Shown in pieces: positions 1 through 64,000 of a stretch of DNA of 64,000 nucleotides. Below the pieces are notes generated by a model, which ran no database searches, was not told the origin of the DNA, and was given only the letters and a program-made list of their open reading frames with translations. The DNA is from Oscillospiraceae bacterium (lineage in GTDB: Bacteria > Bacillota > Clostridia > Oscillospirales > Oscillospiraceae), in assembly GCA_009787625.1 (NCBI GenBank), contig WQSX01000002.1, positions 124,001 through 188,000 on the forward strand, written 5' to 3'. A program made the position numbers and the translations under genes. The first letter of the stretch is position 1. Each line of letters starts with the position of its first letter.

Positions 1-21
1 TCTTATGAGGGTGGTATTTAG

Positions 22-603
22 GTGAAATCAGTCCCAAACATTTTATCAATATTTCGCATGGTTTTAGTGCCGGTGTTTGTTGTAGTTTTCTTCAACGACC
101 ATAGCGAATTTCGGATTTATGCTGTTTTAGTGTTTGGTGTTGCCGGAATCAGCGATATCCTTGACGGCATAATAGCCCGTAAGTTTCAAGCACAGTCAAA
201 ACTCGGAAAGATACTTGACCCACTAGCAGATAAACTTATGACATTTGCAGCGATAATATGCATTACAATCACAAGACCGATATTGTTTTGGGCGGTGTGT
301 GTATTCTTTGTAAAAGAACTGCTTATGGGAATTGGTGGGTTGGTTCTGCATAGAAAAGGACACAAAGAACTCCCATCATCAAATGTAATAGGAAAAGCAT
401 CAACAGTGACATTCTTTGCAGTATTAATACTACTTATGCTCTTCCAAAATGTGCAAAACTGGGTAGCCATGCTGATGATTTCAGTGGCAATAGGACTTGC
501 ACTGGTGGCACTGGCAAGCTATATAGTATCATATTCGAAAATCGTTAAAGAACAAAAGAGAGGCGACACCGACCTATCGGAAGCACCCAAAGGAGACAAC
601 TAG
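22..603 (+). CDS. pgsA: CDP-diacylglycerol--glycerol-3-phosphate 3-phosphatidyltransferase
   Basis: This membrane enzyme makes phosphatidylglycerol phosphate, the committed step to phosphatidylglycerol. The 193-residue protein carries the full CDP-alcohol phosphotransferase signature D-x2-D-G-x2-A-R-x8-G-x3-D-x3-D at about residues 45-71, and it has several hydrophobic segments. The length is normal for the family. The start is GTG, preceded by a GAGGGTGGT ribosome site and directly abutting a TAG at 19-21; that stop may end an upstream gene of which too little is present to identify. The next gene starts two bases after the stop, so the two are probably co-transcribed. Confidence 0.93.
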   Translation: MKSVPNILSIFRMVLVPVFVVVFFNDHSEFRIYAVLVFGVAGISDILDGIIARKFQAQSKLGKILDPLADKLMTFAAIICITITRPILFWAVCVFFVKELLMGIGGLVLHRKGHKELPSSNVIGKASTVTFFAVLILLMLFQNVQNWVAMLMISVAIGLALVALASYIVSYSKIVKEQKRGDTDLSEAPKGDN

Positions 604-605
604 TA

Positions 606-2909
606 ATGCAACCTTCAATATGTTCAAAATGCAAAAAAAGCCCGGCAGTTATTTTCATAACACGAATTGAAAACGGGAACACAACCAATGAGGGAATCTG
701 CCTCAAGTGTGCCCGTGAACTCAACATCAAACCCGTTGAGGACATCATTAGGAGAATGGGGCTGACAGATGAAGATTTAGAGAGTCTCACAGAAGAGATG
801 ATGGAAGCCGTTGGCGGCCTTGAAGCACTGGGTGAACCTGATGATGACGAAATAGAGGACACAATCGATGAGGGGAAAACAGCGACATTTCCATTTTTGA
901 GCAGGCTGTTTGGCGGCCCGGATGACTCATCAACCAGAGATAGCCGCCCCGGCAGAGAGACCAAGGACAAGGACGGCAAAAACGGATCAAAGAGAAGAAA
1001 ATACTTGGAAAACTACTGCATTTCACTCACAAGAAGAGCAGCAGACAGTAAACTTGATAAAATAGTAGGGAGAGACACAGAGACAGAACGTGTCGTTCAG
1101 ATTCTGAATCGCAGGCAGAAAAACAATCCCTGCCTCATAGGCGAACCCGGCGTTGGGAAAACAGCGATTGCCGAGGGGCTCTCTCAGAGAATCCACGATG
1201 GAGATGTCCCACTAAAACTGCGCAGCAAGGAAGTATACCTGCTGGATTTGACCGCATTGGTCGCAGGCACTCAGTTTAGAGGGCAATTTGAAAGCCGAAT
1301 GAAAGGTCTTGTCGAAGAAATCAAGACACACGGAAACATAATTCTGGTCATAGATGAAGTACACACCTTAGTAGGTGCAGGTGATGCCGAAGGTTCAATG
1401 AACGCCGCAAATATCTTAAAGCCCGCGCTGTCCAGAGGAGAAATTCAAGTCGTCGGCGCAACAACATTCACGGAATACAGAAAGCACATAGAAAAAGATG
1501 CGGCACTTGAGCGAAGATTCCAACCCGTAGTCGTCAGCGAGCCTTCAATCGGGGAGTCGGTTGAAATAATCATTGGGATCAAAGGCTATTATGAGTCGTT
1601 CCACGGAGTTCACATCTCTGATGAAATGGCAAAACAGGCAGTTATTCTTGCCGAGAGGTACATCACCGACAGATTTTTGCCCGACAAAGCAATCGACCTC
1701 ATAGACGAAGCATGTTCAGACATGAACCTAAAAAGCGAACTAATCGCAAGAAAAGACGCTATAATAAAAGAAAAAGCAGATTTACAAAAAGAGAGAGATT
1801 TAATCCTCTCCGCGCCCGAGGGTAGTGACTATGCAAGGCTCGCCGAAATTCGCAGCCTCGACTTTCGCCTTGCAGACGAACTCAGCCTGCTTGAAAATGA
1901 GGGAAGTCCCGCACTCACAATAGACAACTTAGCAAGAGTTATTGAGCTATGGACAAAAATCCCCGCATCAAACATACGTGAGGACGAGTTTAAAAGGCTC
2001 TCAGAGCTAAACCTGCGCTTAAAAGAGCACATAATCGGTCAAGATGAAGCAGTAGACAACGTCTGCTCTGCAATAAAGCGAAACAGGGTCGGAATCTCTG
2101 CAAAGCGCAAGCCCGCATCGTTCATATTCATAGGGTCAACAGGCGTGGGAAAAACCGAACTGGTCAAAAGGCTCGCACTGGATCTTTTCGACTCACCCGA
2201 ATCACTCATAAGGCTCGATATGTCAGAATTTATGGAAAAACACTCAGTATCACGCATAATAGGTTCACCTCCGGGATATGTAGGCTATGACGATGCAGGG
2301 CAGCTCACAGAGAAAATCCGCCGCAAGCCTTACAGCGTAGTCCTATTCGACGAAATAGAAAAAGCGCACCCCGATGTTATGAACATTCTTTTGCAAATTC
2401 TCGACGACGGGCACATCACAGATGCTCAAGGCCGCACCATAAACTTTGAGAACACAATAATAGTAATGACGACAAACGCAGGCAGTGACAGAAAAGACGG
2501 CACGGTCGGATTCAACAAAACATCAGACGAACAGGGCAAGGAGAAAGCAGAAAAAGCCCTAAAAGACTTCCTGCGTCCGGAATTCATAAACCGTATAGAC
2601 GAGATAGTCTATTTCAATCACCTGTCCAAAGAGGCATTTACCGAAATTGCAAGGCTAATGCTAAACGAATTGCGTGATGCAATGGCGGAAAAACACATCG
2701 AACTGCACTATGACGAAAACCTTGTCGCCTACCTCACAGACAAAGCCTTTTCACAGACCTACGGTGCAAGAAACCTTCGCAGGCTGATTCAAAAAGAGAT
2801 AGAAGATATGATAGCAACTGAAATCATATCAAATTATGCAACTCCGCTCCGATATGTTAACCTCTCATCAAATGAGGGAGCTGTGAGTGTTATTTCAAAC
2901 GCTGAGTGA
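606..2909 (+). CDS. ClpC-type AAA+ unfoldase with an N-terminal McsA-like zinc finger
   Basis: This is a double-AAA+ Clp ATPase of 767 residues. Residues 1-45 hold two CxxC pairs (C6, C9, C32, C35), like the zinc finger of McsA, followed by an acidic linker. The first Walker A (GEPGVGKT) is near residue 180, and the second (GSTGVGKT) near 510. A VGFN loop near residue 633 resembles the ClpP-docking loop of ClpC, so delivery of substrates to ClpP is likely. The usual N-terminal Clp_N repeats are absent. Known: McsA zinc fingers act with ClpC in Bacillus. Inferred: the finger takes over substrate or adaptor recognition. It follows pgsA closely and probably shares its transcript. Confidence 0.9.
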   Translation: MQPSICSKCKKSPAVIFITRIENGNTTNEGICLKCARELNIKPVEDIIRRMGLTDEDLESLTEEMMEAVGGLEALGEPDDDEIEDTIDEGKTATFPFLSRLFGGPDDSSTRDSRPGRETKDKDGKNGSKRRKYLENYCISLTRRAADSKLDKIVGRDTETERVVQILNRRQKNNPCLIGEPGVGKTAIAEGLSQRIHDGDVPLKLRSKEVYLLDLTALVAGTQFRGQFESRMKGLVEEIKTHGNIILVIDEVHTLVGAGDAEGSMNAANILKPALSRGEIQVVGATTFTEYRKHIEKDAALERRFQPVVVSEPSIGESVEIIIGIKGYYESFHGVHISDEMAKQAVILAERYITDRFLPDKAIDLIDEACSDMNLKSELIARKDAIIKEKADLQKERDLILSAPEGSDYARLAEIRSLDFRLADELSLLENEGSPALTIDNLARVIELWTKIPASNIREDEFKRLSELNLRLKEHIIGQDEAVDNVCSAIKRNRVGISAKRKPASFIFIGSTGVGKTELVKRLALDLFDSPESLIRLDMSEFMEKHSVSRIIGSPPGYVGYDDAGQLTEKIRRKPYSVVLFDEIEKAHPDVMNILLQILDDGHITDAQGRTINFENTIIVMTTNAGSDRKDGTVGFNKTSDEQGKEKAEKALKDFLRPEFINRIDEIVYFNHLSKEAFTEIARLMLNELRDAMAEKHIELHYDENLVAYLTDKAFSQTYGARNLRRLIQKEIEDMIATEIISNYATPLRYVNLSSNEGAVSVISNAE

Positions 2910-2923
2910 GCGTATTTTGAATA

Positions 2924-2945
2924 TATTTTCGGCATATTCTGAATA
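2924..2945. promoter_or_regulatory. Motif shared with the flagellin/giant-protein intergenic region
   Basis: TATTTTCGGCATATTCTGA lies between clpC and the chemoreceptor. An almost identical sequence lies at 51206-51226 between the giant surface protein and flagellin. On the minus strand both contain GCCGAAAA, close to the sigma-28 -10 box, but here that orientation would point back into clpC, so it may instead be a binding site. Role unproven. Confidence 0.35.
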
Positions 2946-2999
2946 ATGTAAACAGGTTGTGAACAATTGCAAAATCAGGACTTTTTGTGCCATTTGATG

Positions 3000-3028
3000 T
3001 TGACTCGGAACTCAAATGGTGCTACTAT
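3000..3028 (+). promoter_or_regulatory. Sigma-A promoter of the chemoreceptor gene
   Basis: TTGACT and TACTAT are separated by exactly 17 bp. The inferred transcription start near 3035 lies downstream of the ATG at 3016 and so excludes that upstream start. Confidence 0.65.
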
Positions 3029-3069
3029 TTGCATACGATTTTTTTATAGGAAAGGAATGGTCATTTGCC

Positions 3070-4884
3070 ATGAAAAACATGAAAGTATCCGCAAAGCTTA
3101 TAGTGAGTTTCTTAATCGTTATTTTTTTAGCAGTAGTAATAGGAGTGATAGGAATGGTGGGAATGAGTTCCCTCAATACGGCTCAAAGCAGCTTGTATGG
3201 TGAGAACTTGATGGCAATCGAAGCAATGGGCAATTTAAGGGAGCTGTTTGCACATGAGCGCTATACTATGCAAGCGATAATTCTGCACAAAGACGAACCG
3301 GAAACCGTCAGCCGCACTATGGCTCAGTTTACGACCTTTGATGCAATTGCAGAGGAAAATTTTGCGCAGTATGATCTGACAATTGTCGACATGTCTCTTG
3401 AAGGTGCATACATAGAGGCAAAAGAAACTTGGCTCACAGACTATACTTTTTTGAAGAACCGAGTTATTGACCTCATTAACGAGGGCAGATTTGATGAAGC
3501 ATATGAGTTATACATAGCAGAGGGAGCGCTGATTATCGACCCGATAACTTCAGGGCTTTCGGAAAGTGCGCTCATAAATCGAAGTTGGGCAACAGATGCC
3601 GATGCACAGGGGCATGAGCTTTTTAGTATGTTAACTATGCTCCAAGTGGGCATTTTGGCGGCAGCTATATTAATTGCCGTGTTCCTTGCAATATACATTT
3701 CAAGGCTTATAAGCAAGCCGTTGATCGCTCTTTCAGCATTCATGAACAAAGCAGGTACAACAGGAGATATATGTATGTCGCCGGCGGAGCTCAAAGCCAT
3801 CACAACATACTCGGAAGCAAAAGATGAAATCGGACAGACAATAGCAGACAGTGCAAAACTTGTAGACCATGTCACATACATTTCACAAGAGCTTGAAACT
3901 ATAGCCGGCGGCAACCTGACAGTCAATGTGAAAAGGCTCTCAGAAAAAGACACAATGGGAAACTCTCTGCACAGCATGGTCGACAATCTAAACAACATGT
4001 TTGCAAATATTCAAGTCTCAACAACTCAAGTCGCGGCAGGCTCAAAGCAAGTTGCAGACGGCGCCCAATCATTGGCACAAGGCTCAACCCAGCAGGCAGC
4101 TTCAATTGAAGAACTCTCGGCATCAATCAGCGAGATTGCAAGCAAAACAAAAGAAAACGCAGAGACAGCAGGTGAAGCGGCGAAACTCTCAGCGGCAATC
4201 AGGGAAAATGCCTTAAAAGGCAGTCAGCAAATGGATGATATGATTATAGCGGTCAAAGACATAAACGAAGCAAGTCACAACATAAGTCAAATCATAAAAA
4301 CAATCGACGATATCGCATTTCAGACAAACATTCTTGCCCTAAATGCGGCAGTTGAAGCGGCAAGAGCAGGCCAGCACGGAAAAGGCTTTGCAGTGGTTGC
4401 AGAGGAAGTCAGAAATCTCGCCTCAAAGAGTGCAGAAGCGGCAAAGGATACGGGAGTGATGATTCAAAACTCCATGAATAAAGCGGAGCAAGGCTCACAA
4501 ATTGCAGGCAGCACAGCAGAGAGCCTAAAAGACATAGTGGTCGGAATAACCGAGTCAAGCCAGTTAATCTCAGGTATTGCCGAAGCGTCCGACGAACAAT
4601 CTCAAAGCATTGAACAAATAAACATCGGCATTGACCAAGTTGCTCAAGTTGTGCAACAAAACAGCGCAACAGCCGAAGAATCGGCCGCTGCGTCTGAAGA
4701 AATGAGCAGTCAGTCTGCGATTTTGGAAGACCTCATAGCAAGATTCAAACTAAAAGACACAGACGAACTCGGAACACTACTCTCAGGAGCAACAAGGTCA
4801 CAAAGAATATCAGCACCCGCCGCATCGGAACATAACCATTATTCCCATCTAAACGCAGAAATAGACACCTTCGGCAAATACTAA
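3070..4884 (+). CDS. Methyl-accepting chemotaxis protein
   Basis: This is a transmembrane chemoreceptor of 604 residues. It has an N-terminal membrane helix at about residues 8-30, a helical extracytoplasmic sensor of the four-helix-bundle kind, a second membrane helix, a HAMP linker, and a long cytoplasmic coiled coil with the signalling hairpin tip (around [18 protein letters not shown]). The ligand cannot be told from sequence. The start is set by the ribosome site in GAAAGGAATGGTCATT at 3050-3065; an in-frame ATG at 3016 lies upstream of the likely transcription start. A CheW gene faces it downstream, so both probably serve the same chemotaxis array. Confidence 0.93.
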
Positions 4885-4930
4885 TGAAGCGCAAATGATT
4901 TGCAGCGGACTAGCTCTTTCCGCCAAAATT

Positions 4931-4958
4931 GTAGGGGCGACCGTCCCCGGTCGCCCGC
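4931..4958. repeat. Type B dispersed palindromic repeat
   Basis: The sequence begins GTAGGGGCGACCG and ends CGGTCGCCCGC, forming a GC-rich hairpin in the gap between two convergent genes. The same sequence recurs at 18904-18931, with variants at 10886, 15980 and 18854. It may act as a terminator here. Confidence 0.8.
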
Positions 4959-4978
4959 TATTGCAAAATCATACTAAC

Positions 4979-5542
4979 TTACAGAGAGTTCAAACTCTCA
5001 GGATTTAAGATCAAAACGGGGCTATCTAAACGCTCGCGTGTAGCGACTTGGCGGATATACTGTGAAGAATGAACAGCATCACCTTCGGCAACAACACCCT
5101 CAAGGAAGTTTGTGATGTACTCAACAGAAACGATCTCGTCAACAATCACACCGCGCTTTTTCTCGCCGGTTTCGATGACCATCATCATAACGGGGTCATC
5201 TTCATTCTTTTTAGCTGAGACATAATCACCCAAACCAAACAGCGCACGTAAATCAAGCAAGTCAATCATGTCGCCCCTTGATCTTGTTATGCCGGGGCTA
5301 TGGCTGGGCGCATCAACCATTGGGGTAATTTCGCCGATTATCTCAATTGACAAAACATTTTTGCTGTTGATGCCATATTCTGTCCCATCAACACCAAAAA
5401 CAATCCAAGGGTAATCGGCCTCTGTGCGCTCATCCTCAGACTCTTCGCCCATAAGCTCACGACGCAGCTCCTCTTTTAACTCATCACGTAATTTGTCAAG
5501 ATCCTCGACCGAAAGTTCGCTGTTTTTTTTTGCATCACTCAT
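4979..5542 (-). CDS. cheW: CheW-like chemotaxis coupling protein
   Basis: The 187-residue protein ends in a CheW domain, with the core around IVFGVDGTEYGINSKNV, a middle RSRGDMIDLLDLRALFGL stretch and a C-terminal VVDEIVSVEYI region. CheW couples receptors to the kinase CheA under the membrane. The first 45 residues are an extra charged, probably helical extension not needed for the fold. The start ATGAGTGAT is chosen because GGAGG lies 8 bases before it; an upstream in-frame ATG at 5563 overlaps that ribosome site. No cheA is in the window. The promoter is at 5601-5630. Confidence 0.85.
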   Translation of the reverse strand: MSDAKKNSELSVEDLDKLRDELKEELRRELMGEESEDERTEADYPWIVFGVDGTEYGINSKNVLSIEIIGEITPMVDAPSHSPGITRSRGDMIDLLDLRALFGLGDYVSAKKNEDDPVMMMVIETGEKKRGVIVDEIVSVEYITNFLEGVVAEGDAVHSSQYIRQVATRERLDSPVLILNPESLNSL

Positions 5543-5587
5543 TGGTATTGCCTCCATATCCATAAATTAATTATTCTTAAAGTTGCC

Positions 5588-5630
5588 ATAATGGTAAACC
5601 ATTATAACATTACTACTAATAAACTTTCAA
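5588..5630 (-). promoter_or_regulatory. cheW promoter with overlapping palindrome
   Basis: On the minus strand TTGAAA (5630-5625) is followed after 18 bp by TATAAT (5606-5601) with a TG extension. The palindrome ATAATGGTAAACCATTAT (5588-5605, 8-bp arms) overlaps the -10 box and the start region, as an operator would. Confidence 0.6.
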
Positions 5631-5702
5631 CTAATTTTTCGAATAATTTACAAATTTGTGACATTTAAGTGACTTTTATATGATTTATAAGTTAAAAACA
5701 CA

Positions 5703-6971
5703 TCAAAAAGCCATCCGCTCAATAAAGCGGTCGTTAAAAAGTGCATTTGCCGACAAATCAATGTACTCACACTTATCCCTAATGTCATAAAGCCGCTCAA
5801 GCGCATCTTTTTCAAGAAGTGCTAGCACTGCGCCATCACCTGCGGCGTTGCCCACAGGGTAAGCAACAGGCAGAAGAGTCGTACCAAAGAGACCAATCTG
5901 AGCGGCATTTGCAGTATCCAAAAAGCTGCCAATCCCGCCTGCCAGAGACAAAAGGCGGACATCAGACTCCTTTATTCCCGCATAATGGAGCAAAACATCA
6001 ACACCTGCGGCAATTGCGGCCTTTGCAAGTTGCAGTTTCCGAATATCCTCTGCGGTGATATACGGTGCTGACGCAGGCGCGCTAAGAGGCGCACCGATAC
6101 TCGGACTTAAAGAGCGTTGCGCTCTGACCGAGTTCATCACGCTGACGTCGGTATAGACGTGAAACTTATCGCCGGAGAGCAGACGTCCGGATTCGTCAAC
6201 ATCGCCCTTGCGGAGCAAACACGCCAGTAAATCAATAAGCCCGGAGCCACAAAACCCCTTGGGTGCACCGCCGCCAATGACCGTAAAACCCATCACGCGC
6301 ATGTCGCCCGAAAGCTTGACGCGTGAGATAGCACCATCTTCGGCAACCATGCCCATCTCAATTTCCGCACCCTCAAAAGCAGGCCCTGCCGCAGTGGCGC
6401 AGCAATAATATGTGCCATTATGCTTAAGTACAATTTCACCATTAGTGCCTATGTCGAGAAACAGAGCGGGGTAATTGATATCTTCAAATCCTGCGGCAAG
6501 TAGTCCGGCGGTGATATCACCACCCACAAATGCGGAAACAGCAGGGGTAAAATAAATTTGCGCCTTACGTGAAACTCCTAAGTCTCGCCAAGCGGGAAAA
6601 TTGTCGCCAAATAAACTGTGCGGCGTAAACGGCGCTGTACCCATACAATCAGGCGAAAAATCTGCAAGCAAATGTTGCATGACAGTATTTCCCGCAATAG
6701 ATACCCTCTTGATCTTTTGCGAGTTTATTTTTGCATACTCACACGCCTCAGCGAGCATAGAACTTATCTGCGTACAAATCAGCTCAGTCAGAACAGTGTG
6801 TCCATTTTTCATAGAATACTCAATCCTGCTCGTGACATCAGCACCATAACGGGCTTGCTCATTTACCCTACTCAAAGTTGCAAGTTTTTTACCTGATACT
6901 ATATCAACAAGATGGAGGACAACCGTAGTAGTGCCGACATCAACAGCAACACCCGGAACAATTCTAGACAT
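5703..6971 (-). CDS. ASKHA-domain (DUF4445) protein, RACo-like without the ferredoxin domain
   Basis: The 422-residue protein starts with an actin-like ATP-binding motif (VAVDVGTTTVVLHLVD) and continues with DIGTNGEIVL and GFCGSGLIDLL, typical of the C-terminal domain of reductive activators of corrinoid proteins (RACo/RamA). Family members usually carry an N-terminal 2Fe-2S domain, which is missing here. ATP-dependent activation of a corrinoid or other redox protein is therefore only an inference, and no corrinoid gene is nearby. The start is ATG at 6971 behind AGGAGGGGG; the longer open frame to 7049 runs into a dispersed repeat and is rejected. Confidence 0.75.
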   Translation of the reverse strand: MSRIVPGVAVDVGTTTVVLHLVDIVSGKKLATLSRVNEQARYGADVTSRIEYSMKNGHTVLTELICTQISSMLAEACEYAKINSQKIKRVSIAGNTVMQHLLADFSPDCMGTAPFTPHSLFGDNFPAWRDLGVSRKAQIYFTPAVSAFVGGDITAGLLAAGFEDINYPALFLDIGTNGEIVLKHNGTYYCCATAAGPAFEGAEIEMGMVAEDGAISRVKLSGDMRVMGFTVIGGGAPKGFCGSGLIDLLACLLRKGDVDESGRLLSGDKFHVYTDVSVMNSVRAQRSLSPSIGAPLSAPASAPYITAEDIRKLQLAKAAIAAGVDVLLHYAGIKESDVRLLSLAGGIGSFLDTANAAQIGLFGTTLLPVAYPVGNAAGDGAVLALLEKDALERLYDIRDKCEYIDLSANALFNDRFIERMAF

Positions 6972-7020
6972 AAACCCCCTCCTAACTTTTTTAAAATTAT
7001 AATTATTCAGCCTCTCCCCC

Positions 7021-7047
7021 GTCATTCTGCGAAAAGTCACAGAATCC
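7021..7047. repeat. Type C dispersed repeat
   Basis: GTCATTCTGCG...CACAGAAT forms an imperfect hairpin. A related copy lies at the 3' end of miaA (12566-12590). It sits between miaB and the ASKHA gene. Confidence 0.6.
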
Positions 7048-7083
7048 ACAGAGGAAAATAAAAAACGAACCCCAAGCCGTCCC

Positions 7084-8496
7084 CTACACTACATCTCCAA
7101 ACAGCGACCAGTTGTTGCAATGCGAAATCTTTGCATCGGCAAAACTTCCCACAAGGGTCGGCTCGCCCAAAAGGTGCACGAGCCTGCCTCCATTGGTGCG
7201 CGCACGGAGCGGATATTCCGTGCCTTTTGCCTCGCCATCAACCAGAACACGGACAGTTTTACCGATATACCCCTCATGCTTACGCTCGGAAATCTCATTT
7301 TGCAAATCGACAAGCTTTTCAAACCAAACCTGCTTTTCTGTTCGAGACATATCATCGGGAAAATCTGCCGCAGGTGTGCCTGGTCGCTTTGAATAAATAA
7401 ACGTAAACATAGCATCAAAATCAGCTTTTCTGATGAGATCCAGTGTCTCCAAAAAATCCGCCTCAGTCTCGCCCGGAAAACCGACAATAACATCGCTGGT
7501 CAAGACAATATCAGGCATAAGGTCCTTGGCGCGAGAAACTTTTTCAAGATAACTCTCCTTGGTATAGCCTCGATTCATGAGCTCTAAAATGCGGTCACTC
7601 CCCGCCTGAAACGGTAGGTGAATATGTCGAGCCGCTTTCTCACACTCTGCCATAGCCAAAAATAGTTCATCCGAAGCATCCTTGGGGTGGCTTGTCATAA
7701 AACGAATCAAAAACTCGCCATCTATCTCGTTGATAGCTCGAATAAGAGTGGCAAAATCATGCGACCCTGCATCAATATCCGATTTAAACGAGTTGACATT
7801 CTGCCCAAGCAAAGTGATATCCTTTGCGCCGCTCAGAACAAGCCTGCGAGCCTCATCCACAATCACCGAGAAACTGCGGCTGCGCTCACGCCCGCGCACA
7901 TACGGGACAATGCAATACGAGCAATAATTGTCGCAACCATACATAATGGGAAGCCAAGCCTTCACCCCATTGTCACGGTGAAGCGGAAGCCCCTCATGAA
8001 TCTCACCTTCGACATCATCGTCGATAAAGACACGATTTTTTTCATTTCGCACACGCTGCAAAAACTCAGGAAAACGCCAAATTTGACTCGGCGGGAAAAC
8101 AAGGTCAACATGCTTATACGACTCACGAATGGTGTCCACAGTCTCAGGCACAGCTGCAAGACAGCCACAAAATACGACGACCTGGCGAGGGTTAGCCGTT
8201 TTGGTGTGGATAAGCGCACCAACATTTCCTAAAACACGGGTCTCAGCCTTTTTCCGCACAGCGCACGTATTTAAAATCGCAACATCGGCAAGATTTTCGT
8301 CCTTGGTGATACCATACCCCATCTCAACGAGCATACCACGGAGTTTTTCACTATCGGATTCATTTTGCTGGCAACCATACGTATCTACATACCCAAGCGG
8401 TTGCTCAGCAAGAGACAGCGAAATCTCCCGCAGTTCCTGCATTATCTCAATCTGTCGCTCCATATCGGGAACAACAGCCTCTTGCCTTTTGCTCAC
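7084..8496 (-). CDS. miaB: tRNA-2-methylthio-N6-dimethylallyladenosine synthase MiaB
   Basis: This radical-SAM methylthiotransferase adds the 2-methylthio group to i6A37 of tRNAs reading UNN codons. The N-terminal UPF0004 domain has its three cysteines (YGCQQNESDSEK, LNTCAVR, VFCGC), the radical-SAM cluster is CDNYCSYC, and a TRAM domain closes the 470-residue protein. The GTG start follows GAGGTGG. The partner enzyme MiaA, which makes its substrate, is encoded at 11673-12590 on the other strand; the genes are close but not in one operon. Confidence 0.95.
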   Translation of the reverse strand: MSKRQEAVVPDMERQIEIMQELREISLSLAEQPLGYVDTYGCQQNESDSEKLRGMLVEMGYGITKDENLADVAILNTCAVRKKAETRVLGNVGALIHTKTANPRQVVVFCGCLAAVPETVDTIRESYKHVDLVFPPSQIWRFPEFLQRVRNEKNRVFIDDDVEGEIHEGLPLHRDNGVKAWLPIMYGCDNYCSYCIVPYVRGRERSRSFSVIVDEARRLVLSGAKDITLLGQNVNSFKSDIDAGSHDFATLIRAINEIDGEFLIRFMTSHPKDASDELFLAMAECEKAARHIHLPFQAGSDRILELMNRGYTKESYLEKVSRAKDLMPDIVLTSDVIVGFPGETEADFLETLDLIRKADFDAMFTFIYSKRPGTPAADFPDDMSRTEKQVWFEKLVDLQNEISERKHEGYIGKTVRVLVDGEAKGTEYPLRARTNGGRLVHLLGEPTLVGSFADAKISHCNNWSLFGDVV

Positions 8497-8627
8497 AAAC
8501 TCTCCACCTCTTAGAAGTTCTCACATTTAAATGAAATTAATTATTATCCATTTAACCCGAAAATATACGTCCTGTCAAGCACCATAATAACAAAAAAATA
8601 TAAAAAAACGAGCAAACACTCCACCAC

Positions 8628-8656
8628 TTGCACAAGACCGCAAAATATGCTATAAT
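8628..8656 (+). promoter_or_regulatory. Sigma-A promoter with extended -10
   Basis: TTGCAC and TATAAT are 17 bp apart, with TG upstream of the -10. It drives the racemase-like gene and fixes its start downstream of 8663, so a TTG start at 8628 is impossible. Confidence 0.75.
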
Positions 8657-8696
8657 CTTACCCAACTTGCACAAGCTGAGAGGTGGTTATCGCCAA

Positions 8697-9761
8697 ATGA
8701 AAAAATTGGTTATCGACTTACGTGTAGTCAGAAATAACCTTAGAGAAATAAAAGATCGCGCAGAAGGCGTAACCGTCTATGTTGACCTCAGTGCAAATGC
8801 CGGAGGCATGGGACTTCTGCCTGTTGCACGATTTCTTAAAGACGAGGGAATAAAACACTTCATAGTCTCTGACACGGGAGATGCAAAACTCCTGCGCCAA
8901 AACGATTTCATAAAAGAGCGTCTTATGATGCTACGAAGCACCGCAGACCCCAATGAAATAGCAGAGCTTCTACGCTATGGCGTTGTCTGCACCGCAGGCT
9001 CATATGATGCCGCTGTCGCAATAAACGGCATAGCGGAAGCAAACAATTTAGTCGCAGATATTCAGGTGAAAATCGACACAGGAGTTGGAGTCTATGGATT
9101 TCAATACACAGAACCCGATAAAGTAGCGGCAATCTACAACTACATGTCAAGCCTCAACGTAGTTGGCACGTTCACAACATTCTCCGCATCATGGAGGAAC
9201 AAAAAGCAGACATTTGCTCAACTGGACAGATTCAACACGGCGCTTGACAGAATCATAGAAATGGGTCATGAACCCGGCTCAGCACACGCAGTAGACTCAG
9301 CGGCACTTTTTAAATATGACATCGAACTAATGGATGCCGTACAAATAGACACAGCCCTCTCAGGAAGAATTCCGGGAAAACCCGTCAAAGGCCTCTCAAA
9401 AGTCGGATACATCGAAGCGGGAATTGAAGAAGTGGTCTGGTTCCCAAAAGGACACTCCATAGGTGCAGAACGAGGATTTGTCACCAAAGCCCCAACGAAA
9501 ATCGCAATCCTTTCGGTCGGCTACTATCACGGATTTGGCGTGGACAGATACATAGTAGAGAGAAGCCTTTTTGACATAATGCGTTGGCGCAGACGTAAAA
9601 CTTTCGTTAGAGTGAATGGGCAAAATGCAAGAATCCTCGGAAGCGTCGGTCTAATGCACACAATGATTGACGTAACAAACATAAACTGCACAGTAGGCGA
9701 CATAGCAATACTTGACGTAGATCCCGCAAACGTAAAAGGTCTCCCAATAGAATATCGCTGA
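8697..9761 (+). CDS. Degenerate alanine-racemase-fold protein, probably not a PLP racemase
   Basis: The 354-residue protein has the layout of fold-type III alanine racemase: an N-terminal barrel with VKIDTGVGVYGF, and a C-terminal beta domain with ILSVGYYHG. Aligning the usual VKANAYGHG block with LSANAGGMG puts serine 32 where the PLP lysine should be. The arginine of the IDTGxGRxGF motif is valine, and the histidine of the THF-type motif is threonine, while the GY tyrosine is kept. Catalysis as a racemase is therefore unlikely. A role in regulation or PLP-free binding is only a guess. GAGAGGTGG precedes the ATG. mutL and miaA follow. Confidence 0.8.
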   Translation: MKKLVIDLRVVRNNLREIKDRAEGVTVYVDLSANAGGMGLLPVARFLKDEGIKHFIVSDTGDAKLLRQNDFIKERLMMLRSTADPNEIAELLRYGVVCTAGSYDAAVAINGIAEANNLVADIQVKIDTGVGVYGFQYTEPDKVAAIYNYMSSLNVVGTFTTFSASWRNKKQTFAQLDRFNTALDRIIEMGHEPGSAHAVDSAALFKYDIELMDAVQIDTALSGRIPGKPVKGLSKVGYIEAGIEEVVWFPKGHSIGAERGFVTKAPTKIAILSVGYYHGFGVDRYIVERSLFDIMRWRRRKTFVRVNGQNARILGSVGLMHTMIDVTNINCTVGDIAILDVDPANVKGLPIEYR

Positions 9762-9825
9762 CCATACTTTAATCATGGTCGTTTTCGGAGGTGCCTAAAG
9801 ATTTCTGAAAGGAATGGTCATTGAT

Positions 9826-11661
9826 GTGCCTAAAATAATTCAATTAGACCAACATGTTGCTGACCTCATAGCGGCGGGCGAAGTGGTTGAGAGACCTGCA
9901 TCTGTAGTTAAAGAACTTCTGGAAAACTCCATAGATTCAGGTGCCGGAATAATCACCGTTGAAATAGCCGGCGGAGGAATGAAGCATATCCGAGTCACAG
10001 ACAACGGGTCGGGAATGGCTCCGGAGGACACCGAAACAGCCTTTTTGCGCCATGCCACAAGCAAGCTGAGCGATGCAAGAGGGCTTGAAGCAATAGGTAC
10101 TTTGGGTTTCAGAGGAGAAGCGCTTGCGGCAATAGCGGCAGTTTCAAAAATAGACATGCAAACCCGCCAAGCAGAAAGCAAAGAGGGCACTCTGCTAAAG
10201 CTCGAAGCGGGAAAAGTCATAAACAAAGCACCTGCAGGATGTCCTGAAGGCACCACAGTTACAGTAAAAGACCTGTTTTTTAACACCCCTGCAAGATTAA
10301 AATTCATGAAATCCGACCGTGCAGAAGGTTCGGCAGTATCGGCAGTAGTTTTGCGCATAGCCCTCTCAAGACCCGATATATCAATACGTTTTATCAAAGA
10401 CAATAAACAAGAATACCACACTCCGGGCGATAGCAAGATTGACTCCGTCATCTACAGCCTGTTGGGAAGAGAACTAAAGTCAGGGTTTATAAGTGCAGAA
10501 AGCGCAGATGAAACCATATCGGTCAAAGGATATGTCTCAAAGCCCTCCGAAGCCAGAGGCAACAGAGGATACCAGTTCTTCTTCGTAAACGGAAGAATAA
10601 TTAAATCACAGCTACTACAATCAGCACTGGAGCAAGCATACCGAAACATACTCCCAAGCGGACGCTTCCCGTCATGCGTCCTATACATAGAGTCCGGACT
10701 AAACACCGTAGACGTAAACGTCCACCCTGCAAAAACAGAAATAAAATTCGTCTCAGACAAGCAGTTCTACGACGGAGTACACTACGCAACCCTAGGCGCA
10801 CTTGAAAAAGACGCAAGACAGGGGGGCAGCTCCTCTGCCTTACAAGAAAACCCACACCCAGCCGCTTCGCCCACGCAAAACTACCGTAGGGGCGATTATC
10901 AATCGCCCGCTGACGTAGGATACGATCACAAGCCAAACTCGACAAAGACATTCCAAACTCTGGGAGTCGAAGAGTTTAGCAAAATCTACAAAACGCCACC
11001 AAGGCAGGGAGCAAGACAGGGGGACGGTTCCTCTGTCTCATATCCACCCTCCACCCCCGCACCAATATTCACCCCGGCAAACACCTCACTCCTGCCCCAA
11101 AGTCCCTACCGCATCATAGGCGAAACTATGTCGATGTATATAATCGTAGAGCAAGATGAAGCAGTCCTTTTCATAGACAAACACGCAGCTCACGAACGGA
11201 TCCACTTCGACGCACTACGCGGGAAAAACTATAAGCCAATGTCAGAATCCCTGCTAATACCTGTAATTTGCCGCCTTGGTCACGAAAATGCGGCAACTAT
11301 GCTTGAATCAGCAGACCTGTTGGACGACTTAGGTTTTACAATAGAAAGTTTTGGCGAGGATCAAGTGGCAGTCAGGTACATTCCCGCAGAAATTGAAATT
11401 GACGATACAGAACAGACTCTTTCCGAAATCTGCGAAAAACTAAAGCAGAGCGGCATTGCAGAGACCGAAAAAAGAGACAACATATATAAGACAATTGCCT
11501 GCAAAGCGGCGATAAAAGCCGGTCGTTCATCTGAGCAAAAAGAACTCGAAAAACTTGCAGAAAAAGTGATGTTCGGCGAAATAACCCACTGCCCGCACGG
11601 GCGACCACTGGTATATAAATTGTCAAAAAACACGCTGGACAAAAACATGGGGCGTGTGTAG
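9826..11661 (+). CDS. mutL: DNA mismatch repair protein MutL with endonuclease motif
   Basis: The N-terminal GHKL ATPase motifs are all present (AGEVVERPASVVKELLENS, DNGSGM, RHATSK, GFRGEAL). The C-terminal domain has the metal-dependent nicking motif as DKHAAHERIHFD, and CPHGRP near the end, so this is a MutL of the nicking type. The linker at about residues 325-410 contains three inserted dispersed repeats in frame. GTG at 9826 is preferred, giving VPKIIQLDQHV as in other MutL proteins; the ATG at 9814 lies inside the ribosome-site element GAAAGGAATGGTCATT. mutS is not in the window. miaA follows after 11 bases. Confidence 0.95.
   Translation: MPKIIQLDQHVADLIAAGEVVERPASVVKELLENSIDSGAGIITVEIAGGGMKHIRVTDNGSGMAPEDTETAFLRHATSKLSDARGLEAIGTLGFRGEALAAIAAVSKIDMQTRQAESKEGTLLKLEAGKVINKAPAGCPEGTTVTVKDLFFNTPARLKFMKSDRAEGSAVSAVVLRIALSRPDISIRFIKDNKQEYHTPGDSKIDSVIYSLLGRELKSGFISAESADETISVKGYVSKPSEARGNRGYQFFFVNGRIIKSQLLQSALEQAYRNILPSGRFPSCVLYIESGLNTVDVNVHPAKTEIKFVSDKQFYDGVHYATLGALEKDARQGGSSSALQENPHPAASPTQNYRRGDYQSPADVGYDHKPNSTKTFQTLGVEEFSKIYKTPPRQGARQGDGSSVSYPPSTPAPIFTPANTSLLPQSPYRIIGETMSMYIIVEQDEAVLFIDKHAAHERIHFDALRGKNYKPMSESLLIPVICRLGHENAATMLESADLLDDLGFTIESFGEDQVAVRYIPAEIEIDDTEQTLSEICEKLKQSGIAETEKRDNIYKTIACKAAIKAGRSSEQKELEKLAEKVMFGEITHCPHGRPLVYKLSKNTLDKNMGRV
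10815..10841. repeat. Type A repeat inside the mutL linker
   Basis: AAGACAGGGGGGCAGCTCC... ending in CTGCCTT is read in frame as ARQGGSSSALQ. It matches the second copy at 11013 and intergenic copies at 21338 and 42714. Confidence 0.75.
10886..10910. repeat. Type B repeat inside the mutL linker
   Basis: GTAGGGGCGATTATCAATCG followed by CCCGC is translated as RRGDYQSP. It is nearly identical to the intergenic copy at 18854-18880. Confidence 0.8.
11013..11038. repeat. Second type A repeat inside the mutL linker
   Basis: AAGACAGGGGGACGGTTCCT followed by CTGTCT is translated as ARQGDGSSVSY. It is the closest relative of the copy at 10815. Confidence 0.8.
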
Positions 11662-11672
11662 GGGGCGGGTAA

Positions 11673-12590
11673 ATGCTAATAGTTATCACAGGTCCAACCG
11701 CCACAGGAAAAACAGCCCTTGGTATACAGCTTGCAAAACAGCACGACGGGGAAATAGTCTCCGCAGACTCAATGCAAATCTACAAATATATGGACATAGG
11801 AACGGCAAAACCCACGCCGGAAGAGCAAAAAAGCGTTCCCCACCACATGATAGATGTGGTGCCGCCATGGGAAAACTACTCAGTGGCACGCTATGTAAAA
11901 GAAGCGACAACCATAATCGACGACATAATAAAAAGAGGCAAAAAGCCTATAATTGTCGGTGGCACGGGATTATATATAGATTCCCTGCTCTCCGGCAGAG
12001 AATTCGCCCCCAAAGGCGACGAAAAACTCAGAATTGAGCTGGAAGAGCGTTACGAAAAAGTCGGCGGCGAAGAAATGTTAAGCGAGCTAAAAAACATAGA
12101 CCCCATAACCGCAGAGAGGTTATCTCCAAATGACAAAAAAAGAATTGTTAGGGCACTCGAAACGTTTATAGTTACCGGAAAAACAAAAGAGCAACACGAT
12201 GAAGAGACGAGAAAAATCCCGCCCCGATACAAGGCACAAAAGTATGCTCTTATATATGACGACAGAGCCGTACTATACGATAAAATAGACAAACGCGTAG
12301 ATAATATGATAAAATCAGGTTTAGAGCAAGAGGTAGAGAACCTGCTCAAAATGTGCAAACCCTTTGAAAGCGAACTTAACAAAGGCAGGAAACCCACGGC
12401 AATGAAAGCCATCGGCTACAAAGAATTGACCGAAACAATCAACGGAAACGTGCCCCTATCCGATGCAATAGAAACAATCAAAATGGAATCGCGCCGCTAC
12501 GCAAAGCGCCAAATGACATGGCTACGCCGCGACAAAACCATAGTAAAACTATCCCCCCAACTCTGTCATTCTGCGCAAGTCGCAGAATAA
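11673..12590 (+). CDS. miaA: tRNA dimethylallyltransferase MiaA
   Basis: The enzyme transfers the dimethylallyl group to A37 of tRNA. The protein begins with the P-loop GPTATGKTALGIQLA and has DSMQIYKYMDIGTAKP, GGTGLYIDSLL and the C-terminal RRYAKRQMTWLRRD that are diagnostic of MiaA; 305 residues is normal. ATG follows GGGGGCGGG, 11 bases after the mutL stop. The last codons (QLCHSAQVAE) and the TAA are supplied by a dispersed type C repeat, so the natural C-terminus has been replaced or extended. Its product is the substrate for MiaB, encoded nearby. Confidence 0.95.
   Translation: MLIVITGPTATGKTALGIQLAKQHDGEIVSADSMQIYKYMDIGTAKPTPEEQKSVPHHMIDVVPPWENYSVARYVKEATTIIDDIIKRGKKPIIVGGTGLYIDSLLSGREFAPKGDEKLRIELEERYEKVGGEEMLSELKNIDPITAERLSPNDKKRIVRALETFIVTGKTKEQHDEETRKIPPRYKAQKYALIYDDRAVLYDKIDKRVDNMIKSGLEQEVENLLKMCKPFESELNKGRKPTAMKAIGYKELTETINGNVPLSDAIETIKMESRRYAKRQMTWLRRDKTIVKLSPQLCHSAQVAE
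12566..12590. repeat. Type C repeat forming the miaA 3' end
   Basis: TCATTCTGCGCAAGTCGCAG followed by AATAA forms a CTGCG/CGCAG hairpin. It encodes the last residues and the stop codon of miaA. Confidence 0.7.
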
Positions 12591-12616
12591 CGTGAAGTAG
12601 ACTAGGAGAAAAAGCA

Positions 12617-13765
12617 ATGAAGCGCAGTGACTTTTTCATACGGCTCACAACAGGTGTGTTGTTCCTTGCCATAACAACCTACATAGGTGTGTATTTGTTT
12701 GAAGCGATAACAAACACCCTCGTCACCGAGCCGGCAATACGTTATACAGTTGAAGAAACTCTTCCCGTTGCGGGATTCATAGTCCGCACGGAGACAGTGC
12801 TTTACGATTCCGGCACAGGGGCACTGTCCGTTGTCGGCGAGGGCGAGCGAGTTGGAGTAGGGCAGACCGTCGCGATTGAATTCATGACAGCACAGGCACT
12901 TGATATAGCAAGTGAAATACGCTCGCTCAACATGCAAATAGCGCAGCTCGAATCGGATCGTAATGTGACGGATACAGAGCATCTTGGAACGATGATTGAA
13001 CTCTCTGCAGCGGTCAATGTGATGAACTTGAGACGGCTGGAAGAGCTTTCGATGAACATCGAGACGACACTTTTTGACGTGACATCAGACTTGGCTGAGC
13101 TGCAAAGTCGCCGACAAGAACTGGAGCTCCGCGGAGTCGGAACGAGAGAGATAGTTGCACCGGTCAGCGGAACGTTTACACAAGTCGTAGATGGCTTTGA
13201 GCACATCACACCTGCGATGTTAGACGGCATAGGCCCTTCGCAGCTCAAAGAATTATTCCAATCTCCTGCACAGGCAAGCGGTACGGGCAAACTCATTACA
13301 GCTTTCAAGTGGTATTTTGCTGCAATAATGAATAGCTATGATGCAGCTCAGCTCAGCACGGGCAGCAGGTATCCCGTTTCGTTCTCAGGAGCGTTTCAAG
13401 GCGAAATTGAAATGCTGGTGGAGCATATTAGCAGACGAGAAGGTGATCAAAGTTTAGTGATTTTATCAAGTGACCGAAATATTCACGATGTGGCATCACT
13501 CCGTGAAGCCGCCGCAGAGATAATAACGAATGTTACAACAGGCATACGAGTACCGAAAACTGCCGTCCATCTCGATGAAAACAGAGATACCTTTTTGTTT
13601 CTGCAAACATCAGCGTATGCAGAGCGAGTTAACATCGAAATATTAGGTGAGGCAGGCGACAGCTTCATAGTCAGAGATGGCGTTGAAACCGGAAGTCCGC
13701 TCAGAGTTGGCTCAACCATAATATCAAGAGGAAATAACTTATATGATGGCAAAGTAGTAGGGTAG
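12617..13765 (+). CDS. HlyD-like membrane protein of the division cluster
   Basis: The 382-residue protein has one N-terminal membrane helix (about residues 9-30), a coiled segment (about 95-165) and a lipoyl/barrel-like stretch with VAPVSGTFTQV, as in HlyD-type adaptor proteins. In many Clostridia a protein of this kind lies just before yggS-sepF-divIVA, as here; its function is not established. A role at the cell envelope or septum is inferred from that neighbourhood. AGGAG precedes the ATG. Three bases separate it from yggS. Confidence 0.7.
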   Translation: MKRSDFFIRLTTGVLFLAITTYIGVYLFEAITNTLVTEPAIRYTVEETLPVAGFIVRTETVLYDSGTGALSVVGEGERVGVGQTVAIEFMTAQALDIASEIRSLNMQIAQLESDRNVTDTEHLGTMIELSAAVNVMNLRRLEELSMNIETTLFDVTSDLAELQSRRQELELRGVGTREIVAPVSGTFTQVVDGFEHITPAMLDGIGPSQLKELFQSPAQASGTGKLITAFKWYFAAIMNSYDAAQLSTGSRYPVSFSGAFQGEIEMLVEHISRREGDQSLVILSSDRNIHDVASLREAAAEIITNVTTGIRVPKTAVHLDENRDTFLFLQTSAYAERVNIEILGEAGDSFIVRDGVETGSPLRVGSTIISRGNNLYDGKVVG

Positions 13766-13768
13766 AAC

Positions 13769-14452
13769 ATGATAAAAGAAAATATACTTCGCATCCGTGA
13801 GGAAATCGCAAAAGCGGCGGAGATTTCAGGGCGAAAGCCGGAAGACATAACCCTCGTGGCGGCATCAAAGACAAAACCCACGGATTACATCAAAGAGGCA
13901 ATAGCCGCCGGGGTCGATGCAGTCGGTGAGAATAGAGTTCAAGAGATGATGGAAAAACATGATGAAGGTGCATATCAAGGCGCCCCCCTGCATTTTATTG
14001 GGCATCTGCAATCAAATAAAGTGAATAAAGTAGTCGGGGTCTGCGATCTGATAGAATCTGTCTCATCAAAAAGGTTGCTTGAGCAAATCGGCAGACGAGC
14101 AGAAGCTCTGGGAATCACCCAAAATGTGCTTTTAGAGGTAAATGTTGGCAAAGAACCGCAAAAAACAGGAATTATTCCCGAAGAGACGGAAGAAACCCTT
14201 GAATATGCTTCGCACATTAGAGGAATCAAGGTAAGCGGGCTAATGGCAATTCCACCTTTTTTTGAAGAAAATGAAAAAAATTGTTACTATTTTGACATAA
14301 TGTTTAAGCTTTTTGTTGACATGAGCGCAAAAAAATACGATAATGTCTCTGTACGATTATTATCTATGGGCATGAGTGACACTTACATAGATGCAATCCG
14401 ATATGGCTCAAATATGGTTAGGGTAGGGTCGGCAATCTTCGGATATCGATAA
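13769..14452 (+). CDS. YggS-family PLP-binding homeostasis protein
   Basis: The 227-residue, single-domain PLP protein binds the cofactor by the lysine in LVAASKTKP. GENRVQEM, HFIGHLQSNK and SMGMSDTYIDAIRYGSNMVR are family hallmarks. PLPHP proteins buffer PLP and affect amino-acid and keto-acid balance rather than catalysing a known reaction. The gene sits in its usual Gram-positive place before sepF. Confidence 0.92.
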   Translation: MIKENILRIREEIAKAAEISGRKPEDITLVAASKTKPTDYIKEAIAAGVDAVGENRVQEMMEKHDEGAYQGAPLHFIGHLQSNKVNKVVGVCDLIESVSSKRLLEQIGRRAEALGITQNVLLEVNVGKEPQKTGIIPEETEETLEYASHIRGIKVSGLMAIPPFFEENEKNCYYFDIMFKLFVDMSAKKYDNVSVRLLSMGMSDTYIDAIRYGSNMVRVGSAIFGYR

Positions 14453-14489
14453 TACACTGACCACTTCAAACTAAGGGAGGTCTCTCGAT

Positions 14490-14957
14490 TTGGGATTATT
14501 CAATGAACTAAAAAGGCTGACAAAGCCATATGATGACGAGGAGGACTTTGAAGACTTTCAGCCAAAGATGACTGATGAATTGCCCCTCACCCCAAAAACT
14601 CCCGCACAGGCTAGAAGCACGTACGGTGGTTTTGAGGAACAAAAACTCAATAACAATAAAGTTGTCAACATACATGCGACAGCACAGCTTAAAGTCGCAC
14701 TGTTTAAGCCTGAACGCTTTGAAGCCGCCGCAGAGATAGCGGACAACCTGCGCGACCGTCACACAGTTGTACTAAATTTAGAGCAGACGAACAAAGACAT
14801 AGCCCGCAGGCTTGTAGACTTTCTCAGTGGTGTTGCCTATGCCCAAGAAGGTAAAATAAAAAAAGTAGCGGTGAATACGTACCTCATCACCCCATATAAT
14901 GTCGACCTACTGGGCGACTTAATAGACGAACTCGAAAATAACGGTCTGTACTTCTAA
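14490..14957 (+). CDS. sepF: Cell division protein SepF
   Basis: SepF anchors FtsZ filaments to the membrane. The 155-residue protein has an amphipathic N-terminus (GLFNELKRL), an acidic linker, and the conserved domain with LKVALFKPERFEAAAEIAD, VVLNLEQ and ARRLVDFLSGVAYA. The start is TTG behind GGGAGG; no ATG fits better. An 8-bp inverted repeat (14956-14977) overlaps the stop but has no T tract. The yggS-sepF-divIVA order is typical of Bacillota. Confidence 0.93.
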   Translation: MGLFNELKRLTKPYDDEEDFEDFQPKMTDELPLTPKTPAQARSTYGGFEEQKLNNNKVVNIHATAQLKVALFKPERFEAAAEIADNLRDRHTVVLNLEQTNKDIARRLVDFLSGVAYAQEGKIKKVAVNTYLITPYNVDLLGDLIDELENNGLYF

Positions 14958-15021
14958 CTTTCCATGGCAGGAAAGTTGCCGAGAGAACCCATAAAACACA
15001 AGCCGAAAGGACTGAAAGTAT

Positions 15022-15939
15022 ATGCTGACTCCACAAGACATTACAGAAAAAGGTTTTAACAAGGTTCTTGTCAATGGTTATGACATGGGCGAGGTCGATG
15101 ACTTCCTCGAAGCAGTGACCGAAGACTACAGTGCGCTGTATAAAGAAAATGCCATTTTAAAAGGCAAACTCAAAGTCTTGGTCGAAAAAGTTGAGGAGTA
15201 CCGCACGACAGAAGATGCCATGAGAATGGCTCTGCTCACAGCGCAACGCATGGGTGATGAAATAACCACTGAGGCGAACAAAGCAAGAGATGAAATGCTT
15301 CAGACCACAGAAAAAGAAGTAAAAGAAAAACTTTCAGAGACAGCAAAACGTGTCGCTGACGAAGAAATGCGCCTTGTAGCGGCATCAAATGAAACTGCCA
15401 AGTTTATAGAGCTTTCGCAAGCAATACTACGCAAACACTCAGAATTTCTCAAAAAACTCGAAACCGCACACCGCACAGTCAAACCGAAAAAAGGTGCGGC
15501 GCAAGCTCCTGCAAAAGCGTCGTCAAAAGGATCTCAAAAGCAGGCACCTCAACAGGCAGCCCATTACCCGGCTGCGGCGGAACCTCCGCCCCCACCACCA
15601 CCCCCGCCAATGCAACCTCCGCAAGCTCCACCTCCGCCCCCACCTCCACCGCAAAATCCAGCTCCGGCAGATCTTGCGTTTGACAGTATTGCGGCAGAAA
15701 TAGGTAATGCAGTTGCACATATTACTCAAGATGGTCCCGAGGTGGTTCATCCACAGGAGCAGCAGTCGCCAACAATTAGCACACCCGTCACAGGGGAAGT
15801 CCCGCAATCCCTATTCCCACAAGACGAAGAGCCGATTAAGCTATACACCCCCGAAGATAATGTGGAGCACACTTCCCCCAGGCCTAAGTTCGACTTCGAC
15901 GACTTAAAATTCGGTGCAAACTTTGAAACCGAAGACTAA
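15022..15939 (+). CDS. divIVA: DivIVA-domain cell division/polarity protein
   Basis: Residues 1-60 form the DivIVA membrane-curvature domain (TPQDITEKGFNKVLVNGYDM..EVDDFLE), followed by a long coiled coil to about residue 150. The rest is disordered: Ala/Gln-rich, then a run of proline tracts, then an acidic C-terminus ending in FGANFETED. DivIVA collects at the septum and poles and recruits partners; the proline-rich tail may be a docking site (inference). GAAAGGA precedes the ATG. It lies between sepF and ileS, a common order. Confidence 0.9.
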   Translation: MLTPQDITEKGFNKVLVNGYDMGEVDDFLEAVTEDYSALYKENAILKGKLKVLVEKVEEYRTTEDAMRMALLTAQRMGDEITTEANKARDEMLQTTEKEVKEKLSETAKRVADEEMRLVAASNETAKFIELSQAILRKHSEFLKKLETAHRTVKPKKGAAQAPAKASSKGSQKQAPQQAAHYPAAAEPPPPPPPPPMQPPQAPPPPPPPPQNPAPADLAFDSIAAEIGNAVAHITQDGPEVVHPQEQQSPTISTPVTGEVPQSLFPQDEEPIKLYTPEDNVEHTSPRPKFDFDDLKFGANFETED

Positions 15940-15979
15940 CAGGCGCGAAGCGCACCAATTACTTTATTACCGCAAATCC

Positions 15980-16006
15980 GTAGGGGACAGGCTTGCCTGT
16001 CCCGCC
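15980..16006. repeat. Type B repeat variant before ileS
   Basis: GTAGGGGACAGGCTTGCCTG followed by TCCCGCC forms a hairpin in the 101-bp gap before ileS. It has the same frame as other type B copies but a different stem core. Confidence 0.7.
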
Positions 16007-16040
16007 GACCTCACATATACGAAAGGATAGTCCAAAATAA

Positions 16041-18857
16041 ATGTCCTCTGATTACAACTCAACAATCCTACTTCCAAAAACAGAGTTCTCAATGCGAGCC
16101 GGACTTCCAAACAAGGAGCCTAAGTTGCTCGAAACATTCTATGAGAATAAAATCTACGAAAAACTAATGAAAAAAAACGAGGGGAAACCCTCGTATATTC
16201 TGCATGACGGACCGCCGTTTTCAAATGGAGACATCCACATAGGCACAGCGATGAATAAAACACTTAAGGACATCATAGTGCGCTATAAAAACATGGCAGG
16301 TTATCATTCTCCATACACCCCCGGCTGGGACAACCACGGAATGCCAATCGAAAGCGCAATTATAAAGAAAAACAAACTCGACAGAAAAAAAATGTCAATA
16401 CCTGAGTTTAGAAATGCCTGCGGAGCTTTTGCCTCAGACTATGTAGACAGGCAACGCGAGCAATTTAAGCGTCTCGGTGTAATTGGCGATTGGGAAAATC
16501 CCTACCTGACAATGGCGCCGTCATTTGAGGCAGAAGAAGTCCGTGTATTTGGAAAAATGTATGAAAAGGGGTACATATACAAGGGCTTAAAGCCTGTTTA
16601 TTGGTGCCCTAACGACGAGACGGCACTTGCAGAGGCAGAGATTGAATATGCAGACGCCCCCTGTAAGCCGATATATGTAAAGTTCAAAATAACCGACCCC
16701 AAAGGAGTTTTAGATGGCGTAGAAAATGCCGATAACGCATATGTTCTAATTTGGACGACAACAGCGTGGACACTACCCGGCAATGTGGCGATAAGCATGG
16801 GACCAAAAATTGAATACTCACTGTGCAGAGTTGGAGATGAAGTTCTTGTTTTAGCCACAGACTTAGCAGAAACTGTCTTTGAAAAAACAGGCGTAAAAGA
16901 CTATACGGTTTTGAAAAAACTACCCGGAAGCGCATTTGAACGAGTGGAGACAAAGCACCCGTTTTACGATAGAGTTTCTCTGGTGATTCTTGGCGACCAC
17001 GTTACAGTCGATGCAGGAACCGGAGCGGTTCACACAGCCCCCGGCCACGGTGTGGACGACTTCAATGTCTGTCGTCAATACAAAGAATTGCCGATGTTCA
17101 CTCCGGTCAACTCCCGCGGAGTTATGACAGAAGAGGCACTGCAATACGAGGGGCATCACTACTCAAAAGTTATAGATGTTATCATAGATGACCTGAGAGC
17201 AAGTGGAGCACTCTTTGCCGAGGAAGAGATAACCCACTCATATCCACATTGTTGGAGATGCAAAAAGCCCATAATTTTCCGTGCAACGGAGCAGTGGTTC
17301 GCATCGGTTGACGCGATGAAAGAAACCGCAATCAATGCATGTGAAGAAATAGAATGGCTGCCTAAATGGGGTAAGGATCGCATGATACAAATGCTCGCAG
17401 AGCGCAGTGATTGGTGCATATCCCGCCAGCGTCACTGGGGACTGCCTATTCCTGTTTTCTATTGTGAAAAATGCAACAAGCCCATTTGCACACCTGAGAC
17501 GATAGACGCAGTAGCAAAGCTGTTTGGTGAAAAAGGCTCAAACACATGGTATGAGATGGAGCCGAAAGAACTTTTGCCGAGCGGGTTTAATTGTCCACAC
17601 TGCTCCTCAACCACATTTAGCAAGGGCTCAGACACGCTTGATTGTTGGTTTGACTCAGGCTCCACCCACGCAGGAGTTCTCACAAGCGGTGTATTTAATG
17701 GTCTCAAATTCCCGTCAGACCTCTACATAGAGGGCAATGACCAATATCGAGGATGGTTTCAATCCGCCATGCTCACAAGTATAGCGGCAAATGGAGTTGC
17801 ACCATATAAAAGAGTAATAACGCACGGTTGGACTGTTGACGGCGAAGGTAAGGCAATGCACAAATCGCTCGGAAACGCAGTTGCACCCGATGAAATAATC
17901 AAAGACAGCGGAGCAGACCTGCTTAGGCTCTGGGTTGCTTCATCAGACTACAAAGTTGACACCCGTGTTTCCAAAAACATTATCAAGCAACTCTCAGACA
18001 TATATCTCAAAATCCGCAACACAGCAAGATTCATACTCGGAAATCTCGGTGATTTTGACACGAACAACCTAGTGCCCGCAGAGCAAATGCCTGAGTTAGA
18101 CCGCTGGGCGCTCTCCACACTAAGCAAGTTAACCGAATCTGTTATGGCAGCATACGACCGCTACGAATACCACACAATATACCATGCAATCCACAATTTT
18201 TGTACGGTCGATATGTCGAATTTTTACCTTGACATCATCAAAGACAGATTGTACTGTGATGAAAAAGACGGACTCTCACGTCGAAGCGCACAGACAACAA
18301 TATACCTAATCCTTGATGCCGTGGTGCGTATGCTCACACCGATTCTTGCTTTCACCGTGGAAGAAATTTGGACGTACATGCCGCACCGTGAGGGAGTAGA
18401 CACTGAGAGCGCACTTCTCAATCCAATGCCTCAGCCTACGCCCGGTCTCAGGTTTTCATCTGAACTCGAAGAGCGTTGGAATAAACTGATAAAGCTGAGA
18501 AATGACGTAAACAAGGCACTCGAAATCGCAAGAAACGAAGAAACCGACCAAGATAAAAAAATAGGAAAATCACTCGTAGCAGAAGTGGAGATATTCTTCA
18601 CAGACGAGGCAAAAAAAGAGTTTAAAGCAATAGCGGACTTAGAGCTACACGATTTGTTCATCGTGTCAGCAGTAAAAATAAGTGAAGGCAAAGGCGAAGG
18701 TCACGATTCAACCGAATTTTCCGGAGCGACCATCAAAGTCAAGTTGAGTGAAGCACCCGAATGCTCCCGCTGTTGGAAGCGTGACGAAAAAGTCGGAACA
18801 TTAGCCGACCACCCAACCCTATGCCCCCGCTGCCACGACGTAATTAAAAAAATGTAG
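16041..18857 (+). CDS. ileS: Isoleucyl-tRNA synthetase
   Basis: This class I synthetase of 938 residues charges tRNA-Ile. The HIGH motif appears as NGDIHIGTAMNK, the KMSKS motif as KAMHKSLGN, and the editing domain has TTTAWTLPGN and HTAPGHGVDDF. The C-terminal zinc site is CSRCW...LCPRC. The start ATG follows GAAAGGATAG. The stop codon TAG is the first part of a type B dispersed repeat. No T-box leader was recognised upstream. Confidence 0.97.
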   Translation: MSSDYNSTILLPKTEFSMRAGLPNKEPKLLETFYENKIYEKLMKKNEGKPSYILHDGPPFSNGDIHIGTAMNKTLKDIIVRYKNMAGYHSPYTPGWDNHGMPIESAIIKKNKLDRKKMSIPEFRNACGAFASDYVDRQREQFKRLGVIGDWENPYLTMAPSFEAEEVRVFGKMYEKGYIYKGLKPVYWCPNDETALAEAEIEYADAPCKPIYVKFKITDPKGVLDGVENADNAYVLIWTTTAWTLPGNVAISMGPKIEYSLCRVGDEVLVLATDLAETVFEKTGVKDYTVLKKLPGSAFERVETKHPFYDRVSLVILGDHVTVDAGTGAVHTAPGHGVDDFNVCRQYKELPMFTPVNSRGVMTEEALQYEGHHYSKVIDVIIDDLRASGALFAEEEITHSYPHCWRCKKPIIFRATEQWFASVDAMKETAINACEEIEWLPKWGKDRMIQMLAERSDWCISRQRHWGLPIPVFYCEKCNKPICTPETIDAVAKLFGEKGSNTWYEMEPKELLPSGFNCPHCSSTTFSKGSDTLDCWFDSGSTHAGVLTSGVFNGLKFPSDLYIEGNDQYRGWFQSAMLTSIAANGVAPYKRVITHGWTVDGEGKAMHKSLGNAVAPDEIIKDSGADLLRLWVASSDYKVDTRVSKNIIKQLSDIYLKIRNTARFILGNLGDFDTNNLVPAEQMPELDRWALSTLSKLTESVMAAYDRYEYHTIYHAIHNFCTVDMSNFYLDIIKDRLYCDEKDGLSRRSAQTTIYLILDAVVRMLTPILAFTVEEIWTYMPHREGVDTESALLNPMPQPTPGLRFSSELEERWNKLIKLRNDVNKALEIARNEETDQDKKIGKSLVAEVEIFFTDEAKKEFKAIADLELHDLFIVSAVKISEGKGEGHDSTEFSGATIKVKLSEAPECSRCWKRDEKVGTLADHPTLCPRCHDVIKKM

Positions 18858-18880
18858 GGGCGATTATCTAATCGCCCGCC
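18854..18880. repeat. Type B repeat carrying the ileS stop codon
   Basis: GTAGGGGCGATTATCTAATC followed by GCCCGCC. The TAG of its GTAGGGG start is the ileS stop (18855-18857). Confidence 0.8.
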
Positions 18881-18903
18881 AATACCGTAAACGAACCAAC
18901 AAT

Positions 18904-18931
18904 GTAGGGGCGACCGTCCCCGGTCGCCCGC
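18904..18931. repeat. Second type B repeat before lspA
   Basis: This copy is identical over its length to the one at 4931-4958. Two copies in tandem occupy the ileS-lspA gap. Confidence 0.85.
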
Positions 18932-18973
18932 TCATACCGATTCCACCGCACCTACATGAAAGGAACCATATTC

Positions 18974-19996
18974 ATGCTAATATTTGTATTTTCTGCGCTA
19001 ATCGTTGTGCTGGACCAGTTCATAAAACACTATATAGTGAGAACGCTTGAGATCGGCGAAAGAGGTCCCGAAATAATTCCGGGCATACTCGGCTTGACCA
19101 GGTGGGAAAACGACGGGGCAATGCTTAATATCCTCTCAGGTCAACAATGGTTACTTGCAGGAATTGCATTTGTTGTCTCCATTGCACTTGTTATGATATT
19201 ACTCAGATATAACGATGGGTTCTGGGGTTCTTTAGGGCTTGCCTCCGTTCTTGGCGGAGCAATCGGCAATCTGGTAGACAGAGTATTTAACGATGGCGCA
19301 GTAGTAGACATGTTCAGAACACTCTTCATAAGCTTTCCGATATTTAACATTGCCGATATATTCATAACTCTCGGATTTGCAACATTCCTTGTGCATTTTA
19401 TAGCCCTCTCAATTCGTGAAGCAAAGGGAGAAAAAGCGCATGTAGAGGGTGATGAATATGACGATGAGGAGTATTACGAGGAAAATTATGAAAATGACTA
19501 CAGTCAACAAGGTCAAAATCAAGGATATGATGAGTTTCCGGATACAGGCACAATAATCCCGCCACAGGCGCACCACCAAGCAGACGTAGCACAGGGAGCA
19601 TCATACCAGCAATATGGCACTCCGGATATGCAGCCGACAATCGCAGAGTACCCACCCAATGAAGTATACACACCACAGTCTCCGCAAGTAACTCAATCTT
19701 CAGAGCAACACTACGCCCCCACTCAGCCGCATTATGAGCCGGAGAATCAGCATATACCCAAAGAAAACTACCAAAGCCCTTATCAAAGTCCATATCAGCC
19801 AACCGAACATGCCTATACGCAAACTGACATGTCGCAGTCGGAAGAGCTAGATTCAACCACAGACGTAACACCGGACTTTAACTACACGTATGACGAGCTG
19901 GGCTTAGATTTAGATTTAGACATCGACTTCAGCAACGCAGAAGACTACGATGTAGACGCACTACTCAGAGAATACGGCATAGACGATGATGTATAA
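18974..19996 (+). CDS. lspA: Lipoprotein signal peptidase with long disordered C-terminal extension
   Basis: Residues 1-155 are a normal LspA: four membrane segments, with the two catalytic aspartates in GNLVDRVFNDGAVVDMF and FNIADIFITLGF. It cleaves signal peptides from prolipoproteins. A hydrophilic tail of about 185 residues follows, rich in D, E, Y, Q and P, ending in a very acidic LDLDLDIDF...GIDDDV segment. Typical LspA has only about 150-170 residues. GAAAGGA at 18960 is best spaced for the ATG at 18974 rather than the one at 18956. The frame overlaps rluD by 11 bases. Confidence 0.9.
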   Translation: MLIFVFSALIVVLDQFIKHYIVRTLEIGERGPEIIPGILGLTRWENDGAMLNILSGQQWLLAGIAFVVSIALVMILLRYNDGFWGSLGLASVLGGAIGNLVDRVFNDGAVVDMFRTLFISFPIFNIADIFITLGFATFLVHFIALSIREAKGEKAHVEGDEYDDEEYYEENYENDYSQQGQNQGYDEFPDTGTIIPPQAHHQADVAQGASYQQYGTPDMQPTIAEYPPNEVYTPQSPQVTQSSEQHYAPTQPHYEPENQHIPKENYQSPYQSPYQPTEHAYTQTDMSQSEELDSTTDVTPDFNYTYDELGLDLDLDIDFSNAEDYDVDALLREYGIDDDV

Positions 19997-20906
19997 AAAA
20001 GAAACCATTATATGCGATAAAGGCGGGGAAAGATTAGATGTCTACCTCGCCTCTAAACTATCCCTGCTCACAAGAAATATGGTACAAAAATTAACCGCTG
20101 AGGACCGCATCAGTCTAAACGGTAAACCCATAAATAAAAATCACAGGACAGCAGAGGGTGAAGTCTACGAAATAGAGATACCCGAACCGGAAAGCACAGA
20201 CACAACTCCGCAGAAAATAGCCCTAAACATAATCTACGAAGACACCGATTTAATAGTGATAGACAAACCAAAGGGAATGGTCGTCCACCCGGCACCCGGA
20301 CACTCCGATGGCACGCTTGTTAATGCCCTGCTGCACCACTGCGGCGACAGCCTCTCAGGTATTGGCGGCACAAAACGCCCCGGCATAGTACACCGCATAG
20401 ACAAAGACACATCAGGACTGATAATAGTCGCGAAAAACGATAAATCACACATGTCGCTGGCTGCACAGCTTCAGGAGAGAACCCTGATAAGACAATATGA
20501 ATCAATAGTTTGCGGCATAATAAAAAATGATACAGGAAGCATAGACGCACCCATCGGCAGGCACCCAAAAGATAGAAAAAAACAGGCAGTCACGGACAAA
20601 AATTCAAGAAAAGCCTTGACCCATTATGAAGTGATAGAGCGCTACGCACGCCACACTCACATCAGGTGCCACCTCGAAACAGGGCGCACGCACCAAATAA
20701 GGGTACATCTCGCATACATGGGACACCCTGTTTTGGGTGATATGGTGTATGGCCGAAAAAAGCCGGAACTCGGACAAAGCACACAGTGCCTGCACGCAAG
20801 ATATTTGAGCTTTATTCATCCGGACTCAAGGGAAAAAGTCGAGTTAACCGCCGACCTGCCAAATTATTTCAAGGAAGTATTATGCAAACTCACGAACATT
20901 ACATGA
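19986..20906 (+). CDS. RluD/RluA-family ribosomal large-subunit pseudouridine synthase
   Basis: The 306-residue protein has an N-terminal S4 RNA-binding domain and the RluA catalytic motif HRIDKDTSGLI, whose aspartate is the nucleophile. GRTHQIRVHLAYMGHPVLGD completes the family pattern. lspA followed by an RluD-type gene is the classical Gram-positive order, which supports the RluD assignment; the exact target uridines cannot be told. ATG at 19986 or 19989 are equally possible. It overlaps lspA upstream and tadA downstream, indicating translational coupling. Confidence 0.9.
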   Translation: MMYKKETIICDKGGERLDVYLASKLSLLTRNMVQKLTAEDRISLNGKPINKNHRTAEGEVYEIEIPEPESTDTTPQKIALNIIYEDTDLIVIDKPKGMVVHPAPGHSDGTLVNALLHHCGDSLSGIGGTKRPGIVHRIDKDTSGLIIVAKNDKSHMSLAAQLQERTLIRQYESIVCGIIKNDTGSIDAPIGRHPKDRKKQAVTDKNSRKALTHYEVIERYARHTHIRCHLETGRTHQIRVHLAYMGHPVLGDMVYGRKKPELGQSTQCLHARYLSFIHPDSREKVELTADLPNYFKEVLCKLTNIT

Positions 20907-21331
20907 AAATAGCGATGAAGCTTGCCGAAGAAGCCGCCAAAGACGGTGAAACTCCGGTAGGCGCAGTTATAATTGATCAAAACGGTCAAGTGCTCGGCAC
21001 GGGCAGAAACCGCCGCGAAAAAGAAAACTCAGCGACAGCACACGCAGAAATAGAAGCCATAGAAGAAGTAGGCAAGCAGCTAAAAGACTGGCGACTAAGC
21101 GGCTTTACAATATATGTGACGCTTGAACCCTGCCCCATGTGTGCAGGCGCAATAATAATGTCCAGAATGAATAGCCTATACTACGGCGCAAAAGACGAAC
21201 TAACAGGCTCCTGCGGCAGCGTGATAAACCTATTCATGGAACCATACGGCACAAAAACAAAAGTAACAGGTGGGATATTGGAAAAAGAATGCTCAGCTCT
21301 ATTAAAAGCCTTTTTCAAAAATCTGCGGTAA
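20882..21331 (+). CDS. tadA: tRNA-specific adenosine deaminase
   Basis: TadA converts the wobble adenosine of tRNA-Arg(ACG) to inosine. The 149-residue protein has the zinc motif HAE (AHAEIEAIEE) and PCPMCAG, and the typical tail SALLKAFF. The start ATGCAAACT follows AAGGA and lies inside the end of the preceding pseudouridine synthase gene; the frame open from 20786 has no ribosome site and is rejected. It is the last gene of the run that began at ileS. Confidence 0.93.
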   Translation: MQTHEHYMKIAMKLAEEAAKDGETPVGAVIIDQNGQVLGTGRNRREKENSATAHAEIEAIEEVGKQLKDWRLSGFTIYVTLEPCPMCAGAIIMSRMNSLYYGAKDELTGSCGSVINLFMEPYGTKTKVTGGILEKECSALLKAFFKNLR

Positions 21332-21337
21332 GACAAC

Positions 21338-21365
21338 AAGACACAGGGAACCGTCCCCCTGTCTT
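21338..21365. repeat. Type A repeat, terminator-like
   Basis: AAGACACAGGG and CCCTGTCTTG arms form a hairpin just after tadA. It could end the upstream operon. It is the inverse orientation of the mutL copies. Confidence 0.7.
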
Positions 21366-21386
21366 GTGCGGTAAGACAGATAAACC

Positions 21387-21414
21387 TTGAATTTCCCAAA
21401 AGATATGTTAAAAT
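21387..21414 (+). promoter_or_regulatory. Probable promoter of the receiver gene
   Basis: TTGAAT and TAAAAT are separated by 16 bp, 40 bp before the gene at 21455. Confidence 0.45.
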
Positions 21415-21454
21415 AGAATAATAAAACAATAAACTGCGAGATGGGAGAAAGCTT

Positions 21455-21889
21455 ATGTCGGAAGAAAAAAGTAAAATCCTTGTTGTGGATGACAGTGAAA
21501 TTAACATTGCAATACTCGAGGACATCCTTAAACATGATTATGAAGTGCATACGGGAAAAGACGGAGTTGAAGCAATAGAAAAAGCAAAAGCAATATTGCC
21601 GGATGTCATATTGCTTGATGTCATATTGCCTAAAATGGACGGGTTTGAAATAATCAAAGTCTTAAAAGACGATCCGGAGACAAGTGAAATCCCGGTTATA
21701 TTTATCACCTCACTGAGCGATGTCGAAGACGAGCGGAGAGGGCTGCTCCTTGGTGCGGACGACTACATTCAAAAGCCGTTTGACCCTGTAACCGTTAAAC
21801 TCAGAGTAGACATTCAGATGCGAATAGTCAGCCATCTACGGACAATAAGCTTGCTCAGTGATGAGATAGCATCTTGGATGGTAAATTAG
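21455..21889 (+). CDS. Single-domain response regulator
   Basis: The 144-residue protein is one receiver domain plus a short helix. It has the acidic pair in VVDDSE, the phosphoacceptor in LLDVIL, the switch threonine in FITS and the lysine in QKPF. No output domain is present. It resembles receiver domains of cyclic-di-GMP and CheY-like regulators, but neither its kinase nor target is adjacent. A role in chemotaxis is possible because chemotaxis genes lie in the window, but this is inference. GGGAGAAAG precedes the ATG. Confidence 0.85.
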   Translation: MSEEKSKILVVDDSEINIAILEDILKHDYEVHTGKDGVEAIEKAKAILPDVILLDVILPKMDGFEIIKVLKDDPETSEIPVIFITSLSDVEDERRGLLLGADDYIQKPFDPVTVKLRVDIQMRIVSHLRTISLLSDEIASWMVN

Positions 21890-21911
21890 CTTAAGATTTT
21901 GAGAGTTTTTA

Positions 21912-21964
21912 TACAAACAAAATTTATTATTTTGTTTGTATTTACTGCCACAATGTATTATACT
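21912..21964 (+). promoter_or_regulatory. Promoter of the moxR operon with upstream palindrome
   Basis: TTGTAT (21936-21941) and TATACT (21959-21964) are 17 bp apart. A perfect 11-bp inverted repeat, TACAAACAAAA/TTTTGTTTGTA (21912-21940), overlaps the -35 box. Confidence 0.55.
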
Positions 21965-21970
21965 GTTGTT

Positions 21971-22138
21971 TACGAAGTATCCACTATAAGAAAGTTTGGA
22001 GTGTTAGCGTGAAAATCACGCTAACGGGGGAATGTGCGATTTGCTCCCCCTGCGGGGAACCGCAAATGATGCACAAAAAATCCATGCCTTTTCGTGGATT
22101 GATTGCGTCTGAAGCACAGCGAAAGGAATGGATTTTAG
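21971..22138 (+). ncRNA. Structured 5' leader of the moxR operon
   Basis: About 168 nt lie between the inferred transcription start and the moxR ATG. It holds a 10-bp stem GTTAGCGTGA/TCACGCTAAC with a 3-nt loop, a second hairpin with ATTTGC/GCAAAT arms around a CCCC/GGGG core, and a third AATCCA/TGGATT stem near the ribosome site GAAAGGAATGG. I recognise no known riboswitch. Confidence 0.45.
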
Positions 22139-23089
22139 ATGGAACAAGGCAATAAAGGAAATGTTGTCGGGCGGCGCATACTAAACAGCGTTATGAATGC
22201 CGTAGTCGGGAAAGAACAAATAGTCTTGCGAGTGCTCCTTGCAATACTTGCACGAGGGCACATACTCATTGAGGACATACCCGGAGTTGGTAAAACAACG
22301 CTTGCGATTGCATTTTCAAGAGCACTGAATCTTGAGTATAACAGAGTGCAGTTTACACCGGACGTGCTCCCCTCAGATGTCACAGGATTTTCAATCATCA
22401 ACAAAGACACCGGCACTATGGAGTACACTCCGGGAGCGGTTCTGTGTAATCTATTCTTGGCCGACGAGCTAAACAGGGCTACAAGTCGCACACAGTCTGC
22501 ACTGCTTGAAGCCATGGAAGAGGGGCAAGTCACTGTCGACGGACAGTCACACGAAATCCCAAAACCATTCATTGTAATAGCCACGCAAAATCCTGTTGGC
22601 GCAGCAGGCACACAGCTTTTGCCCGACTCGCAAATGGACAGATTCATGGTGCGTTTGTCCTTGGGCTATCCCGGAGCCTCAGACGAGCTATCACTGCTAC
22701 AGCGCAAACAGGGCAAAATTATGCTCGACATGGTTGAGCCTATTGTCACAAGTGACCAGCTCGGACATATGTGTAACGAGGTAGACAACGTACACATCGA
22801 CCCATCAATACTTGAATACATAGTCACCCTCATAGGCAAAACAAGAGACAACCCCGACATCATCTTAGGCGCAAGCCCCAGAGCAACTATCGCCATGGCG
22901 AGCATCACAAAAGCCGCGGCATATCTGCAAGGGCGCGACTATGTAGTTCCTGGCGACATAAGCCCGCTGTTTGTTGACACATTAGCTCACAGATTAGTGC
23001 TGCGTCCGGGTGCAGAGCACGAAAACCTCACTGCAGAAAAGATACTCTCAAAAGTGCTAAAAAGCGTTCAACCGCCGCGTATCGGGTAA
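22139..23089 (+). CDS. MoxR-family AAA+ ATPase
   Basis: The 316-residue protein has Walker A GVGKTTLAIAF, Walker B FLADELNRA, sensor 1 ATQNP and LPDSQMDRFMVRL, all usual for MoxR. MoxR ATPases act as chaperones in maturing protein complexes, generally with partners encoded next to them. Here a DUF58 protein and a transglutaminase membrane protein follow at once, the standard three-gene set. The true substrate is unknown. Confidence 0.92.
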   Translation: MEQGNKGNVVGRRILNSVMNAVVGKEQIVLRVLLAILARGHILIEDIPGVGKTTLAIAFSRALNLEYNRVQFTPDVLPSDVTGFSIINKDTGTMEYTPGAVLCNLFLADELNRATSRTQSALLEAMEEGQVTVDGQSHEIPKPFIVIATQNPVGAAGTQLLPDSQMDRFMVRLSLGYPGASDELSLLQRKQGKIMLDMVEPIVTSDQLGHMCNEVDNVHIDPSILEYIVTLIGKTRDNPDIILGASPRATIAMASITKAAAYLQGRDYVVPGDISPLFVDTLAHRLVLRPGAEHENLTAEKILSKVLKSVQPPRIG

Positions 23090-23094
23090 TTGGC

Positions 23095-24033
23095 ATGAAA
23101 ATAAGGCGGATAATTTACATACTCACACTGATATTAGTATTTTTCTTTTACATACTATATCCGCCATGGTTGTCATGGTATCTGTTTGTGATGATGCTGC
23201 TACTGCCTGTTTTCGATTTACTCATAAGCCTGCCCGGAATGCTCTCAAAGACCATTTTAATGTCAGCACCCCCTGTACTCGAAGAAAACTCAGAAGGCTC
23301 ACTAATGGTCACGGTTATCCACCTCAAATCATTTCCAATCAGATGCGTAGGGCTAAAACTCCACATAATTCACGACGATTTTGACATGAAAACCACAATA
23401 TATTGCTCCGCAGGACCCGACGACCGCACGGAAATGCCAATTGACACCTCAAAAACAGGGCTGACAGTCCTTAAACTCTCAAGACTCACAGCAATAAGCC
23501 TACTCGGCTTGTTTTCGATAAAAATCAACAACAACAGCAGAGCAAAAGTGCTCATATGGCCACCGGAAGAGCGGCCCACAAACTCAGTAGCACTTCCGAG
23601 AGGGCTTGCATTGCAGCCAAAACCCGGAGGGGGATTTTCCGAAGAGCACGACATGCGAGAATATCGGGTGGGAGATTCAGTCAAAAGTGTCCACTGGAAA
23701 ATCTCGGCAAAGCTCGATGAACTGATAGTCCGCGAGCCGCTGGTGCCACCAAATCACAGCAGACTTATACACATAGAAAAATGGGAAACTCAGCCTCAAA
23801 GAGACTTAATACTGGGGCGTTTGCGCTATATTTGCAATTATCTTCTCGATCGAGAAATGCCGTTTTATGTAAAATATGCAGATAAAGACAGCATAGCAGA
23901 AGTAAAGAGTGAGGGCGATTTATCAAAATTTTTGCTGAATATTTTGGATGAAGAGTCAAAAGAAATAATATATGCACATAATCTCCCAAAACGATACGGA
24001 TGGGTATACCGCATTGACGCCGATGAAACTTAG
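23095..24033 (+). CDS. DUF58 domain protein
   Basis: The 312-residue protein has two N-terminal membrane helices (about residues 5-45), a beta-rich middle part and the DUF58 signature REYRVGDSVKSVHWKISAK near residue 200. DUF58 proteins always travel with MoxR ATPases; their role is not established. It starts 5 bases after moxR with a weak ribosome site, suggesting translational coupling. Confidence 0.88.
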   Translation: MKIRRIIYILTLILVFFFYILYPPWLSWYLFVMMLLLPVFDLLISLPGMLSKTILMSAPPVLEENSEGSLMVTVIHLKSFPIRCVGLKLHIIHDDFDMKTTIYCSAGPDDRTEMPIDTSKTGLTVLKLSRLTAISLLGLFSIKINNNSRAKVLIWPPEERPTNSVALPRGLALQPKPGGGFSEEHDMREYRVGDSVKSVHWKISAKLDELIVREPLVPPNHSRLIHIEKWETQPQRDLILGRLRYICNYLLDREMPFYVKYADKDSIAEVKSEGDLSKFLLNILDEESKEIIYAHNLPKRYGWVYRIDADET

Positions 24034-24045
24034 CAGGAAAAACAC

Positions 24046-26475
24046 ATGACAAAACAACGAGAAAACACAAAACAAAACATTATGGCAATCGCAGGGAACA
24101 GCCTGCTTGTGTTTTTTGCAGTTTTATGTACATTAGGTGTGCTCATATCTGCATTCTCATTCCCGGTATATATGTTTAGGGCATCATTTTTTTGGCTTAT
24201 AGTCAGCATAGCACTTGCGACGACAGCACAGCGATTTCGTTATAAGGGAATTCTCTTATCACTGATTCCTGCGCTGTTTCTCTTTATTATATTTAGCGAG
24301 GACATACTCGCCGGGGGAAGATGGCTTGCATTCTTTCTGACAGACTATTACAGCAACTGGCTTGTTATCACGGTGCTATTTCCCGAAGCATATTACTACT
24401 ACGAACTCGACCCAACAACATTTTTCACAGCATTCGGAATCTTTTTGGCAATTCTGCTCTCTATCGCAATCTGTCTGCAACGCAGCACCTTTATGTCAGC
24501 ACTATGCACAGTTCCGGTTGTCATGCTCGCCTTTGTAGTGGTGGCACACAATCACCCGGCATTTATATACATATTTGGACTGCTGGTGGTGCACCTCACT
24601 CTACTTTTGACAAACGCTCTCGTGTTCGACGACTACCGAAAGCGGGGATTAATGACCATACCGGCACTTGTCATTGCGCTTATATTCACCGGAGTTTCAT
24701 ACATAGCAAACCCACCGGAGAGATTCGACAGAGCTATGCACAACGCCGTGATAAACAGAAACTTTAACGTAATTGCGTCAAGTATTGGAAATTTATGGGA
24801 ACTCGTGCCAAACCCCGGCAGGGGAGTCGGCTGGCCGTTTACAGACGCAGAGGGCGGAATAGGCGGAGTGTGGGCGTTTAACACACACTCTGTAAACATA
24901 GCAGATTCAGGAAACATGTTTATCTCCGACAGAAGTCTGCTTGAAGTCGTGGTGACAGAACCGGGTACCTTTTACTTGCGTGGCTACTCAATGCAACACT
25001 TTGACGGTCGTTCATGGACACGCAACAGCAGCTTTGATGTGGAAAATTATCAAAGAGATGAGGGAGCTCGCAATTTCCCCGGTCGGATTGCGATGTTCCA
25101 TTCGGAAGTGTGGGAAAATGAGCCGCGTATGGTGGGGATGAATATTACCCGAACAGGCGACAGGACAAATATTGAATACATACCCTACTTTATGACACCA
25201 CCGGAAATATATATTGACATAGATGGCTTGGGACTAGATGGCTATGATGTGGTTTTTCCGCTTGTTCGGCAAAGTGTACACCAACTTCTTGAGGAGCTGA
25301 CAACAGAGCATCCTTGGGAAGAAGTCTATGGAAACGGCAGCCCTCTCAGCATGGCAGACTCAGTTGGTGCGGAGTACAGATTTGCCACCTTCGCATCTTC
25401 GCCCGAATATCTTGAAACATTCGTGAATATGCACGGAGTCACTGTTTTAAGCCCGGAACTTGAAACAGTAATATTGCCACTGCCAAACGCTGAAGAATAT
25501 TTGCAAGTTGACGAAAATACAGCCGCAGAACTAAGGAGAATTGCCCTTCAGGCAGGGATTAATCCAAACGCTTCGAGGACTGAAGTTTCCGATGCAGTAG
25601 CTAGGTTTGTGAGAAATTCGGCAACATACTCTCTGGCACCCGGCGTAGTTCCGGAAGAAGAAGATTTTGTTTTGTTTTTCTTAGAACACATGGAGACAGG
25701 GTTCTGCATCCACTTTGCAACAACAGCAACGCTAATGCTCCGCTCGCTTGGAATCCCTGCACGTTTCACGACAGGTTATGTATTCACTGTACCAACCGGA
25801 TATCAAAATGAGGTTATCACATTGACCGACCGAAACGCACATGCATGGGTAGAAGTTTTCTACGATGACATTGGGTGGTTATACCTTGAAACGACACCCG
25901 GAGGAGAAGGCTCTGCAGTCACGGCAACCACACCACATACACCCGGTGCGGAAATAGAGGGAATGTTCAGCCCCCCTCAAATGAACTGGTATGATTTTGA
26001 ACCATGGATGATGGATTTCGGTGACCACATGATTAATGGAGCATTTGTAAACGGACAGGGGCAAGCAACCCCACCCGCAGGGATTGGCGGAGCCGCCGCC
26101 GCTGCTGCAGCAATAGGCATTGAGCCATGGCTGTTTAATCTCATAATTGTGATAGTTCTCATAGTTCTCGTAATTGCCTCAGTGTTCATACGAAGAGGGC
26201 TGGTACTCAGGTTCCGTAAAAAACGCTTTGAGCAAACGGATGCAAACGCCGCAGTCATATCCATGTGGAAATACATCGAGAGGATAGCACGCCGTGAGGC
26301 TGTTCCACCGACAGAAATTGAAAAACTGGCACTAAAAGCCAGATTCAGTCCCCATAAAATAAGCTCGGACGAGCGCTCAAGCGTGAAAGTCTACGCAAAC
26401 AGACTAGCCGACGAAATCTATAGAAGCAAAGATGGACCGGCAAGAATATGGGTAAAATACGCCCGCGTTTTCTAA
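24046..26475 (+). CDS. Transglutaminase-like membrane protein
   Basis: The 809-residue protein has about six N-terminal membrane helices, an extracytoplasmic region, and a transglutaminase-like domain with the Cys-His-Asp triad in GFCIHFATTATLMLR, NAHAWVEVFY and the ETTPG segment. One more membrane helix (about residues 695-720) and a cytoplasmic DUF4129-like tail follow. Proteins of this type are predicted to process or crosslink surface proteins, and the MoxR/DUF58 pair may assist it. The gene ends before a bidirectional terminator. Confidence 0.9.
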   Translation: MTKQRENTKQNIMAIAGNSLLVFFAVLCTLGVLISAFSFPVYMFRASFFWLIVSIALATTAQRFRYKGILLSLIPALFLFIIFSEDILAGGRWLAFFLTDYYSNWLVITVLFPEAYYYYELDPTTFFTAFGIFLAILLSIAICLQRSTFMSALCTVPVVMLAFVVVAHNHPAFIYIFGLLVVHLTLLLTNALVFDDYRKRGLMTIPALVIALIFTGVSYIANPPERFDRAMHNAVINRNFNVIASSIGNLWELVPNPGRGVGWPFTDAEGGIGGVWAFNTHSVNIADSGNMFISDRSLLEVVVTEPGTFYLRGYSMQHFDGRSWTRNSSFDVENYQRDEGARNFPGRIAMFHSEVWENEPRMVGMNITRTGDRTNIEYIPYFMTPPEIYIDIDGLGLDGYDVVFPLVRQSVHQLLEELTTEHPWEEVYGNGSPLSMADSVGAEYRFATFASSPEYLETFVNMHGVTVLSPELETVILPLPNAEEYLQVDENTAAELRRIALQAGINPNASRTEVSDAVARFVRNSATYSLAPGVVPEEEDFVLFFLEHMETGFCIHFATTATLMLRSLGIPARFTTGYVFTVPTGYQNEVITLTDRNAHAWVEVFYDDIGWLYLETTPGGEGSAVTATTPHTPGAEIEGMFSPPQMNWYDFEPWMMDFGDHMINGAFVNGQGQATPPAGIGGAAAAAAAIGIEPWLFNLIIVIVLIVLVIASVFIRRGLVLRFRKKRFEQTDANAAVISMWKYIERIARREAVPPTEIEKLALKARFSPHKISSDERSSVKVYANRLADEIYRSKDGPARIWVKYARVF

Positions 26476-26492
26476 ATATAAAAGCCACAACC

Positions 26493-26538
26493 AAAAAGCT
26501 GCCGCAAGACGATTTAAAATCGCAAGCGACAGCTTTTT
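26493..26538. terminator. Bidirectional rho-independent terminator
   Basis: AAAAAGCTG and CAGCTTTTT arms flank an inner CGATTT/AAATCG stem. It lies between the convergent transglutaminase and YdeI-like genes, with A and T tracts suiting both directions. Confidence 0.8.
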
Positions 26539-26549
26539 CGTATGATCCT

Positions 26550-27104
26550 TTACAGTCTACCACTATCGTTCCAGTCACCGTACAGAATATTGTTTTTTGT
26601 GCTTTCCAGAAACTTACTCAATCTGCGCTCATAAGTCTCATCACCCTGTGGGTATGATTGAATATTATCTACACGAATTCGGACGTAGAGTGGCGGCAAT
26701 TTCTTGAAATTCGCGTAAGTTTCTTTGTCCGCCATTATTGCATCCATCACATACGGCGCAATCATGAAACTGCTCTCCGACATGTTCGGCAGTGCCGCCG
26801 CCCCCTGCGGAGTCATAAGTCCGAGTTTTATCAGCCGCCTTGCACGCTCTTTGTTTAATTCAGTCCAGTTTCCGCTTTTTCGCCTTGGACTGATTCGTTG
26901 GTACATCACATCTCCATGGCGCTTCTTCGTTGAATCAATCCACCCGAAACAAATAGCTTCCTCAACGACAGCTAAATACGACAGTTCACCAGGCTCTTTA
27001 GAAATAACCGGAACCCAAGCATGCGAAACCGTAGCACAGTTCAGAGCGAGCCACGCTCTAAGCTCACTGCGTGTTGTTATATGCAAAATGTTAGTAATTT
27101 CCAT
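26550..27104 (-). CDS. YdeI/OmpD-associated family protein
   Basis: The 184-residue protein shows the family pattern: a short N-terminal domain, VEEAICFGWIDSTKKR, YQRISPRRKSGNWTELNKERARRLIKLG and a lysine-rich C-terminal part with FLESTKNN. In E. coli and relatives such proteins are linked to antimicrobial peptide tolerance, but no biochemical activity is firmly known. It is encoded on the minus strand at the left edge of the accessory region, convergent with the transglutaminase gene. Confidence 0.75.
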   Translation of the reverse strand: MEITNILHITTRSELRAWLALNCATVSHAWVPVISKEPGELSYLAVVEEAICFGWIDSTKKRHGDVMYQRISPRRKSGNWTELNKERARRLIKLGLMTPQGAAALPNMSESSFMIAPYVMDAIMADKETYANFKKLPPLYVRIRVDNIQSYPQGDETYERRLSKFLESTKNNILYGDWNDSGRL

Positions 27105-27168
27105 GGAGCTCTTTTTACCCTAACCTATAAATTCTGCCACTCAAACATCGTAATATTTTCTATTCATT

Positions 27169-28209
27169 TCAGCCTATAGACATTTTTATCTTAAAAACTT
27201 GCTCCCAGAAACTTTTTATATAAAAATTAAGATCTAAATCTTCGTAATTGTCTTCAAAAGTTCGAACATCAGAGAATTCTTCCAAGAAACACTTGAATTC
27301 TTCTAATGCCTTTAACGCTTCTTTGACTTTTCTTCCATTAACATTTAGGTTTTGTTCCTCATCAATTTGGCCCTCACTAACAGCAGTTTGTATTTCATTT
27401 CCGTAAATGAAATTGTCTGCTAACAAATTGTTGTTGGTAACATGGGCAAAAATTGATGTAATTACGACGCCATTTTCGAGGTTATTTAATGCAGTTGAAA
27501 CATTAGAAGCTAAATGCTTAAATTCGTCAAATTCGCATGTTGGCTCATATTGTTTCATTATTGCTTTAACTTCCGTTTTATCCTTCGTACCTTTCAATCC
27601 AACTATAATTTCTTCTAATTTTTGTTTTTCTGCAACTATATCTTTGAAACTTTGTTCCATTTCTTTGTTTTCAGTTTCAAGTTTTTCAAATACATCCCTA
27701 GAGAGAGGGAGAGGGAAAGGGTTCTTGTTTATATAATCATCAATAGAGCAAATAGCTTCTTCTTTTTTCTTAGACCAGCGCGCCGTGGGTAGCAGATCAA
27801 TTGATGTCCATTTGTGAATTGTGTCTCTCAAATTGTCTAAGCCAGAGCTATCATTTAACTTGATTCCTTGCATAACATCAAAGGTAACACCAACAGTGGC
27901 GAAAGTGATGTTGGGGACAATAACAGGAATTACTTTGTCACAATTTGCCCAAGCTGCACCCATTTCGTTAAGGCATATTTCGCTTTCTTTATAATTCGGC
28001 GATATTACGAGTAAAACAACCTCAGCATTTAGTAGTGAGTCTTTGATGGCATTACGCCATTCATCGCCCGTTTTAACGCCCATACTATCTCCGGATGTGT
28101 AAAAGATATCTTCGTGTTTGATCCCCATTCCGTTTTGTAATAACCCATCCACGATAATATCTATAATAGCTTTATCTTTTGATGAATGGCTAATAAATAT
28201 CTTATACAT
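27169..28209 (-). CDS. TIR-domain protein with coiled coil
   Basis: Residues 1-140 form a TIR domain: YKIFISHSSKDKAI, the VVLLVISPNYKESEICLNE region and a downstream VIPVIVPN strand. The glutamate in SEICLNEMGAAW corresponds to the catalytic residue of TIR NADases. A coiled coil (about 178-210) and a helical domain of unknown type follow; total 346 residues. Bacterial TIR proteins often deplete NAD in phage defence, but no Thoeris partner or other recognised sensor is adjacent, so defence is inference. It has its own promoter and AAGGAGA ribosome site. Confidence 0.82.
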   Translation of the reverse strand: MYKIFISHSSKDKAIIDIIVDGLLQNGMGIKHEDIFYTSGDSMGVKTGDEWRNAIKDSLLNAEVVLLVISPNYKESEICLNEMGAAWANCDKVIPVIVPNITFATVGVTFDVMQGIKLNDSSGLDNLRDTIHKWTSIDLLPTARWSKKKEEAICSIDDYINKNPFPLPLSRDVFEKLETENKEMEQSFKDIVAEKQKLEEIIVGLKGTKDKTEVKAIMKQYEPTCEFDEFKHLASNVSTALNNLENGVVITSIFAHVTNNNLLADNFIYGNEIQTAVSEGQIDEEQNLNVNGRKVKEALKALEEFKCFLEEFSDVRTFEDNYEDLDLNFYIKSFWEQVFKIKMSIG

Positions 28210-28238
28210 AAATTTTCTCCTTATTTTGTAATATCTTT

Positions 28239-28267
28239 ATACTAGCATAAACGCACCCAATGTTCAA
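28239..28267 (-). promoter_or_regulatory. Sigma-A promoter of the TIR gene
   Basis: On the minus strand TTGAAC (28267-28262) and TAGTAT (28244-28239) are 17 bp apart, about 30 bp before the ATG at 28209. Confidence 0.6.
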
Positions 28268-28289
28268 CCGTTAATATAGTTTAAATGAC

Positions 28290-28415
28290 TTGACAAAGAA
28301 TGGTGTTAGAGTGTTTTTTGGTTACGAGAACATTACCGATGATGCAAGCGGCATTTTAATGGAATCCATGTTAGAGGGAATGGTGGAATGTTTTTCGGCA
28401 AATTTGGTCAAGGCC
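28290..28415 (+). pseudogene. Fragment of a large serine recombinase
   Basis: The frame reads KNGVRVFFGYENITDDASGI and then LMESMLEGMVECFSANLVK. This matches KNGVKVLSARENISDDASGV and LMESVLEGMAEYFSAEL of the intact integrase at 37826-39355, residues about 94-133. The DNA is clearly diverged, so it is the remnant of another, older recombinase and not a recent copy. Nothing of the catalytic N-terminus remains. Confidence 0.8.
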
Positions 28416-28437
28416 AGCGGAAACCACCTCACAAAAC

Positions 28438-28470
28438 ACCAAAAAGCTCGCCGAAGGCAAGCTTTTTGGT
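28438..28470. terminator. Strong hairpin, bidirectional terminator type
   Basis: The 11-bp arms ACCAAAAAGCT and AGCTTTTTGGT enclose an inner GCC-GAA-GGC stem-loop. A/T tracts suit both strands. Confidence 0.7.
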
Positions 28471-28492
28471 TTGGCTCGGCAGTTGCGGTTAA

Positions 28493-28503
28493 ATCCGAAC
28501 CAC
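28493..28503. other. Candidate left attachment core of the integrated element
   Basis: ATCCGAACCAC is identical to 39253-39263 within the last integrase codons next to tRNA-Asn. Joining the two sites would make the integrase frame run TCC GAA CCA CCA and end at the TGA at 28518-28520. See the findings. Confidence 0.5.
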
Positions 28504-28569
28504 CATTTTTCCTTGCCTGATAGGGTTATAATGTTGGCACAATTACAATTATGAGATACTAAAATTAAG

Positions 28570-28599
28570 AGTGCGGTCGATTGTCGCATCGTCCGCACT
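28570..28599 (-). terminator. Terminator of the rep operon
   Basis: AGTGCGG and CCGCACT arms with an inner CGAT/ATCG stem overlap the stop of the 61-residue gene. On the minus strand a T-containing tail (CTTAATTTTAG) follows. Confidence 0.55.
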
Positions 28600-28783
28600 A
28601 CTTCTTTTCTGACTCCTGATTATTTTTCCATGACTCAAACTCTTTTCTGATTTTCTCATCTGCAAAATATCGCTTTATTTCAGGGAGCAACCGTTTTGAT
28701 AATAGTATAATTTGCTCGTCTGAAACGTCTGTTGTTTGAGATATCAGGCTATTGAATTTATTGGTAGAGGATTTTTGGGTCAT
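28598..28783 (-). CDS. Small hypothetical protein downstream of Rep
   Basis: The 61-residue, highly charged, helical protein overlaps the rep stop by four bases (ATGA), which suggests coupled translation and a real gene. I do not recognise a family. The pattern DEQIILLSKRLLPEIKRYF is amphipathic. Its position implies a role in element replication or its control, but nothing in the sequence shows which. Confidence 0.6.
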   Translation of the reverse strand: MTQKSSTNKFNSLISQTTDVSDEQIILLSKRLLPEIKRYFADEKIRKEFESWKNNQESEKK

Positions 28784-29802
28784 GATGTATCCCCCTTATC
28801 CTTGATTTTTACGTAATTGCGTAAGCTTGTATCCCATCTGTATTTTTCAATCTCGTAACCTGATGAACCAGTCAAGACTTTGCCGTTTCCTGCACGGATT
28901 AAATCGTCATCTCGCTTACATAAGTTCAATAATTTATGCTTTTCTTTGAACACTCCACCGAACCCTAGCAACCGCCTACCTCGCAAAGCAGAATCTAATG
29001 TTGACACAATATCATCTGTAATTGAATCGGTGTATTTCTTTACCTCGTCTTGTATATCTTGGCTATGTGATTTTATATCGTATAAATTTGCCATGATATG
29101 AGAAGGCTTCACACAATATTTTGCGACTTCGCTAATTTCTTTCCCTTTGGTTTTTTCTTCTGCTGAAAATACTCTTACATCAACGATAGGGGTGTAGTCC
29201 ACTCTAAGCACTGATTTCCACATTGAGCACCACTCTTCTTGCTTTATATATAAATCAGAGGAGAAATATAATTCATTTACTGCGAGAACAATATGCAAGT
29301 GCGGATGAAAAGTTAAAGTTTGCCAGTTAAAAGTAACCTCTAAACATCTGAGCCACCCGTGGGTAGCAGACTGAAAGCGTTGGCGTAGACATAAGTTTTT
29401 ATATGCCAGTAAAAGCTTACTTATTGTTTCGCCCAACTGTTTTCCAATTACATTTTTACAGGTCAATGTTAGGAAAATATACTTATAATCATCTTCAACT
29501 GCATCCATTATTGTTCTGACATGAGCATATGTTTTGCGACTGCGTCTCCATGCACAAATCATACATACTTTATCTTGCTTGCAGAACCACGCTCTGTGCA
29601 AAAGCATAGAATGGTCATCGTATCGCCTAAATTCTAAATAGCCCCCACAGTTGATAATTCTTTCGTATTTAGAAATAAATCCTAACCGCTTGAAAGCTTG
29701 CGCTATACGCAAACTCATTAACCGTTTTGTTTTCCAAGCAACTTGCCTGCCACTATCCTTAACATCGTATAAAACTTCAATTGTTTCATTATCTTTAATC
29801 AT
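28780..29802 (-). CDS. Rolling-circle replication initiator (HUH, Rep_1-like)
   Basis: The 340-residue protein has the three HUH motifs in order: FLTLT at 110-114, HPHLH at 166-170 and KYCVK with the likely nicking tyrosine at 229. A cysteine cluster (C74, C80, C83) may bind zinc. This matches Rep proteins of pC194/pUB110-type plasmids. In an integrated element it would nick the origin of the excised circle and may double as the relaxase for transfer. The ribosome site GAAAGGCGAAGG precedes the ATG. The 61-residue gene follows, overlapping by 4 bases. Confidence 0.88.
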   Translation of the reverse strand: MIKDNETIEVLYDVKDSGRQVAWKTKRLMSLRIAQAFKRLGFISKYERIINCGGYLEFRRYDDHSMLLHRAWFCKQDKVCMICAWRRSRKTYAHVRTIMDAVEDDYKYIFLTLTCKNVIGKQLGETISKLLLAYKNLCLRQRFQSATHGWLRCLEVTFNWQTLTFHPHLHIVLAVNELYFSSDLYIKQEEWCSMWKSVLRVDYTPIVDVRVFSAEEKTKGKEISEVAKYCVKPSHIMANLYDIKSHSQDIQDEVKKYTDSITDDIVSTLDSALRGRRLLGFGGVFKEKHKLLNLCKRDDDLIRAGNGKVLTGSSGYEIEKYRWDTSLRNYVKIKDKGDTS

Positions 29803-29860
29803 TTTTAAAATCCTTCGCCTTTCCAGCTGTTGACCCTATAGAATCTAGTGAATGGAGGCT

Positions 29861-29890
29861 GGCGGCTTGCCTGCGGCAGCCGCCGCCGTT
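29861..29890. other. GC-rich hairpin upstream of rep
   Basis: GGCGGCT and AGCCGCC arms lie in the 94-bp gap between the 117-residue gene and rep, followed on the plus strand by a T6 run. It stands out in AT-rich surroundings. It could be a terminator on the plus strand or part of a replication origin. Confidence 0.5.
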
Positions 29891-29896
29891 TTTTAG

Positions 29897-30250
29897 CTAT
29901 GCAGTCGTTTGCATAGCAGATTTATTACTGCTTGCGATTCTTGTCACACTGATTTTACTTATCGGAGTGAAAGATGTCGGGGCAAGAGAAACCTTACCCT
30001 GAGAATCGATTTTGCTCGTCAGAGTAACTTCATACAGCGCAGGAACGACCTTGAAAGAATCCCAATCATCATACTTTATATTCGCTTTGGCTGGCACGTG
30101 ACCTTTTACTGGTCTAACTTGGTCTTCAGTCGGCGCTAAGTCCTCACTCAGACAGTAGCGGACAATACAACCATCGGTGGTAATCTCCCCCGTCTTCTCA
30201 TCAGTGATTTGATACTGACTTGCTGATAATACTAAAACTGTTTGCTTCAT
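29897..30250 (-). CDS. Hypothetical protein preceding Rep, possibly ssDNA-binding
   Basis: The 117-residue protein is predicted mostly beta-stranded, with a central segment (PVKGHVPAKANIKYDDWDSF) and a C-terminal strand pattern (LYEVTLTSKIDSQGKVSLAP). Size and position before a rolling-circle Rep recall single-strand-binding proteins of filamentous phages and conjugative elements, but I see no diagnostic motif, so this stays a suggestion. AAGGAG lies before the ATG. Confidence 0.55.
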   Translation of the reverse strand: MKQTVLVLSASQYQITDEKTGEITTDGCIVRYCLSEDLAPTEDQVRPVKGHVPAKANIKYDDWDSFKVVPALYEVTLTSKIDSQGKVSLAPTSFTPISKISVTRIASSNKSAMQTTA

Positions 30251-30611
30251 TATAAAAACTCCTTGCTAATCTAAATTTGTGTCTATTTAATCACTGCCTC
30301 ACCATGTCTAGAACTGTGGCAAAGTTGTGTTGTTTTGTTATGAACTTATGACATCATTTGCTTTGGATATTTTCAATCGTGCAATCGGCAAACAAAAATT
30401 TCATGTTGTGAAGAAGCATAACTTTTATTACGCTGATTGCCTTCTAAGCTCATTTTACTATCAAAAATTATCGACAAGTCAGGGAAATTTGAAAAGTAAG
30501 TAAGAAATACTATGAAGTAACTGTCTTGCAAGAAAAGACAATCTGTCATCGTTATACAACTGTGTACCCGTCTCTGGAAAAACTTTTGCCATGCTTGTAA
30601 ATAAAAGGTTG
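30251..30611. other. Non-coding gap between Rep and FtsK-like operons
   Basis: No convincing gene lies in this 361-bp stretch. It holds the first copy of a 40-bp repeat (30456-30495) and a TGTCTT/AAGACA inverted repeat near 30522. It may contain the promoter and operator of the 117-residue gene/rep operon, or an origin. Confidence 0.5.
30456..30495. repeat. 40-bp element, copy 1
   Basis: It begins TACTATCAAAAATTATCGAC and continues AAGTCAGGGAAATTTGAAAA. It matches 32398-32437 in about 35 of 40 positions, with a perfect central block ATCGACAAGTCAGGGAAATT. Confidence 0.85.
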
Positions 30612-31985
30612 CTATGTCTTTGTGCTGTCATTTTCTTTTGCTATTTTCGCAATTTCAGTCGGCACATCGAAGTTCAAAGTCGGGAAGAAACACAGTTTTA
30701 TTCCGCCAGTCGCAGGAGTAGAATAACAACCCTGTCCTGCTGAATAACGACGATTAGGTATAGTCGCTGATACACCAAAAAGCGTAATAACTGTTGTATT
30801 TTCTACACCTCTGGCAAGTAAAATTTTACAAGGCAGGTTGTCACGAATTTCTGTTGGAATTGATGTTGCATCAGATTTTTGCATAGCAAAAAATATAAAG
30901 CAGCCCAAGGCACGACCTTGGAGTATCACAGCTTTTAACATAGTTGAAAATTCATCTCTAATGCTTTTTTCCATCTTTCCTATAAAAGCAAACACAGAAC
31001 TTGCCTCTTCCATAATAAAGATATGAGGAGATAATCCAAAGTCACGGTAGTCAACTGAATAATGTCCTTCAAGCATTTTTTGATATTCTACCTTTCGAGT
31101 CTCAATTGCATTATGAAATTTACGCATGAGCTCTATGATTTCCTCAATGGTTTCGGCTGTGCTATCTTTTGATATGCGCTTTCCGAGTGCTCCCAAGTCT
31201 GTCATTTTTACGTCTGCATAATATAAATAATATTTAATCGATTTCGCAAGGCATTGATGTATGAAATTTATCAAACTTAAGCTTTTTCCACTGCCAGTCG
31301 CACCCACGAATAAACTAGAACTCAACTCAACTGGTGGACTCCGACTGTCGATTTTCAACTCATAATCGCCACATTTAGCCCACTCTACAAAATCTTCTGC
31401 ATTTGTAAATACCTCTTGACGTTGTGTTTTCATATGGCTGAACTCGTAAATAAAATGATTACCATCATCTGTTATGTATGATTCTTCTATAACATAGCCT
31501 CCTGATAAAGCTGATGACAGGCATATGCTTTCGTATGGCTTTTCCCATAAAATATGACATTCGAGTTCAAGCTGACCTCTCAAATTATCTTTATCCAGCA
31601 CTATCCTCACATTTGGCAATCTTGCAGATATTTCTTTGGACGAAAATCCATCAGTAATGTAATACTTCGCCTCATGTAAGCTCTTTCTAACCCTGTGAAG
31701 CAAGCGGGCGTGTATTATAGCGTGCTTAAAGCCTCTTGTGTACAGTCGATGCCGAAAGCCCCATGTGATAAAAGCAACTATTATTAAAATGATTGCCAGC
31801 ATGAAGCTATAAAACGTCACATGTTGTGCCACCTGCACAGTTGAAAAAAGAAAATCAAATGCATTTATTTGAATGAAATGTACAAATACCTTACACAATG
31901 CTCCGATAGCTACAAAAACTAAAAGTAATATCCAAAATGCCAGTAACGTTCTGTCGCTTTTAATTGGCGGTCTCATTTTATACAC
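30612..31985 (-). CDS. FtsK/SpoIIIE-like (TcpA-type) DNA translocase or coupling ATPase
   Basis: The 457-residue protein has two N-terminal membrane helices (about 14-36 and 57-76), then an ATPase domain with Walker A VGATGSGKSLSLI near residue 226 and Walker B HIFIMEEAS near 316. It resembles the coupling ATPases of Tn916-type elements and the FtsK-like transfer proteins of actinomycete elements. It probably pumps element DNA at the membrane. It is much shorter than chromosomal FtsK, whose gene begins separately at 63671. It overlaps the upstream 121-residue gene by 13 bases. Confidence 0.85.
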   Translation of the reverse strand: MYKMRPPIKSDRTLLAFWILLLVFVAIGALCKVFVHFIQINAFDFLFSTVQVAQHVTFYSFMLAIILIIVAFITWGFRHRLYTRGFKHAIIHARLLHRVRKSLHEAKYYITDGFSSKEISARLPNVRIVLDKDNLRGQLELECHILWEKPYESICLSSALSGGYVIEESYITDDGNHFIYEFSHMKTQRQEVFTNAEDFVEWAKCGDYELKIDSRSPPVELSSSLFVGATGSGKSLSLINFIHQCLAKSIKYYLYYADVKMTDLGALGKRISKDSTAETIEEIIELMRKFHNAIETRKVEYQKMLEGHYSVDYRDFGLSPHIFIMEEASSVFAFIGKMEKSIRDEFSTMLKAVILQGRALGCFIFFAMQKSDATSIPTEIRDNLPCKILLARGVENTTVITLFGVSATIPNRRYSAGQGCYSTPATGGIKLCFFPTLNFDVPTEIAKIAKENDSTKT

Positions 31986-32338
31986 CTCCGCAGAACACCG
32001 ATTTTAGATATGACCTTAACCAGTAAAGTTTTTTTTGCGAAGCGGTCTAATTGACGCCTCAAAGCACACAATGTTTCATGCACATCATCAAACTCATAGA
32101 GCAAAAGCGACATTTCATCAAAGCGAAGCAGTAAAGGCTTACGCCAGAAATTAAAACTTTGCAGATATCCATTACATTGCACAAGTGCTTTTGATAAATT
32201 TTTGACTGTGAATGCCTCGTACCAATCATCACAAAAGGTTTCAATCGTTAGAATCTCCGAGAAAGTCCACATGAATTTTTGACGATGATATGGCGTTGTG
32301 TCGCCGCATTTTTGATAAGTTTTTAGCATAATTCTCAC
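31973..32338 (-). CDS. Hypothetical protein coupled to the FtsK-like gene
   Basis: The 121-residue protein is basic and probably helical, with aromatic-rich segments (FCDDWYEAF) and no family I recognise. Its end overlaps the ATPase start, so the pair is likely translated together. Both GTG at 32338 and ATG at 32329 are possible starts; AAGGGA upstream is better spaced for the latter. The second copy of the 40-bp repeat lies 60 bases upstream. Confidence 0.6.
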   Translation of the reverse strand: MRIMLKTYQKCGDTTPYHRQKFMWTFSEILTIETFCDDWYEAFTVKNLSKALVQCNGYLQSFNFWRKPLLLRFDEMSLLLYEFDDVHETLCALRRQLDRFAKKTLLVKVISKIGVLRRCIK

Positions 32339-32397
32339 GTTCCCTTGCTTTTATTTTAGACGACAGTTATAATAGGTAGTCGACTTACTGTTCATAC

Positions 32398-32437
32398 TAC
32401 TATAAAAAAACATCGACAAGTCAGGGAAATTAGAAAA
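32398..32437. repeat. 40-bp element, copy 2
   Basis: It begins TACTATAAAAAAACATCGAC and continues AAGTCAGGGAAATTAGAAAA, ending right at the ATG of the 329-residue gene. It lies between that gene and the leftward FtsK-like operon. See copy 1 at 30456. Confidence 0.85.
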
Positions 32438-33427
32438 ATGAAAAAGAAATTTTATACACTTAAGGATGCGCTTGAATTTTACAACAAAAAACCCTCTGGT
32501 GAAGAGGGTGAATGGATAACGTACTCGCGCCAACACGTCATAGAGGTTATAAAAAACGATTATCACGGAAACAAAATGCTTCTAAATGAAAGGTGTATAT
32601 GCAACTGTTCTGGAAAGGCAGAAATTTTTGGGATAACACTGTTTAATGAAAACGCTTCAAGTCCTGATGAAGAATATTTTTTTGACAAACCTTATCCCGA
32701 TGAATGTAAACATTTGCTAAAAAGCAATGACAGATATTCGACATGGGTGATGAATCGTGAATATATGTTAAACTTATTCTTTGAATTGGAAAGGCGGAAA
32801 TTTCCATCAGGAAAACATCAGATTATTAAGGCAAGCAGAAAGCAACTTAAAGATAAACTAGTGGGTCTTATTGAACAACCTATTAAGCAGAACATAAAAG
32901 ATTTAATTTATCAAAAACTCGAACATGAAATGGTCTCATTAGATGAGCAAATTCGTTTAAAAATAGAACATCTAAATGAATGCAATAATGCAGAGAGAAA
33001 TCGCTTTGACAACATCTTGCTTTTCTTCAAAAAACCACAAGTATTCCAAAATATAAACGCCCCAATGATTATTGAATCGTTAGAAAGTAAAAGAAATGAA
33101 TTAAAAGAAGCCACTTTAATTATTGATTGCACTTCAACGTTACAATCACTTAAACGCAGTGTAAATGAAAATTATTGTTTCATCTCAAACGACCAAAGTG
33201 TGCATGAATCGGAAATCACAAAAATTGTAGAAATGTACTTAAAACGTCAAAAGGTAATACTCGATGATTGGGGTAAACTCCATGAGCAGTGGAACAGAAA
33301 CATTAAGAAAGCATACTCATTGAGATATGAGCTTATTGAGGAGATAAGAGCTGAAATTGATTCGATATCAGATGAAGATATAAAAAAATGGGTTAGGTCG
33401 TCCGCAGAAATAGCTGGAATCGGGTAA
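32438..33427 (+). CDS. Hypothetical helical protein of the element
   Basis: I do not recognise this 329-residue protein. The N-terminal third is mixed alpha/beta with CICNC and a later cysteine; the rest is charged and probably forms long helices or coiled coils (residues about 125-325). It is transcribed rightward, opposite to its neighbours, and begins exactly at the end of the 40-bp repeat, which must contain its ribosome site (AGGGAAAT). Cargo or regulatory roles are both possible. Confidence 0.65.
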   Translation: MKKKFYTLKDALEFYNKKPSGEEGEWITYSRQHVIEVIKNDYHGNKMLLNERCICNCSGKAEIFGITLFNENASSPDEEYFFDKPYPDECKHLLKSNDRYSTWVMNREYMLNLFFELERRKFPSGKHQIIKASRKQLKDKLVGLIEQPIKQNIKDLIYQKLEHEMVSLDEQIRLKIEHLNECNNAERNRFDNILLFFKKPQVFQNINAPMIIESLESKRNELKEATLIIDCTSTLQSLKRSVNENYCFISNDQSVHESEITKIVEMYLKRQKVILDDWGKLHEQWNRNIKKAYSLRYELIEEIRAEIDSISDEDIKKWVRSSAEIAGIG

Positions 33428-33470
33428 CTGTAAAAATTATTCGCTTGGGTTGTCGCTATTCTATGTTAAA

Positions 33471-34637
33471 CTATCTGTTTCCTTTTGCCCGATTATGAGT
33501 TTTGCAAAGCATTTCACAATTTGATATGTCAGTTGCTCCGCCCCTGCTCCATGCCTGTACATGGTCTGCGTCCATATCTTTAATCGCCCATATTTTTGTT
33601 TTATTGGAATCGTGACCGATTGCACATAAAGGGCAGTTTGATGTGCCATTTGTATTTGCGTGCTCTGTCTGCTGTCTAAACACTGCTTGCTTTACAGCAT
33701 CGTCAAAAACTCTGACATCAATTAGTTTTGTATCTTGCTCACCGCCTAAGATATACTCAATGATACCTTTTTTATTCTTTACATAATAGTCACCATACAG
33801 GCGTTGTAGCGTGGCTGATACTTCGGTGGGATTGTATGAATTTCGGTAGTAAGTTTCATAGAGCCTACCCCACTCCAGTCCTCGCATTTCCTTTTCAACA
33901 TCAGAGAACACACCAGACGCCCAGTCAATGACGGTATTAAAATATGTTTTCAACTCATTTATATTGTCGTTTCTCCGATTTGCCGACATATATCCATCAA
34001 TATCCTGACCTTTAGAACTGGCTACCCATGACAACGCCACCTCTAAAAGTTCTTGCCTTTGCGGAGTGCCTTTGACATAGGCACTCCATTTTTGAATGTT
34101 TGCATTATTAGAGTTGCTGAATTCTGTTTTTGCCTGAGTGACAAATTCGCCTGAGTACACTGCATTGCGTTCCTCTTGAGAGTTTATAGGCACTCCTGCT
34201 ATATTGATTGTCTTAAACCATTCCTTTATCTCGCTCTCTTCTCCCACGCAGTGATAGACAAGCAAAGTGCTGTTCATTATTTTATCCTGGAGTTCACCAT
34301 CAAGAGAGTCAAATAATTGTTCTCGCCCATTGTAGATAATTGCAAACTTCTTAGTCACGAATCTCCCGATAGAAGTAATGCGTTGCTGTCCGTCAAGCAC
34401 TTCAAATTTATCATCGGTTATATTATTAAAGTAAATTAGTCCGAGCGGATAACCTTTCAATAGTGAGTCAATTACAGCAACATCTTTTTTGCCGTCTGCA
34501 TAAATATAGTTGCGTTGGTATTCAGGTTGGATTGTCAGTTTGCCCGATAACCCAAAGAGACCTCTGCCCTCTAATTCGTTGTATACAAAGCCATCAACTA
34601 TTTTTTTTACCGTGTATTCTTCAAGTTTTGCTTTCAT
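33471..34637 (-). CDS. DUF262 and HNH nuclease protein
   Basis: The first 200 residues form a DUF262 (ParB/GmrS-like) domain: IQPEYQRNYIY, then GYPLGLIYFN and EVLDGQQRITSI, whose DGQQR motif is the hallmark. The last 50 residues are an HNH nuclease: CPLC, then MDADHVQAWSRGG and CKTHNRAKGNR. Length is 388 residues. Proteins of this class include GmrSD-type modification-dependent nucleases. It lies 10 bases after an EcoRI-family methyltransferase and shares its operon. The pair probably forms a restriction or modification-linked defence unit; specificity is unknown. AAGGAG precedes the ATG. Confidence 0.85.
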   Translation of the reverse strand: MKAKLEEYTVKKIVDGFVYNELEGRGLFGLSGKLTIQPEYQRNYIYADGKKDVAVIDSLLKGYPLGLIYFNNITDDKFEVLDGQQRITSIGRFVTKKFAIIYNGREQLFDSLDGELQDKIMNSTLLVYHCVGEESEIKEWFKTINIAGVPINSQEERNAVYSGEFVTQAKTEFSNSNNANIQKWSAYVKGTPQRQELLEVALSWVASSKGQDIDGYMSANRRNDNINELKTYFNTVIDWASGVFSDVEKEMRGLEWGRLYETYYRNSYNPTEVSATLQRLYGDYYVKNKKGIIEYILGGEQDTKLIDVRVFDDAVKQAVFRQQTEHANTNGTSNCPLCAIGHDSNKTKIWAIKDMDADHVQAWSRGGATDISNCEMLCKTHNRAKGNR

Positions 34638-34647
34638 TAGTCGCTCC

Positions 34648-35817
34648 TTAGATATGTTTAATCAGAATGCGCTGATATACTTTTTCTAATAATCCGTTTT
34701 TTTCTAAAACACCACTTGCGTTTAGGTCATATGTGCCATTCTTTCCGAACTTAGCAAAATAAGCCTGCTGGCACTCTGCGGAAGTATAAACTTTAGTCTT
34801 TAAACCATATAAATCAAGGTTTTCGCACATACCCACAATTTCAAATTGCTCTGGACAGTATTTATCAAGAAATGATATAGGTACACCCATTATTCCGTCA
34901 TAATCGGAGGGCGTAGAATTTGTGTAAGGAACATCTATAGCATCATAATTATCATAATTATCATAATTATTTTTACCTCTAATTTCTTTGTGCTTGCTGA
35001 ATTTTAAATTATCAGCCATAGTCATAAGTGGTAATGGCTGATGTCTGCGACCGTGGTCAATATTTGTAAACCAACGAACACCCTTGACCCTAATAAATTT
35101 CTTTCCATTTTCATCAACTCCACAATTCGACGCATAAAGGTCGAAATTATCTGGAACGTTAAATTTTCTATCACCGCTTGAAATACTCGGTCCAAGCCAC
35201 GCTTGATTTTCTTTAATCAAAGGAAAAACCTCTTTATAAGTAATTGCGTTCATATTGCCAATAATCAAAAACTGTTTTTTTGCTTCAAGAATCCATGTTA
35301 GAAACTCTCGAAATAGTGAAAAAGGAGGGTTAGTGATTATTATATCAGCTTCATCACGCAAGTTTTTAACTTCATCGCTACGAAAGTCTCCATCACCCTC
35401 TAACCGGACTAGAGTGTTTTTTTTGTTTTCGAGAAGCCACTCAACATCAAGCAAATTAACGGCCCCATCTTTATTGAAATCTTTAACTTCGGTAATTTCA
35501 ATTTTGTGCGGAACTCCTGTAGTTTTATTAGTTTTAGGCTCATCTTTAAATAAAGTCAGTTGTGTATTTGCTATAGGGGAGCCTTTGTAACAAGTTGCAA
35601 TCAGCTTTTTCAGTCCAAAACTATTAAAGGACAGGGCAAAAAATTTAAGAAAATTACTTTCATAGGGGTCGTCACAGGGACAGAGTATTGTTTTTCCTCT
35701 GAAGACATCAGGGTTGTACTCTAAGTATGCATTTACTTCTCGCTCTATATCTGTCCATTGGGTATAAAATTCGTCATTTTTTGCTTTTTTTGCTTTTGTT
35801 AAATCTGCATTTGCCAT
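34648..35817 (-). CDS. EcoRI-family adenine-specific DNA methyltransferase
   Basis: The 389-residue protein begins with KNDEFYTQWTDIEREV, has PCDDPYESNF, the catalytic NPPF motif (IIITNPPFSLFREF) near residue 160, and GVRWFTNIDHGRR, all typical of M.EcoRI relatives, which methylate adenine. M.EcoRI itself is about 326 residues; this one is longer. The stretch NYDNYDNYD is encoded by a perfect three-copy 9-bp tandem repeat. No EcoRI-like endonuclease is present; a DUF262-HNH protein takes its place downstream. AAAGGAG precedes the ATG. Confidence 0.85.
   Translation of the reverse strand: MANADLTKAKKAKNDEFYTQWTDIEREVNAYLEYNPDVFRGKTILCPCDDPYESNFLKFFALSFNSFGLKKLIATCYKGSPIANTQLTLFKDEPKTNKTTGVPHKIEITEVKDFNKDGAVNLLDVEWLLENKKNTLVRLEGDGDFRSDEVKNLRDEADIIITNPPFSLFREFLTWILEAKKQFLIIGNMNAITYKEVFPLIKENQAWLGPSISSGDRKFNVPDNFDLYASNCGVDENGKKFIRVKGVRWFTNIDHGRRHQPLPLMTMADNLKFSKHKEIRGKNNYDNYDNYDAIDVPYTNSTPSDYDGIMGVPISFLDKYCPEQFEIVGMCENLDLYGLKTKVYTSAECQQAYFAKFGKNGTYDLNASGVLEKNGLLEKVYQRILIKHI
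34942..34968. repeat. 9-bp tandem repeat in the methyltransferase gene
   Basis: ATCATAATT occurs three times without a gap, encoding NYD three times on the minus strand. Copy-number change would keep the frame. Confidence 0.9.
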
Positions 35818-35978
35818 AATTAGCTCCTTTTGCGTTGCTGTTTGGTAAACTTTCCTGCGCCTTATGTTGTGGTGATATTATATACAGAAACCGATGAAAT
35901 TGCAAGGCAAAATCTGTGCGTTACAATTCAGTCAAAAAGCCGTTTATTCTTTTGAATCTACTGCTCAAGTTAAGCTGT

Positions 35979-36401
35979 TTACAGTCTAAAAGTGGCAAGC
36001 AAATGCTTCTTTTTACTGATATTTTTGCACTTTAGACAGATTAGTTCTTTATCGGTAGAAAGTCTCATTAGATACATTTTTTCATCATTAGTCAAGTATC
36101 TCATTGTTATTCGCTCATCATTATTATCAAAGCAACTAGCACAATACTCACCACTCTCACCCTCAAATTTAACGTAAGAGTAGCCAGAAAAACGTATAAC
36201 TCGCCCTCTCCAATCTTCAATGCGTTCTTGCTTCATGTTTTCATTTCTGCTATTTGCATCATTGTCTTGATAGAGATTGAATGTGTTATTATCGCCCCTA
36301 GACTTAATATGCGATTTGTTCGAGTTTTTGATAGAGTTGCCCCTTGGCTCTTTTGAAAACAACGATTTAATAAATTTAATGACAGTCATTATATAATCCA
36401 T
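35979..36401 (-). CDS. Hypothetical protein with zinc-ribbon-like C-terminus
   Basis: The 140-residue protein has a basic N-terminal segment, a polar middle and a C-terminal part with two CxxC pairs (CASC and CLKC, about 27 residues apart), which could bind one zinc ion. I do not recognise the family. It has a promoter at 36438-36465 and GGAGG 11 bases before the ATG, so it is probably expressed. It lies upstream of the methyltransferase gene, separated by 161 bases. Confidence 0.6.
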   Translation of the reverse strand: MDYIMTVIKFIKSLFSKEPRGNSIKNSNKSHIKSRGDNNTFNLYQDNDANSRNENMKQERIEDWRGRVIRFSGYSYVKFEGESGEYCASCFDNNDERITMRYLTNDEKMYLMRLSTDKELICLKCKNISKKKHLLATFRL

Positions 36402-36437
36402 CTTGCATTAGTCCTCCACAATATATTGTATAAATGC

Positions 36438-36465
36438 AGTGTAATGTATTTGCTTTGTTTGTCAA
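36438..36465 (-). promoter_or_regulatory. Sigma-A promoter of the zinc-ribbon gene
   Basis: On the minus strand TTGACA (36465-36460) and TACACT (36443-36438) are 16 bp apart. Confidence 0.55.
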
Positions 36466-36587
36466 TAGCTAATTTTCGAGCTGAGTTAAAATAATCGAAT
36501 ATTTCCTCGCATAATATCATGGAAAACTCTGCCGTATCAATTGACAAGGCGATTATTCTCAAATTTAAGCATAGCACCATATAATTA

Positions 36588-36702
36588 AATACCCTGCGAG
36601 GGGAGTAAGGTATTAAAAACATAGGTCAAGAACTGGTAGAAATTTTATCTGCGGATAAATTTTCTATCGCAAGTGCTTTCAGCATTCTTGACCTATGTTT
36701 TT
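36588..36702. ncRNA. Large imperfect hairpin structure (candidate ncRNA or origin)
   Basis: AAAAACATAGGTCAAGAA (36615-36632) and its exact reverse complement (36685-36702) form an 18-bp stem. Inside it, TAGAAATTTTATC and GATAAATTTTCTA pair with one mismatch. Just upstream, AATACC/GGTATT and CCCT/AGGG make a smaller stem. The remaining 36403-36790 gap holds no gene I can support. Confidence 0.6.
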
Positions 36703-36790
36703 TGCTATGCACCAATCTGAGCATAAGCACCTTGACAATTGAATATACATCAGGAGCAACCAAAAATATTTTTTAGGAGGAATACCGAAC

Positions 36791-37300
36791 ATGAAAACTT
36801 TTATTTATTTCAAGCCACAGCCTGAAACTCTGGAAGAATTAAAATCTGCATATCGCAAGTTAGCGATGATTCATCACCCCGACCGTGGCGGTAATACCGA
36901 GACGATGAAAGCGGTCAACGCTGAGTATGATTTGCTTTTTGAAGTTCTAAAGAATATACACCGCACAAAGGACGGAGAAAAGTACACGGCACGACAGCCG
37001 ACGTCAGAAACCGCTGAGAACTTTAAAGACTTGATAGCGGAGCTGATGAGAATGGACGAGATAACGATTGAAGTTATCGGGTGCTTTGTTTGGGTCACTG
37101 GTAACACCAAGCCATACAAGGAGCAGTTAAAGTCTCTGCGTTTTTTGTGGCATAGCAAAAAATCTGCGTGGTATCTTAAACCCGAAGATTATAAACGTCA
37201 GAGCCGTAAGGATTATAGTTTTGATGAAATTCGGACTATGTACGGTTCGGGTGGTAAGGTCATTAGTCACGGTACTGTGAAGATTGATGAGAGTGCGTAG
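36791..37300 (+). CDS. J-domain (DnaJ-like) protein
   Basis: The 169-residue protein carries a J domain in its first 60 residues with the HPD motif (IHHPDRGGNTETMKAVNAEY). The remaining part has a strand-rich WVTGNTKPYKEQLK and KKSAWYLKPEDY region seen in proteins of clostridial mobile elements. J domains stimulate Hsp70; what this one recruits DnaK to is unknown, perhaps Rep or its complexes. AGGAGG precedes the ATG closely, and the structured region lies upstream. Confidence 0.8.
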   Translation: MKTFIYFKPQPETLEELKSAYRKLAMIHHPDRGGNTETMKAVNAEYDLLFEVLKNIHRTKDGEKYTARQPTSETAENFKDLIAELMRMDEITIEVIGCFVWVTGNTKPYKEQLKSLRFLWHSKKSAWYLKPEDYKRQSRKDYSFDEIRTMYGSGGKVISHGTVKIDESA

Positions 37301-37418
37301 GGCGAACGAAAACGGCAGGGTGCGAAGTAAAATTTGCACCTTGCTGCTCTCGGAATTTTGGAAGTAGACATTAAACCTGAAACACAATAATCGTAAATAA
37401 AAGTATACGACATTCGTG

Positions 37419-37447
37419 TTGACGACGTTTCTGAAATAGTATATACT
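37419..37447 (+). promoter_or_regulatory. Sigma-A promoter of the regulator-integrase operon
   Basis: TTGACG and TATACT are separated by 17 bp, 22 bp upstream of the XRE gene start. Confidence 0.7.
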
Positions 37448-37469
37448 GTTCTTGAAAGGGATTGATTCA

Positions 37470-37829
37470 ATGACAGATATATTTTCAGAAAGGCTAAGAG
37501 CGTTAAGAGAGGGTATGGGCATATCACAGGCAAAGATTGCAAAACTTGTCGGAACGACACAGGCAAGCATTAACCGCTACGAAAATAGAGTTGGCTTGCC
37601 CCCTCATGCGACATTACTATGGTACGCTGATTATTTTGATGTTTCACTCGATTACATCTATGGCAGAACAGACAAACCAGAAGGGAAATTATACGATTAT
37701 CAGCCAAAGATTATTGATGATAGTGAAGAAATGCAGAAATTTATAGAGATGTGCTTTGACCCGAAATCACCGATGAATGACAGATTAAAGCAAACTCTAT
37801 TAGAAATGGTGAAAGGGGAAAATGTATGA
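37470..37829 (+). CDS. XRE-family transcriptional regulator
   Basis: The 119-residue protein has an N-terminal helix-turn-helix of the Cro/CI type (GISQAKIAKLVGTTQASINRYE) and a short acidic C-terminal part. It shares an operon and a 4-base overlap (ATGA) with the integrase, so it probably controls excision. ATGACAGAT behind GAAAGGGA is the start; the TTG at 37452 lies in the ribosome-site region. Confidence 0.88.
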   Translation: MTDIFSERLRALREGMGISQAKIAKLVGTTQASINRYENRVGLPPHATLLWYADYFDVSLDYIYGRTDKPEGKLYDYQPKIIDDSEEMQKFIEMCFDPKSPMNDRLKQTLLEMVKGENV

Positions 37830-39355
37830 ATGTAGTTTTTTATGGTCGATATAGTGCTTTAGGTCAGTCAGAACAGAGCATTGAGGGGCAGAGGAAAGTA
37901 TGTTATGAATTTGCCGAGCGTAATGGTTACAAAATTATTGCCGAGTATATCGACAGAGCGATTTCAGGTACAGATGCAGATAACCGCCCTGAATTTCAAA
38001 GAATGATTGCCGATAGTGCAAAACGACAATTTCAAGGCGTTCTTGTGTATCAGCTCGACCGTTTTGCGAGAAATCGCTATGATTCTGCAACGTATAAATC
38101 CAAACTAAAAAAGAATGGTGTCAAGGTATTATCTGCGAGAGAAAACATTTCGGACGATGCAAGCGGTGTGCTTATGGAATCCGTTTTAGAGGGTATGGCA
38201 GAATATTTCTCTGCGGAGCTTTCGCAAAAGGTCAAACGTGGCTTGGCTTTGACTGCTGAGAAATGCGAATATACAGGCAGTTATGCTCCCCTTGGCTACA
38301 AGGTTGTTGATAAAAAAATTGTGTTGCATGAAGATGAGTTTCTTGTTGTCAAACGTATGTTTGATATGTATATCTCAGGTAAAACAATGGTTGATATAAT
38401 CCGCCACCTTGACAGTATCGGGATTAAAACAAGGCACGGCAACTCATACCACAAAGATACAATCAGGCGTATTTTGACTAATAGAAAGTATCTCGGTATT
38501 TATATTTATGATGGTGTTGAAGTCGCTGATGGTATACCAAGGATTATTGATGATAGCACTTTTAATGAGGCTCAAGAAATGCTTGCGAAAAACAAGAAAG
38601 CACCTGCAAGGCAAAAAGCAGTTGAGGAAAATTACTTACTCACAACAAAACTATTCTGCGGACATTGCCTTAGTGCCATAGTGGGTGATAGCGGTCACTC
38701 TCGAAACGGCACAATTCATCAGTATTATAGATGCATTACTCGCAAGCGAAAAGGCTCGTGCAGTATGAAAACGATTAAAAAGACAGACCTTGAAAACTTA
38801 GTTGTTAAGCGTGTTTTAGATGGATTGACTGATGAAAAAATAAATAAAATGGCAAAAGAAATCGCCGACCTTTCAATCGCTGAAAGTAACACCGATACCA
38901 TCAAAAGATTGAGAAAGTCACTAAAAGAGAACGAAATTGCCACAGCGAACTTAATAAAAGCGATAGAAGCCGGCAAGGCTGTTGATGTTATATCAGAACA
39001 AATAGAGAAACGGCAAAACGAAAAAAAAGACCTCGAAAGTCGGATTGCACATGAGATGTTGATGCGCCCTGTCCTCACATTTGAAGAAGTAAAATTTTTC
39101 TTTGAACGGTTTAAGTGTGGCGATGTGAGTGATTATAATTACCGCACAAGCGTTATTGATGTGCTTGTGGATAAAATACTGGTATATGACGGTGATAATG
39201 CTCGTGTCGAAATCTATTGCCGTGCCAGTGAAAATTGCCTTGAAATGCCAATATCCGAACCACATCAAAGCGGTTCGGATAAGGCGCACTTGGCTCCCCA
39301 AGCTGGACTCGAACCAGCGACCCTGCGGTTAACAGCCGCATGCTCTACCAACTGA
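37826..39355 (+). CDS. Large serine recombinase (integrase)
   Basis: The 509-residue protein has an N-terminal resolvase domain with the catalytic serine at residue 10 (FYGRYSALGQ), followed by LDRFARN, a recombinase domain and a zinc ribbon (CGHC and later cysteines, about 277-312), then a coiled coil. It would integrate and excise the element. The last 31 residues are odd: from about 39262 on the codons come from the chromosome beyond the candidate att core, and the last 21 run through tRNA-Asn in antisense. In the excised circle the gene would end differently. Confidence 0.93.
   Translation: MNVVFYGRYSALGQSEQSIEGQRKVCYEFAERNGYKIIAEYIDRAISGTDADNRPEFQRMIADSAKRQFQGVLVYQLDRFARNRYDSATYKSKLKKNGVKVLSARENISDDASGVLMESVLEGMAEYFSAELSQKVKRGLALTAEKCEYTGSYAPLGYKVVDKKIVLHEDEFLVVKRMFDMYISGKTMVDIIRHLDSIGIKTRHGNSYHKDTIRRILTNRKYLGIYIYDGVEVADGIPRIIDDSTFNEAQEMLAKNKKAPARQKAVEENYLLTTKLFCGHCLSAIVGDSGHSRNGTIHQYYRCITRKRKGSCSMKTIKKTDLENLVVKRVLDGLTDEKINKMAKEIADLSIAESNTDTIKRLRKSLKENEIATANLIKAIEAGKAVDVISEQIEKRQNEKKDLESRIAHEMLMRPVLTFEEVKFFFERFKCGDVSDYNYRTSVIDVLVDKILVYDGDNARVEIYCRASENCLEMPISEPHQSGSDKAHLAPQAGLEPATLRLTAACSTN
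39253..39280. other. Candidate right attachment core with inverted repeat
   Basis: ATCCGAACC (39253-39261) and GGTTCGGAT (39272-39280) form a 9-bp inverted repeat 10 bp from the CCA end of tRNA-Asn. Its left arm plus AC is the 11-bp sequence repeated at 28493. In the chromosome the hairpin could be the terminator of the tRNA. Confidence 0.55.
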
Positions 39356-39366
39356 GCTATTGAGGA
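39291..39366 (-). tRNA. tRNA-Asn(GTT)
   Basis: The 76-nt gene has a full cloverleaf, with acceptor arms TCCTCAA/TTGGGGA, the D arm GCTC/GAGC, anticodon loop CTGTTAA with GTT, a TTCGAGT T loop and encoded CCA. The integrase frame overlaps it by 65 nt on the other strand. A promoter lies at 39445-39473. Confidence 0.97.
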
Positions 39367-39444
39367 ATATCTGAGCCCGATATTTCAGGCTCTCCGCGTT
39401 TCAGCGCAACAATAAAAATAGAGTCGCAAAAAACGCACTATGTT

Positions 39445-39473
39445 ATGCTACAACATAAATCGAAATTTGTCAA
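39445..39473 (-). promoter_or_regulatory. Probable tRNA-Asn promoter
   Basis: On the minus strand TTGACA (39473-39468) and TAGCAT (39450-39445) are 17 bp apart, about 75 bp upstream of the mature tRNA. Confidence 0.55.
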
Positions 39474-39493
39474 GAGCAATCTATATTAATTCA

Positions 39494-39907
39494 TCAAATT
39501 ACGGCGAGGTCCGTAAAGTATGCTCGTAAAATCAAGTCCAAAGATAACCCTAAATCGCCATTGACTCGCTCAACCAACCTCAAAGAAATATCGTCAATGT
39601 CTTTCTCTGTTGTGAGTTCTTCCATGGTGAGCTCGCCCAACACTGCAAGTATGGAGTGCCTTATGACAAATACAAGTGTATTTAGCTCTTCTATAGCAGC
39701 TTCATCCATAACCTCAAAAACCATAGAAGCGCGAACTTGCCTGCGCGGGTCGTCATGGTTGAAATTTGTAGTGAAAGCTGTGCCGGGATTGAAAATATGA
39801 ACCGCTGGAACTCTGGGGGGAGCAGATTCGCACGCCGCGAGCAAGAACATGCCTGCCAAGACAACAGACACAAGTGGAACTATTTTCTTGAAAATCGCCT
39901 TTATCAC
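39494..39907 (-). CDS. FliL-like flagellar protein made as a lipoprotein
   Basis: The 137-residue protein has a lipoprotein signal peptide ending in LLAAC, and the mature part follows the FliL pattern: NPGTAFTTNFNHDDPRRQVRA, then IRHSILAVLGELTMEEL, and a C-terminal LRAYFTDLAVI. FliL proteins surround the flagellar stator and normally have a membrane helix; here lipid would anchor it. GTG at 39907 is 8 bases after GGAGG; ATG at 39913 lies too close to it. No other flagellar basal-body gene is adjacent. Confidence 0.75.
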   Translation of the reverse strand: MIKAIFKKIVPLVSVVLAGMFLLAACESAPPRVPAVHIFNPGTAFTTNFNHDDPRRQVRASMVFEVMDEAAIEELNTLVFVIRHSILAVLGELTMEELTTEKDIDDISLRLVERVNGDLGLSLDLILRAYFTDLAVI

Positions 39908-40009
39908 ATTCATGTCCTCCATGTAAATTTCTATGCATATGATACCGTCTTTTTGCGAAAATGTCAAGACGGGAGAGCGTACTCTTTTAGGATTGTAATT
40001 GTTAATTTA

Positions 40010-41116
40010 CTATAAACTATGATATTTTTTTATTTCGTCAACTCTTTCCTTTTGATGCGGGAGCAACTTGTTGTAGGTTGTACCCTCCATGGCATAAATG
40101 AACGGGTCTGTAACGTCAGTGGTCTCTCCGCTCAGCTCCTCTATGATTGCATGAGAACAAAATGGCACGTATACAGGGCAATAGCCACCCTCATGCAAGG
40201 CGACAAGCCGTCCCTGCGAGTGCGTTTCGGCGAGAGCCTTTACGGCTCCGGTCATGTATCTGTAGCCGTCAGCCGAGAGCATTAGGCGTGCCAGAGGGTC
40301 AAATATGCTTCCATCTTGACCTGCGGAGACTAAAATTAGTTCAGGCTTGAACATTTTCGCTCCGGGAATAACAATTTGCTCAAAAATATACTTATATACA
40401 GCATCCCCCGAACCTGCATCTATGGGGATATTTATGTTGTAGCCCTCTCCCTTGCCTGCACCTGTGTTTTCGAGGAAACCTGTGTTTCGAGGGTCAAGGC
40501 GATCTTGATGAATTGAGATAAAGAGCACAGTGTTATCATCGTAAAATGCAGCTTCTGTGCCGTTTCCGTGATGGGCATCCCAATCTATGATAAGAATTTT
40601 TTCAATCCCGAACACTTTCTGTGCATATTTAGCAGCTATTACTACGTTGTTAAACAAGCAAAAACCCATGCCTCTGTCTGCGACTGCGTGATGTCCGGGC
40701 GGGCGAGTCAGGGCATAGGCGTTTTTTATGTCGTCTCTTGTGACTACGGCATTGACCGCAGCGATTGCACCTCCTGCGGAAAGTTTAGCTATATCAAACG
40801 AACCCTTACCGACAATTGCGGAATCTCCGCAATCCTCACCGCCAAACTCACTGATACGTCTCACGTTTTCAATGTGTGCCGCGGTGTGATAATAGGCGAG
40901 CTGTGCCTCCGTGGCAGGTGTCGGCTTTATTTGCACCAGTTTATCCATAAGCCCGCTTTTTTCAAGCAGATTTTTGACTCTGCGCTTACTTTCAGGAGTT
41001 TCTATTGACCCGTGCTCCTCTAAATATTTGCTCGCAGGCTCAAACAAAGCACCGCCGCCGGCATTATGCCAAAAGTAGCTCTCATCGCATATAAAGGCTG
41101 TTTTACTATCTGTCAT
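40010..41116 (-). CDS. Histone-deacetylase-family amidohydrolase
   Basis: The 368-residue protein has all HDAC-fold motifs: RPPGHHAVADRGMGFCLFNN with the catalytic histidines, the zinc site DWDAHHGNGT and SAGQDGSIFDP, and the late EGGY tyrosine. Bacterial members hydrolyse acetyl groups from acetylpolyamines or acetyl-lysine; which one cannot be told. It follows lysA by 10 bases on the same strand, so the two probably share a transcript that starts before the tRNA genes. Confidence 0.88.
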   Translation of the reverse strand: MTDSKTAFICDESYFWHNAGGGALFEPASKYLEEHGSIETPESKRRVKNLLEKSGLMDKLVQIKPTPATEAQLAYYHTAAHIENVRRISEFGGEDCGDSAIVGKGSFDIAKLSAGGAIAAVNAVVTRDDIKNAYALTRPPGHHAVADRGMGFCLFNNVVIAAKYAQKVFGIEKILIIDWDAHHGNGTEAAFYDDNTVLFISIHQDRLDPRNTGFLENTGAGKGEGYNINIPIDAGSGDAVYKYIFEQIVIPGAKMFKPELILVSAGQDGSIFDPLARLMLSADGYRYMTGAVKALAETHSQGRLVALHEGGYCPVYVPFCSHAIIEELSGETTDVTDPFIYAMEGTTYNKLLPHQKERVDEIKKYHSL

Positions 41117-41126
41117 AGGATTGTCC

Positions 41127-42371
41127 TTATAACCCCTGCATGTTTACGAGCATTTCCTCGTAAGTCTCGCGCCTGCGAATTAACTTTACGCTACCGTCCA
41201 CGCGAATTAGAACCTCGGCGGGGCGTTGCCTGTGATTATATTGAGAACTCATGGAAAACCCATATGCCCCTGTATCAAGCACGCCAAGTACATCACGTTC
41301 TTTTAAGGGAGGCAAAAGCCTTTTGTTTGCAATGTAATCACCGGATTCACACTGATTGCCGACGATGTTCACAAGCACCTCGGCACCGGTTATTTCGCCG
41401 TCACGGTAGACTTCGACATCATGATGCGAGTCGTAGAGTGTTGGTCGGGCGAACACAGAAAATCCCATGTCTGTCCCCGCATAATTTACAGCTCCGAGTT
41501 TCTTGACCGCATGTACGGTTCCGAGCAATACACCACATTCAGCGGCGATGAACCTGCCCGGCTCAATCATGCAGACAAGCTCTTTCCCATACTGCGCGGA
41601 AAATTTTTGCATATGCTCCGCAAGGGACTTTCCAACCGGTTTTAGATCAAACGCTTTTTCGCCATCCTGTTTGTGATACGGAATATAAAAACCGCCGCCA
41701 AAATCGACAAACTCTAAAGTGTCGAATTCACGAGCTATATTTAACAGTGTAACAACTCCATCAATGTACAGCTCTTGCGCAAACTGTGAGCCGATGTGAT
41801 GGTTTATGCCAACAAGCTGTAGCTCATACTTACTCAGCAGAGCCTTCACTTCGGGGACATAAGCGGTTAAAATTCCAAACTTTGTGTCGTCGCCGCCTGT
41901 CACGACCTTCTCATGGTGCCCACCGCCTATTCCGGTGTTAAAACGAACAGCAATTTTACCGCCGCGGTTAATGCGCCCGTATGTTTCAAGTTGAGAGAGC
42001 GAATCAACGCTGAGTATTACATTTTTATCTATGGCAAACTTCATTTCATCTTCTGATATGTTGTTTGCTATGAAAAAGAGGTCATCCGCCTTATAGCCTG
42101 CCGCAAGTGCGGCAACAATTTCTCCTGCACTGCTCACATCGGCTTTCAGACCTTCTTCGAGGGCAATCGCCATGAGGGTGAGGTTTGAATTTGCTTTTAT
42201 GGCGTAGTTCACACGAAAGCCCGAATAGGGGCATAGCGTTTTCATAGTTTTACACTTTTCGCGAAAAACCCTTTCGTTATAGACATATAGCGGGCTTCCA
42301 TACTGCCTAATCAAGTCTTGCGGATTGTTGCCTTGGTAGAAATCAACGGAATTTGTTACTCTTTCACTCAT
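41127..42371 (-). CDS. lysA: Diaminopimelate decarboxylase
   Basis: This PLP enzyme makes lysine from meso-diaminopimelate in the cytoplasm. The 414-residue protein has the PLP lysine at 59 (NYAIKANS), the HHIGSQ and GGGFYIPY motifs and CESGDY with the catalytic cysteine contributed to the dimer site. The start at 42371 behind AAGAAGGA is chosen; the open frame continues to 42668 but runs through two tRNA genes. Probably transcribed from the promoter at 42637-42665 together with them. Confidence 0.95.
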   Translation of the reverse strand: MSERVTNSVDFYQGNNPQDLIRQYGSPLYVYNERVFREKCKTMKTLCPYSGFRVNYAIKANSNLTLMAIALEEGLKADVSSAGEIVAALAAGYKADDLFFIANNISEDEMKFAIDKNVILSVDSLSQLETYGRINRGGKIAVRFNTGIGGGHHEKVVTGGDDTKFGILTAYVPEVKALLSKYELQLVGINHHIGSQFAQELYIDGVVTLLNIAREFDTLEFVDFGGGFYIPYHKQDGEKAFDLKPVGKSLAEHMQKFSAQYGKELVCMIEPGRFIAAECGVLLGTVHAVKKLGAVNYAGTDMGFSVFARPTLYDSHHDVEVYRDGEITGAEVLVNIVGNQCESGDYIANKRLLPPLKERDVLGVLDTGAYGFSMSSQYNHRQRPAEVLIRVDGSVKLIRRRETYEEMLVNMQGL

Positions 42372-42448
42372 AAACTTCTGTCCTTCTTTACAATTACAAA
42401 ACCCGACTCCCTCACCTAAAAGGTGCTTGGGGTTCGGGTTTTGTGCTT

Positions 42449-42523
42449 TGGTGACCCGTACGGGACTCGAACCCGTGTTGCCGGCGTGAAAGGCCGGAGT
42501 CTTAACCGCTTGACCAACGGGCC
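42449..42523 (-). tRNA. tRNA-Glu(TTC)
   Basis: The 75-nt gene has acceptor arms GGCCCGT/ACGGGTC, anticodon stem CCGGC/GCCGG, anticodon TTC and encoded CCA. It lies between tRNA-Met and lysA. Confidence 0.97.
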
Positions 42524-42531
42524 ATGGGGTG

Positions 42532-42608
42532 TGGTAGCGGCAGCAGGATTTGAACCAGCGACCCTCCGGGTATGAACCGAATGCTCTAGCCAACTGAGCT
42601 ATGCCGCC
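42532..42608 (-). tRNA. tRNA-Met(CAT), elongator type
   Basis: The 77-nt gene has acceptor arms GGCGGCA/TGCCGCT, anticodon CAT in a TTCGG/CCGGA stem, and encoded CCA. The body resembles elongator tRNA-Met of Bacillus. The T stem (GCTGG/CCTGC) has a central T-T mismatch. Confidence 0.93.
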
Positions 42609-42636
42609 ACATATACCAAAGTGGATGCGGATTACT

Positions 42637-42665
42637 ATTATAGTGCGATGAAGTGCTATTGTCAA
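42637..42665 (-). promoter_or_regulatory. Promoter of the tRNA-Met/tRNA-Glu/lysA unit
   Basis: On the minus strand TTGACA (42665-42660) and TATAAT (42642-42637) are 17 bp apart, both perfect consensus. Confidence 0.85.
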
Positions 42666-42713
42666 CATATTTTTTCGGAATTTGCGAAAATAATTTAAGA
42701 CTTAAGACAGAGG

Positions 42714-42739
42714 AGCTGTCTCCCTGCTCCCCTGTCTTA
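42714..42739. repeat. Type A repeat carrying the stop codon of the giant gene
   Basis: AAGACAGAGGAGCTG and CCCCTGTCTTA form a hairpin; read on the minus strand the TAA (42739-42737) that ends the surface protein is the first part of TAAGACAGGGG. Confidence 0.7.
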
Positions 42740-45700
42740 GTCCTCATCGGTCAAATCTGTTACAGGTGCTTCGTCCTTGTCTTTTTTGCGTCTCTTGCCT
42801 AGGATGAACCACCACGCCGCTATAATTACCAACGCGGCAATCAGTATAGCAATCCACCATATATTGGAACTCAGCCAGTTCATAAATGAGAGATCCTGCT
42901 CTTCTGCTACATTAGAGATGTTATCAGGTGCAGGTGTCGCAACACCGCTGCCATCTCCTGAACCCTGCCCACTGCCGTTGCCTAGTTCGGGTGGTACGTC
43001 TCCGCCGTTGCCCGTTTCAGGAGGAACCTCGCCCACGTCTGTGCCGTCACTTTCGACACCATCGCTCTCGGTATCGTCTGTGTCCGAACCTGAGCCTGTG
43101 TCGCCTTGACCGGGTGGGTCATCAGGTGCGGGTGTTGGCGTTGGTTGTGGCGAGTCGGGCTCATCAGGGTAAATCGGCGGAACCACCGCATTATCTCCCT
43201 GAGCCCAGTTTGCAACAATGGTAACAGGCGCATTGGGCATAGTGAAACTTGTAGACCCTGCTGCGGCATTTGCGAATGTTACACCTGAGCTTGATGTCCA
43301 GTTTACGAATGTATATCCGGCTCTATCACCTGAGTTTAGAGAAACCGTTTCACCATATGAAAAACTTCTTCCGGTAAGAGGGCTTTGACCGGACGGGACA
43401 GAACCACCGGCGGGACTGTTTGCAATGTAAAGATTGTGAACTCGTGCAAACTGCCTTATGTTGAGTGTTGTAGCAGCAGTATCGTCAGGAGGGATAAATG
43501 ACGACACTTCTATAGAGCAAGTCCGCTCGTTAGGTTGGTTATTGGGATGGACAGTTATTGAAATAGTCAGCGTTGCAGAAGTTTCACTAATCTGAGATAC
43601 ACTGATGCCCCCAATGGTCACCATAGCACTCTGCGCCATGGCTGTAAATGCCGCTCTGACAGCATCTATGTTGTTGCCTCGGTTTAGGTCTGTTCCCGTT
43701 ATGTTGAAAACAGCGGTAAACGTCTCGCCCTCTCCCCGAACGTTCATAAGCAAGCTAAGGGTTTCCGGTGTGGGTGTGATTGATTGAATCTCAGGCGGAT
43801 GGAAAGTTGTGGCAGAAAGCGTCACAGTGGGCTCGCTCTGCAAATTTCCTGCATTATGTGCTCGAAGGTTAAAGCTATAGGTTGTGCCATAGGTTCCGAT
43901 AAATACACGGCTCGTTTCAGACGCCGGTGCCGAAGGAATGTTTCCGCCATTGATTATATACCAGATAATCGGAGCACCGCCTGTTAAAGCAGGAGGACTC
44001 CAGTTCAGAGTAATCTCTCCCGGATTTGGACCGGATTCTACGGTGAAGTTTGTCGGCGCATTTGGTCTGGCGATGGGAATGTCGACCGCAGGTGCAAGCA
44101 CGCTTCCGGTAAATGGGCTTCTACCAATTATTTCCGCCGATATAGAGGAATTGAAATCGCTGTGGTTAGAATTTAAAGTGTATACAAGATTGTTTTGATT
44201 ACCTGTTCCGATGACGGTGCCGCCCCTAAGCCATGTTACGTCGAATAAAAGCTCGGGTGGAGGCGATGGTTGCAACCCTGTTAAGTTTAAGGTTAAGAAG
44301 TCACTGATAACCGGAGGGTTTGACAGCGATGTGTCTATCGAAATGCTTCCGGAAAGAGGTATTGCACCAACCTCAGAAAAAGCGCTGTCTATATGCCCTG
44401 AGAAATTATTTACACCTGTTACACGAACGAAAATGTTTGTGCCGGTTGGGGTGATGCTCATATTGACTGTGTGATTGTTGCCTGTTCCTATAGATGTTGC
44501 CGCTCCGCCACCAACACTGCTGAACCATTCAACCTGTAGTCCTGAGAATGTAGGAGGCAATAACCCACTTGGCTCTAAACTTGCGATATTTGCCGTAAGC
44601 ACAGTGCCATCGCCGATTGCACCGGTTGTGGGGTCGAGATCGCTTGGAAATATGGTCACAACGCCGCTGATGGGGTGTGGGTTGATGGTGAAAGCGTTTG
44701 TCAGAATTGCCGTTCCGGTAAAGTTTCCGATTCCCGTCACAGTCACAACAGGAGTATCGCTTACTAAAACATTATTCGTAGTTGCAAAAGTGAAATCCGT
44801 GCCGTGAACTAAGTTTCCGAAAGGTGCCAGATTAACTGTCACATTTGCGGCAGGAGGATTTATAGCGGAGCCGCTGAACACGTAGCTACCGCTGACCGAA
44901 ACGGTTGCGGCGGTGATTGGTGCAGGTGTTATCTGAAATGTTCCTGATTGCTGCCCTGAAAAGTTACCGATTCCTTCAATTATCACGGTAGCTGTGCCTG
45001 CGTTTGTGTTATTTGCAAAACTGACAACTCTAAAATCTGTGTTTAGCACAAGTGGAATTGAGTCAAAAACGACAGTAACGGGAGGGGTCTGTGCATTGCC
45101 GGTAAAGACTACGTTGCCAACAGTCACTGTAGCACCAACAATTGACCTACCTGTAATGTTGACGGTTATGTCTGACGGTTGCGTTAGCGTATAGTTACCT
45201 GCATCGTCACCGCTGAGCAGAATGTTTGTGGTTACAGGCCTGTTATTCCCAATATTTGCATTCGCTATTGTGCCAAGTCCGAGAATGAATCCCACATCGT
45301 CGCCTGACACAACATTTTGCAGCACACCACCGGTGAGCTCAACGTTAAAGTTTCCGGATACAAACTCACGGTCGGTTGCTTGCACGCCTGTTATTGTGAG
45401 TGGTCTGTGTGTTATGTTTGCCTCTGCAAAGACGGGTTGGGTGCTCGGAGGCAGATAGTTGCTCGCATGTGTGCCACCTATTCCCCAGCCTGTGGCTGTC
45501 ACAGCGACAGGAACGTATCCGTCCACATCGTCAAAAATCACGTAATTACGCGCAAAGTTCACATTCCCCGCAGTTACGGTTACTACGTCGGGAGAAATAA
45601 CACCAACCAAAGTTGGAGCTCCAATAACGGTTGCAGAATCATCTCTGTCATAGACTTTATCGTTGACCGTTGCTGATGTTGCTCCACCGACACCCCATGT

Positions 45701-48700
45701 GAGTTGCCGTTGGGTGATTATCACTGTCGCGGAGCCGAAGAATGGATTGTATCCTGTACCGTGGCGAACTACTCTGAAATGTACTGTTACAGGGGCTAAA
45801 ATTCCTGAGGCTACAGTTGCATTTCTAAAGAGCGGATTGACTGTTGACCATGAGTCGCCCCCCGGTCCGCCTGATGTCTCACTGAAGTAGACAGTTCCAA
45901 TAACAGAGCCGTCTCCGCCTGAGTCGGTCACGTCAATTTGATGATTATTGCCGTCAAACACCACGTTTACAGAGCTTACATTTATATCACCGGATAAAAT
46001 GTCTATGCCCTCAATCTCGTATTCACCTATCCAAAGCCCTGTTATTGCAGTGAAGTTGGCACCCTCTGTAATATCTACAGTAACTACCACAGTTCCCGGT
46101 GTATTCGGTGGTGTAGTTGTGCGTGGACCGCCGTTTAAGCTGTACCAAATTGTTATATCACCAAGCCCGGTAACGCCACTTCCCGCAACAGCTGTCGCAG
46201 CCGGAGCGCCACCCGTTAGAAAAGAATCGTTCCACGTTGTTGGGTTAGCGGGTATGGTAACATCTAAGTGCGCTAAAGTCGGCTCTATTCGGGTTATAGT
46301 AAACTGACCGCTAAGGACAATAGGCTCGATTGTAGCAAGGTAGCGGGTTCCCTGAGCGATATTTACCCTGACATCATAGACTCCGACATTAACGGGTAGT
46401 GTGCTGCTCCATGAGCTTGAGTCTGTGCGGCTGAATTCAACGGTGATTGCACCAATACCTTCAGGTCCGGTTACAGAAACAGCGTGCCCCGATCCTGTGA
46501 ACTCCGCTGAAGCGGGTAGAGTATAGTTTAAGTCGGCAAGAGCAGGAATTCTTCGAAGTACGGGACCTACTGAGGCTGAATGTTGATTGTTCGGACCTTC
46601 GGTGTTATATACAAAGACACGAACGCTAATGTTTTGATCTATATCATCTGCACCGAGAACGTGAGTGTTTCCTGTTGCGCCACCGATAGCCATGCCATTT
46701 CGATACCATTGGAAAGTGAATCCGACTAACACAGCATTACCACCGGCAGAACCGGGCGGATCTGCATATAGACCATCGGTGTTTGCTGTCAGTGTTTCAC
46801 GATAGACCGCATTTCCGGTAATTGAGGGTGAACCACCGAGCGCCGCTCTCAGTGTGCGAATTGTCACCGGTCCGCTTGGATCAGATGCAAATTGATTTGG
46901 GTTTTCAGGAAATCGCGCATAGAATGAGTACTCCGTGTAAGGAGTCAAGCCTTCAAAAACAGGTGAACTCTGCCAAACAATGTTGCTGTCAACTCTTATG
47001 CCGAACTCTGCATCAGGAATAGCTGCCAGAGTGATGCTAACTGCAGTTCTATCGGTCATAGAAGGAACCGGAGGTGGTGATTGGGTCGCTCTGCCAACAG
47101 ACACAGAAACAGGGTGGTCGGCTACACTATTGAAATTGCTGCTATCAGCAAGCACAAATCTTAAATAATGTGTGTGCGGTCCCGGAACATTTCCGACAAG
47201 ATCAGTGGGAGTTACCCACTCAAATGTGCCGACTATAGGTGCAGTACCACCGCTTGGAGTATCATTGGGATTAACAGCGGAGCCACCGGGTCTCGCTACA
47301 GAACCTATAGTATCACCGTAAGTTGCACTGAAAGGTCCCGATGGCCATGTCACATAAGGTGTGGCAGGGTTTACATTGACAGGCACATTGTTAACCGTCA
47401 CCGTGGCAAAGTTACCAGTGTCTGTCGGTGTAAATGTCATGCTGTGGTTGTTTGGTGAGCTTGCAACATTGCCCACCGGAGTATTCGGACTCGTCCATGT
47501 GAAAACTCCGGGAACGTTGTCACCACCCACAGGGAAGACAGCGGAGCCTTGCCCGGAGGGTATATTCATATTAGAAAGCGTGTTTCCGAATATTGCGTTA
47601 AACGGCCCGGTTGGCCATGTCACAATGGGATCATCCAATGCAGTTAAATCTACAGTTATCAAAAGATTGGCAGATATACCATCACGAGTCACTTGTACCG
47701 TGAAATTACCTGTAACATCGGTATCTAAGGGGCGAGTGCTAGTAACTACTATAGTATCCTCATCCTCAGCAGAGCTGAAATCAATGTGGACATTGGTAGT
47801 CGGCAAACCACCCCAGCTTGTGACAGAAATCGCACCAACACCACTCACCGATATAGTTGCATTGCGATTGGCGTTGTTTATCGTTATGTTGTCTGGGTCG
47901 AGTGTTATCGGGCCGCCTTGGTTTATTGTGAGAGTACCTGATACATTATTTGCAATAATTGTTTCTACTGTGAGATTATGAGTACGGCTGTCTGTGTTTA
48001 GGGCATTGGATTGTATGGTGAGCGGAATTGTCACCGTTGCAGAAGTTTCATTATGCACAGCTATATTTACAGTGCTGTTTAGAGTTACCCAAGCAGGAAA
48101 CGAACCTGAAATACTAAGCGAATCTCTAACCTCTGCTGCATTTACACCATCAGCATACAAGTTCACACCCGTAACATCAAATATAGCTGTTGGAGACCCA
48201 CCATGCACAGAAACATTCACTGTGGGGGGATTTACTGTGATTGAATCAATTCGGGGCGGCGGAGTGAGGTGGACATATACCGGAACCTGGGCACTAATTC
48301 CACCAAGCTGAACTTCTACCATATCGTCAAAACGTATAGGAGTGACATCGGGGCGAGTTCCTGTAATGGTGACTCTGGTGTGAAGAGGATTTCCTCCGGG
48401 GTCAGGTTCAGTTAAATAAGTTAATCCTGTGGGCAAACCGACGAGTGTCACATTACCGGCAGCATTAGACTCAACAATAAAATAATCTGATAAACCGGGT
48501 GTTGCGTTTATAATTTCAACATCACCTATAACACGCAAAAACGGCAGGTCTACCTCTATCGTAAGCGTGGCTTCGACCTGATCACGCATGACCCGCACAG
48601 TAAATATGCCGTTATTAGTGTCGTTGAGTGGGTCGTCACTGGTAATGTTGATACCGCCGCCACTGGCGGACACTTCCAGACCGTCAGGCAGGGAAGCTAA

Positions 48701-51160
48701 GTCGTCCGAATTGAGATTTATCGTACCTGTAGCAGTTCCGCCAACAGCTACTGTTGGAGAGCTCACGAAAGCAGAGCCATGACCTGTCACAGTAACCTCT
48801 GTGGGATTGAGGATTACGGTAACTCGTTCAAAATACACGAGCACATTGGTGGTTGCTTCTAAAGGTAAAGAAATCGTATTTTCGCCGGGGGATTGCTCAG
48901 AACCATTGACAGTCCAGTGACTAACGCGATAGCGTGGATCTATTTGAGGGATTGCATGGAAGGTAACAGTAACAGGTGTGCCTTGTGGAAATACTGCCCC
49001 ACTATCTATAGCTCCGTAGCTGAGTGCCGCCGCCGATATTTCACCAACGCCGCCGCCGACATCAAATGTCACCGCAAAGCCGGGGTCAAAGGATACTCTG
49101 ACGTTACTATCCGCATCTAAGCCAGAAAGTGTAAAAGTATTAAGTGGCCCGGTTTGTTGCACAACGTTGTTTACTGTCCAGATAAATGCATTTACATCTT
49201 CCCCCAAGGCGGGAGTTGCTGTGAACACGATTTCCGCACCTTCGCGTTGCAGGCTGCTCGCTCCGATTGCTGTTCCACCCAAAGTTGCCACGACGTTTCC
49301 GCCAATCGCTCCGTCAACACCAAAGTCCACGGTAAAGCCCTGCGTTAAGGCTAAATTGACTGTTTGGTCACCTGCGAGATTATTAATGGTGTGTGGGCTT
49401 ATTGTATTACTTGAAGTCGGTGGTCGCTGTACTGACTCGCCGCTCCACTGATATTCATATAGTCTGAAATTATCAGGCGGCTGAGCATTAAAAACAACTT
49501 CAGAACCGCTTCGGACAAGATCTCCAGTGCTAATTTGAGTAGTTGTGGTGCCAAAAGTTGACTCAGCCGTTATTGTACCGTGATTACTGTAAAAATTCAC
49601 CACATGCCCACGCACCACAGTGACGGTGACATTAGCAGTAGCTTGAAGCGTCCACGGAAGCTGAAACGTCGAACCTGTTTGACCTTCCTGTATATCTCCA
49701 TTGACAGACCACTCATAGCCTATTAAGCCGGCAGTATCCGCAGGCACAACTTCAAATGTGACAGTAGAGCCTTCCGGCACATTGTCTCCTGAGTTAAAGG
49801 AATCATCACCCAAATCCGGCTCGCTCCATTCGGCCGTCATTGTGCTTGTGCTTGCGTCATCAGTGACCGAAAAAGTTATAGGAAATGCGCTCCTTGGGTC
49901 AAGGTAAACATATGTGTCGAATGCGGGCATATTGAACGAGGCTGTAGGCCCCTGCCCTAAAAACAGCGAACCCGCATCATTTGTGGCTCTCCACAATATA
50001 AAGGCGGAGATTGGAGCAGAAGAACCCAGTGAGAAATTGACAGGTGTGTTGAACAAAATATTACCTGTTGGCGTAGCCACAATCTGTGAAGAATCATATG
50101 TCAGAGCGAATGATGCAGTAATGAAGTTTACATGAACGTAACCATCGTTGCGAACTGTTAACACTCTGATCAACTCACGAGCATTGCCGGAAAGTTCACC
50201 ACCGGTGGAACTCCACTCAGGAACATGAGCATCATTAAATGGAGTTGCAGTGATTGTTATATATGAATTAAGGTCTACTGTAAGAGACTGAGCCGAAGCA
50301 GCAGTTACAGTCGGAATTCCGGGTACTGTAAGAACACCGCCCGAAACAGTAAAATTTATTGTGGCTTGTCCGGAAAACGCAACATGGACAGTGACTTCAT
50401 CAATATCTATAACTTCAAGATCCGGTATAATAACTGTCGCCTCTGTATCTCCGGGATTGCCGCCGGAGGCGAACGCCACCCCCGATATGCTCCATTCTAT
50501 TTCGGCATTAGGCGAGCGAGGGGAAGCAAGGAATGTTACAACATCACCGGAGATTAGCCCTTCTAGTTCCTCGCCTGAACTATCTTCTCCGTGTACTAAA
50601 AGCCCGTTTGCAGATAAAGTTCCCGCACCGTCGGCATAGAAATATACAGAAATATCGTCGATTAGCTCTTCTCTGTCATCCTGACAGCCGCAATCACAAT
50701 CTTCATCACAGTCACAGCCGCAGTCGTCGCCTCCCTCACAGCCATAGTCGCAAATCTCATAATAGCCATAGTCATAGTCACAGTCATCGTCGTAATAATC
50801 ATCAGAATCTAAGTCATCTTCTGTGTCCACATAGGAATAATCGTTATTTTCGTCATCGTCATCATCGCCTATATAGTCCGGGTTCTCTTCATTTTGGCCG
50901 TCATCGGGCTTCTCGTCATTGTCAGAATCCGGCGGATACGATTCTTCCGGAGGCTCGACAATTTCACCACCTTCGCCTGTGCCGCCTTCTAACGGTGGCT
51001 CTTCGGGTTCCGTTGGCTCAAGTGGGGCAGGTTCTTCACTTTCTATTACAGGCAAATAGTCGATAAGATGCTCTGCAAAGGTTGATGAATTGCCAAAAAC
51101 GAGAAAAAAGGTAAGGAGAAGCGCAATGGCGCGATTGGTTAATTCATAACGATGCCACAT
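42737..51160 (-). CDS. Giant multidomain surface protein (2807 residues)
   Basis: A signal peptide (about 1-28) is followed by a Pro/Glu-rich stretch, then a Asp/Tyr/Cys-rich segment (about 75-165) with nine cysteines in some 33 residues. The main body is many beta-sandwich repeats, including bacterial Ig-like, YDG/MBG-type (around residues 1760-1900), an FN3-like domain (about 2360-2420) and an InlB-type repeat (about 2577-2657, ending SFTMPNAPVTIVANW). A Pro/Thr/Glu linker, a membrane helix (about 2763-2787) and a KRRKK tail anchor it; no LPxTG motif is seen. An adhesin or stalk role is inferred. GGAGAGGAG precedes the ATG, and a sigma-28-like promoter lies upstream. Confidence 0.85.
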   Translation of the reverse strand: MWHRYELTNRAIALLLTFFLVFGNSSTFAEHLIDYLPVIESEEPAPLEPTEPEEPPLEGGTGEGGEIVEPPEESYPPDSDNDEKPDDGQNEENPDYIGDDDDDENNDYSYVDTEDDLDSDDYYDDDCDYDYGYYEICDYGCEGGDDCGCDCDEDCDCGCQDDREELIDDISVYFYADGAGTLSANGLLVHGEDSSGEELEGLISGDVVTFLASPRSPNAEIEWSISGVAFASGGNPGDTEATVIIPDLEVIDIDEVTVHVAFSGQATINFTVSGGVLTVPGIPTVTAASAQSLTVDLNSYITITATPFNDAHVPEWSSTGGELSGNARELIRVLTVRNDGYVHVNFITASFALTYDSSQIVATPTGNILFNTPVNFSLGSSAPISAFILWRATNDAGSLFLGQGPTASFNMPAFDTYVYLDPRSAFPITFSVTDDASTSTMTAEWSEPDLGDDSFNSGDNVPEGSTVTFEVVPADTAGLIGYEWSVNGDIQEGQTGSTFQLPWTLQATANVTVTVVRGHVVNFYSNHGTITAESTFGTTTTQISTGDLVRSGSEVVFNAQPPDNFRLYEYQWSGESVQRPPTSSNTISPHTINNLAGDQTVNLALTQGFTVDFGVDGAIGGNVVATLGGTAIGASSLQREGAEIVFTATPALGEDVNAFIWTVNNVVQQTGPLNTFTLSGLDADSNVRVSFDPGFAVTFDVGGGVGEISAAALSYGAIDSGAVFPQGTPVTVTFHAIPQIDPRYRVSHWTVNGSEQSPGENTISLPLEATTNVLVYFERVTVILNPTEVTVTGHGSAFVSSPTVAVGGTATGTINLNSDDLASLPDGLEVSASGGGINITSDDPLNDTNNGIFTVRVMRDQVEATLTIEVDLPFLRVIGDVEIINATPGLSDYFIVESNAAGNVTLVGLPTGLTYLTEPDPGGNPLHTRVTITGTRPDVTPIRFDDMVEVQLGGISAQVPVYVHLTPPPRIDSITVNPPTVNVSVHGGSPTAIFDVTGVNLYADGVNAAEVRDSLSISGSFPAWVTLNSTVNIAVHNETSATVTIPLTIQSNALNTDSRTHNLTVETIIANNVSGTLTINQGGPITLDPDNITINNANRNATISVSGVGAISVTSWGGLPTTNVHIDFSSAEDEDTIVVTSTRPLDTDVTGNFTVQVTRDGISANLLITVDLTALDDPIVTWPTGPFNAIFGNTLSNMNIPSGQGSAVFPVGGDNVPGVFTWTSPNTPVGNVASSPNNHSMTFTPTDTGNFATVTVNNVPVNVNPATPYVTWPSGPFSATYGDTIGSVARPGGSAVNPNDTPSGGTAPIVGTFEWVTPTDLVGNVPGPHTHYLRFVLADSSNFNSVADHPVSVSVGRATQSPPPVPSMTDRTAVSITLAAIPDAEFGIRVDSNIVWQSSPVFEGLTPYTEYSFYARFPENPNQFASDPSGPVTIRTLRAALGGSPSITGNAVYRETLTANTDGLYADPPGSAGGNAVLVGFTFQWYRNGMAIGGATGNTHVLGADDIDQNISVRVFVYNTEGPNNQHSASVGPVLRRIPALADLNYTLPASAEFTGSGHAVSVTGPEGIGAITVEFSRTDSSSWSSTLPVNVGVYDVRVNIAQGTRYLATIEPIVLSGQFTITRIEPTLAHLDVTIPANPTTWNDSFLTGGAPAATAVAGSGVTGLGDITIWYSLNGGPRTTTPPNTPGTVVVTVDITEGANFTAITGLWIGEYEIEGIDILSGDINVSSVNVVFDGNNHQIDVTDSGGDGSVIGTVYFSETSGGPGGDSWSTVNPLFRNATVASGILAPVTVHFRVVRHGTGYNPFFGSATVIITQRQLTWGVGGATSATVNDKVYDRDDSATVIGAPTLVGVISPDVVTVTAGNVNFARNYVIFDDVDGYVPVAVTATGWGIGGTHASNYLPPSTQPVFAEANITHRPLTITGVQATDREFVSGNFNVELTGGVLQNVVSGDDVGFILGLGTIANANIGNNRPVTTNILLSGDDAGNYTLTQPSDITVNITGRSIVGATVTVGNVVFTGNAQTPPVTVVFDSIPLVLNTDFRVVSFANNTNAGTATVIIEGIGNFSGQQSGTFQITPAPITAATVSVSGSYVFSGSAINPPAANVTVNLAPFGNLVHGTDFTFATTNNVLVSDTPVVTVTGIGNFTGTAILTNAFTINPHPISGVVTIFPSDLDPTTGAIGDGTVLTANIASLEPSGLLPPTFSGLQVEWFSSVGGGAATSIGTGNNHTVNMSITPTGTNIFVRVTGVNNFSGHIDSAFSEVGAIPLSGSISIDTSLSNPPVISDFLTLNLTGLQPSPPPELLFDVTWLRGGTVIGTGNQNNLVYTLNSNHSDFNSSISAEIIGRSPFTGSVLAPAVDIPIARPNAPTNFTVESGPNPGEITLNWSPPALTGGAPIIWYIINGGNIPSAPASETSRVFIGTYGTTYSFNLRAHNAGNLQSEPTVTLSATTFHPPEIQSITPTPETLSLLMNVRGEGETFTAVFNITGTDLNRGNNIDAVRAAFTAMAQSAMVTIGGISVSQISETSATLTISITVHPNNQPNERTCSIEVSSFIPPDDTAATTLNIRQFARVHNLYIANSPAGGSVPSGQSPLTGRSFSYGETVSLNSGDRAGYTFVNWTSSSGVTFANAAAGSTSFTMPNAPVTIVANWAQGDNAVVPPIYPDEPDSPQPTPTPAPDDPPGQGDTGSGSDTDDTESDGVESDGTDVGEVPPETGNGGDVPPELGNGSGQGSGDGSGVATPAPDNISNVAEEQDLSFMNWLSSNIWWIAILIAALVIIAAWWFILGKRRKKDKDEAPVTDLTDED

Positions 51161-51207
51161 AATTTGCTATCTCCTCTCCATAAATTTTGACATTTTCACC
51201 TAATCTA

Positions 51208-51235
51208 TTTTCGGCATATTTTGATAGAAAGATTA
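51208..51235 (-). promoter_or_regulatory. Sigma-28-like promoter of the giant surface gene
   Basis: On the minus strand TAAT (51235-51232) is followed after 16 bp by GCCGAAAA (51215-51208), close to TAAA-N15-GCCGATAA. It would place the surface protein in the motility regulon. Confidence 0.45.
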
Positions 51236-51419
51236 GCTCTTTTTTTATGCACACAAATAAAACTATAGACGAAAATTCGATTATACATTATAATAAAGGA
51301 ATTCGCAAGAGTTTCCGGCAATTAAATGCAAAATTTGTCACATTTTCGTCACAAATGTTTAAAAAATACTTTTTATTTAAAAAATCTCGCCTTTTCTTCA
51401 TTTTTCTGAAATATATCGC

Positions 51420-51446
51420 TCAAGTAAACCCTGTATTTGTCGATAA
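51420..51446 (+). promoter_or_regulatory. Sigma-28 promoter of flagellin
   Basis: TCAA followed after 15 bp by GTCGATAA matches the flagellar sigma factor consensus. The leader to the ATG would be about 140 nt. The 430-bp gap 51161-51590 otherwise holds no supported gene. Confidence 0.55.
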
Positions 51447-51505
51447 CCTTAATAGGCGAAACCTAGCTTTCATTACCCGACCCCTGAATTTTAAGGAAAT
51501 AACAC

Positions 51506-51520
51506 CTGTATTTAATACAG
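51506..51520. promoter_or_regulatory. Palindrome in the flagellin leader
   Basis: CTGTATTTAATACAG has two 7-bp arms around one base, 70 bp before the ATG. It could be an operator or an RNA element in the leader; function unknown. Confidence 0.4.
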
Positions 51521-51590
51521 TCAAACGATAAAAAATTCGCTGAATTATGTCAAGGATGATACGTCTACTTTAAAGGAATGAACTTTAACT

Positions 51591-53537
51591 ATGAGAATTA
51601 ACAACAATGTCACAGCTCAAAATTCACATAGACAACTCGGGCTCAGTACCGCAAAACTTTCAACCAGTGTTGAGAGGCTTTCGAGCGGAATGAGGGTTAA
51701 CCGTGCAGCAGATGATGCCGCAGGTCTTGCAATTTCAGAAAAAATGCGCACTCAAATACGTGGGTTAAACAGAGCCAGTCTGAACATTCAGGATGGAATT
51801 TCGCTGACCCAAGTTGCAGATGGTGCGCTTCAGTCCGTCCACGATAAAATGCAACGTCTCCGCGAGTTGGCGGTTCAATCTGCCAACGGTACGAATGAGG
51901 TCCTGGATCGTGAGGCGATACAACTTGAGTTCGGTCAACTCACGAGCGAGATAAACCAACTTGTACACAGCACAAACTTCAATGGTCGAGTATTGTTTGA
52001 TGGAAGCATTGGTGCTTCTTGGGAATATAATTTGGGCATAAAAACAACTCCGTATACAACAACACTCCCCGCAGCAGACGATTTTCAAGGGCCTGTTAAT
52101 ACGCCGGGATGGACTCCGCCTACAGGTTTTGGGTCTATTAGTACAGTCGCAGGTCTAGGTGTACCGACATTACCGACAACCGGAGTTTTTGCCATGCAGC
52201 TAGTCACCCCCGCAGATGGCACACTCAATGTAATATTGGATTTTGGAGTTGCAAACAGTGATGGAAGCATGACTGTGGATGACTTTAGGGCATACTTTGT
52301 CAATGGATTTAACAGCTTGGGACTGGGACAAGTTGTCTCTGATATCACACATGATTTTGGAACGGGTCAACTTCAGTTTCATTTTCCAAACGCCGGAGGC
52401 ACTTTTCCGAGCGACCCCGGCCCTTTAACCGGAGTCATGGGGCAACCCATTCCCACTCCTGCCCCAACCTCATCACTTCCTCGTGTTTTTATTGGTCTGG
52501 GTCCTATAGGTCCTATAGACTTTCCGGGAGAAGGTGGTGTATACCAACAAGCTACGCTGAATGGGGTTGAAAATAGTGGAGCGATTTGGGCTTCGGGACC
52601 ATTCAGGACGCACACAAACACAGGACCGATAACACCTTCAACAGTCTTTACAGAAGGTATTCTTGGACCTTTACCAATTGGAATTACCCCACCAGCAGGG
52701 GCACCAGCACCGGATTCAGGCTTTCCAAGCTTTACCATGAACGTTGCCGGAGACTCAAACCCAACAACTATTCTGTTACAACCGGGAACGTTCCAAGATG
52801 CAGAATCCTTCATTAACGCCAACCGCAGAGCATTTGAAACTGCAACTCCAAGGGCTTTTGACCTCAGCATTGACGATGAGACCGGTAGGCTTTTGCTCAC
52901 CACCAGAAGTTATGATGGTGGCGACCAAACGATCACATCTTTTGTTATTAACCCAACTATACTTGCCGAGCAACTGGGCTTCGGCGGTGTGACAGCCGGA
53001 GATGCAGTCACCGAGCGCGATGAGGGCGGATTTCTGTGGATTCAAAGCGGCGCAAATCAGGGCGATGGAATACTGATTGAAATTCCACGCATTTGCACCC
53101 GTTCTCTAGGGCTTTCCATTCGCCGTCCCGAAGATGAAACAACCCCCGGCTCAACCGGGTTTCCGCACATAAGCGAACTAGGCTCAGATGGCTACACCAC
53201 CGTAGCAAATGTCCAAGGCGACCCGAATGAGTACAGCCTAGATGTTACTTCACACGAAAGAGCTTCAAACGCAATCTCTGTTTTAGATAACGCGATAAAC
53301 ATTATTTCACTGGAAAGAGCAAGAATCGGCGCACAGACAAACCGCATGGAATTCGCCCGCTTAAACGTAGAAAACACATCAGAAAACCTACAAGCCTCAG
53401 AATCCCGCATCCGCGACACAGACATGGCTCTTGAAATGACAACACTGGTAAGAAACCAAATCCTACAACAATCCGGCACAGCAATGCTAGCGCAAGCCAA
53501 CGCACTACCCCAAGCTACGTTGCAATTGCTGGGATAA
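51591..53537 (+). CDS. Flagellin with large variable domain
   Basis: Residues 1-140 (MRINNNVTAQNSHRQL, then RLSSGMRVNRAADDAAGLAIS) and about 530-648 (ARIGAQTNRMEFA, then NLQASESRIRDTDMALEM) are the conserved D0/D1 parts that build the filament core. Between them is a surface-exposed variable region of some 390 residues rich in Pro, Gly and Thr. At 648 residues it is much longer than simple flagellins of about 270-300. TAAAGGAATG precedes the ATG. A terminator follows. The relic of a second flagellin gene lies at 54309. Confidence 0.96.
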   Translation: MRINNNVTAQNSHRQLGLSTAKLSTSVERLSSGMRVNRAADDAAGLAISEKMRTQIRGLNRASLNIQDGISLTQVADGALQSVHDKMQRLRELAVQSANGTNEVLDREAIQLEFGQLTSEINQLVHSTNFNGRVLFDGSIGASWEYNLGIKTTPYTTTLPAADDFQGPVNTPGWTPPTGFGSISTVAGLGVPTLPTTGVFAMQLVTPADGTLNVILDFGVANSDGSMTVDDFRAYFVNGFNSLGLGQVVSDITHDFGTGQLQFHFPNAGGTFPSDPGPLTGVMGQPIPTPAPTSSLPRVFIGLGPIGPIDFPGEGGVYQQATLNGVENSGAIWASGPFRTHTNTGPITPSTVFTEGILGPLPIGITPPAGAPAPDSGFPSFTMNVAGDSNPTTILLQPGTFQDAESFINANRRAFETATPRAFDLSIDDETGRLLLTTRSYDGGDQTITSFVINPTILAEQLGFGGVTAGDAVTERDEGGFLWIQSGANQGDGILIEIPRICTRSLGLSIRRPEDETTPGSTGFPHISELGSDGYTTVANVQGDPNEYSLDVTSHERASNAISVLDNAINIISLERARIGAQTNRMEFARLNVENTSENLQASESRIRDTDMALEMTTLVRNQILQQSGTAMLAQANALPQATLQLLG

Positions 53538-53539
53538 CG

Positions 53540-53576
53540 ACAGGGCGCTTGTGGACAGCAGATGCCCTGTTTTTTC
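53540..53576 (+). terminator. Flagellin terminator
   Basis: ACAGGGC and GCCCTGT arms are followed by a run of six T, just after the flagellin stop. Confidence 0.85.
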
Positions 53577-53626
53577 GTAAATGTGAGCCACCGGCTCATT
53601 TTTTGCAATTTTGGAGCGGAAATAGA

Positions 53627-53655
53627 TTGTCAGACGTTTTTATAAATGATATAAT
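53627..53655 (+). promoter_or_regulatory. Sigma-A promoter of the DUF6883 gene
   Basis: TTGTCA and TATAAT are 17 bp apart with a TG extension (TGATATAAT). It lies 20 bp before the gene start. Confidence 0.75.
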
Positions 53656-53674
53656 AGGAAAGGATGGTGTCACT

Positions 53675-54007
53675 ATGATTTTACCAAAAGCCGACAAGGT
53701 TATTATTCCTATTGAGAAACTCACAGAATACGCATTATCTCCTGAGAGAGACCCGAACAAAGCAAAAGCTTTTGAAATGGCTTTAGGATATGATCGAAAC
53801 AATGCAGACAAGTTGCTACAGAATATTTTACATAACCTCGAAAAATACGAGGCTAAAAATAAAGGAAATTATGGATACGGAGAAAAATACGAAGTCGTAA
53901 TGAATATAAACGGAGAAAATGGAAAATCTGCAAAAGTTTTAACGGCTTGGCTAGATGATGCAGAGACAGGCGAAATGCGGCTGATAACCTTATACGTAGA
54001 CTCCTGA
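53675..54007 (+). CDS. DUF6883 domain protein
   Basis: The 110-residue protein follows the DUF6883 pattern: LPKADKVIIPIEKLTEYALS, then KAKAFEMALGY, a YGEKYEVVMNINGENGKSAKV segment, and a hydrophobic end. Such domains occur alone or at the end of polymorphic toxins; the biochemical role is unknown. It has its own promoter, and AAAGGA precedes the ATG at 53675. A DUF4926 gene follows after 27 bases. A toxin-antitoxin or similar pair is an inference from size and coupling. Confidence 0.75.
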   Translation: MILPKADKVIIPIEKLTEYALSPERDPNKAKAFEMALGYDRNNADKLLQNILHNLEKYEAKNKGNYGYGEKYEVVMNINGENGKSAKVLTAWLDDAETGEMRLITLYVDS

Positions 54008-54034
54008 ATATTTTCGAAAGGAATGGTCACTAAT

Positions 54035-54238
54035 ATGAGTATAACAGAAGGACAAAAAGTCAAGCTTCAAACTAACGAAATAGCTCGTATAGTTGAAGTC
54101 TATAGAAATGGCGAGGCATTTGAAGCTGAGATTTTTAAGTCTATCGGTGGAATTTCTATTGAAACTATTAAGCCAAACGATATAGCAAGTGTATACATCG
54201 AAAGTGAAATTCCTATGGAAAAATTCGCTACAATATAG
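54035..54238 (+). CDS. DUF4926-like small protein
   Basis: The 67-residue protein has the small beta-barrel pattern of DUF4926 (GQKVKLQTNEIARIVEVY, then FEAEIF and IKPNDIASVYI). It starts at ATG 54035; ATG 54023 lies within the ribosome-site element GAAAGGAATGGTCACT. DUF4926 and DUF6883 genes are commonly neighbours, which supports both calls. No function is established. Confidence 0.7.
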   Translation: MSITEGQKVKLQTNEIARIVEVYRNGEAFEAEIFKSIGGISIETIKPNDIASVYIESEIPMEKFATI

Positions 54239-54308
54239 GCTAGCTTGCTTTTAAATTGTGTCGAAACATTCGGCACAATTTTTTGTACAATCAGCTCGTA
54301 ATCCAACA

Positions 54309-54431
54309 TAAGAAACCAAATCCTACAACAATCCGGCACAGCAATGCTAGCCCAAGCCAACGCACTGCCGCAGGCTACGTTACAACTGTTGGGATAACAA
54401 CAGGGAACTTTTGAATAATGGGTGACCTGTT
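54309..54431 (+). pseudogene. 3' end of a lost second flagellin gene with its terminator
   Basis: Positions 54309-54405 align without gaps to 53449-53545, the last 29 codons and stop of flagellin, with eight differences. Seven are silent in the reading frame and one is after the stop. A remnant hairpin AACAGG/CCTGTT follows at 54400-54431, like the terminator of the intact gene. The 5' part is absent; the DUF6883/DUF4926 pair lies there. Confidence 0.85.
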
Positions 54432-54434
54432 TGT

Positions 54435-55763
54435 TTATGTAAATATTGAAATAAGTTCTTGTTCTGATATTTTCATTTTTTCTGAAAAATCAGCATAGCC
54501 ACCGATTGAAGGAGGGATGTGCAGTCCAAGCTTAACTACAGATACATCTGATCGAGCACTAACATTGCGTTCATATGTCGAGCCTTGATTTAGCATCAAT
54601 TCCTGTGGCTCAATTTCTTCTTCTTCCGGGTAAATGTAATATCCCTGCTTTGCATCAAATCTAAACATATACGCTAAAACTTGAAGATAATCTTTGTTGC
54701 CAATATTTTCTCTGCGCTTATATTTGGCATCAGCAATAACTCGATTCACTTTATCTCGACCGATAAAATCAGGATATATCAAGCCCGCGTTACCGGAAAA
54801 TAGTCGTTGCGCTCCTTCGTTCCCCCTGTTTTTGGGGTGATGGAAAATATGTTTTATAAGCGAGTTAATATATTCTTCAAAAAGCCAAGCTCCATCAAAT
54901 AGGATACCATGAATTTGGCTGACACCTGATCCAAATTTGTGTTTTTCGTGCTGCAAAATCATAATGCACAGTCGCTGCAATGCGCGGTACTCGTTATAGT
55001 AAGCGTGACGTACAGGTGTCTTTTTATTTTCAATAATCACGTTTGTTCTATTGTAATATTCATATTTCCCGGTAACATCAACCACAGAGCCCGTCTCGTC
55101 TTTGGCTTTGCGTAGCAGATTATTGCCATATGGCTTTCTCTTAATGAACTCAATGGTGTGTCTTATTAGCTCCATCAAATAATTGTCATATGAAAATTCT
55201 CGTCGATTGTAGGCAACATTACCTACAAAAGGTGAATTTTTTGTGATATGCCGCACAATATCAATGGTTCCTTTTACCTTTTGGTCATTGTATTGATTGT
55301 GAACATATGTCTTGAAAATCCCCTTGCGCAGTGCTAATCTCAGGTAGTGAGGGAATAAAAAAAGCAACAAATTGTATAGTCTATTGTCTTGATTAGCATC
55401 AGTATTGAACTCCAAAATATTAGGAACGCCAAGCACCTTTTCTAACAAATACTGAAAGAAGAAATCATCGCGCCCTGCTGAAAAACGAGATTCTATTGTT
55501 AAGCGTTCCTTTCCGTAACCCAAAAATCCCATAACATTGCTTGAACGAAATGATTCATTGAAGCTTTGAAGGACCATTTGCTCTTTTGTAATGTCTTCAG
55601 CATCCTTGAGTGTATTGGGAAATATGAATACGCCTTCTTTTTCGAGTTGCTCAAGGGTTTTGTCAGCAATTCTTTTTACTAAATTTCTGACATCAGAAAA
55701 ACTCTCTTTGTTGACTATGCTGTTATCCTCAATCTTGAGCAGATTCATCGGTATCACCTTCAT
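54435..55763 (-). CDS. mcrC: McrC nuclease subunit of a McrBC system
   Basis: The 442-residue protein has the McrC layout: an N-terminal domain, KVKGTIDIVRHITKN, RREFSYDNYLMELIRHTIE, and a C-terminal PD-(D/E)xK nuclease core (IYPDFIGRDKVNRVIADAKYKR). McrC cuts DNA when McrB, a GTP-driven ring, translocates from methylated sites. It overlaps the end of mcrB. The start could also be ATG at 55748, which would reduce the overlap from 35 to 20 bases. Confidence 0.87.
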   Translation of the reverse strand: MKVIPMNLLKIEDNSIVNKESFSDVRNLVKRIADKTLEQLEKEGVFIFPNTLKDAEDITKEQMVLQSFNESFRSSNVMGFLGYGKERLTIESRFSAGRDDFFFQYLLEKVLGVPNILEFNTDANQDNRLYNLLLFLFPHYLRLALRKGIFKTYVHNQYNDQKVKGTIDIVRHITKNSPFVGNVAYNRREFSYDNYLMELIRHTIEFIKRKPYGNNLLRKAKDETGSVVDVTGKYEYYNRTNVIIENKKTPVRHAYYNEYRALQRLCIMILQHEKHKFGSGVSQIHGILFDGAWLFEEYINSLIKHIFHHPKNRGNEGAQRLFSGNAGLIYPDFIGRDKVNRVIADAKYKRRENIGNKDYLQVLAYMFRFDAKQGYYIYPEEEEIEPQELMLNQGSTYERNVSARSDVSVVKLGLHIPPSIGGYADFSEKMKISEQELISIFT

Positions 55764-57576
55764 CAGAATTTACTAAGCAATAAGCCCGTGCAAATTTTTT
55801 CATAATCCCTTCTTCGTTATGCATGCCACGAATGTAATCCTGTAAAAGCGGTTGCAGGTAATCAACCCAGAGTTGGTCGACGTCTATAACCTTAAGTTTC
55901 AAAAAGTACGAAGCACCAATTTGATAATTCTCGCCGAGTTCATAAACTTTGGCGATTTCAATGTTCAATGCTGTCATGCGACGAATTGCTTCTTCTTTAA
56001 GTTCATCGCTTAAGTCATCAAGCATTTCTAAGCGTTCGTTGGCTTTGATTTTGACAAAACGAAAACGTCGCCGCATAGCGAAATCAAAACTGTCAACGGA
56101 GCGGTCGATATCATTCATTGTGCCAATGATGTATACGTTTTCGGGAATGTAAAACTTTTCATCAGGATTATCATGCAAGTTAGCGTATTGAGTTGAAATT
56201 TCACCAACCTTGCCACGATACCCGGGGTCAATAGCAAAAAACAGCTCGCCAAAAATCTTAGATATTTCCCCACGGTTGATTTCGTCAATAATGAAAATGT
56301 ATGGCTTCATTTTTTCCTGCTTTGCGTTTGCTGTTACACCGGATGCTTTTTTTGCTTTTATTGCATTAAATATTGCCAAATAATAGGAGTAGCCTTGTGT
56401 TGCATTCAGTTTTCCGAAAAACTGAGTTACATCTTTTACTTGAGTAAAGTTTTGGTCAGATTCAAGCATTTCCCTGATTTCTTTTATATTTAACCTCAAT
56501 TTGTCAGATATTTTGTTTTCCGGAATGGAAATATTGATGTGCTTATCATCAACACTTGTGACGCAAAATTTTGTGCCACGTGCAATTTCTAACTCGTCGA
56601 CACCAAGCTCAATATCGGAAAAGTAATCTGCCATAAGTTCCTGAACAGAGGCCTCTTTTTCGAGTGTTTCCTGAGATTTTTGCGAATCATCGAAGTTCTT
56701 TTTTGCGCGAGTGGCAAATTTCTTGAACACGCCATCCCGTAGTTCAAAACCCATAGAACCATCGTCATTCGTCGTGGGTCGCAACCCTTCCACAAAATCT
56801 GAATAATCATAGCTCGGATGAAACTGCACAAATTCAACTTGTTTCTTCTGTTCGTCGGTCAGCGATGCATAATCATCAAAGTAGCCATTACTGATAATAT
56901 CTGCAGCGATTTCTTTTGCAAGATATGATTTGCCCGTACCGGGGGCACCGCAGAATATTATGTTTTTTGACTCAATGAGGTTCTTGGAATACGGATTCAA
57001 GTAGCCGTTAAATTCTTGAACTTGTTCCTCAATAACAGCCTCATCATGTTCAGATTGGGCAGCTTCTTTTTTATCTTTTTCACGATAAGTGAGAACAAAT
57101 TGACCACCTTCTTGTCCGAATCGTTTTAGACACTCTCTTACAAATACAATAGTTGAGAAAATATTCCAACAATAAATGACGAAAAACCGCCCGTTGCCAT
57201 AACTGTAGGTCATAAACTCAAGAGTATTACGGCTTTTTTTGTATTCTTCAACACTTTTAAAGATTCCTCGGATTACCCCTAAAGTCGGAGTATATTGGCA
57301 AATTGGAAAATCCTCTCTTTCTTCAACGGTTAAAGCAGCAATTTCCTTTTCAAATACCTGACAAGCAATTCGCGGCATTGTTTGATTAGAATTTCTTCGC
57401 TCACCTTTGTTGTAACTACGGCGAACAACTTTACCTGTGGCATCTTTGTAGTATGAATCTAATGGTTTATAGTTATCGCCCAGTCCAAGGTTATCGAGCG
57501 AGAACCTTTCGTCAGTTGACGTTACGCCGTCGGCGGTAATAATCAACTCATATTTTTCCTGTTTTGTATCTGTCAT
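55729..57576 (-). CDS. mcrB: McrB AAA+ GTPase of a McrBC system
   Basis: The C-terminal two thirds form the McrB-type AAA+ domain: Walker A GAPGTGKS near residue 206, QFHPSYDYSDFVEGLRP, Walker B IIDEINRGEISKIFGELF near 430, and MNDIDRSVDSFDFAMRRRF, a variant of the usual MNTxDRS. The first 185 residues are a separate domain I do not recognise, which should read the DNA modification. Length is 615 residues. GGAGGAAA precedes the ATG. With mcrC it makes a modification-dependent restriction system. Confidence 0.88.
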   Translation of the reverse strand: MTDTKQEKYELIITADGVTSTDERFSLDNLGLGDNYKPLDSYYKDATGKVVRRSYNKGERRNSNQTMPRIACQVFEKEIAALTVEEREDFPICQYTPTLGVIRGIFKSVEEYKKSRNTLEFMTYSYGNGRFFVIYCWNIFSTIVFVRECLKRFGQEGGQFVLTYREKDKKEAAQSEHDEAVIEEQVQEFNGYLNPYSKNLIESKNIIFCGAPGTGKSYLAKEIAADIISNGYFDDYASLTDEQKKQVEFVQFHPSYDYSDFVEGLRPTTNDDGSMGFELRDGVFKKFATRAKKNFDDSQKSQETLEKEASVQELMADYFSDIELGVDELEIARGTKFCVTSVDDKHINISIPENKISDKLRLNIKEIREMLESDQNFTQVKDVTQFFGKLNATQGYSYYLAIFNAIKAKKASGVTANAKQEKMKPYIFIIDEINRGEISKIFGELFFAIDPGYRGKVGEISTQYANLHDNPDEKFYIPENVYIIGTMNDIDRSVDSFDFAMRRRFRFVKIKANERLEMLDDLSDELKEEAIRRMTALNIEIAKVYELGENYQIGASYFLKLKVIDVDQLWVDYLQPLLQDYIRGMHNEEGIMKKFARAYCLVNSDEGDTDESAQD

Positions 57577-57753
57577 AATATTTCCTCCTCAAAATGGTTT
57601 TAGCTTCGACTGCATTACTATGTATGTTGCATTATATATCGAATACTTGAATAAATCTAGTGATAAATTACAGTGCATTCACATCAAAAAACTTTTAGAT
57701 TTCTCACAAAAACCTATCAAAAAACCAAACTTTTGGTAAAAAATTACTTTTTG

Positions 57754-57782
57754 TTGTGTTATTACTGCATATAGTGTAAAAT
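57754..57782 (+). promoter_or_regulatory. Probable murF promoter
   Basis: TTGTGT and TAAAAT are 17 bp apart, 50 bp before the gene. The 256-bp gap to mcrB contains no gene. Confidence 0.45.
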
Positions 57783-57832
57783 AAAATATGCTAATTTGTG
57801 CCTGAAAATGCTTGAAAGGAATGGTCATTAAT

Positions 57833-59209
57833 ATGAGTTTGTTGACACCTTGGAAGATTGCGGAGGCTACGGGCGGACGGTTTGTTGGACTCCAGTCCGC
57901 ATGTGAAATTTCTGTTTCGGGGGCGGTGCGAGACAATCGCGAGGTGAAGCCGGGCAATCTCTTTGTCTGCTTCTCCGGTGCGAGAGTAGATGGACATGAT
58001 TTCGCCAATGATGCATTTCAGCGAGGTGCCGCCTGCTGTCTTGCAGAGCGCGAAATTCCTGACGCAAAGGGTCCGTATGTGCTTGTGGATTCTACACTTA
58101 ATGCCATACGAGTGCTGGGGGCATATTATAGGAGTCTGTTTAATATTCCTGTAATCGGAATCACGGGAAGTGTTGGCAAGACTTCGGCGAAAGAACTTAT
58201 AGCCGCTGTTCTTGGCGCAAAATATAAGGTGCATAAAACAGACATGAACCTAAACAACGACATAGGTGTGCCGCTGACATTGCTCGCCCTAAAGGAGCAC
58301 CACGAAGCTGCTGTTGTAGAGATGGGCATTAGCGATTTTGGAGATATGTCGAGACTTGCCATTATGGTACGTCCGGATATTTTTGTTATGACTAAAATTG
58401 GATATGCACACATCGACAACCTCGGCGACTTGCAGGGCGTTTTAAAAGCTAAGACTGAAGCGTTCCCATACATGAAACCAAACGGAATCGCAGTGATGAA
58501 CGGCGACGATGATCTTTTACGCGGTTTTAATACAGGCAGGAAAACTTACACTTTTGGACTCGTTAGAAACAACAATTTTCGTGCGGAAAATATAGTGAGC
58601 AACGGAGTCGATTCGATAACTCTTACAATAGCGCACGGTAAAGACCGTTATGAAGTGACCATACCCGCATTTGGAAGCCACATTTCAGCTATTGCACCCG
58701 CCGCCGCCGCTGTTGCAGACCTTTTGGGGCTCACTATAGATGAAATTCAAAAGGGTTTTGCCTCATATTCGTCTGTTGCCGGAAGGGCAAAAGTTTCCGT
58801 GAGTTCAGGAATTACTCTCATAGATGACTGCTACAACGCAAACCCCAACTCGGTGAAAGCCGCCCTAACGTCGATTGGCTCACTCAACTGCAGGCGTGTT
58901 GCGGTTTTGGGCGACATGCTCGACTTGGGTGAGGGTTCGGCACAGATGCACCGCGATGTTGGAGCTTTTGCTGTGGAGTGCGGTACAAACTTACTTGTTT
59001 GCCAAGGTGAGCAAGCGAAGTATTTCTGCGAAGGCTACAAGTCCGCAGGTGGCAATGCGGATTCGGTTATTCATTATAGCGAGTTTGAGAGCCTTTTGAA
59101 AGATTTGCCGAAACTCATAAAAAAAGGTGATGCCGTCTTAGTGAAGGCATCACGAGGTATGGGTTTTGAAAGATTACTTCCCGCCACCAAGGGCTTGTTG
59201 GAAAGATAG
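57833..59209 (+). CDS. murF: UDP-MurNAc-tripeptide--D-Ala-D-Ala ligase
   Basis: MurF adds D-Ala-D-Ala to the cell-wall precursor in the cytoplasm. The protein of 458 residues has the ATP loop GITGSVGKTSAKELI, the NLNNDIGVPLTLL segment and DDCYNANPNSVKAAL, all Mur ligase marks, with an N-terminal MurF domain (AVRDNREVKPGNLFVCF). The start is ATG 57833, 12 codon-frame bases after the false ATG inside GAAAGGAATGGTCATT. Its 3' end overlaps the convergent gene at 59174 by 36 bases. No other mur gene is in the window. Confidence 0.95.
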   Translation: MSLLTPWKIAEATGGRFVGLQSACEISVSGAVRDNREVKPGNLFVCFSGARVDGHDFANDAFQRGAACCLAEREIPDAKGPYVLVDSTLNAIRVLGAYYRSLFNIPVIGITGSVGKTSAKELIAAVLGAKYKVHKTDMNLNNDIGVPLTLLALKEHHEAAVVEMGISDFGDMSRLAIMVRPDIFVMTKIGYAHIDNLGDLQGVLKAKTEAFPYMKPNGIAVMNGDDDLLRGFNTGRKTYTFGLVRNNNFRAENIVSNGVDSITLTIAHGKDRYEVTIPAFGSHISAIAPAAAAVADLLGLTIDEIQKGFASYSSVAGRAKVSVSSGITLIDDCYNANPNSVKAALTSIGSLNCRRVAVLGDMLDLGEGSAQMHRDVGAFAVECGTNLLVCQGEQAKYFCEGYKSAGGNADSVIHYSEFESLLKDLPKLIKKGDAVLVKASRGMGFERLLPATKGLLER

Positions 59210-59845
59210 GCGAATCTCAACGCTGTCTCCATCAGGTGCGCTACCAACCGTGAAGAAAACTATATCGCCCCTTGCCACGCCCAGCTCAAGAAGTTCGTAT
59301 GTGAGTGAATTTATAATGTTTGATCTGCCGTTATCCGGCAATTCCGGTATTTCAACAACAACTCTTGCGCCCGGAGTATTTCTTGGTGATGCAAGAAAAT
59401 CTACAAGCCTTGACGCTGTATGTTCGTCAAGTGCTGTTTGTGTTCTGTGAAAGAATATGAACGCCATTGTTCCGGCAGCAACATCTAAACCAACCAGCCC
59501 ATATTCGCCGGGGTCTTGCGTTTCATCACCATCATGACCGGGAGGAGGAGCGCCGCCATTGCCTTCCTCTCTTGGCTCTTCTTCAGGCGGTTCAGTTTCA
59601 ACGGCTATAGTTTCAGTCGAATCGGTGTTTTGACCACTGCCGCCTCGTGTTGGGTTATGAATTATTCCGCTGGACAACTCCTCGTCAGAATCGGATGCAT
59701 CATCTGCAACATCGACAGATATGTCCGGCGTGTGGGTGCCGCCCCATGCGTTGATGGAAATGATAAAAGAAAGCACTACTAACACAAGTACGAATAAAAC
59801 TACAATTATAAACTTGCCACGTTCCGTAATTTCATAGCCTTTCAT
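59174..59845 (-). CDS. Membrane-anchored protein of unknown function
   Basis: The 223-residue protein has a short cytoplasmic start, one membrane helix (about 12-34), an extracytoplasmic Asp/Glu/Pro/Gly-rich linker (about 40-125) and a compact C-terminal domain of about 95 residues. That domain (FIFFHRTQTALDEHTASRLV, then NIINSLTYELLELGV) vaguely resembles OmpA-type peptidoglycan binding, but this is weak. ATG 59845 is preferred; the ATG at 59857 is part of the GAAAGGATGGTCATC ribosome-site element. Confidence 0.7.
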   Translation of the reverse strand: MKGYEITERGKFIIVVLFVLVLVVLSFIISINAWGGTHTPDISVDVADDASDSDEELSSGIIHNPTRGGSGQNTDSTETIAVETEPPEEEPREEGNGGAPPPGHDGDETQDPGEYGLVGLDVAAGTMAFIFFHRTQTALDEHTASRLVDFLASPRNTPGARVVVEIPELPDNGRSNIINSLTYELLELGVARGDIVFFTVGSAPDGDSVEIRLSFQQALGGGK

Positions 59846-59984
59846 ATTGATGACCATCCTTTCCTTTCGGAAATCTTATAGAGAAAAAAGCGAATAGCTT
59901 CATAAATTCACATATGAGCTGTTATGGTATCATATTTATTTCATTTATGCAAACATTTTTTATGTAAACTTAAAAACTTGTAAA

Positions 59985-60929
59985 CTACCCTGAGATAAAT
60001 GTTAAAATTTCTTTCAAGCGTTGAGCCTCAGCTTCAATGGTGAAAAATTGCCTTTTGTGCAAGTCTCTGCGGCTTTCAAGAAGTTTTTTCGCTCGCACAA
60101 CCTGATGTTCCAGTGACTCAATTTCTGCATGGCGTGCCGCAATGTAATCATCGGTGTGCCTTGCAAATCTTTCTGCATACTCTTTAAGCATTTTCACGCG
60201 CAAAACTCCATCGCCCATGAGCATGTCATAATCAAAACCGGAGGCTGTGATGATTTTGTTTACTATCTCGCGACGAGATGAATCCGGGAGTGAATCGGGG
60301 AGTGTTCTGAGATATTCTTCAATGAGGTATACTGAATCTGTTTTTCTTGGGCGGAGCGCTAACGCCTCGTATAGTTCATTTATATTGAGATATCTCTCGG
60401 TATAGTTGTCGGGTTGTTGCCGCGGAGAAGAAAATGTTGGTTCCGGAGTGGGGGACTCTGCCGGGACTCCATCACTGCTTTCTTGTCTAAATGGAGTGAA
60501 ACTTGCTTGTGGTGGCGGCATTTCCGACCTTTGAGGGGGGGGAACTTGAGGTGGAATATATGGCTCAGGCTCAGGTTCAGGCTCCGGAGCAGGTGATGGC
60601 GCAGGTGTTGAAGGAGCGTAGAGACTTTCGTCAATTGTTGTTGTGGGATATCTGGTCGGTAAGGAACCAGAGGAAAAGCTCTCTGTTTTATCGGTTTCGC
60701 CTGCATCTGGCTCGTCAGGGAATGACTGAGTGTTAATCCCCGGAACGGGTTGTCTGGAGGCTGTCTTAATAACAGAATCATCCGGTGTATCAAATATTGG
60801 CTTGATATCCGGATTGTATTTCGTGATTGTATCATTAAGACTGTCGCCCGTGGTGTCCTCGACTTTTCTAATCAATCCTCTGCGCTCCAGCATTGACTTA
60901 AGTTTGCTCTCGCTTTTCTTTCCTGCCAT
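59985..60929 (-). CDS. Proline-rich coiled-coil protein of unknown function
   Basis: The 314-residue protein starts with a short basic, helical segment, followed by a disordered Pro/Glu/Ser region (about 45-180) with a PEPEPEPEP run, and ends in a helical domain (about 185-314) with a coiled coil. I recognise no family. ATG at 60929 follows GGAGGT. Its promoter at 61013-61040 is near consensus, and a perfect palindrome lies in its leader. The gene is divergent from metG. Confidence 0.65.
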   Translation of the reverse strand: MAGKKSESKLKSMLERRGLIRKVEDTTGDSLNDTITKYNPDIKPIFDTPDDSVIKTASRQPVPGINTQSFPDEPDAGETDKTESFSSGSLPTRYPTTTIDESLYAPSTPAPSPAPEPEPEPEPYIPPQVPPPQRSEMPPPQASFTPFRQESSDGVPAESPTPEPTFSSPRQQPDNYTERYLNINELYEALALRPRKTDSVYLIEEYLRTLPDSLPDSSRREIVNKIITASGFDYDMLMGDGVLRVKMLKEYAERFARHTDDYIAARHAEIESLEHQVVRAKKLLESRRDLHKRQFFTIEAEAQRLKEILTFISG

Positions 60930-60971
60930 AGCTCGGACCTCCAACCTGTCTTTTTTATGTGAATTTATCGT

Positions 60972-60989
60972 GTTAAGGAATTCCTTAAC
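60972..60989. promoter_or_regulatory. Perfect 18-bp palindrome in the divergent region
   Basis: GTTAAGGAATTCCTTAAC is its own reverse complement. It lies in the leader of the minus-strand gene, about 17 nt after the inferred transcription start, suggesting an operator. Confidence 0.5.
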
Positions 60990-61012
60990 TGAACATAGTC
61001 TCCATTTAAGAT

Positions 61013-61040
61013 TTTATAGCAAAATTAGTACATATGTCAA
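61013..61040 (-). promoter_or_regulatory. Sigma-A promoter of the coiled-coil gene
   Basis: On the minus strand TTGACA (61040-61035) and TATAAA (61018-61013) are 16 bp apart, with a TG extension. Confidence 0.7.
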
Positions 61041-61077
61041 GGTTTATTTATGAAAGACTGGATTTTTTTCAAAAATA

Positions 61078-61086
61078 TGTTATAAT
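61078..61086 (+). promoter_or_regulatory. Extended -10 promoter of metG
   Basis: TGTTATAAT is a perfect extended -10 box; no clear -35 is visible. It lies about 90 bp before metG. Confidence 0.55.
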
Positions 61087-61176
61087 GAGCACCAAGGCGA
61101 AAGAATATTGCCATACAGTGTGGGCAGTAGAAATACTGTTTTACGACTGAATAAAACACTTGAAAGGGTCTATCCA

Positions 61177-62736
61177 ATGGCTAAAGAAACATTCTACATC
61201 ACAACACCAATTTACTATCCTTCAAACAAGCTACACGTCGGCAACGCCTACTGCACAGTGATTGCGGACGCCATGGCGAGGTATAAGCGAATGCGTGGTT
61301 ATGATGTTATGTTCCTTACCGGCACGGATGAACATGGCGTTAAAATCGAACAATGCGCGCAGGCGCAGGGCGTTTCCCCTAAAGATTTTGTCGATAACAT
61401 GATTAGTGGCGAGGGTGGAATTCTCGACCTTTGGAAAATTTTAAATATCTCTTATGATCGTTTTATTCGCACAACAGACGATTACCACATCGAGTCTGCT
61501 CAGAAGATTTTTAAGACTCTGTATGAAAAAGGTGACATCTATAAAGGCGTTTATAAAGGCAGTTACTGCGCCCCTTGCGAGTCGTTTTGGACATCAAGCC
61601 AGCTTGTGGAAGGAAAATGCCCTGACTGTTCACGCGATGTTTCCGAAGCCGAAGAGGAGGCATATTTCTTCAAACAATCAAAATATGCCGAGCAGATAAT
61701 GAAGCTGATTCCAGACTATTTGGAGCCTAAGTCCCGAGTTAATGAGATGATGAACAACTTTCTGTTGCCGGGGTTAGATGATGTCTGCGTCTCCCGCACA
61801 TCATTCAAGTGGGGTATTCCGGTTGAGCTTGACCCCGGACATGTCATGTACGTGTGGATTGACGCACTTTCCAACTACATCACCGCTCTCGGTTACGGCA
61901 ATGGCAAGTATAACGACTTTGGCAAATACTGGCCTTGCGATGTGCATTTAGTCGGTAAGGAAATCGTGCGTTTTCACTCTATCATGTGGCCTGCAATGCT
62001 GATTGCTCTTGACGTGCCGCTTCCGAAAAAGGTTCTTGGTACAGGGTGGTTGCTTTTTGACGGAGAAAAGATGGGCAAGTCAAAAGGCAACTCAGCAGAC
62101 CCAATAGCGCTCTCTGAGCGTTACGGAGTGGATGCTCTACGCTTTTTCCTGCTCCGTGAATACAATTTGACATTCGGTTCTGACGGCCCCTTTAGTGTCG
62201 AGCTGTTAATTTCGCGAATAAATCAAGACTTAGCCAATGACCTTGGAAACCTCGTGTCCCGAACTGTTTCAATGGTGGAGAAGTATTTCGGCGGAACTTT
62301 GCCGAGCGAGCATGTTGCTCAGCCTTTGGACAACGAACTCATTGCAGTGGCTGAAAACTTGCACAAAGTATATGCAGAGCATATGGATAATTTTGATTTT
62401 CAGAATGCTTTTTCTGAAGTTTTAAAGGTCACGTCCCGTGCAAACAAATACATAGACGAGACAACACCTTGGGTTTTAGGCAAAGATGAGTCCGAGTTTC
62501 CGAGACTTGCGGCAGTTTTGTATAACTTACTTGAAGCTATACGCATATGTACTGTTTTGCTTATTCCTGCAATGCCCGATTCCTGTGAGAAAATTCTCGG
62601 CTTCATTGGCGCCGCTGAGGAGATGAAAACTTTTGACAGCACTATATCTTTTGGACATCTCTCTAAAAATGTCACAGTCAGTAAAGGGGAGATACTATTC
62701 CCTCGACTTGATATTAAAAAAGAGTTGGAAATTTAA
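61177..62736 (+). CDS. metG: Methionyl-tRNA synthetase
   Basis: This class I synthetase of 519 residues has the HIGH motif as PSNKLHVGNAY, the KMSKS motif as GEKMGKSKGNS, and a zinc knuckle with two CxxC pairs (CAPC, CPDC). The C-terminal tRNA-binding (EMAP-like) domain of longer forms is absent. The start at 61177 is set by GAAAGGG; the open frame from 61108 lacks one. Followed after 52 bases by uppP. Confidence 0.96.
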   Translation: MAKETFYITTPIYYPSNKLHVGNAYCTVIADAMARYKRMRGYDVMFLTGTDEHGVKIEQCAQAQGVSPKDFVDNMISGEGGILDLWKILNISYDRFIRTTDDYHIESAQKIFKTLYEKGDIYKGVYKGSYCAPCESFWTSSQLVEGKCPDCSRDVSEAEEEAYFFKQSKYAEQIMKLIPDYLEPKSRVNEMMNNFLLPGLDDVCVSRTSFKWGIPVELDPGHVMYVWIDALSNYITALGYGNGKYNDFGKYWPCDVHLVGKEIVRFHSIMWPAMLIALDVPLPKKVLGTGWLLFDGEKMGKSKGNSADPIALSERYGVDALRFFLLREYNLTFGSDGPFSVELLISRINQDLANDLGNLVSRTVSMVEKYFGGTLPSEHVAQPLDNELIAVAENLHKVYAEHMDNFDFQNAFSEVLKVTSRANKYIDETTPWVLGKDESEFPRLAAVLYNLLEAIRICTVLLIPAMPDSCEKILGFIGAAEEMKTFDSTISFGHLSKNVTVSKGEILFPRLDIKKELEI

Positions 62737-62788
62737 ATCCGTTTTAGTTTAGAAAATAGGTCATGCAAAGAAAGGAATGGTCATTTTT

Positions 62789-63625
62789 ATGAATGTGCTC
62801 ATCGCGTTGTTTCTGGGGCTTGTTCAGGGGATAACTGAGTTTCTCCCCGTTTCCAGCTCAGGACATTTAGCCGTGTTGCAAAATCTCATGAATGTGCAAG
62901 AGCCTGATTTACTGTTTGAACTACTGCTTCACATGGGAACGCTGATTTCCATACTGGTTGTATACAGGACTGAAGTCAAAGAAATGCTTAGAGATGGCAT
63001 AGAATATGTCCGCTTCAAGTCCGACTCAAACGCTGATGAACCTGTCACGTTAAAGCCACCCGGCAGAGCGCTACTACTCGTGATTGTTGGCACACTGCCA
63101 ATGTTGATAGGGGTTTTCTTCATAGGAGCTATTGAACGGCTGTTTTTTAATACTTTTTTCATCGCCTTCGCGTTTTTAGTCACAGGTGGTCTTTTATTCG
63201 TTTCATCGAGATTCATTGCACAGGGAAATAAGACAGAGAAGACAATGACAATCGTTGATGCGCTACTAATTGGACTATCTCAGACAGTGGCACTCCTTCC
63301 CGGATTGTCGCGCTCCGGCACCACTATAGCAGTCGGCTTGGCTCGTGGATTATCAGGACAATTTGCGGTAAGGTTTTCCTTACTCTTGGCAATTCCTGCA
63401 ATATTGGGCGGCTTTGTGGTTACACTTTTCAGGGCAATCACCGGAGGTGCCGACTTCGCAAACCTACACGCATACCTCGCAGGATTTGTTGTAGCGGCAG
63501 TCGTCGGTTACTTTGCGATTCAGCTTATCCGCATGTTGATGGCAAAAGGTCGCTTTGGTAACATTGCATACTATTGTTGGGGTGTTGGTATTCTAACGCT
63601 GATTTGGTCGCTAATTGCAATGTGA
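62789..63625 (+). CDS. uppP: Undecaprenyl-diphosphatase
   Basis: UppP (BacA) recycles the lipid carrier of cell-wall synthesis and gives some bacitracin resistance. The 278-residue membrane protein has the two active-site motifs GITEFLPVSSSGHL and LPGLSRSGTTIAVG. ATG 62789 is chosen; ATG 62777 lies in the GAAAGGAATGGTCATT element. ftsK starts 46 bases after the stop. Confidence 0.96.
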   Translation: MNVLIALFLGLVQGITEFLPVSSSGHLAVLQNLMNVQEPDLLFELLLHMGTLISILVVYRTEVKEMLRDGIEYVRFKSDSNADEPVTLKPPGRALLLVIVGTLPMLIGVFFIGAIERLFFNTFFIAFAFLVTGGLLFVSSRFIAQGNKTEKTMTIVDALLIGLSQTVALLPGLSRSGTTIAVGLARGLSGQFAVRFSLLLAIPAILGGFVVTLFRAITGGADFANLHAYLAGFVVAAVVGYFAIQLIRMLMAKGRFGNIAYYCWGVGILTLIWSLIAM

Positions 63626-63670
63626 CAGGGGATACTGAACAGTTCTGTTATTTAAAGTTAGGAGTTTTAC

Positions 63671-64000
63671 GTGGCACAGGCTAGAGGGAAAAAAAAGGCT
63701 TCTACGAGTTCGAGAGCCTCTACAAAAACAACAAAAACTGAGCCGGCGGTCACCACATCGACTGAGCGCGCAGAGCGAAGCCAAACACCGCGCAGGCGGG
63801 GAATTATGGCTATCGTCTGTTTTGCGTTGGGTTTGTTCGCTTTTATCGGATATTTTGACAATGAGCCAATCTTTATAAGCTTTTTAACAGGTTTTATCAT
63901 GAGACTTATCGGGAGCGGATTTTATGCCCTGCCGCCTGCACTCATAATGTGTTCGGTGATTTTGGTGTTCCACAAGGGACGCCCCATACTTTTAAGAACT
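63671..64000 (+). CDS. FtsK/SpoIIIE DNA translocase, N-terminal part
   Basis: The frame is open from GTG at 63671 to the end of the window, 110 codons. A basic, Ser/Thr-rich start (RGKKKASTSSRASTKTTKT) is followed by two membrane segments (RRGIMAIVCFALGLFAFIGY and about 82-102), as in the N-terminus of FtsK/SpoIIIE. The motor domain lies outside. AGGAG precedes the GTG. It would pump chromosome ends at the division septum. Confidence 0.75.
   Translation, partial: MAQARGKKKASTSSRASTKTTKTEPAVTTSTERAERSQTPRRRGIMAIVCFALGLFAFIGYFDNEPIFISFLTGFIMRLIGSGFYALPPALIMCSVILVFHKGRPILLRT

Follow-up and report, generated by a model that had tools for sequence, protein, structure and literature searches.

A serine-integrase element at a tRNA-Asn gene, with a probable exchange site in the tRNA 3' end and a candidate replacement terminator in the integrase tail

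The window, a stretch of 64,000 nucleotides from an Oscillospiraceae bacterium, contains a predicted element of 10,819 bp (28471-39289, the ends being those of the exchange region predicted from the family dyad described below). The target gene is tRNA-Asn (GTT), on the minus strand at 39291-39366 (ARAGORN; Rfam RF00005 at 39294-39366). The large serine integrase is encoded on the plus strand at 37826-39355, with 509 aa when integrated. It has the Resolvase N-terminal, Recombinase and zinc-ribbon domains in about 500 residues (PF00239, PF07508 and PF13408), belongs to PHROG 95 (integrase) and gave sequence matches to the PDB chains of A118, TP901-1 and SPbeta YokA; it would catalyse the exchange between attP and attB. 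An HTH regulator lies upstream of it (37452-37829, plus strand, PF01381). On the minus strand, there are a Rep_1 rolling-circle-type replication protein (28780-29802; PF01446, E 4.6e-64) and an FtsK/SpoIIIE-like ATPase (30612-31985; PHROG 1358, E 3.8e-18, with no Pfam match at E 0.001), which bear on whether the element is conjugative or mobilisable. The cargo, also on the minus strand, is a pair detected by PADLOC (33471-35817), consisting of a restriction gene (REase_II, 33471-34637) and an EcoRI-type methyltransferase (MTase_II, 34648-35817, PF13651).

Two hairpins lie near the predicted ends. The left one (28438-28470, minus strand), which has 15 pairs and a z-score of -4.3, resembles an intrinsic terminator and directly adjoins the left exchange region. 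It is the first listed of 16 such sites between 28200 and 39600 and is proposed as the native tRNA-Asn terminator; an integrase remnant lies directly to its left. The right one (39253-39280, no strand assigned), built as ATCCGAACC-loop-GGTTCGGAT in the integrase tail, has a z-score of -5.2 on the tRNA strand, is not followed by a T run and is absent from the terminator-like list.

The 11-bp word ATCCGAACCAC was confirmed as an exact repeat at 28493-28503 and 39253-39263 in the same orientation, the right copy being inside the integrase ORF and forming the 5' half of the right hairpin. It is the longest exact word common to 28301-28700 and 39101-39500, followed by two 9-bp words, and occurs five times in the 3.02-Mb genome (4 forward, 1 reverse). 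As the chance expectation of such an 11-mer is about 0.04 (400 x 400 / 4^11), chance is unlikely to be its sole origin. The original prediction had placed the repeats at the element ends. This holds in so far as there is a serine-integrase element and its ends lie no more than about 40 bp from the repeats, but the exchange itself probably occurs elsewhere, as the comparison below indicates.

Relatives of the integrase share a dyad, GTTCGGAT-N31-ATCCGAAC, which spans the last integrase codons. When viral contigs were scanned for it, an integrase relative ended within 250 bp in 62 of the 80 fetched loci, while the same scan with a 30-base spacer gave an integrase end at 0 of 10 loci and a 35-base spacer gave no locus at all. 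In all 62 integrase-linked viral dyads the integrase frame runs through the dyad centre, and the outer arm stands at the same spacing in these 62 and in contig C61 of genome G056. All words of at least 7 bp shared between the 400 bp around each end of the element were joined in turn (n=10), and only TTGGCTC joins into the family dyad with a spacer of 31, its arms being perfect and its spacing exact. The joins at the 9-bp words TATTTCAGG and TGCGGTTAA form no dyad, and neither does the join at ATCCGAACCAC, which the sister elements also contradict. At 7 bp, TTGGCTC is shorter than the 11-bp repeat. Its copies start 22 bp to the left of the left ATCCGAACCAC copy and 37 bp to the right of the right copy, which gives a predicted attL exchange region at 28471-28477 (plus strand), where the 3' end of tRNA-Asn recurs as a displaced copy, and a predicted attR exchange region at 39290-39296 (plus strand) over the tRNA-Asn CCA end. 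The inner, integrase-side attP arm GGTTCGGAT is placed at 39272-39280 (plus strand) by this join and by the viral dyads, and the outer arm ATCCGAACC at 28493-28501, inside the left repeat copy (plus strand).

The placement of the exchange region is homologous in two related elements. In genome G018, an element in the tmRNA gene has the 14-bp TGGTGGAGCTGAGG at both ends and an outer arm at the family spacing, whereas its arm and hairpin have only CGAAC (5 bp) in common. In genome G044, whose integrase is 43% identical to that of the window and whose arms are perfect, comparison of the occupied tRNA-Leu site with the empty site of G159 puts the exchange within GCACCA, the CCA end of the tRNA. 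This junction at the tRNA end speaks against the original prediction, which had taken the repeat as a candidate att core and had proposed comparison with genomes lacking the element. It is through comparison only, with the dyad and with the relative's empty site, that an attP distinct from attB and a short exchange region are seen. Other sister integrases likewise run into other tRNA genes, most of them with a hairpin of their own. Together, these comparisons indicate that the exchange region is probably TTGGCTC at the tRNA-Asn 3' end and not ATCCGAACCAC. Judged by the relatives, the repeat is explained by an att arm and a hairpin, the left copy probably being the dyad arm and the right copy probably one strand of the element-borne hairpin.

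In dyad numbering, the words shared by the two ends cover positions 19-25 in the window, 20-25 in a second element of the same genome (contigs C47 and C23), 20-33 in G018, 25-30 in G044 and 25-32 in G031. Only position 25 is common to all shared words of these five occupied pairs, a span too short to fix the exchanged dinucleotide; excision at this locus is predicted from the sequences. For the second element, C47 holds a right end and C23 two left ends, with a contig break, and the pairing of its ends is therefore unproven. An empty site of the present locus was sought with the left flank in 19 genomes of the genus, five of which matched (the own genome included) with no chromosomal junction; beyond the own genome, one match was G015 (query 75-547, at a locus without a tRNA) and the rest paired the integrase remnant with integrases. 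The flanking transglutaminase gene had matches in 58 of 120 family genomes, and the two such regions examined had no tRNA. For the flank of the tmRNA element, the genus gave only a similar terminator beside tRNA-Ser of G005, which is a different locus.

Integration would thus proceed by a serine-integrase exchange within TTGGCTC, the last bases of tRNA-Asn. The predicted attP is a 49-bp dyad (GGTTCGGAT + 31 bp + ATCCGAACC) overlapping the final integrase codons, which would be split on integration, the inner arm staying at 39272-39280 and the outer arm moving to 28493-28501. The predicted circle of 10,819 bp would have the junction GGTTCGGAT-9 bp-TTGGCTC-15 bp-ATCCGAACC, and excision would restore the order terminator-TTGGCTC-tRNA-Asn, with AAGCTTTTTGGTTTGGCTCCCCAAGC as the empty site. 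In the integrated state the tRNA-Asn gene, read in antisense, encodes residues 489-509 of the integrase, and its 19 final codons (residues 491-509) would be others in the circle. The reading frame passes over the predicted exchange point, in agreement with the earlier claim that the integrase gains a new C-terminus on excision. The tail SEPPFFLA given for it was computed correctly for a join at ATCCGAACCAC (484 aa, TGA at 28518-28520), but the dyad join predicts a protein of 515 aa ending in HLARQLRLNPNHHFSLPDRVIMLAQLQL.

Integration would also move the likely native terminator 10.8 kb away from tRNA-Asn, and the hairpin at 39253-39280 could take its place behind the gene. Across the family, 15 integrase ends that abut a tRNA were compared, including three remnants. 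A hairpin with a z-score of about -2.5 or lower stands beside 13 of these, as it does at all four tails left without an integrase; the two members without one are L084 (z -0.9) and L095 (z +1.0). In 12 of the 19 stem pairs both partners vary, a count that none of 500 shuffles reached, and the compensatory changes extend along the stem past the att arm. Of the TGG-class loci, 6 of 8 carry the hairpin on the side of the integrase, as against 2 of 27 in the CCA class. With relatedness accounted for, there were only 6 independent contrasts (median p 0.125), in which the hairpin side on average followed polarity in 3.8, opposed it in 0.3 and showed no difference in 2.0; the tree has at least 6 changes in the orientation of the element to the tRNA. 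These results suggest that the hairpin tends to sit on the tRNA-facing half-site, where it may act as a replacement terminator, termination by either hairpin being putative. Because sister elements have its counterpart beside other tRNAs, the hairpin can be regarded as element sequence, and the view that it is the tRNA-Asn terminator of the chromosome was rejected. On excision the chromosome would be rid of this hairpin and have the likely native terminator back, contrary to the original prediction that the chromosome keeps the hairpin.

A possible but doubtful alternative is that the exchange occurs at the tRNA end while the hairpin is no terminator but either a second binding site, used by the integrase or its directionality factor, or simply a consequence of the arm sequence. 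The att arm does lie inside the hairpin, the window copy has no T run and two of the 15 tRNA-abutting ends lack a hairpin. However, compensatory changes reach past the arm, the hairpin side tracks tRNA polarity, several sister hairpins have T-rich tails, and the empty site in G159 carries a native hairpin in the same position. We consider it less probable still that the element is now immobile and its att sites, as described, are fossils. The integrase remnant beside the left terminator, the four tRNA-Asn loci in the genus that retain a tail without an integrase and the mere 7 bp shared by the ends could be read in this way, but the integrase frame is open with all three domains, and the arms are perfect and exactly spaced. 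Exchange within the 11-bp repeat, with a circle coding for SEPPFFLA, the junction ATATCCGAACCACCATTT and a chromosome that keeps the hairpin, is very improbable: the repeat is the longest shared word and the frame is open across the join, but this join lacks the family dyad, the hairpin travels with elements at other tRNAs, and both G018 and the relative's empty site point to the tRNA or tmRNA end.

The explanation that combines tRNA-end exchange, a split dyad, a borrowed integrase tail and the hairpin as replacement terminator is therefore one that we hold with good confidence on the sequence comparisons. With less assurance, though we favour it, this could be extended to a Bacillota clade of elements and phages whose large serine integrases specialise in tRNA and tmRNA 3' ends of many isotypes, with attP in the last integrase codons, a tRNA-facing half-site serving as replacement terminator on a side that follows orientation, and a host-encoded tail when integrated. 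If true, this C-terminus would be encoded antisense to the tRNA in one polarity, and in the opposite polarity by the native terminator that integration has displaced. Replacing the terminator is proposed as a way to avoid transcriptional damage at the tRNA. Serine integrases have short cores, and locating their att sites is for this reason described as difficult in the relevant part of PMC10654092; if a clade can be recognised by its attP, element ends would become readable from the sequence, and candidate att pairs directed at conserved tRNA ends would be supplied.

Each part of this arrangement has already been reported separately, namely serine integrases in tRNA genes and exchange of the integrase tail; their combination was not found in the literature searched, which covered part of the tRNA-site records. 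According to the relevant section of PMC4383910, serine integrases are not known in tRNA genes. The tyrosine-integrase tRNA and tmRNA islands of Islander treated there resemble the present element in that the tRNA end is restored and a displaced copy is left, but the window integrase belongs to the serine family. Serine recombinases in tRNA genes, called rare in the part of PMC3218068 that treats them, include those of Mycobacterium AICEs (tRNA-Leu) and of phage phiRSM1 (tRNA-Ser). The likeness to these is by description only; here, related integrases with a common dyad occur at many isotypes and in both orientations. Streptococcal ICEs that sit in rumA and encode a single serine integrase have att inside the 3' end of the integrase gene (Ambroset et al. 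2016, PMC4701971), and their integration swaps the integrase C-terminus as proposed here, the frame crossing the exchange point in the window as in the 62 viral loci. In contrast, they target a protein gene and exchange its 3' part, and the relevant section of that paper describes no terminator replacement, whereas the present target is tRNA-Asn and the tail would come from the antisense strand of a tRNA or tmRNA end or from the native terminator. Faecalibacterium phage Pioen (PP479940) has an integrase 35% identical to that of the window and a GTTCGTTT-N31-AAACGAAC dyad with a CCACCA centre at the integrase 3' end, differing in being a phage, in its arm sequence and in belonging to the CCA polarity class.

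The 11-bp repeat ATCCGAACCAC, which the original prediction had read as the att core, was verified at 28493-28503 and 39253-39263, on one strand and in the same orientation, with the right copy inside the integrase frame (37826-39355) that continues into the antisense tRNA-Asn (3' end at 39291). It is the longest word common to both ends of the element (400 bp around each compared) and occurs five times in the whole genome (3.02 Mb, 94 contigs). Exchange inside this repeat is nevertheless improbable in view of the attP dyad, which consists of two arms and a 31-bp spacer across the last integrase codons. Among the 10 shared words of at least 7 bp, TTGGCTC (28471-28477 and 39290-39296), the proposed exchange region, is the only one that forms the dyad on joining, with a spacer of exactly 31. 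On this join, the left repeat copy is the outer arm of the dyad, and the right copy is predicted to be the partner strand of the hairpin (39253-39280) containing the inner arm (39272-39280), which would explain why the two copies match. The predicted circle is 10,819 bp and would encode an integrase of 515 aa ending in ...GSDKAHLARQLRLNPNHHFSLPDRVIMLAQLQL, not the tail SEPPFFLA proposed earlier; the integrated form has 509 aa, and the two diverge from residue 491.

Between its ends, the element carries a Rep_1 replication protein, an FtsK-like ATPase, an HTH regulator and the three-domain large serine integrase, together with a restriction enzyme (GmrSD N-terminal and HNH domains) and adjacent EcoRI-type methyltransferase detected by PADLOC (33471-35817, minus strand). 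On the chromosomal side, a TIR-domain protein (27169-28209, minus strand; best PADLOC match spbK) adjoins the integration site. The first part of an open frame at 28290-28520 (plus strand) is integrase-like (blastn, 28291-28400 against integrase genes), which suggests an older integrase remnant just left of the likely native terminator (28438-28470) and reuse of the site. The five most similar integrase loci in named genomes were all in Oscillospiraceae MAGs, presumably of termite gut origin given their isolate names.

In a sister element in the tmRNA gene of G018 (contig C2), the two ends each bear TGGTGGAGCTGAGG, separated by 12,536 bp; this is the longest word its ends share (next longest 8 bp). 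Its outer arm stands at the family spacing, and arm and hairpin have CGAAC alone in common. In genome G044, attL reads tRNA-Leu ...CCGCACCA followed by the element and attR ...CTGCACCATGCCGAGTG, while in G159, from the same genus, a terminator-like hairpin (z -5.6) comes after ...CCGCACCATGTCGAGTG, and the flanks are 89% and 72% identical to those of G044 on the two sides. G159 is read from these sequences as the empty site for the G044 element, with exchange within GCACCA; the pair supports the window by homology only, because the G044 integrase is 43% identical. In dyad numbering, the words found at both ends span 19-25 in the window, 20-25 in contig C47 with either C23 site, 20-33 in G018, 25-30 in G044 and 25-32 in G031. 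All contain position 25, the dyad centre. C47 and C23 are contigs of the window's genome: C47 (L149 1-1600) has a second integrase ending in an antisense tRNA-Leu, and C23 (L147 3440-5090) has two left-end-like sites with an outer arm, 1.6 kb apart, perhaps a tandem or a remnant.

One relative (G056:C61) has GGTTCGGAT-N31-ATCCGAACC at the integrase 3' end, the sole dyad among 60 genomes. Scanning viral contigs for GTTCGGAT-N31-ATCCGAAC found 100 stretches, 80 of which were fetched; 62 were linked to an integrase relative (E <= 1e-10, ending within 250 bp) and 18 had no integrase match. A control scan with a spacer of 30 gave 10 loci, none with an integrase, and a spacer of 35 gave zero loci in the viral contigs. 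In all 62 integrase-linked dyads the frame crosses the dyad centre, with its stop 57-129 nt past that point, and the arm codon phase is identical in 54; the 62 include near-copies, and 48 distinct dyads had enough flank. The integrases of Acutalibacter phage Fontainebleau (L265) and Roseburia phage Shimadzu (L262) are annotated as misc_feature or pseudogene; the start of the Fontainebleau record resembles a tRNA end by eye, and its integrase feature reaches the first base.

Retention of the hairpin in the chromosome after excision, also part of the original prediction, is contradicted by the relatives, where the hairpin is integrase-tail sequence beside other tRNAs. Integrases 59-69% identical run likewise into tRNA-Arg (TCT, ACG), tRNA-Leu (CAG, TAA) and one tmRNA, remnants into tRNA-Arg (CCT) and tRNA-Met, and more distant integrases into tRNA-Leu, Lys, Asp and Ala. 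Most tRNA-abutting relatives have a hairpin just ahead of the tRNA end, in or beside the integrase tail. Downstream of tRNA-Asn, the genus has 10 distinct stretches, of which five (including L107, L108 and L109) carry unrelated hairpins and four an integrase-type tail without an integrase. As integrase-tail hairpins accompany the relatives and other tRNA-Asn genes of the genus have unrelated ones, the hairpin holding the right repeat copy belongs to the element. At the four loci with tail and hairpin but no integrase beside them (L097, L098, L110, L101), the hairpin may persist as the tRNA terminator. In the remaining stretch (L047, G011), tRNA-Asn precedes AATCCGAACA...TGTTCGGATTTG, apparently the far end of an opposite-polarity element. 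An internally deleted integrase remnant in the window's genome (L103, contig C50, 4110-4620) retains tail and hairpin beside tRNA-Arg (CCT).

We hypothesise that the hairpin could act as a replacement tRNA terminator. The native tRNA-Asn terminator is likely the predicted hairpin at 28438-28470 on the tRNA strand (z -4.3), which abuts the proposed left exchange region and is the first listed of 16 terminator-like sites in 28200-39600; among the other left flanks tested, z was -1.3 for G018, and the pair of C23 sites gave -1.5 and -5.5. The window's hairpin in the integrase tail has no T run and is absent from that list. Folding of the 62 nt that follow the tRNA gave z values of roughly -2.5 or below for 13 of the 15 tRNA-abutting integrase ends (including remnants L103, L096 and L101a and near-copies L069/L070), with no such low z at L084 and L095 and L103 borderline, and for all four integrase-less tails. 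With the opposite polarity, the hairpin was at the far end in all four attL sites where a tRNA was detected; one more site gave no tRNA call. Compensatory change was found in 12 of 19 stem pairs, a level reached in 0/500 shuffles, and the signal drops on sliding the stem. This alignment comprised 12 of the 19 stretches of the folding set, with the structure taken from one sequence; excluded were the hairpin-less L084 and L095, the near-copies L070 and L097, and L149, L152 and L094, whose stems differ.

Hairpin side was compared with polarity in 43 loci sorted by dyad centre motif, eight of which were unclassable. In the CCA class, the hairpin was on the outer side in 20/27 and the integrase side in 2/27, counting L158 (a repeat of L011), L017 (an intact attP) and further near-copies; without L158 and L017, the outer-side count was 18/25. 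In the TGG class it was on the integrase side in 6/8 and the outer side in 1/8. In the viral dyads, classed by centre motif in place of a visible tRNA, the CCA class had 20/34 distal versus 4/34 integrase-side hairpins, the TGG classes 0/7 versus 5/7, and seven of other centre gave 2 and 1. In a tree of 78 integrases from 118 loci (those too short, unclassed or identical omitted; three classed by visible tRNA), built by a short search and with some long branches, the polarity label required at least six changes, and the hairpin was integrase-side in 14/18 TGG-class versus 7/60 CCA-class rows. Six independent contrasts on this tree gave a median p of 0.125.

In the parts of the literature covered by a non-exhaustive search, no description of a serine-integrase half-site acting as a tRNA terminator was found. 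One source knows of no serine recombinases in tRNA genes (PMC4383910), and another calls them rare, naming a tRNA-Leu group and phiRSM1 (PMC3218068). A review of mobilizable elements has serine-recombinase elements disrupting dispensable genes (PMC5704250). Of the 23 tyrosine-type sites in M. abscessus, 16 overlap tRNA or tmRNA genes; serine integrases occupy six sites (PMC10654092). Exchange of the serine integrase tail on integration is described for the rumA elements (PMC4701971).
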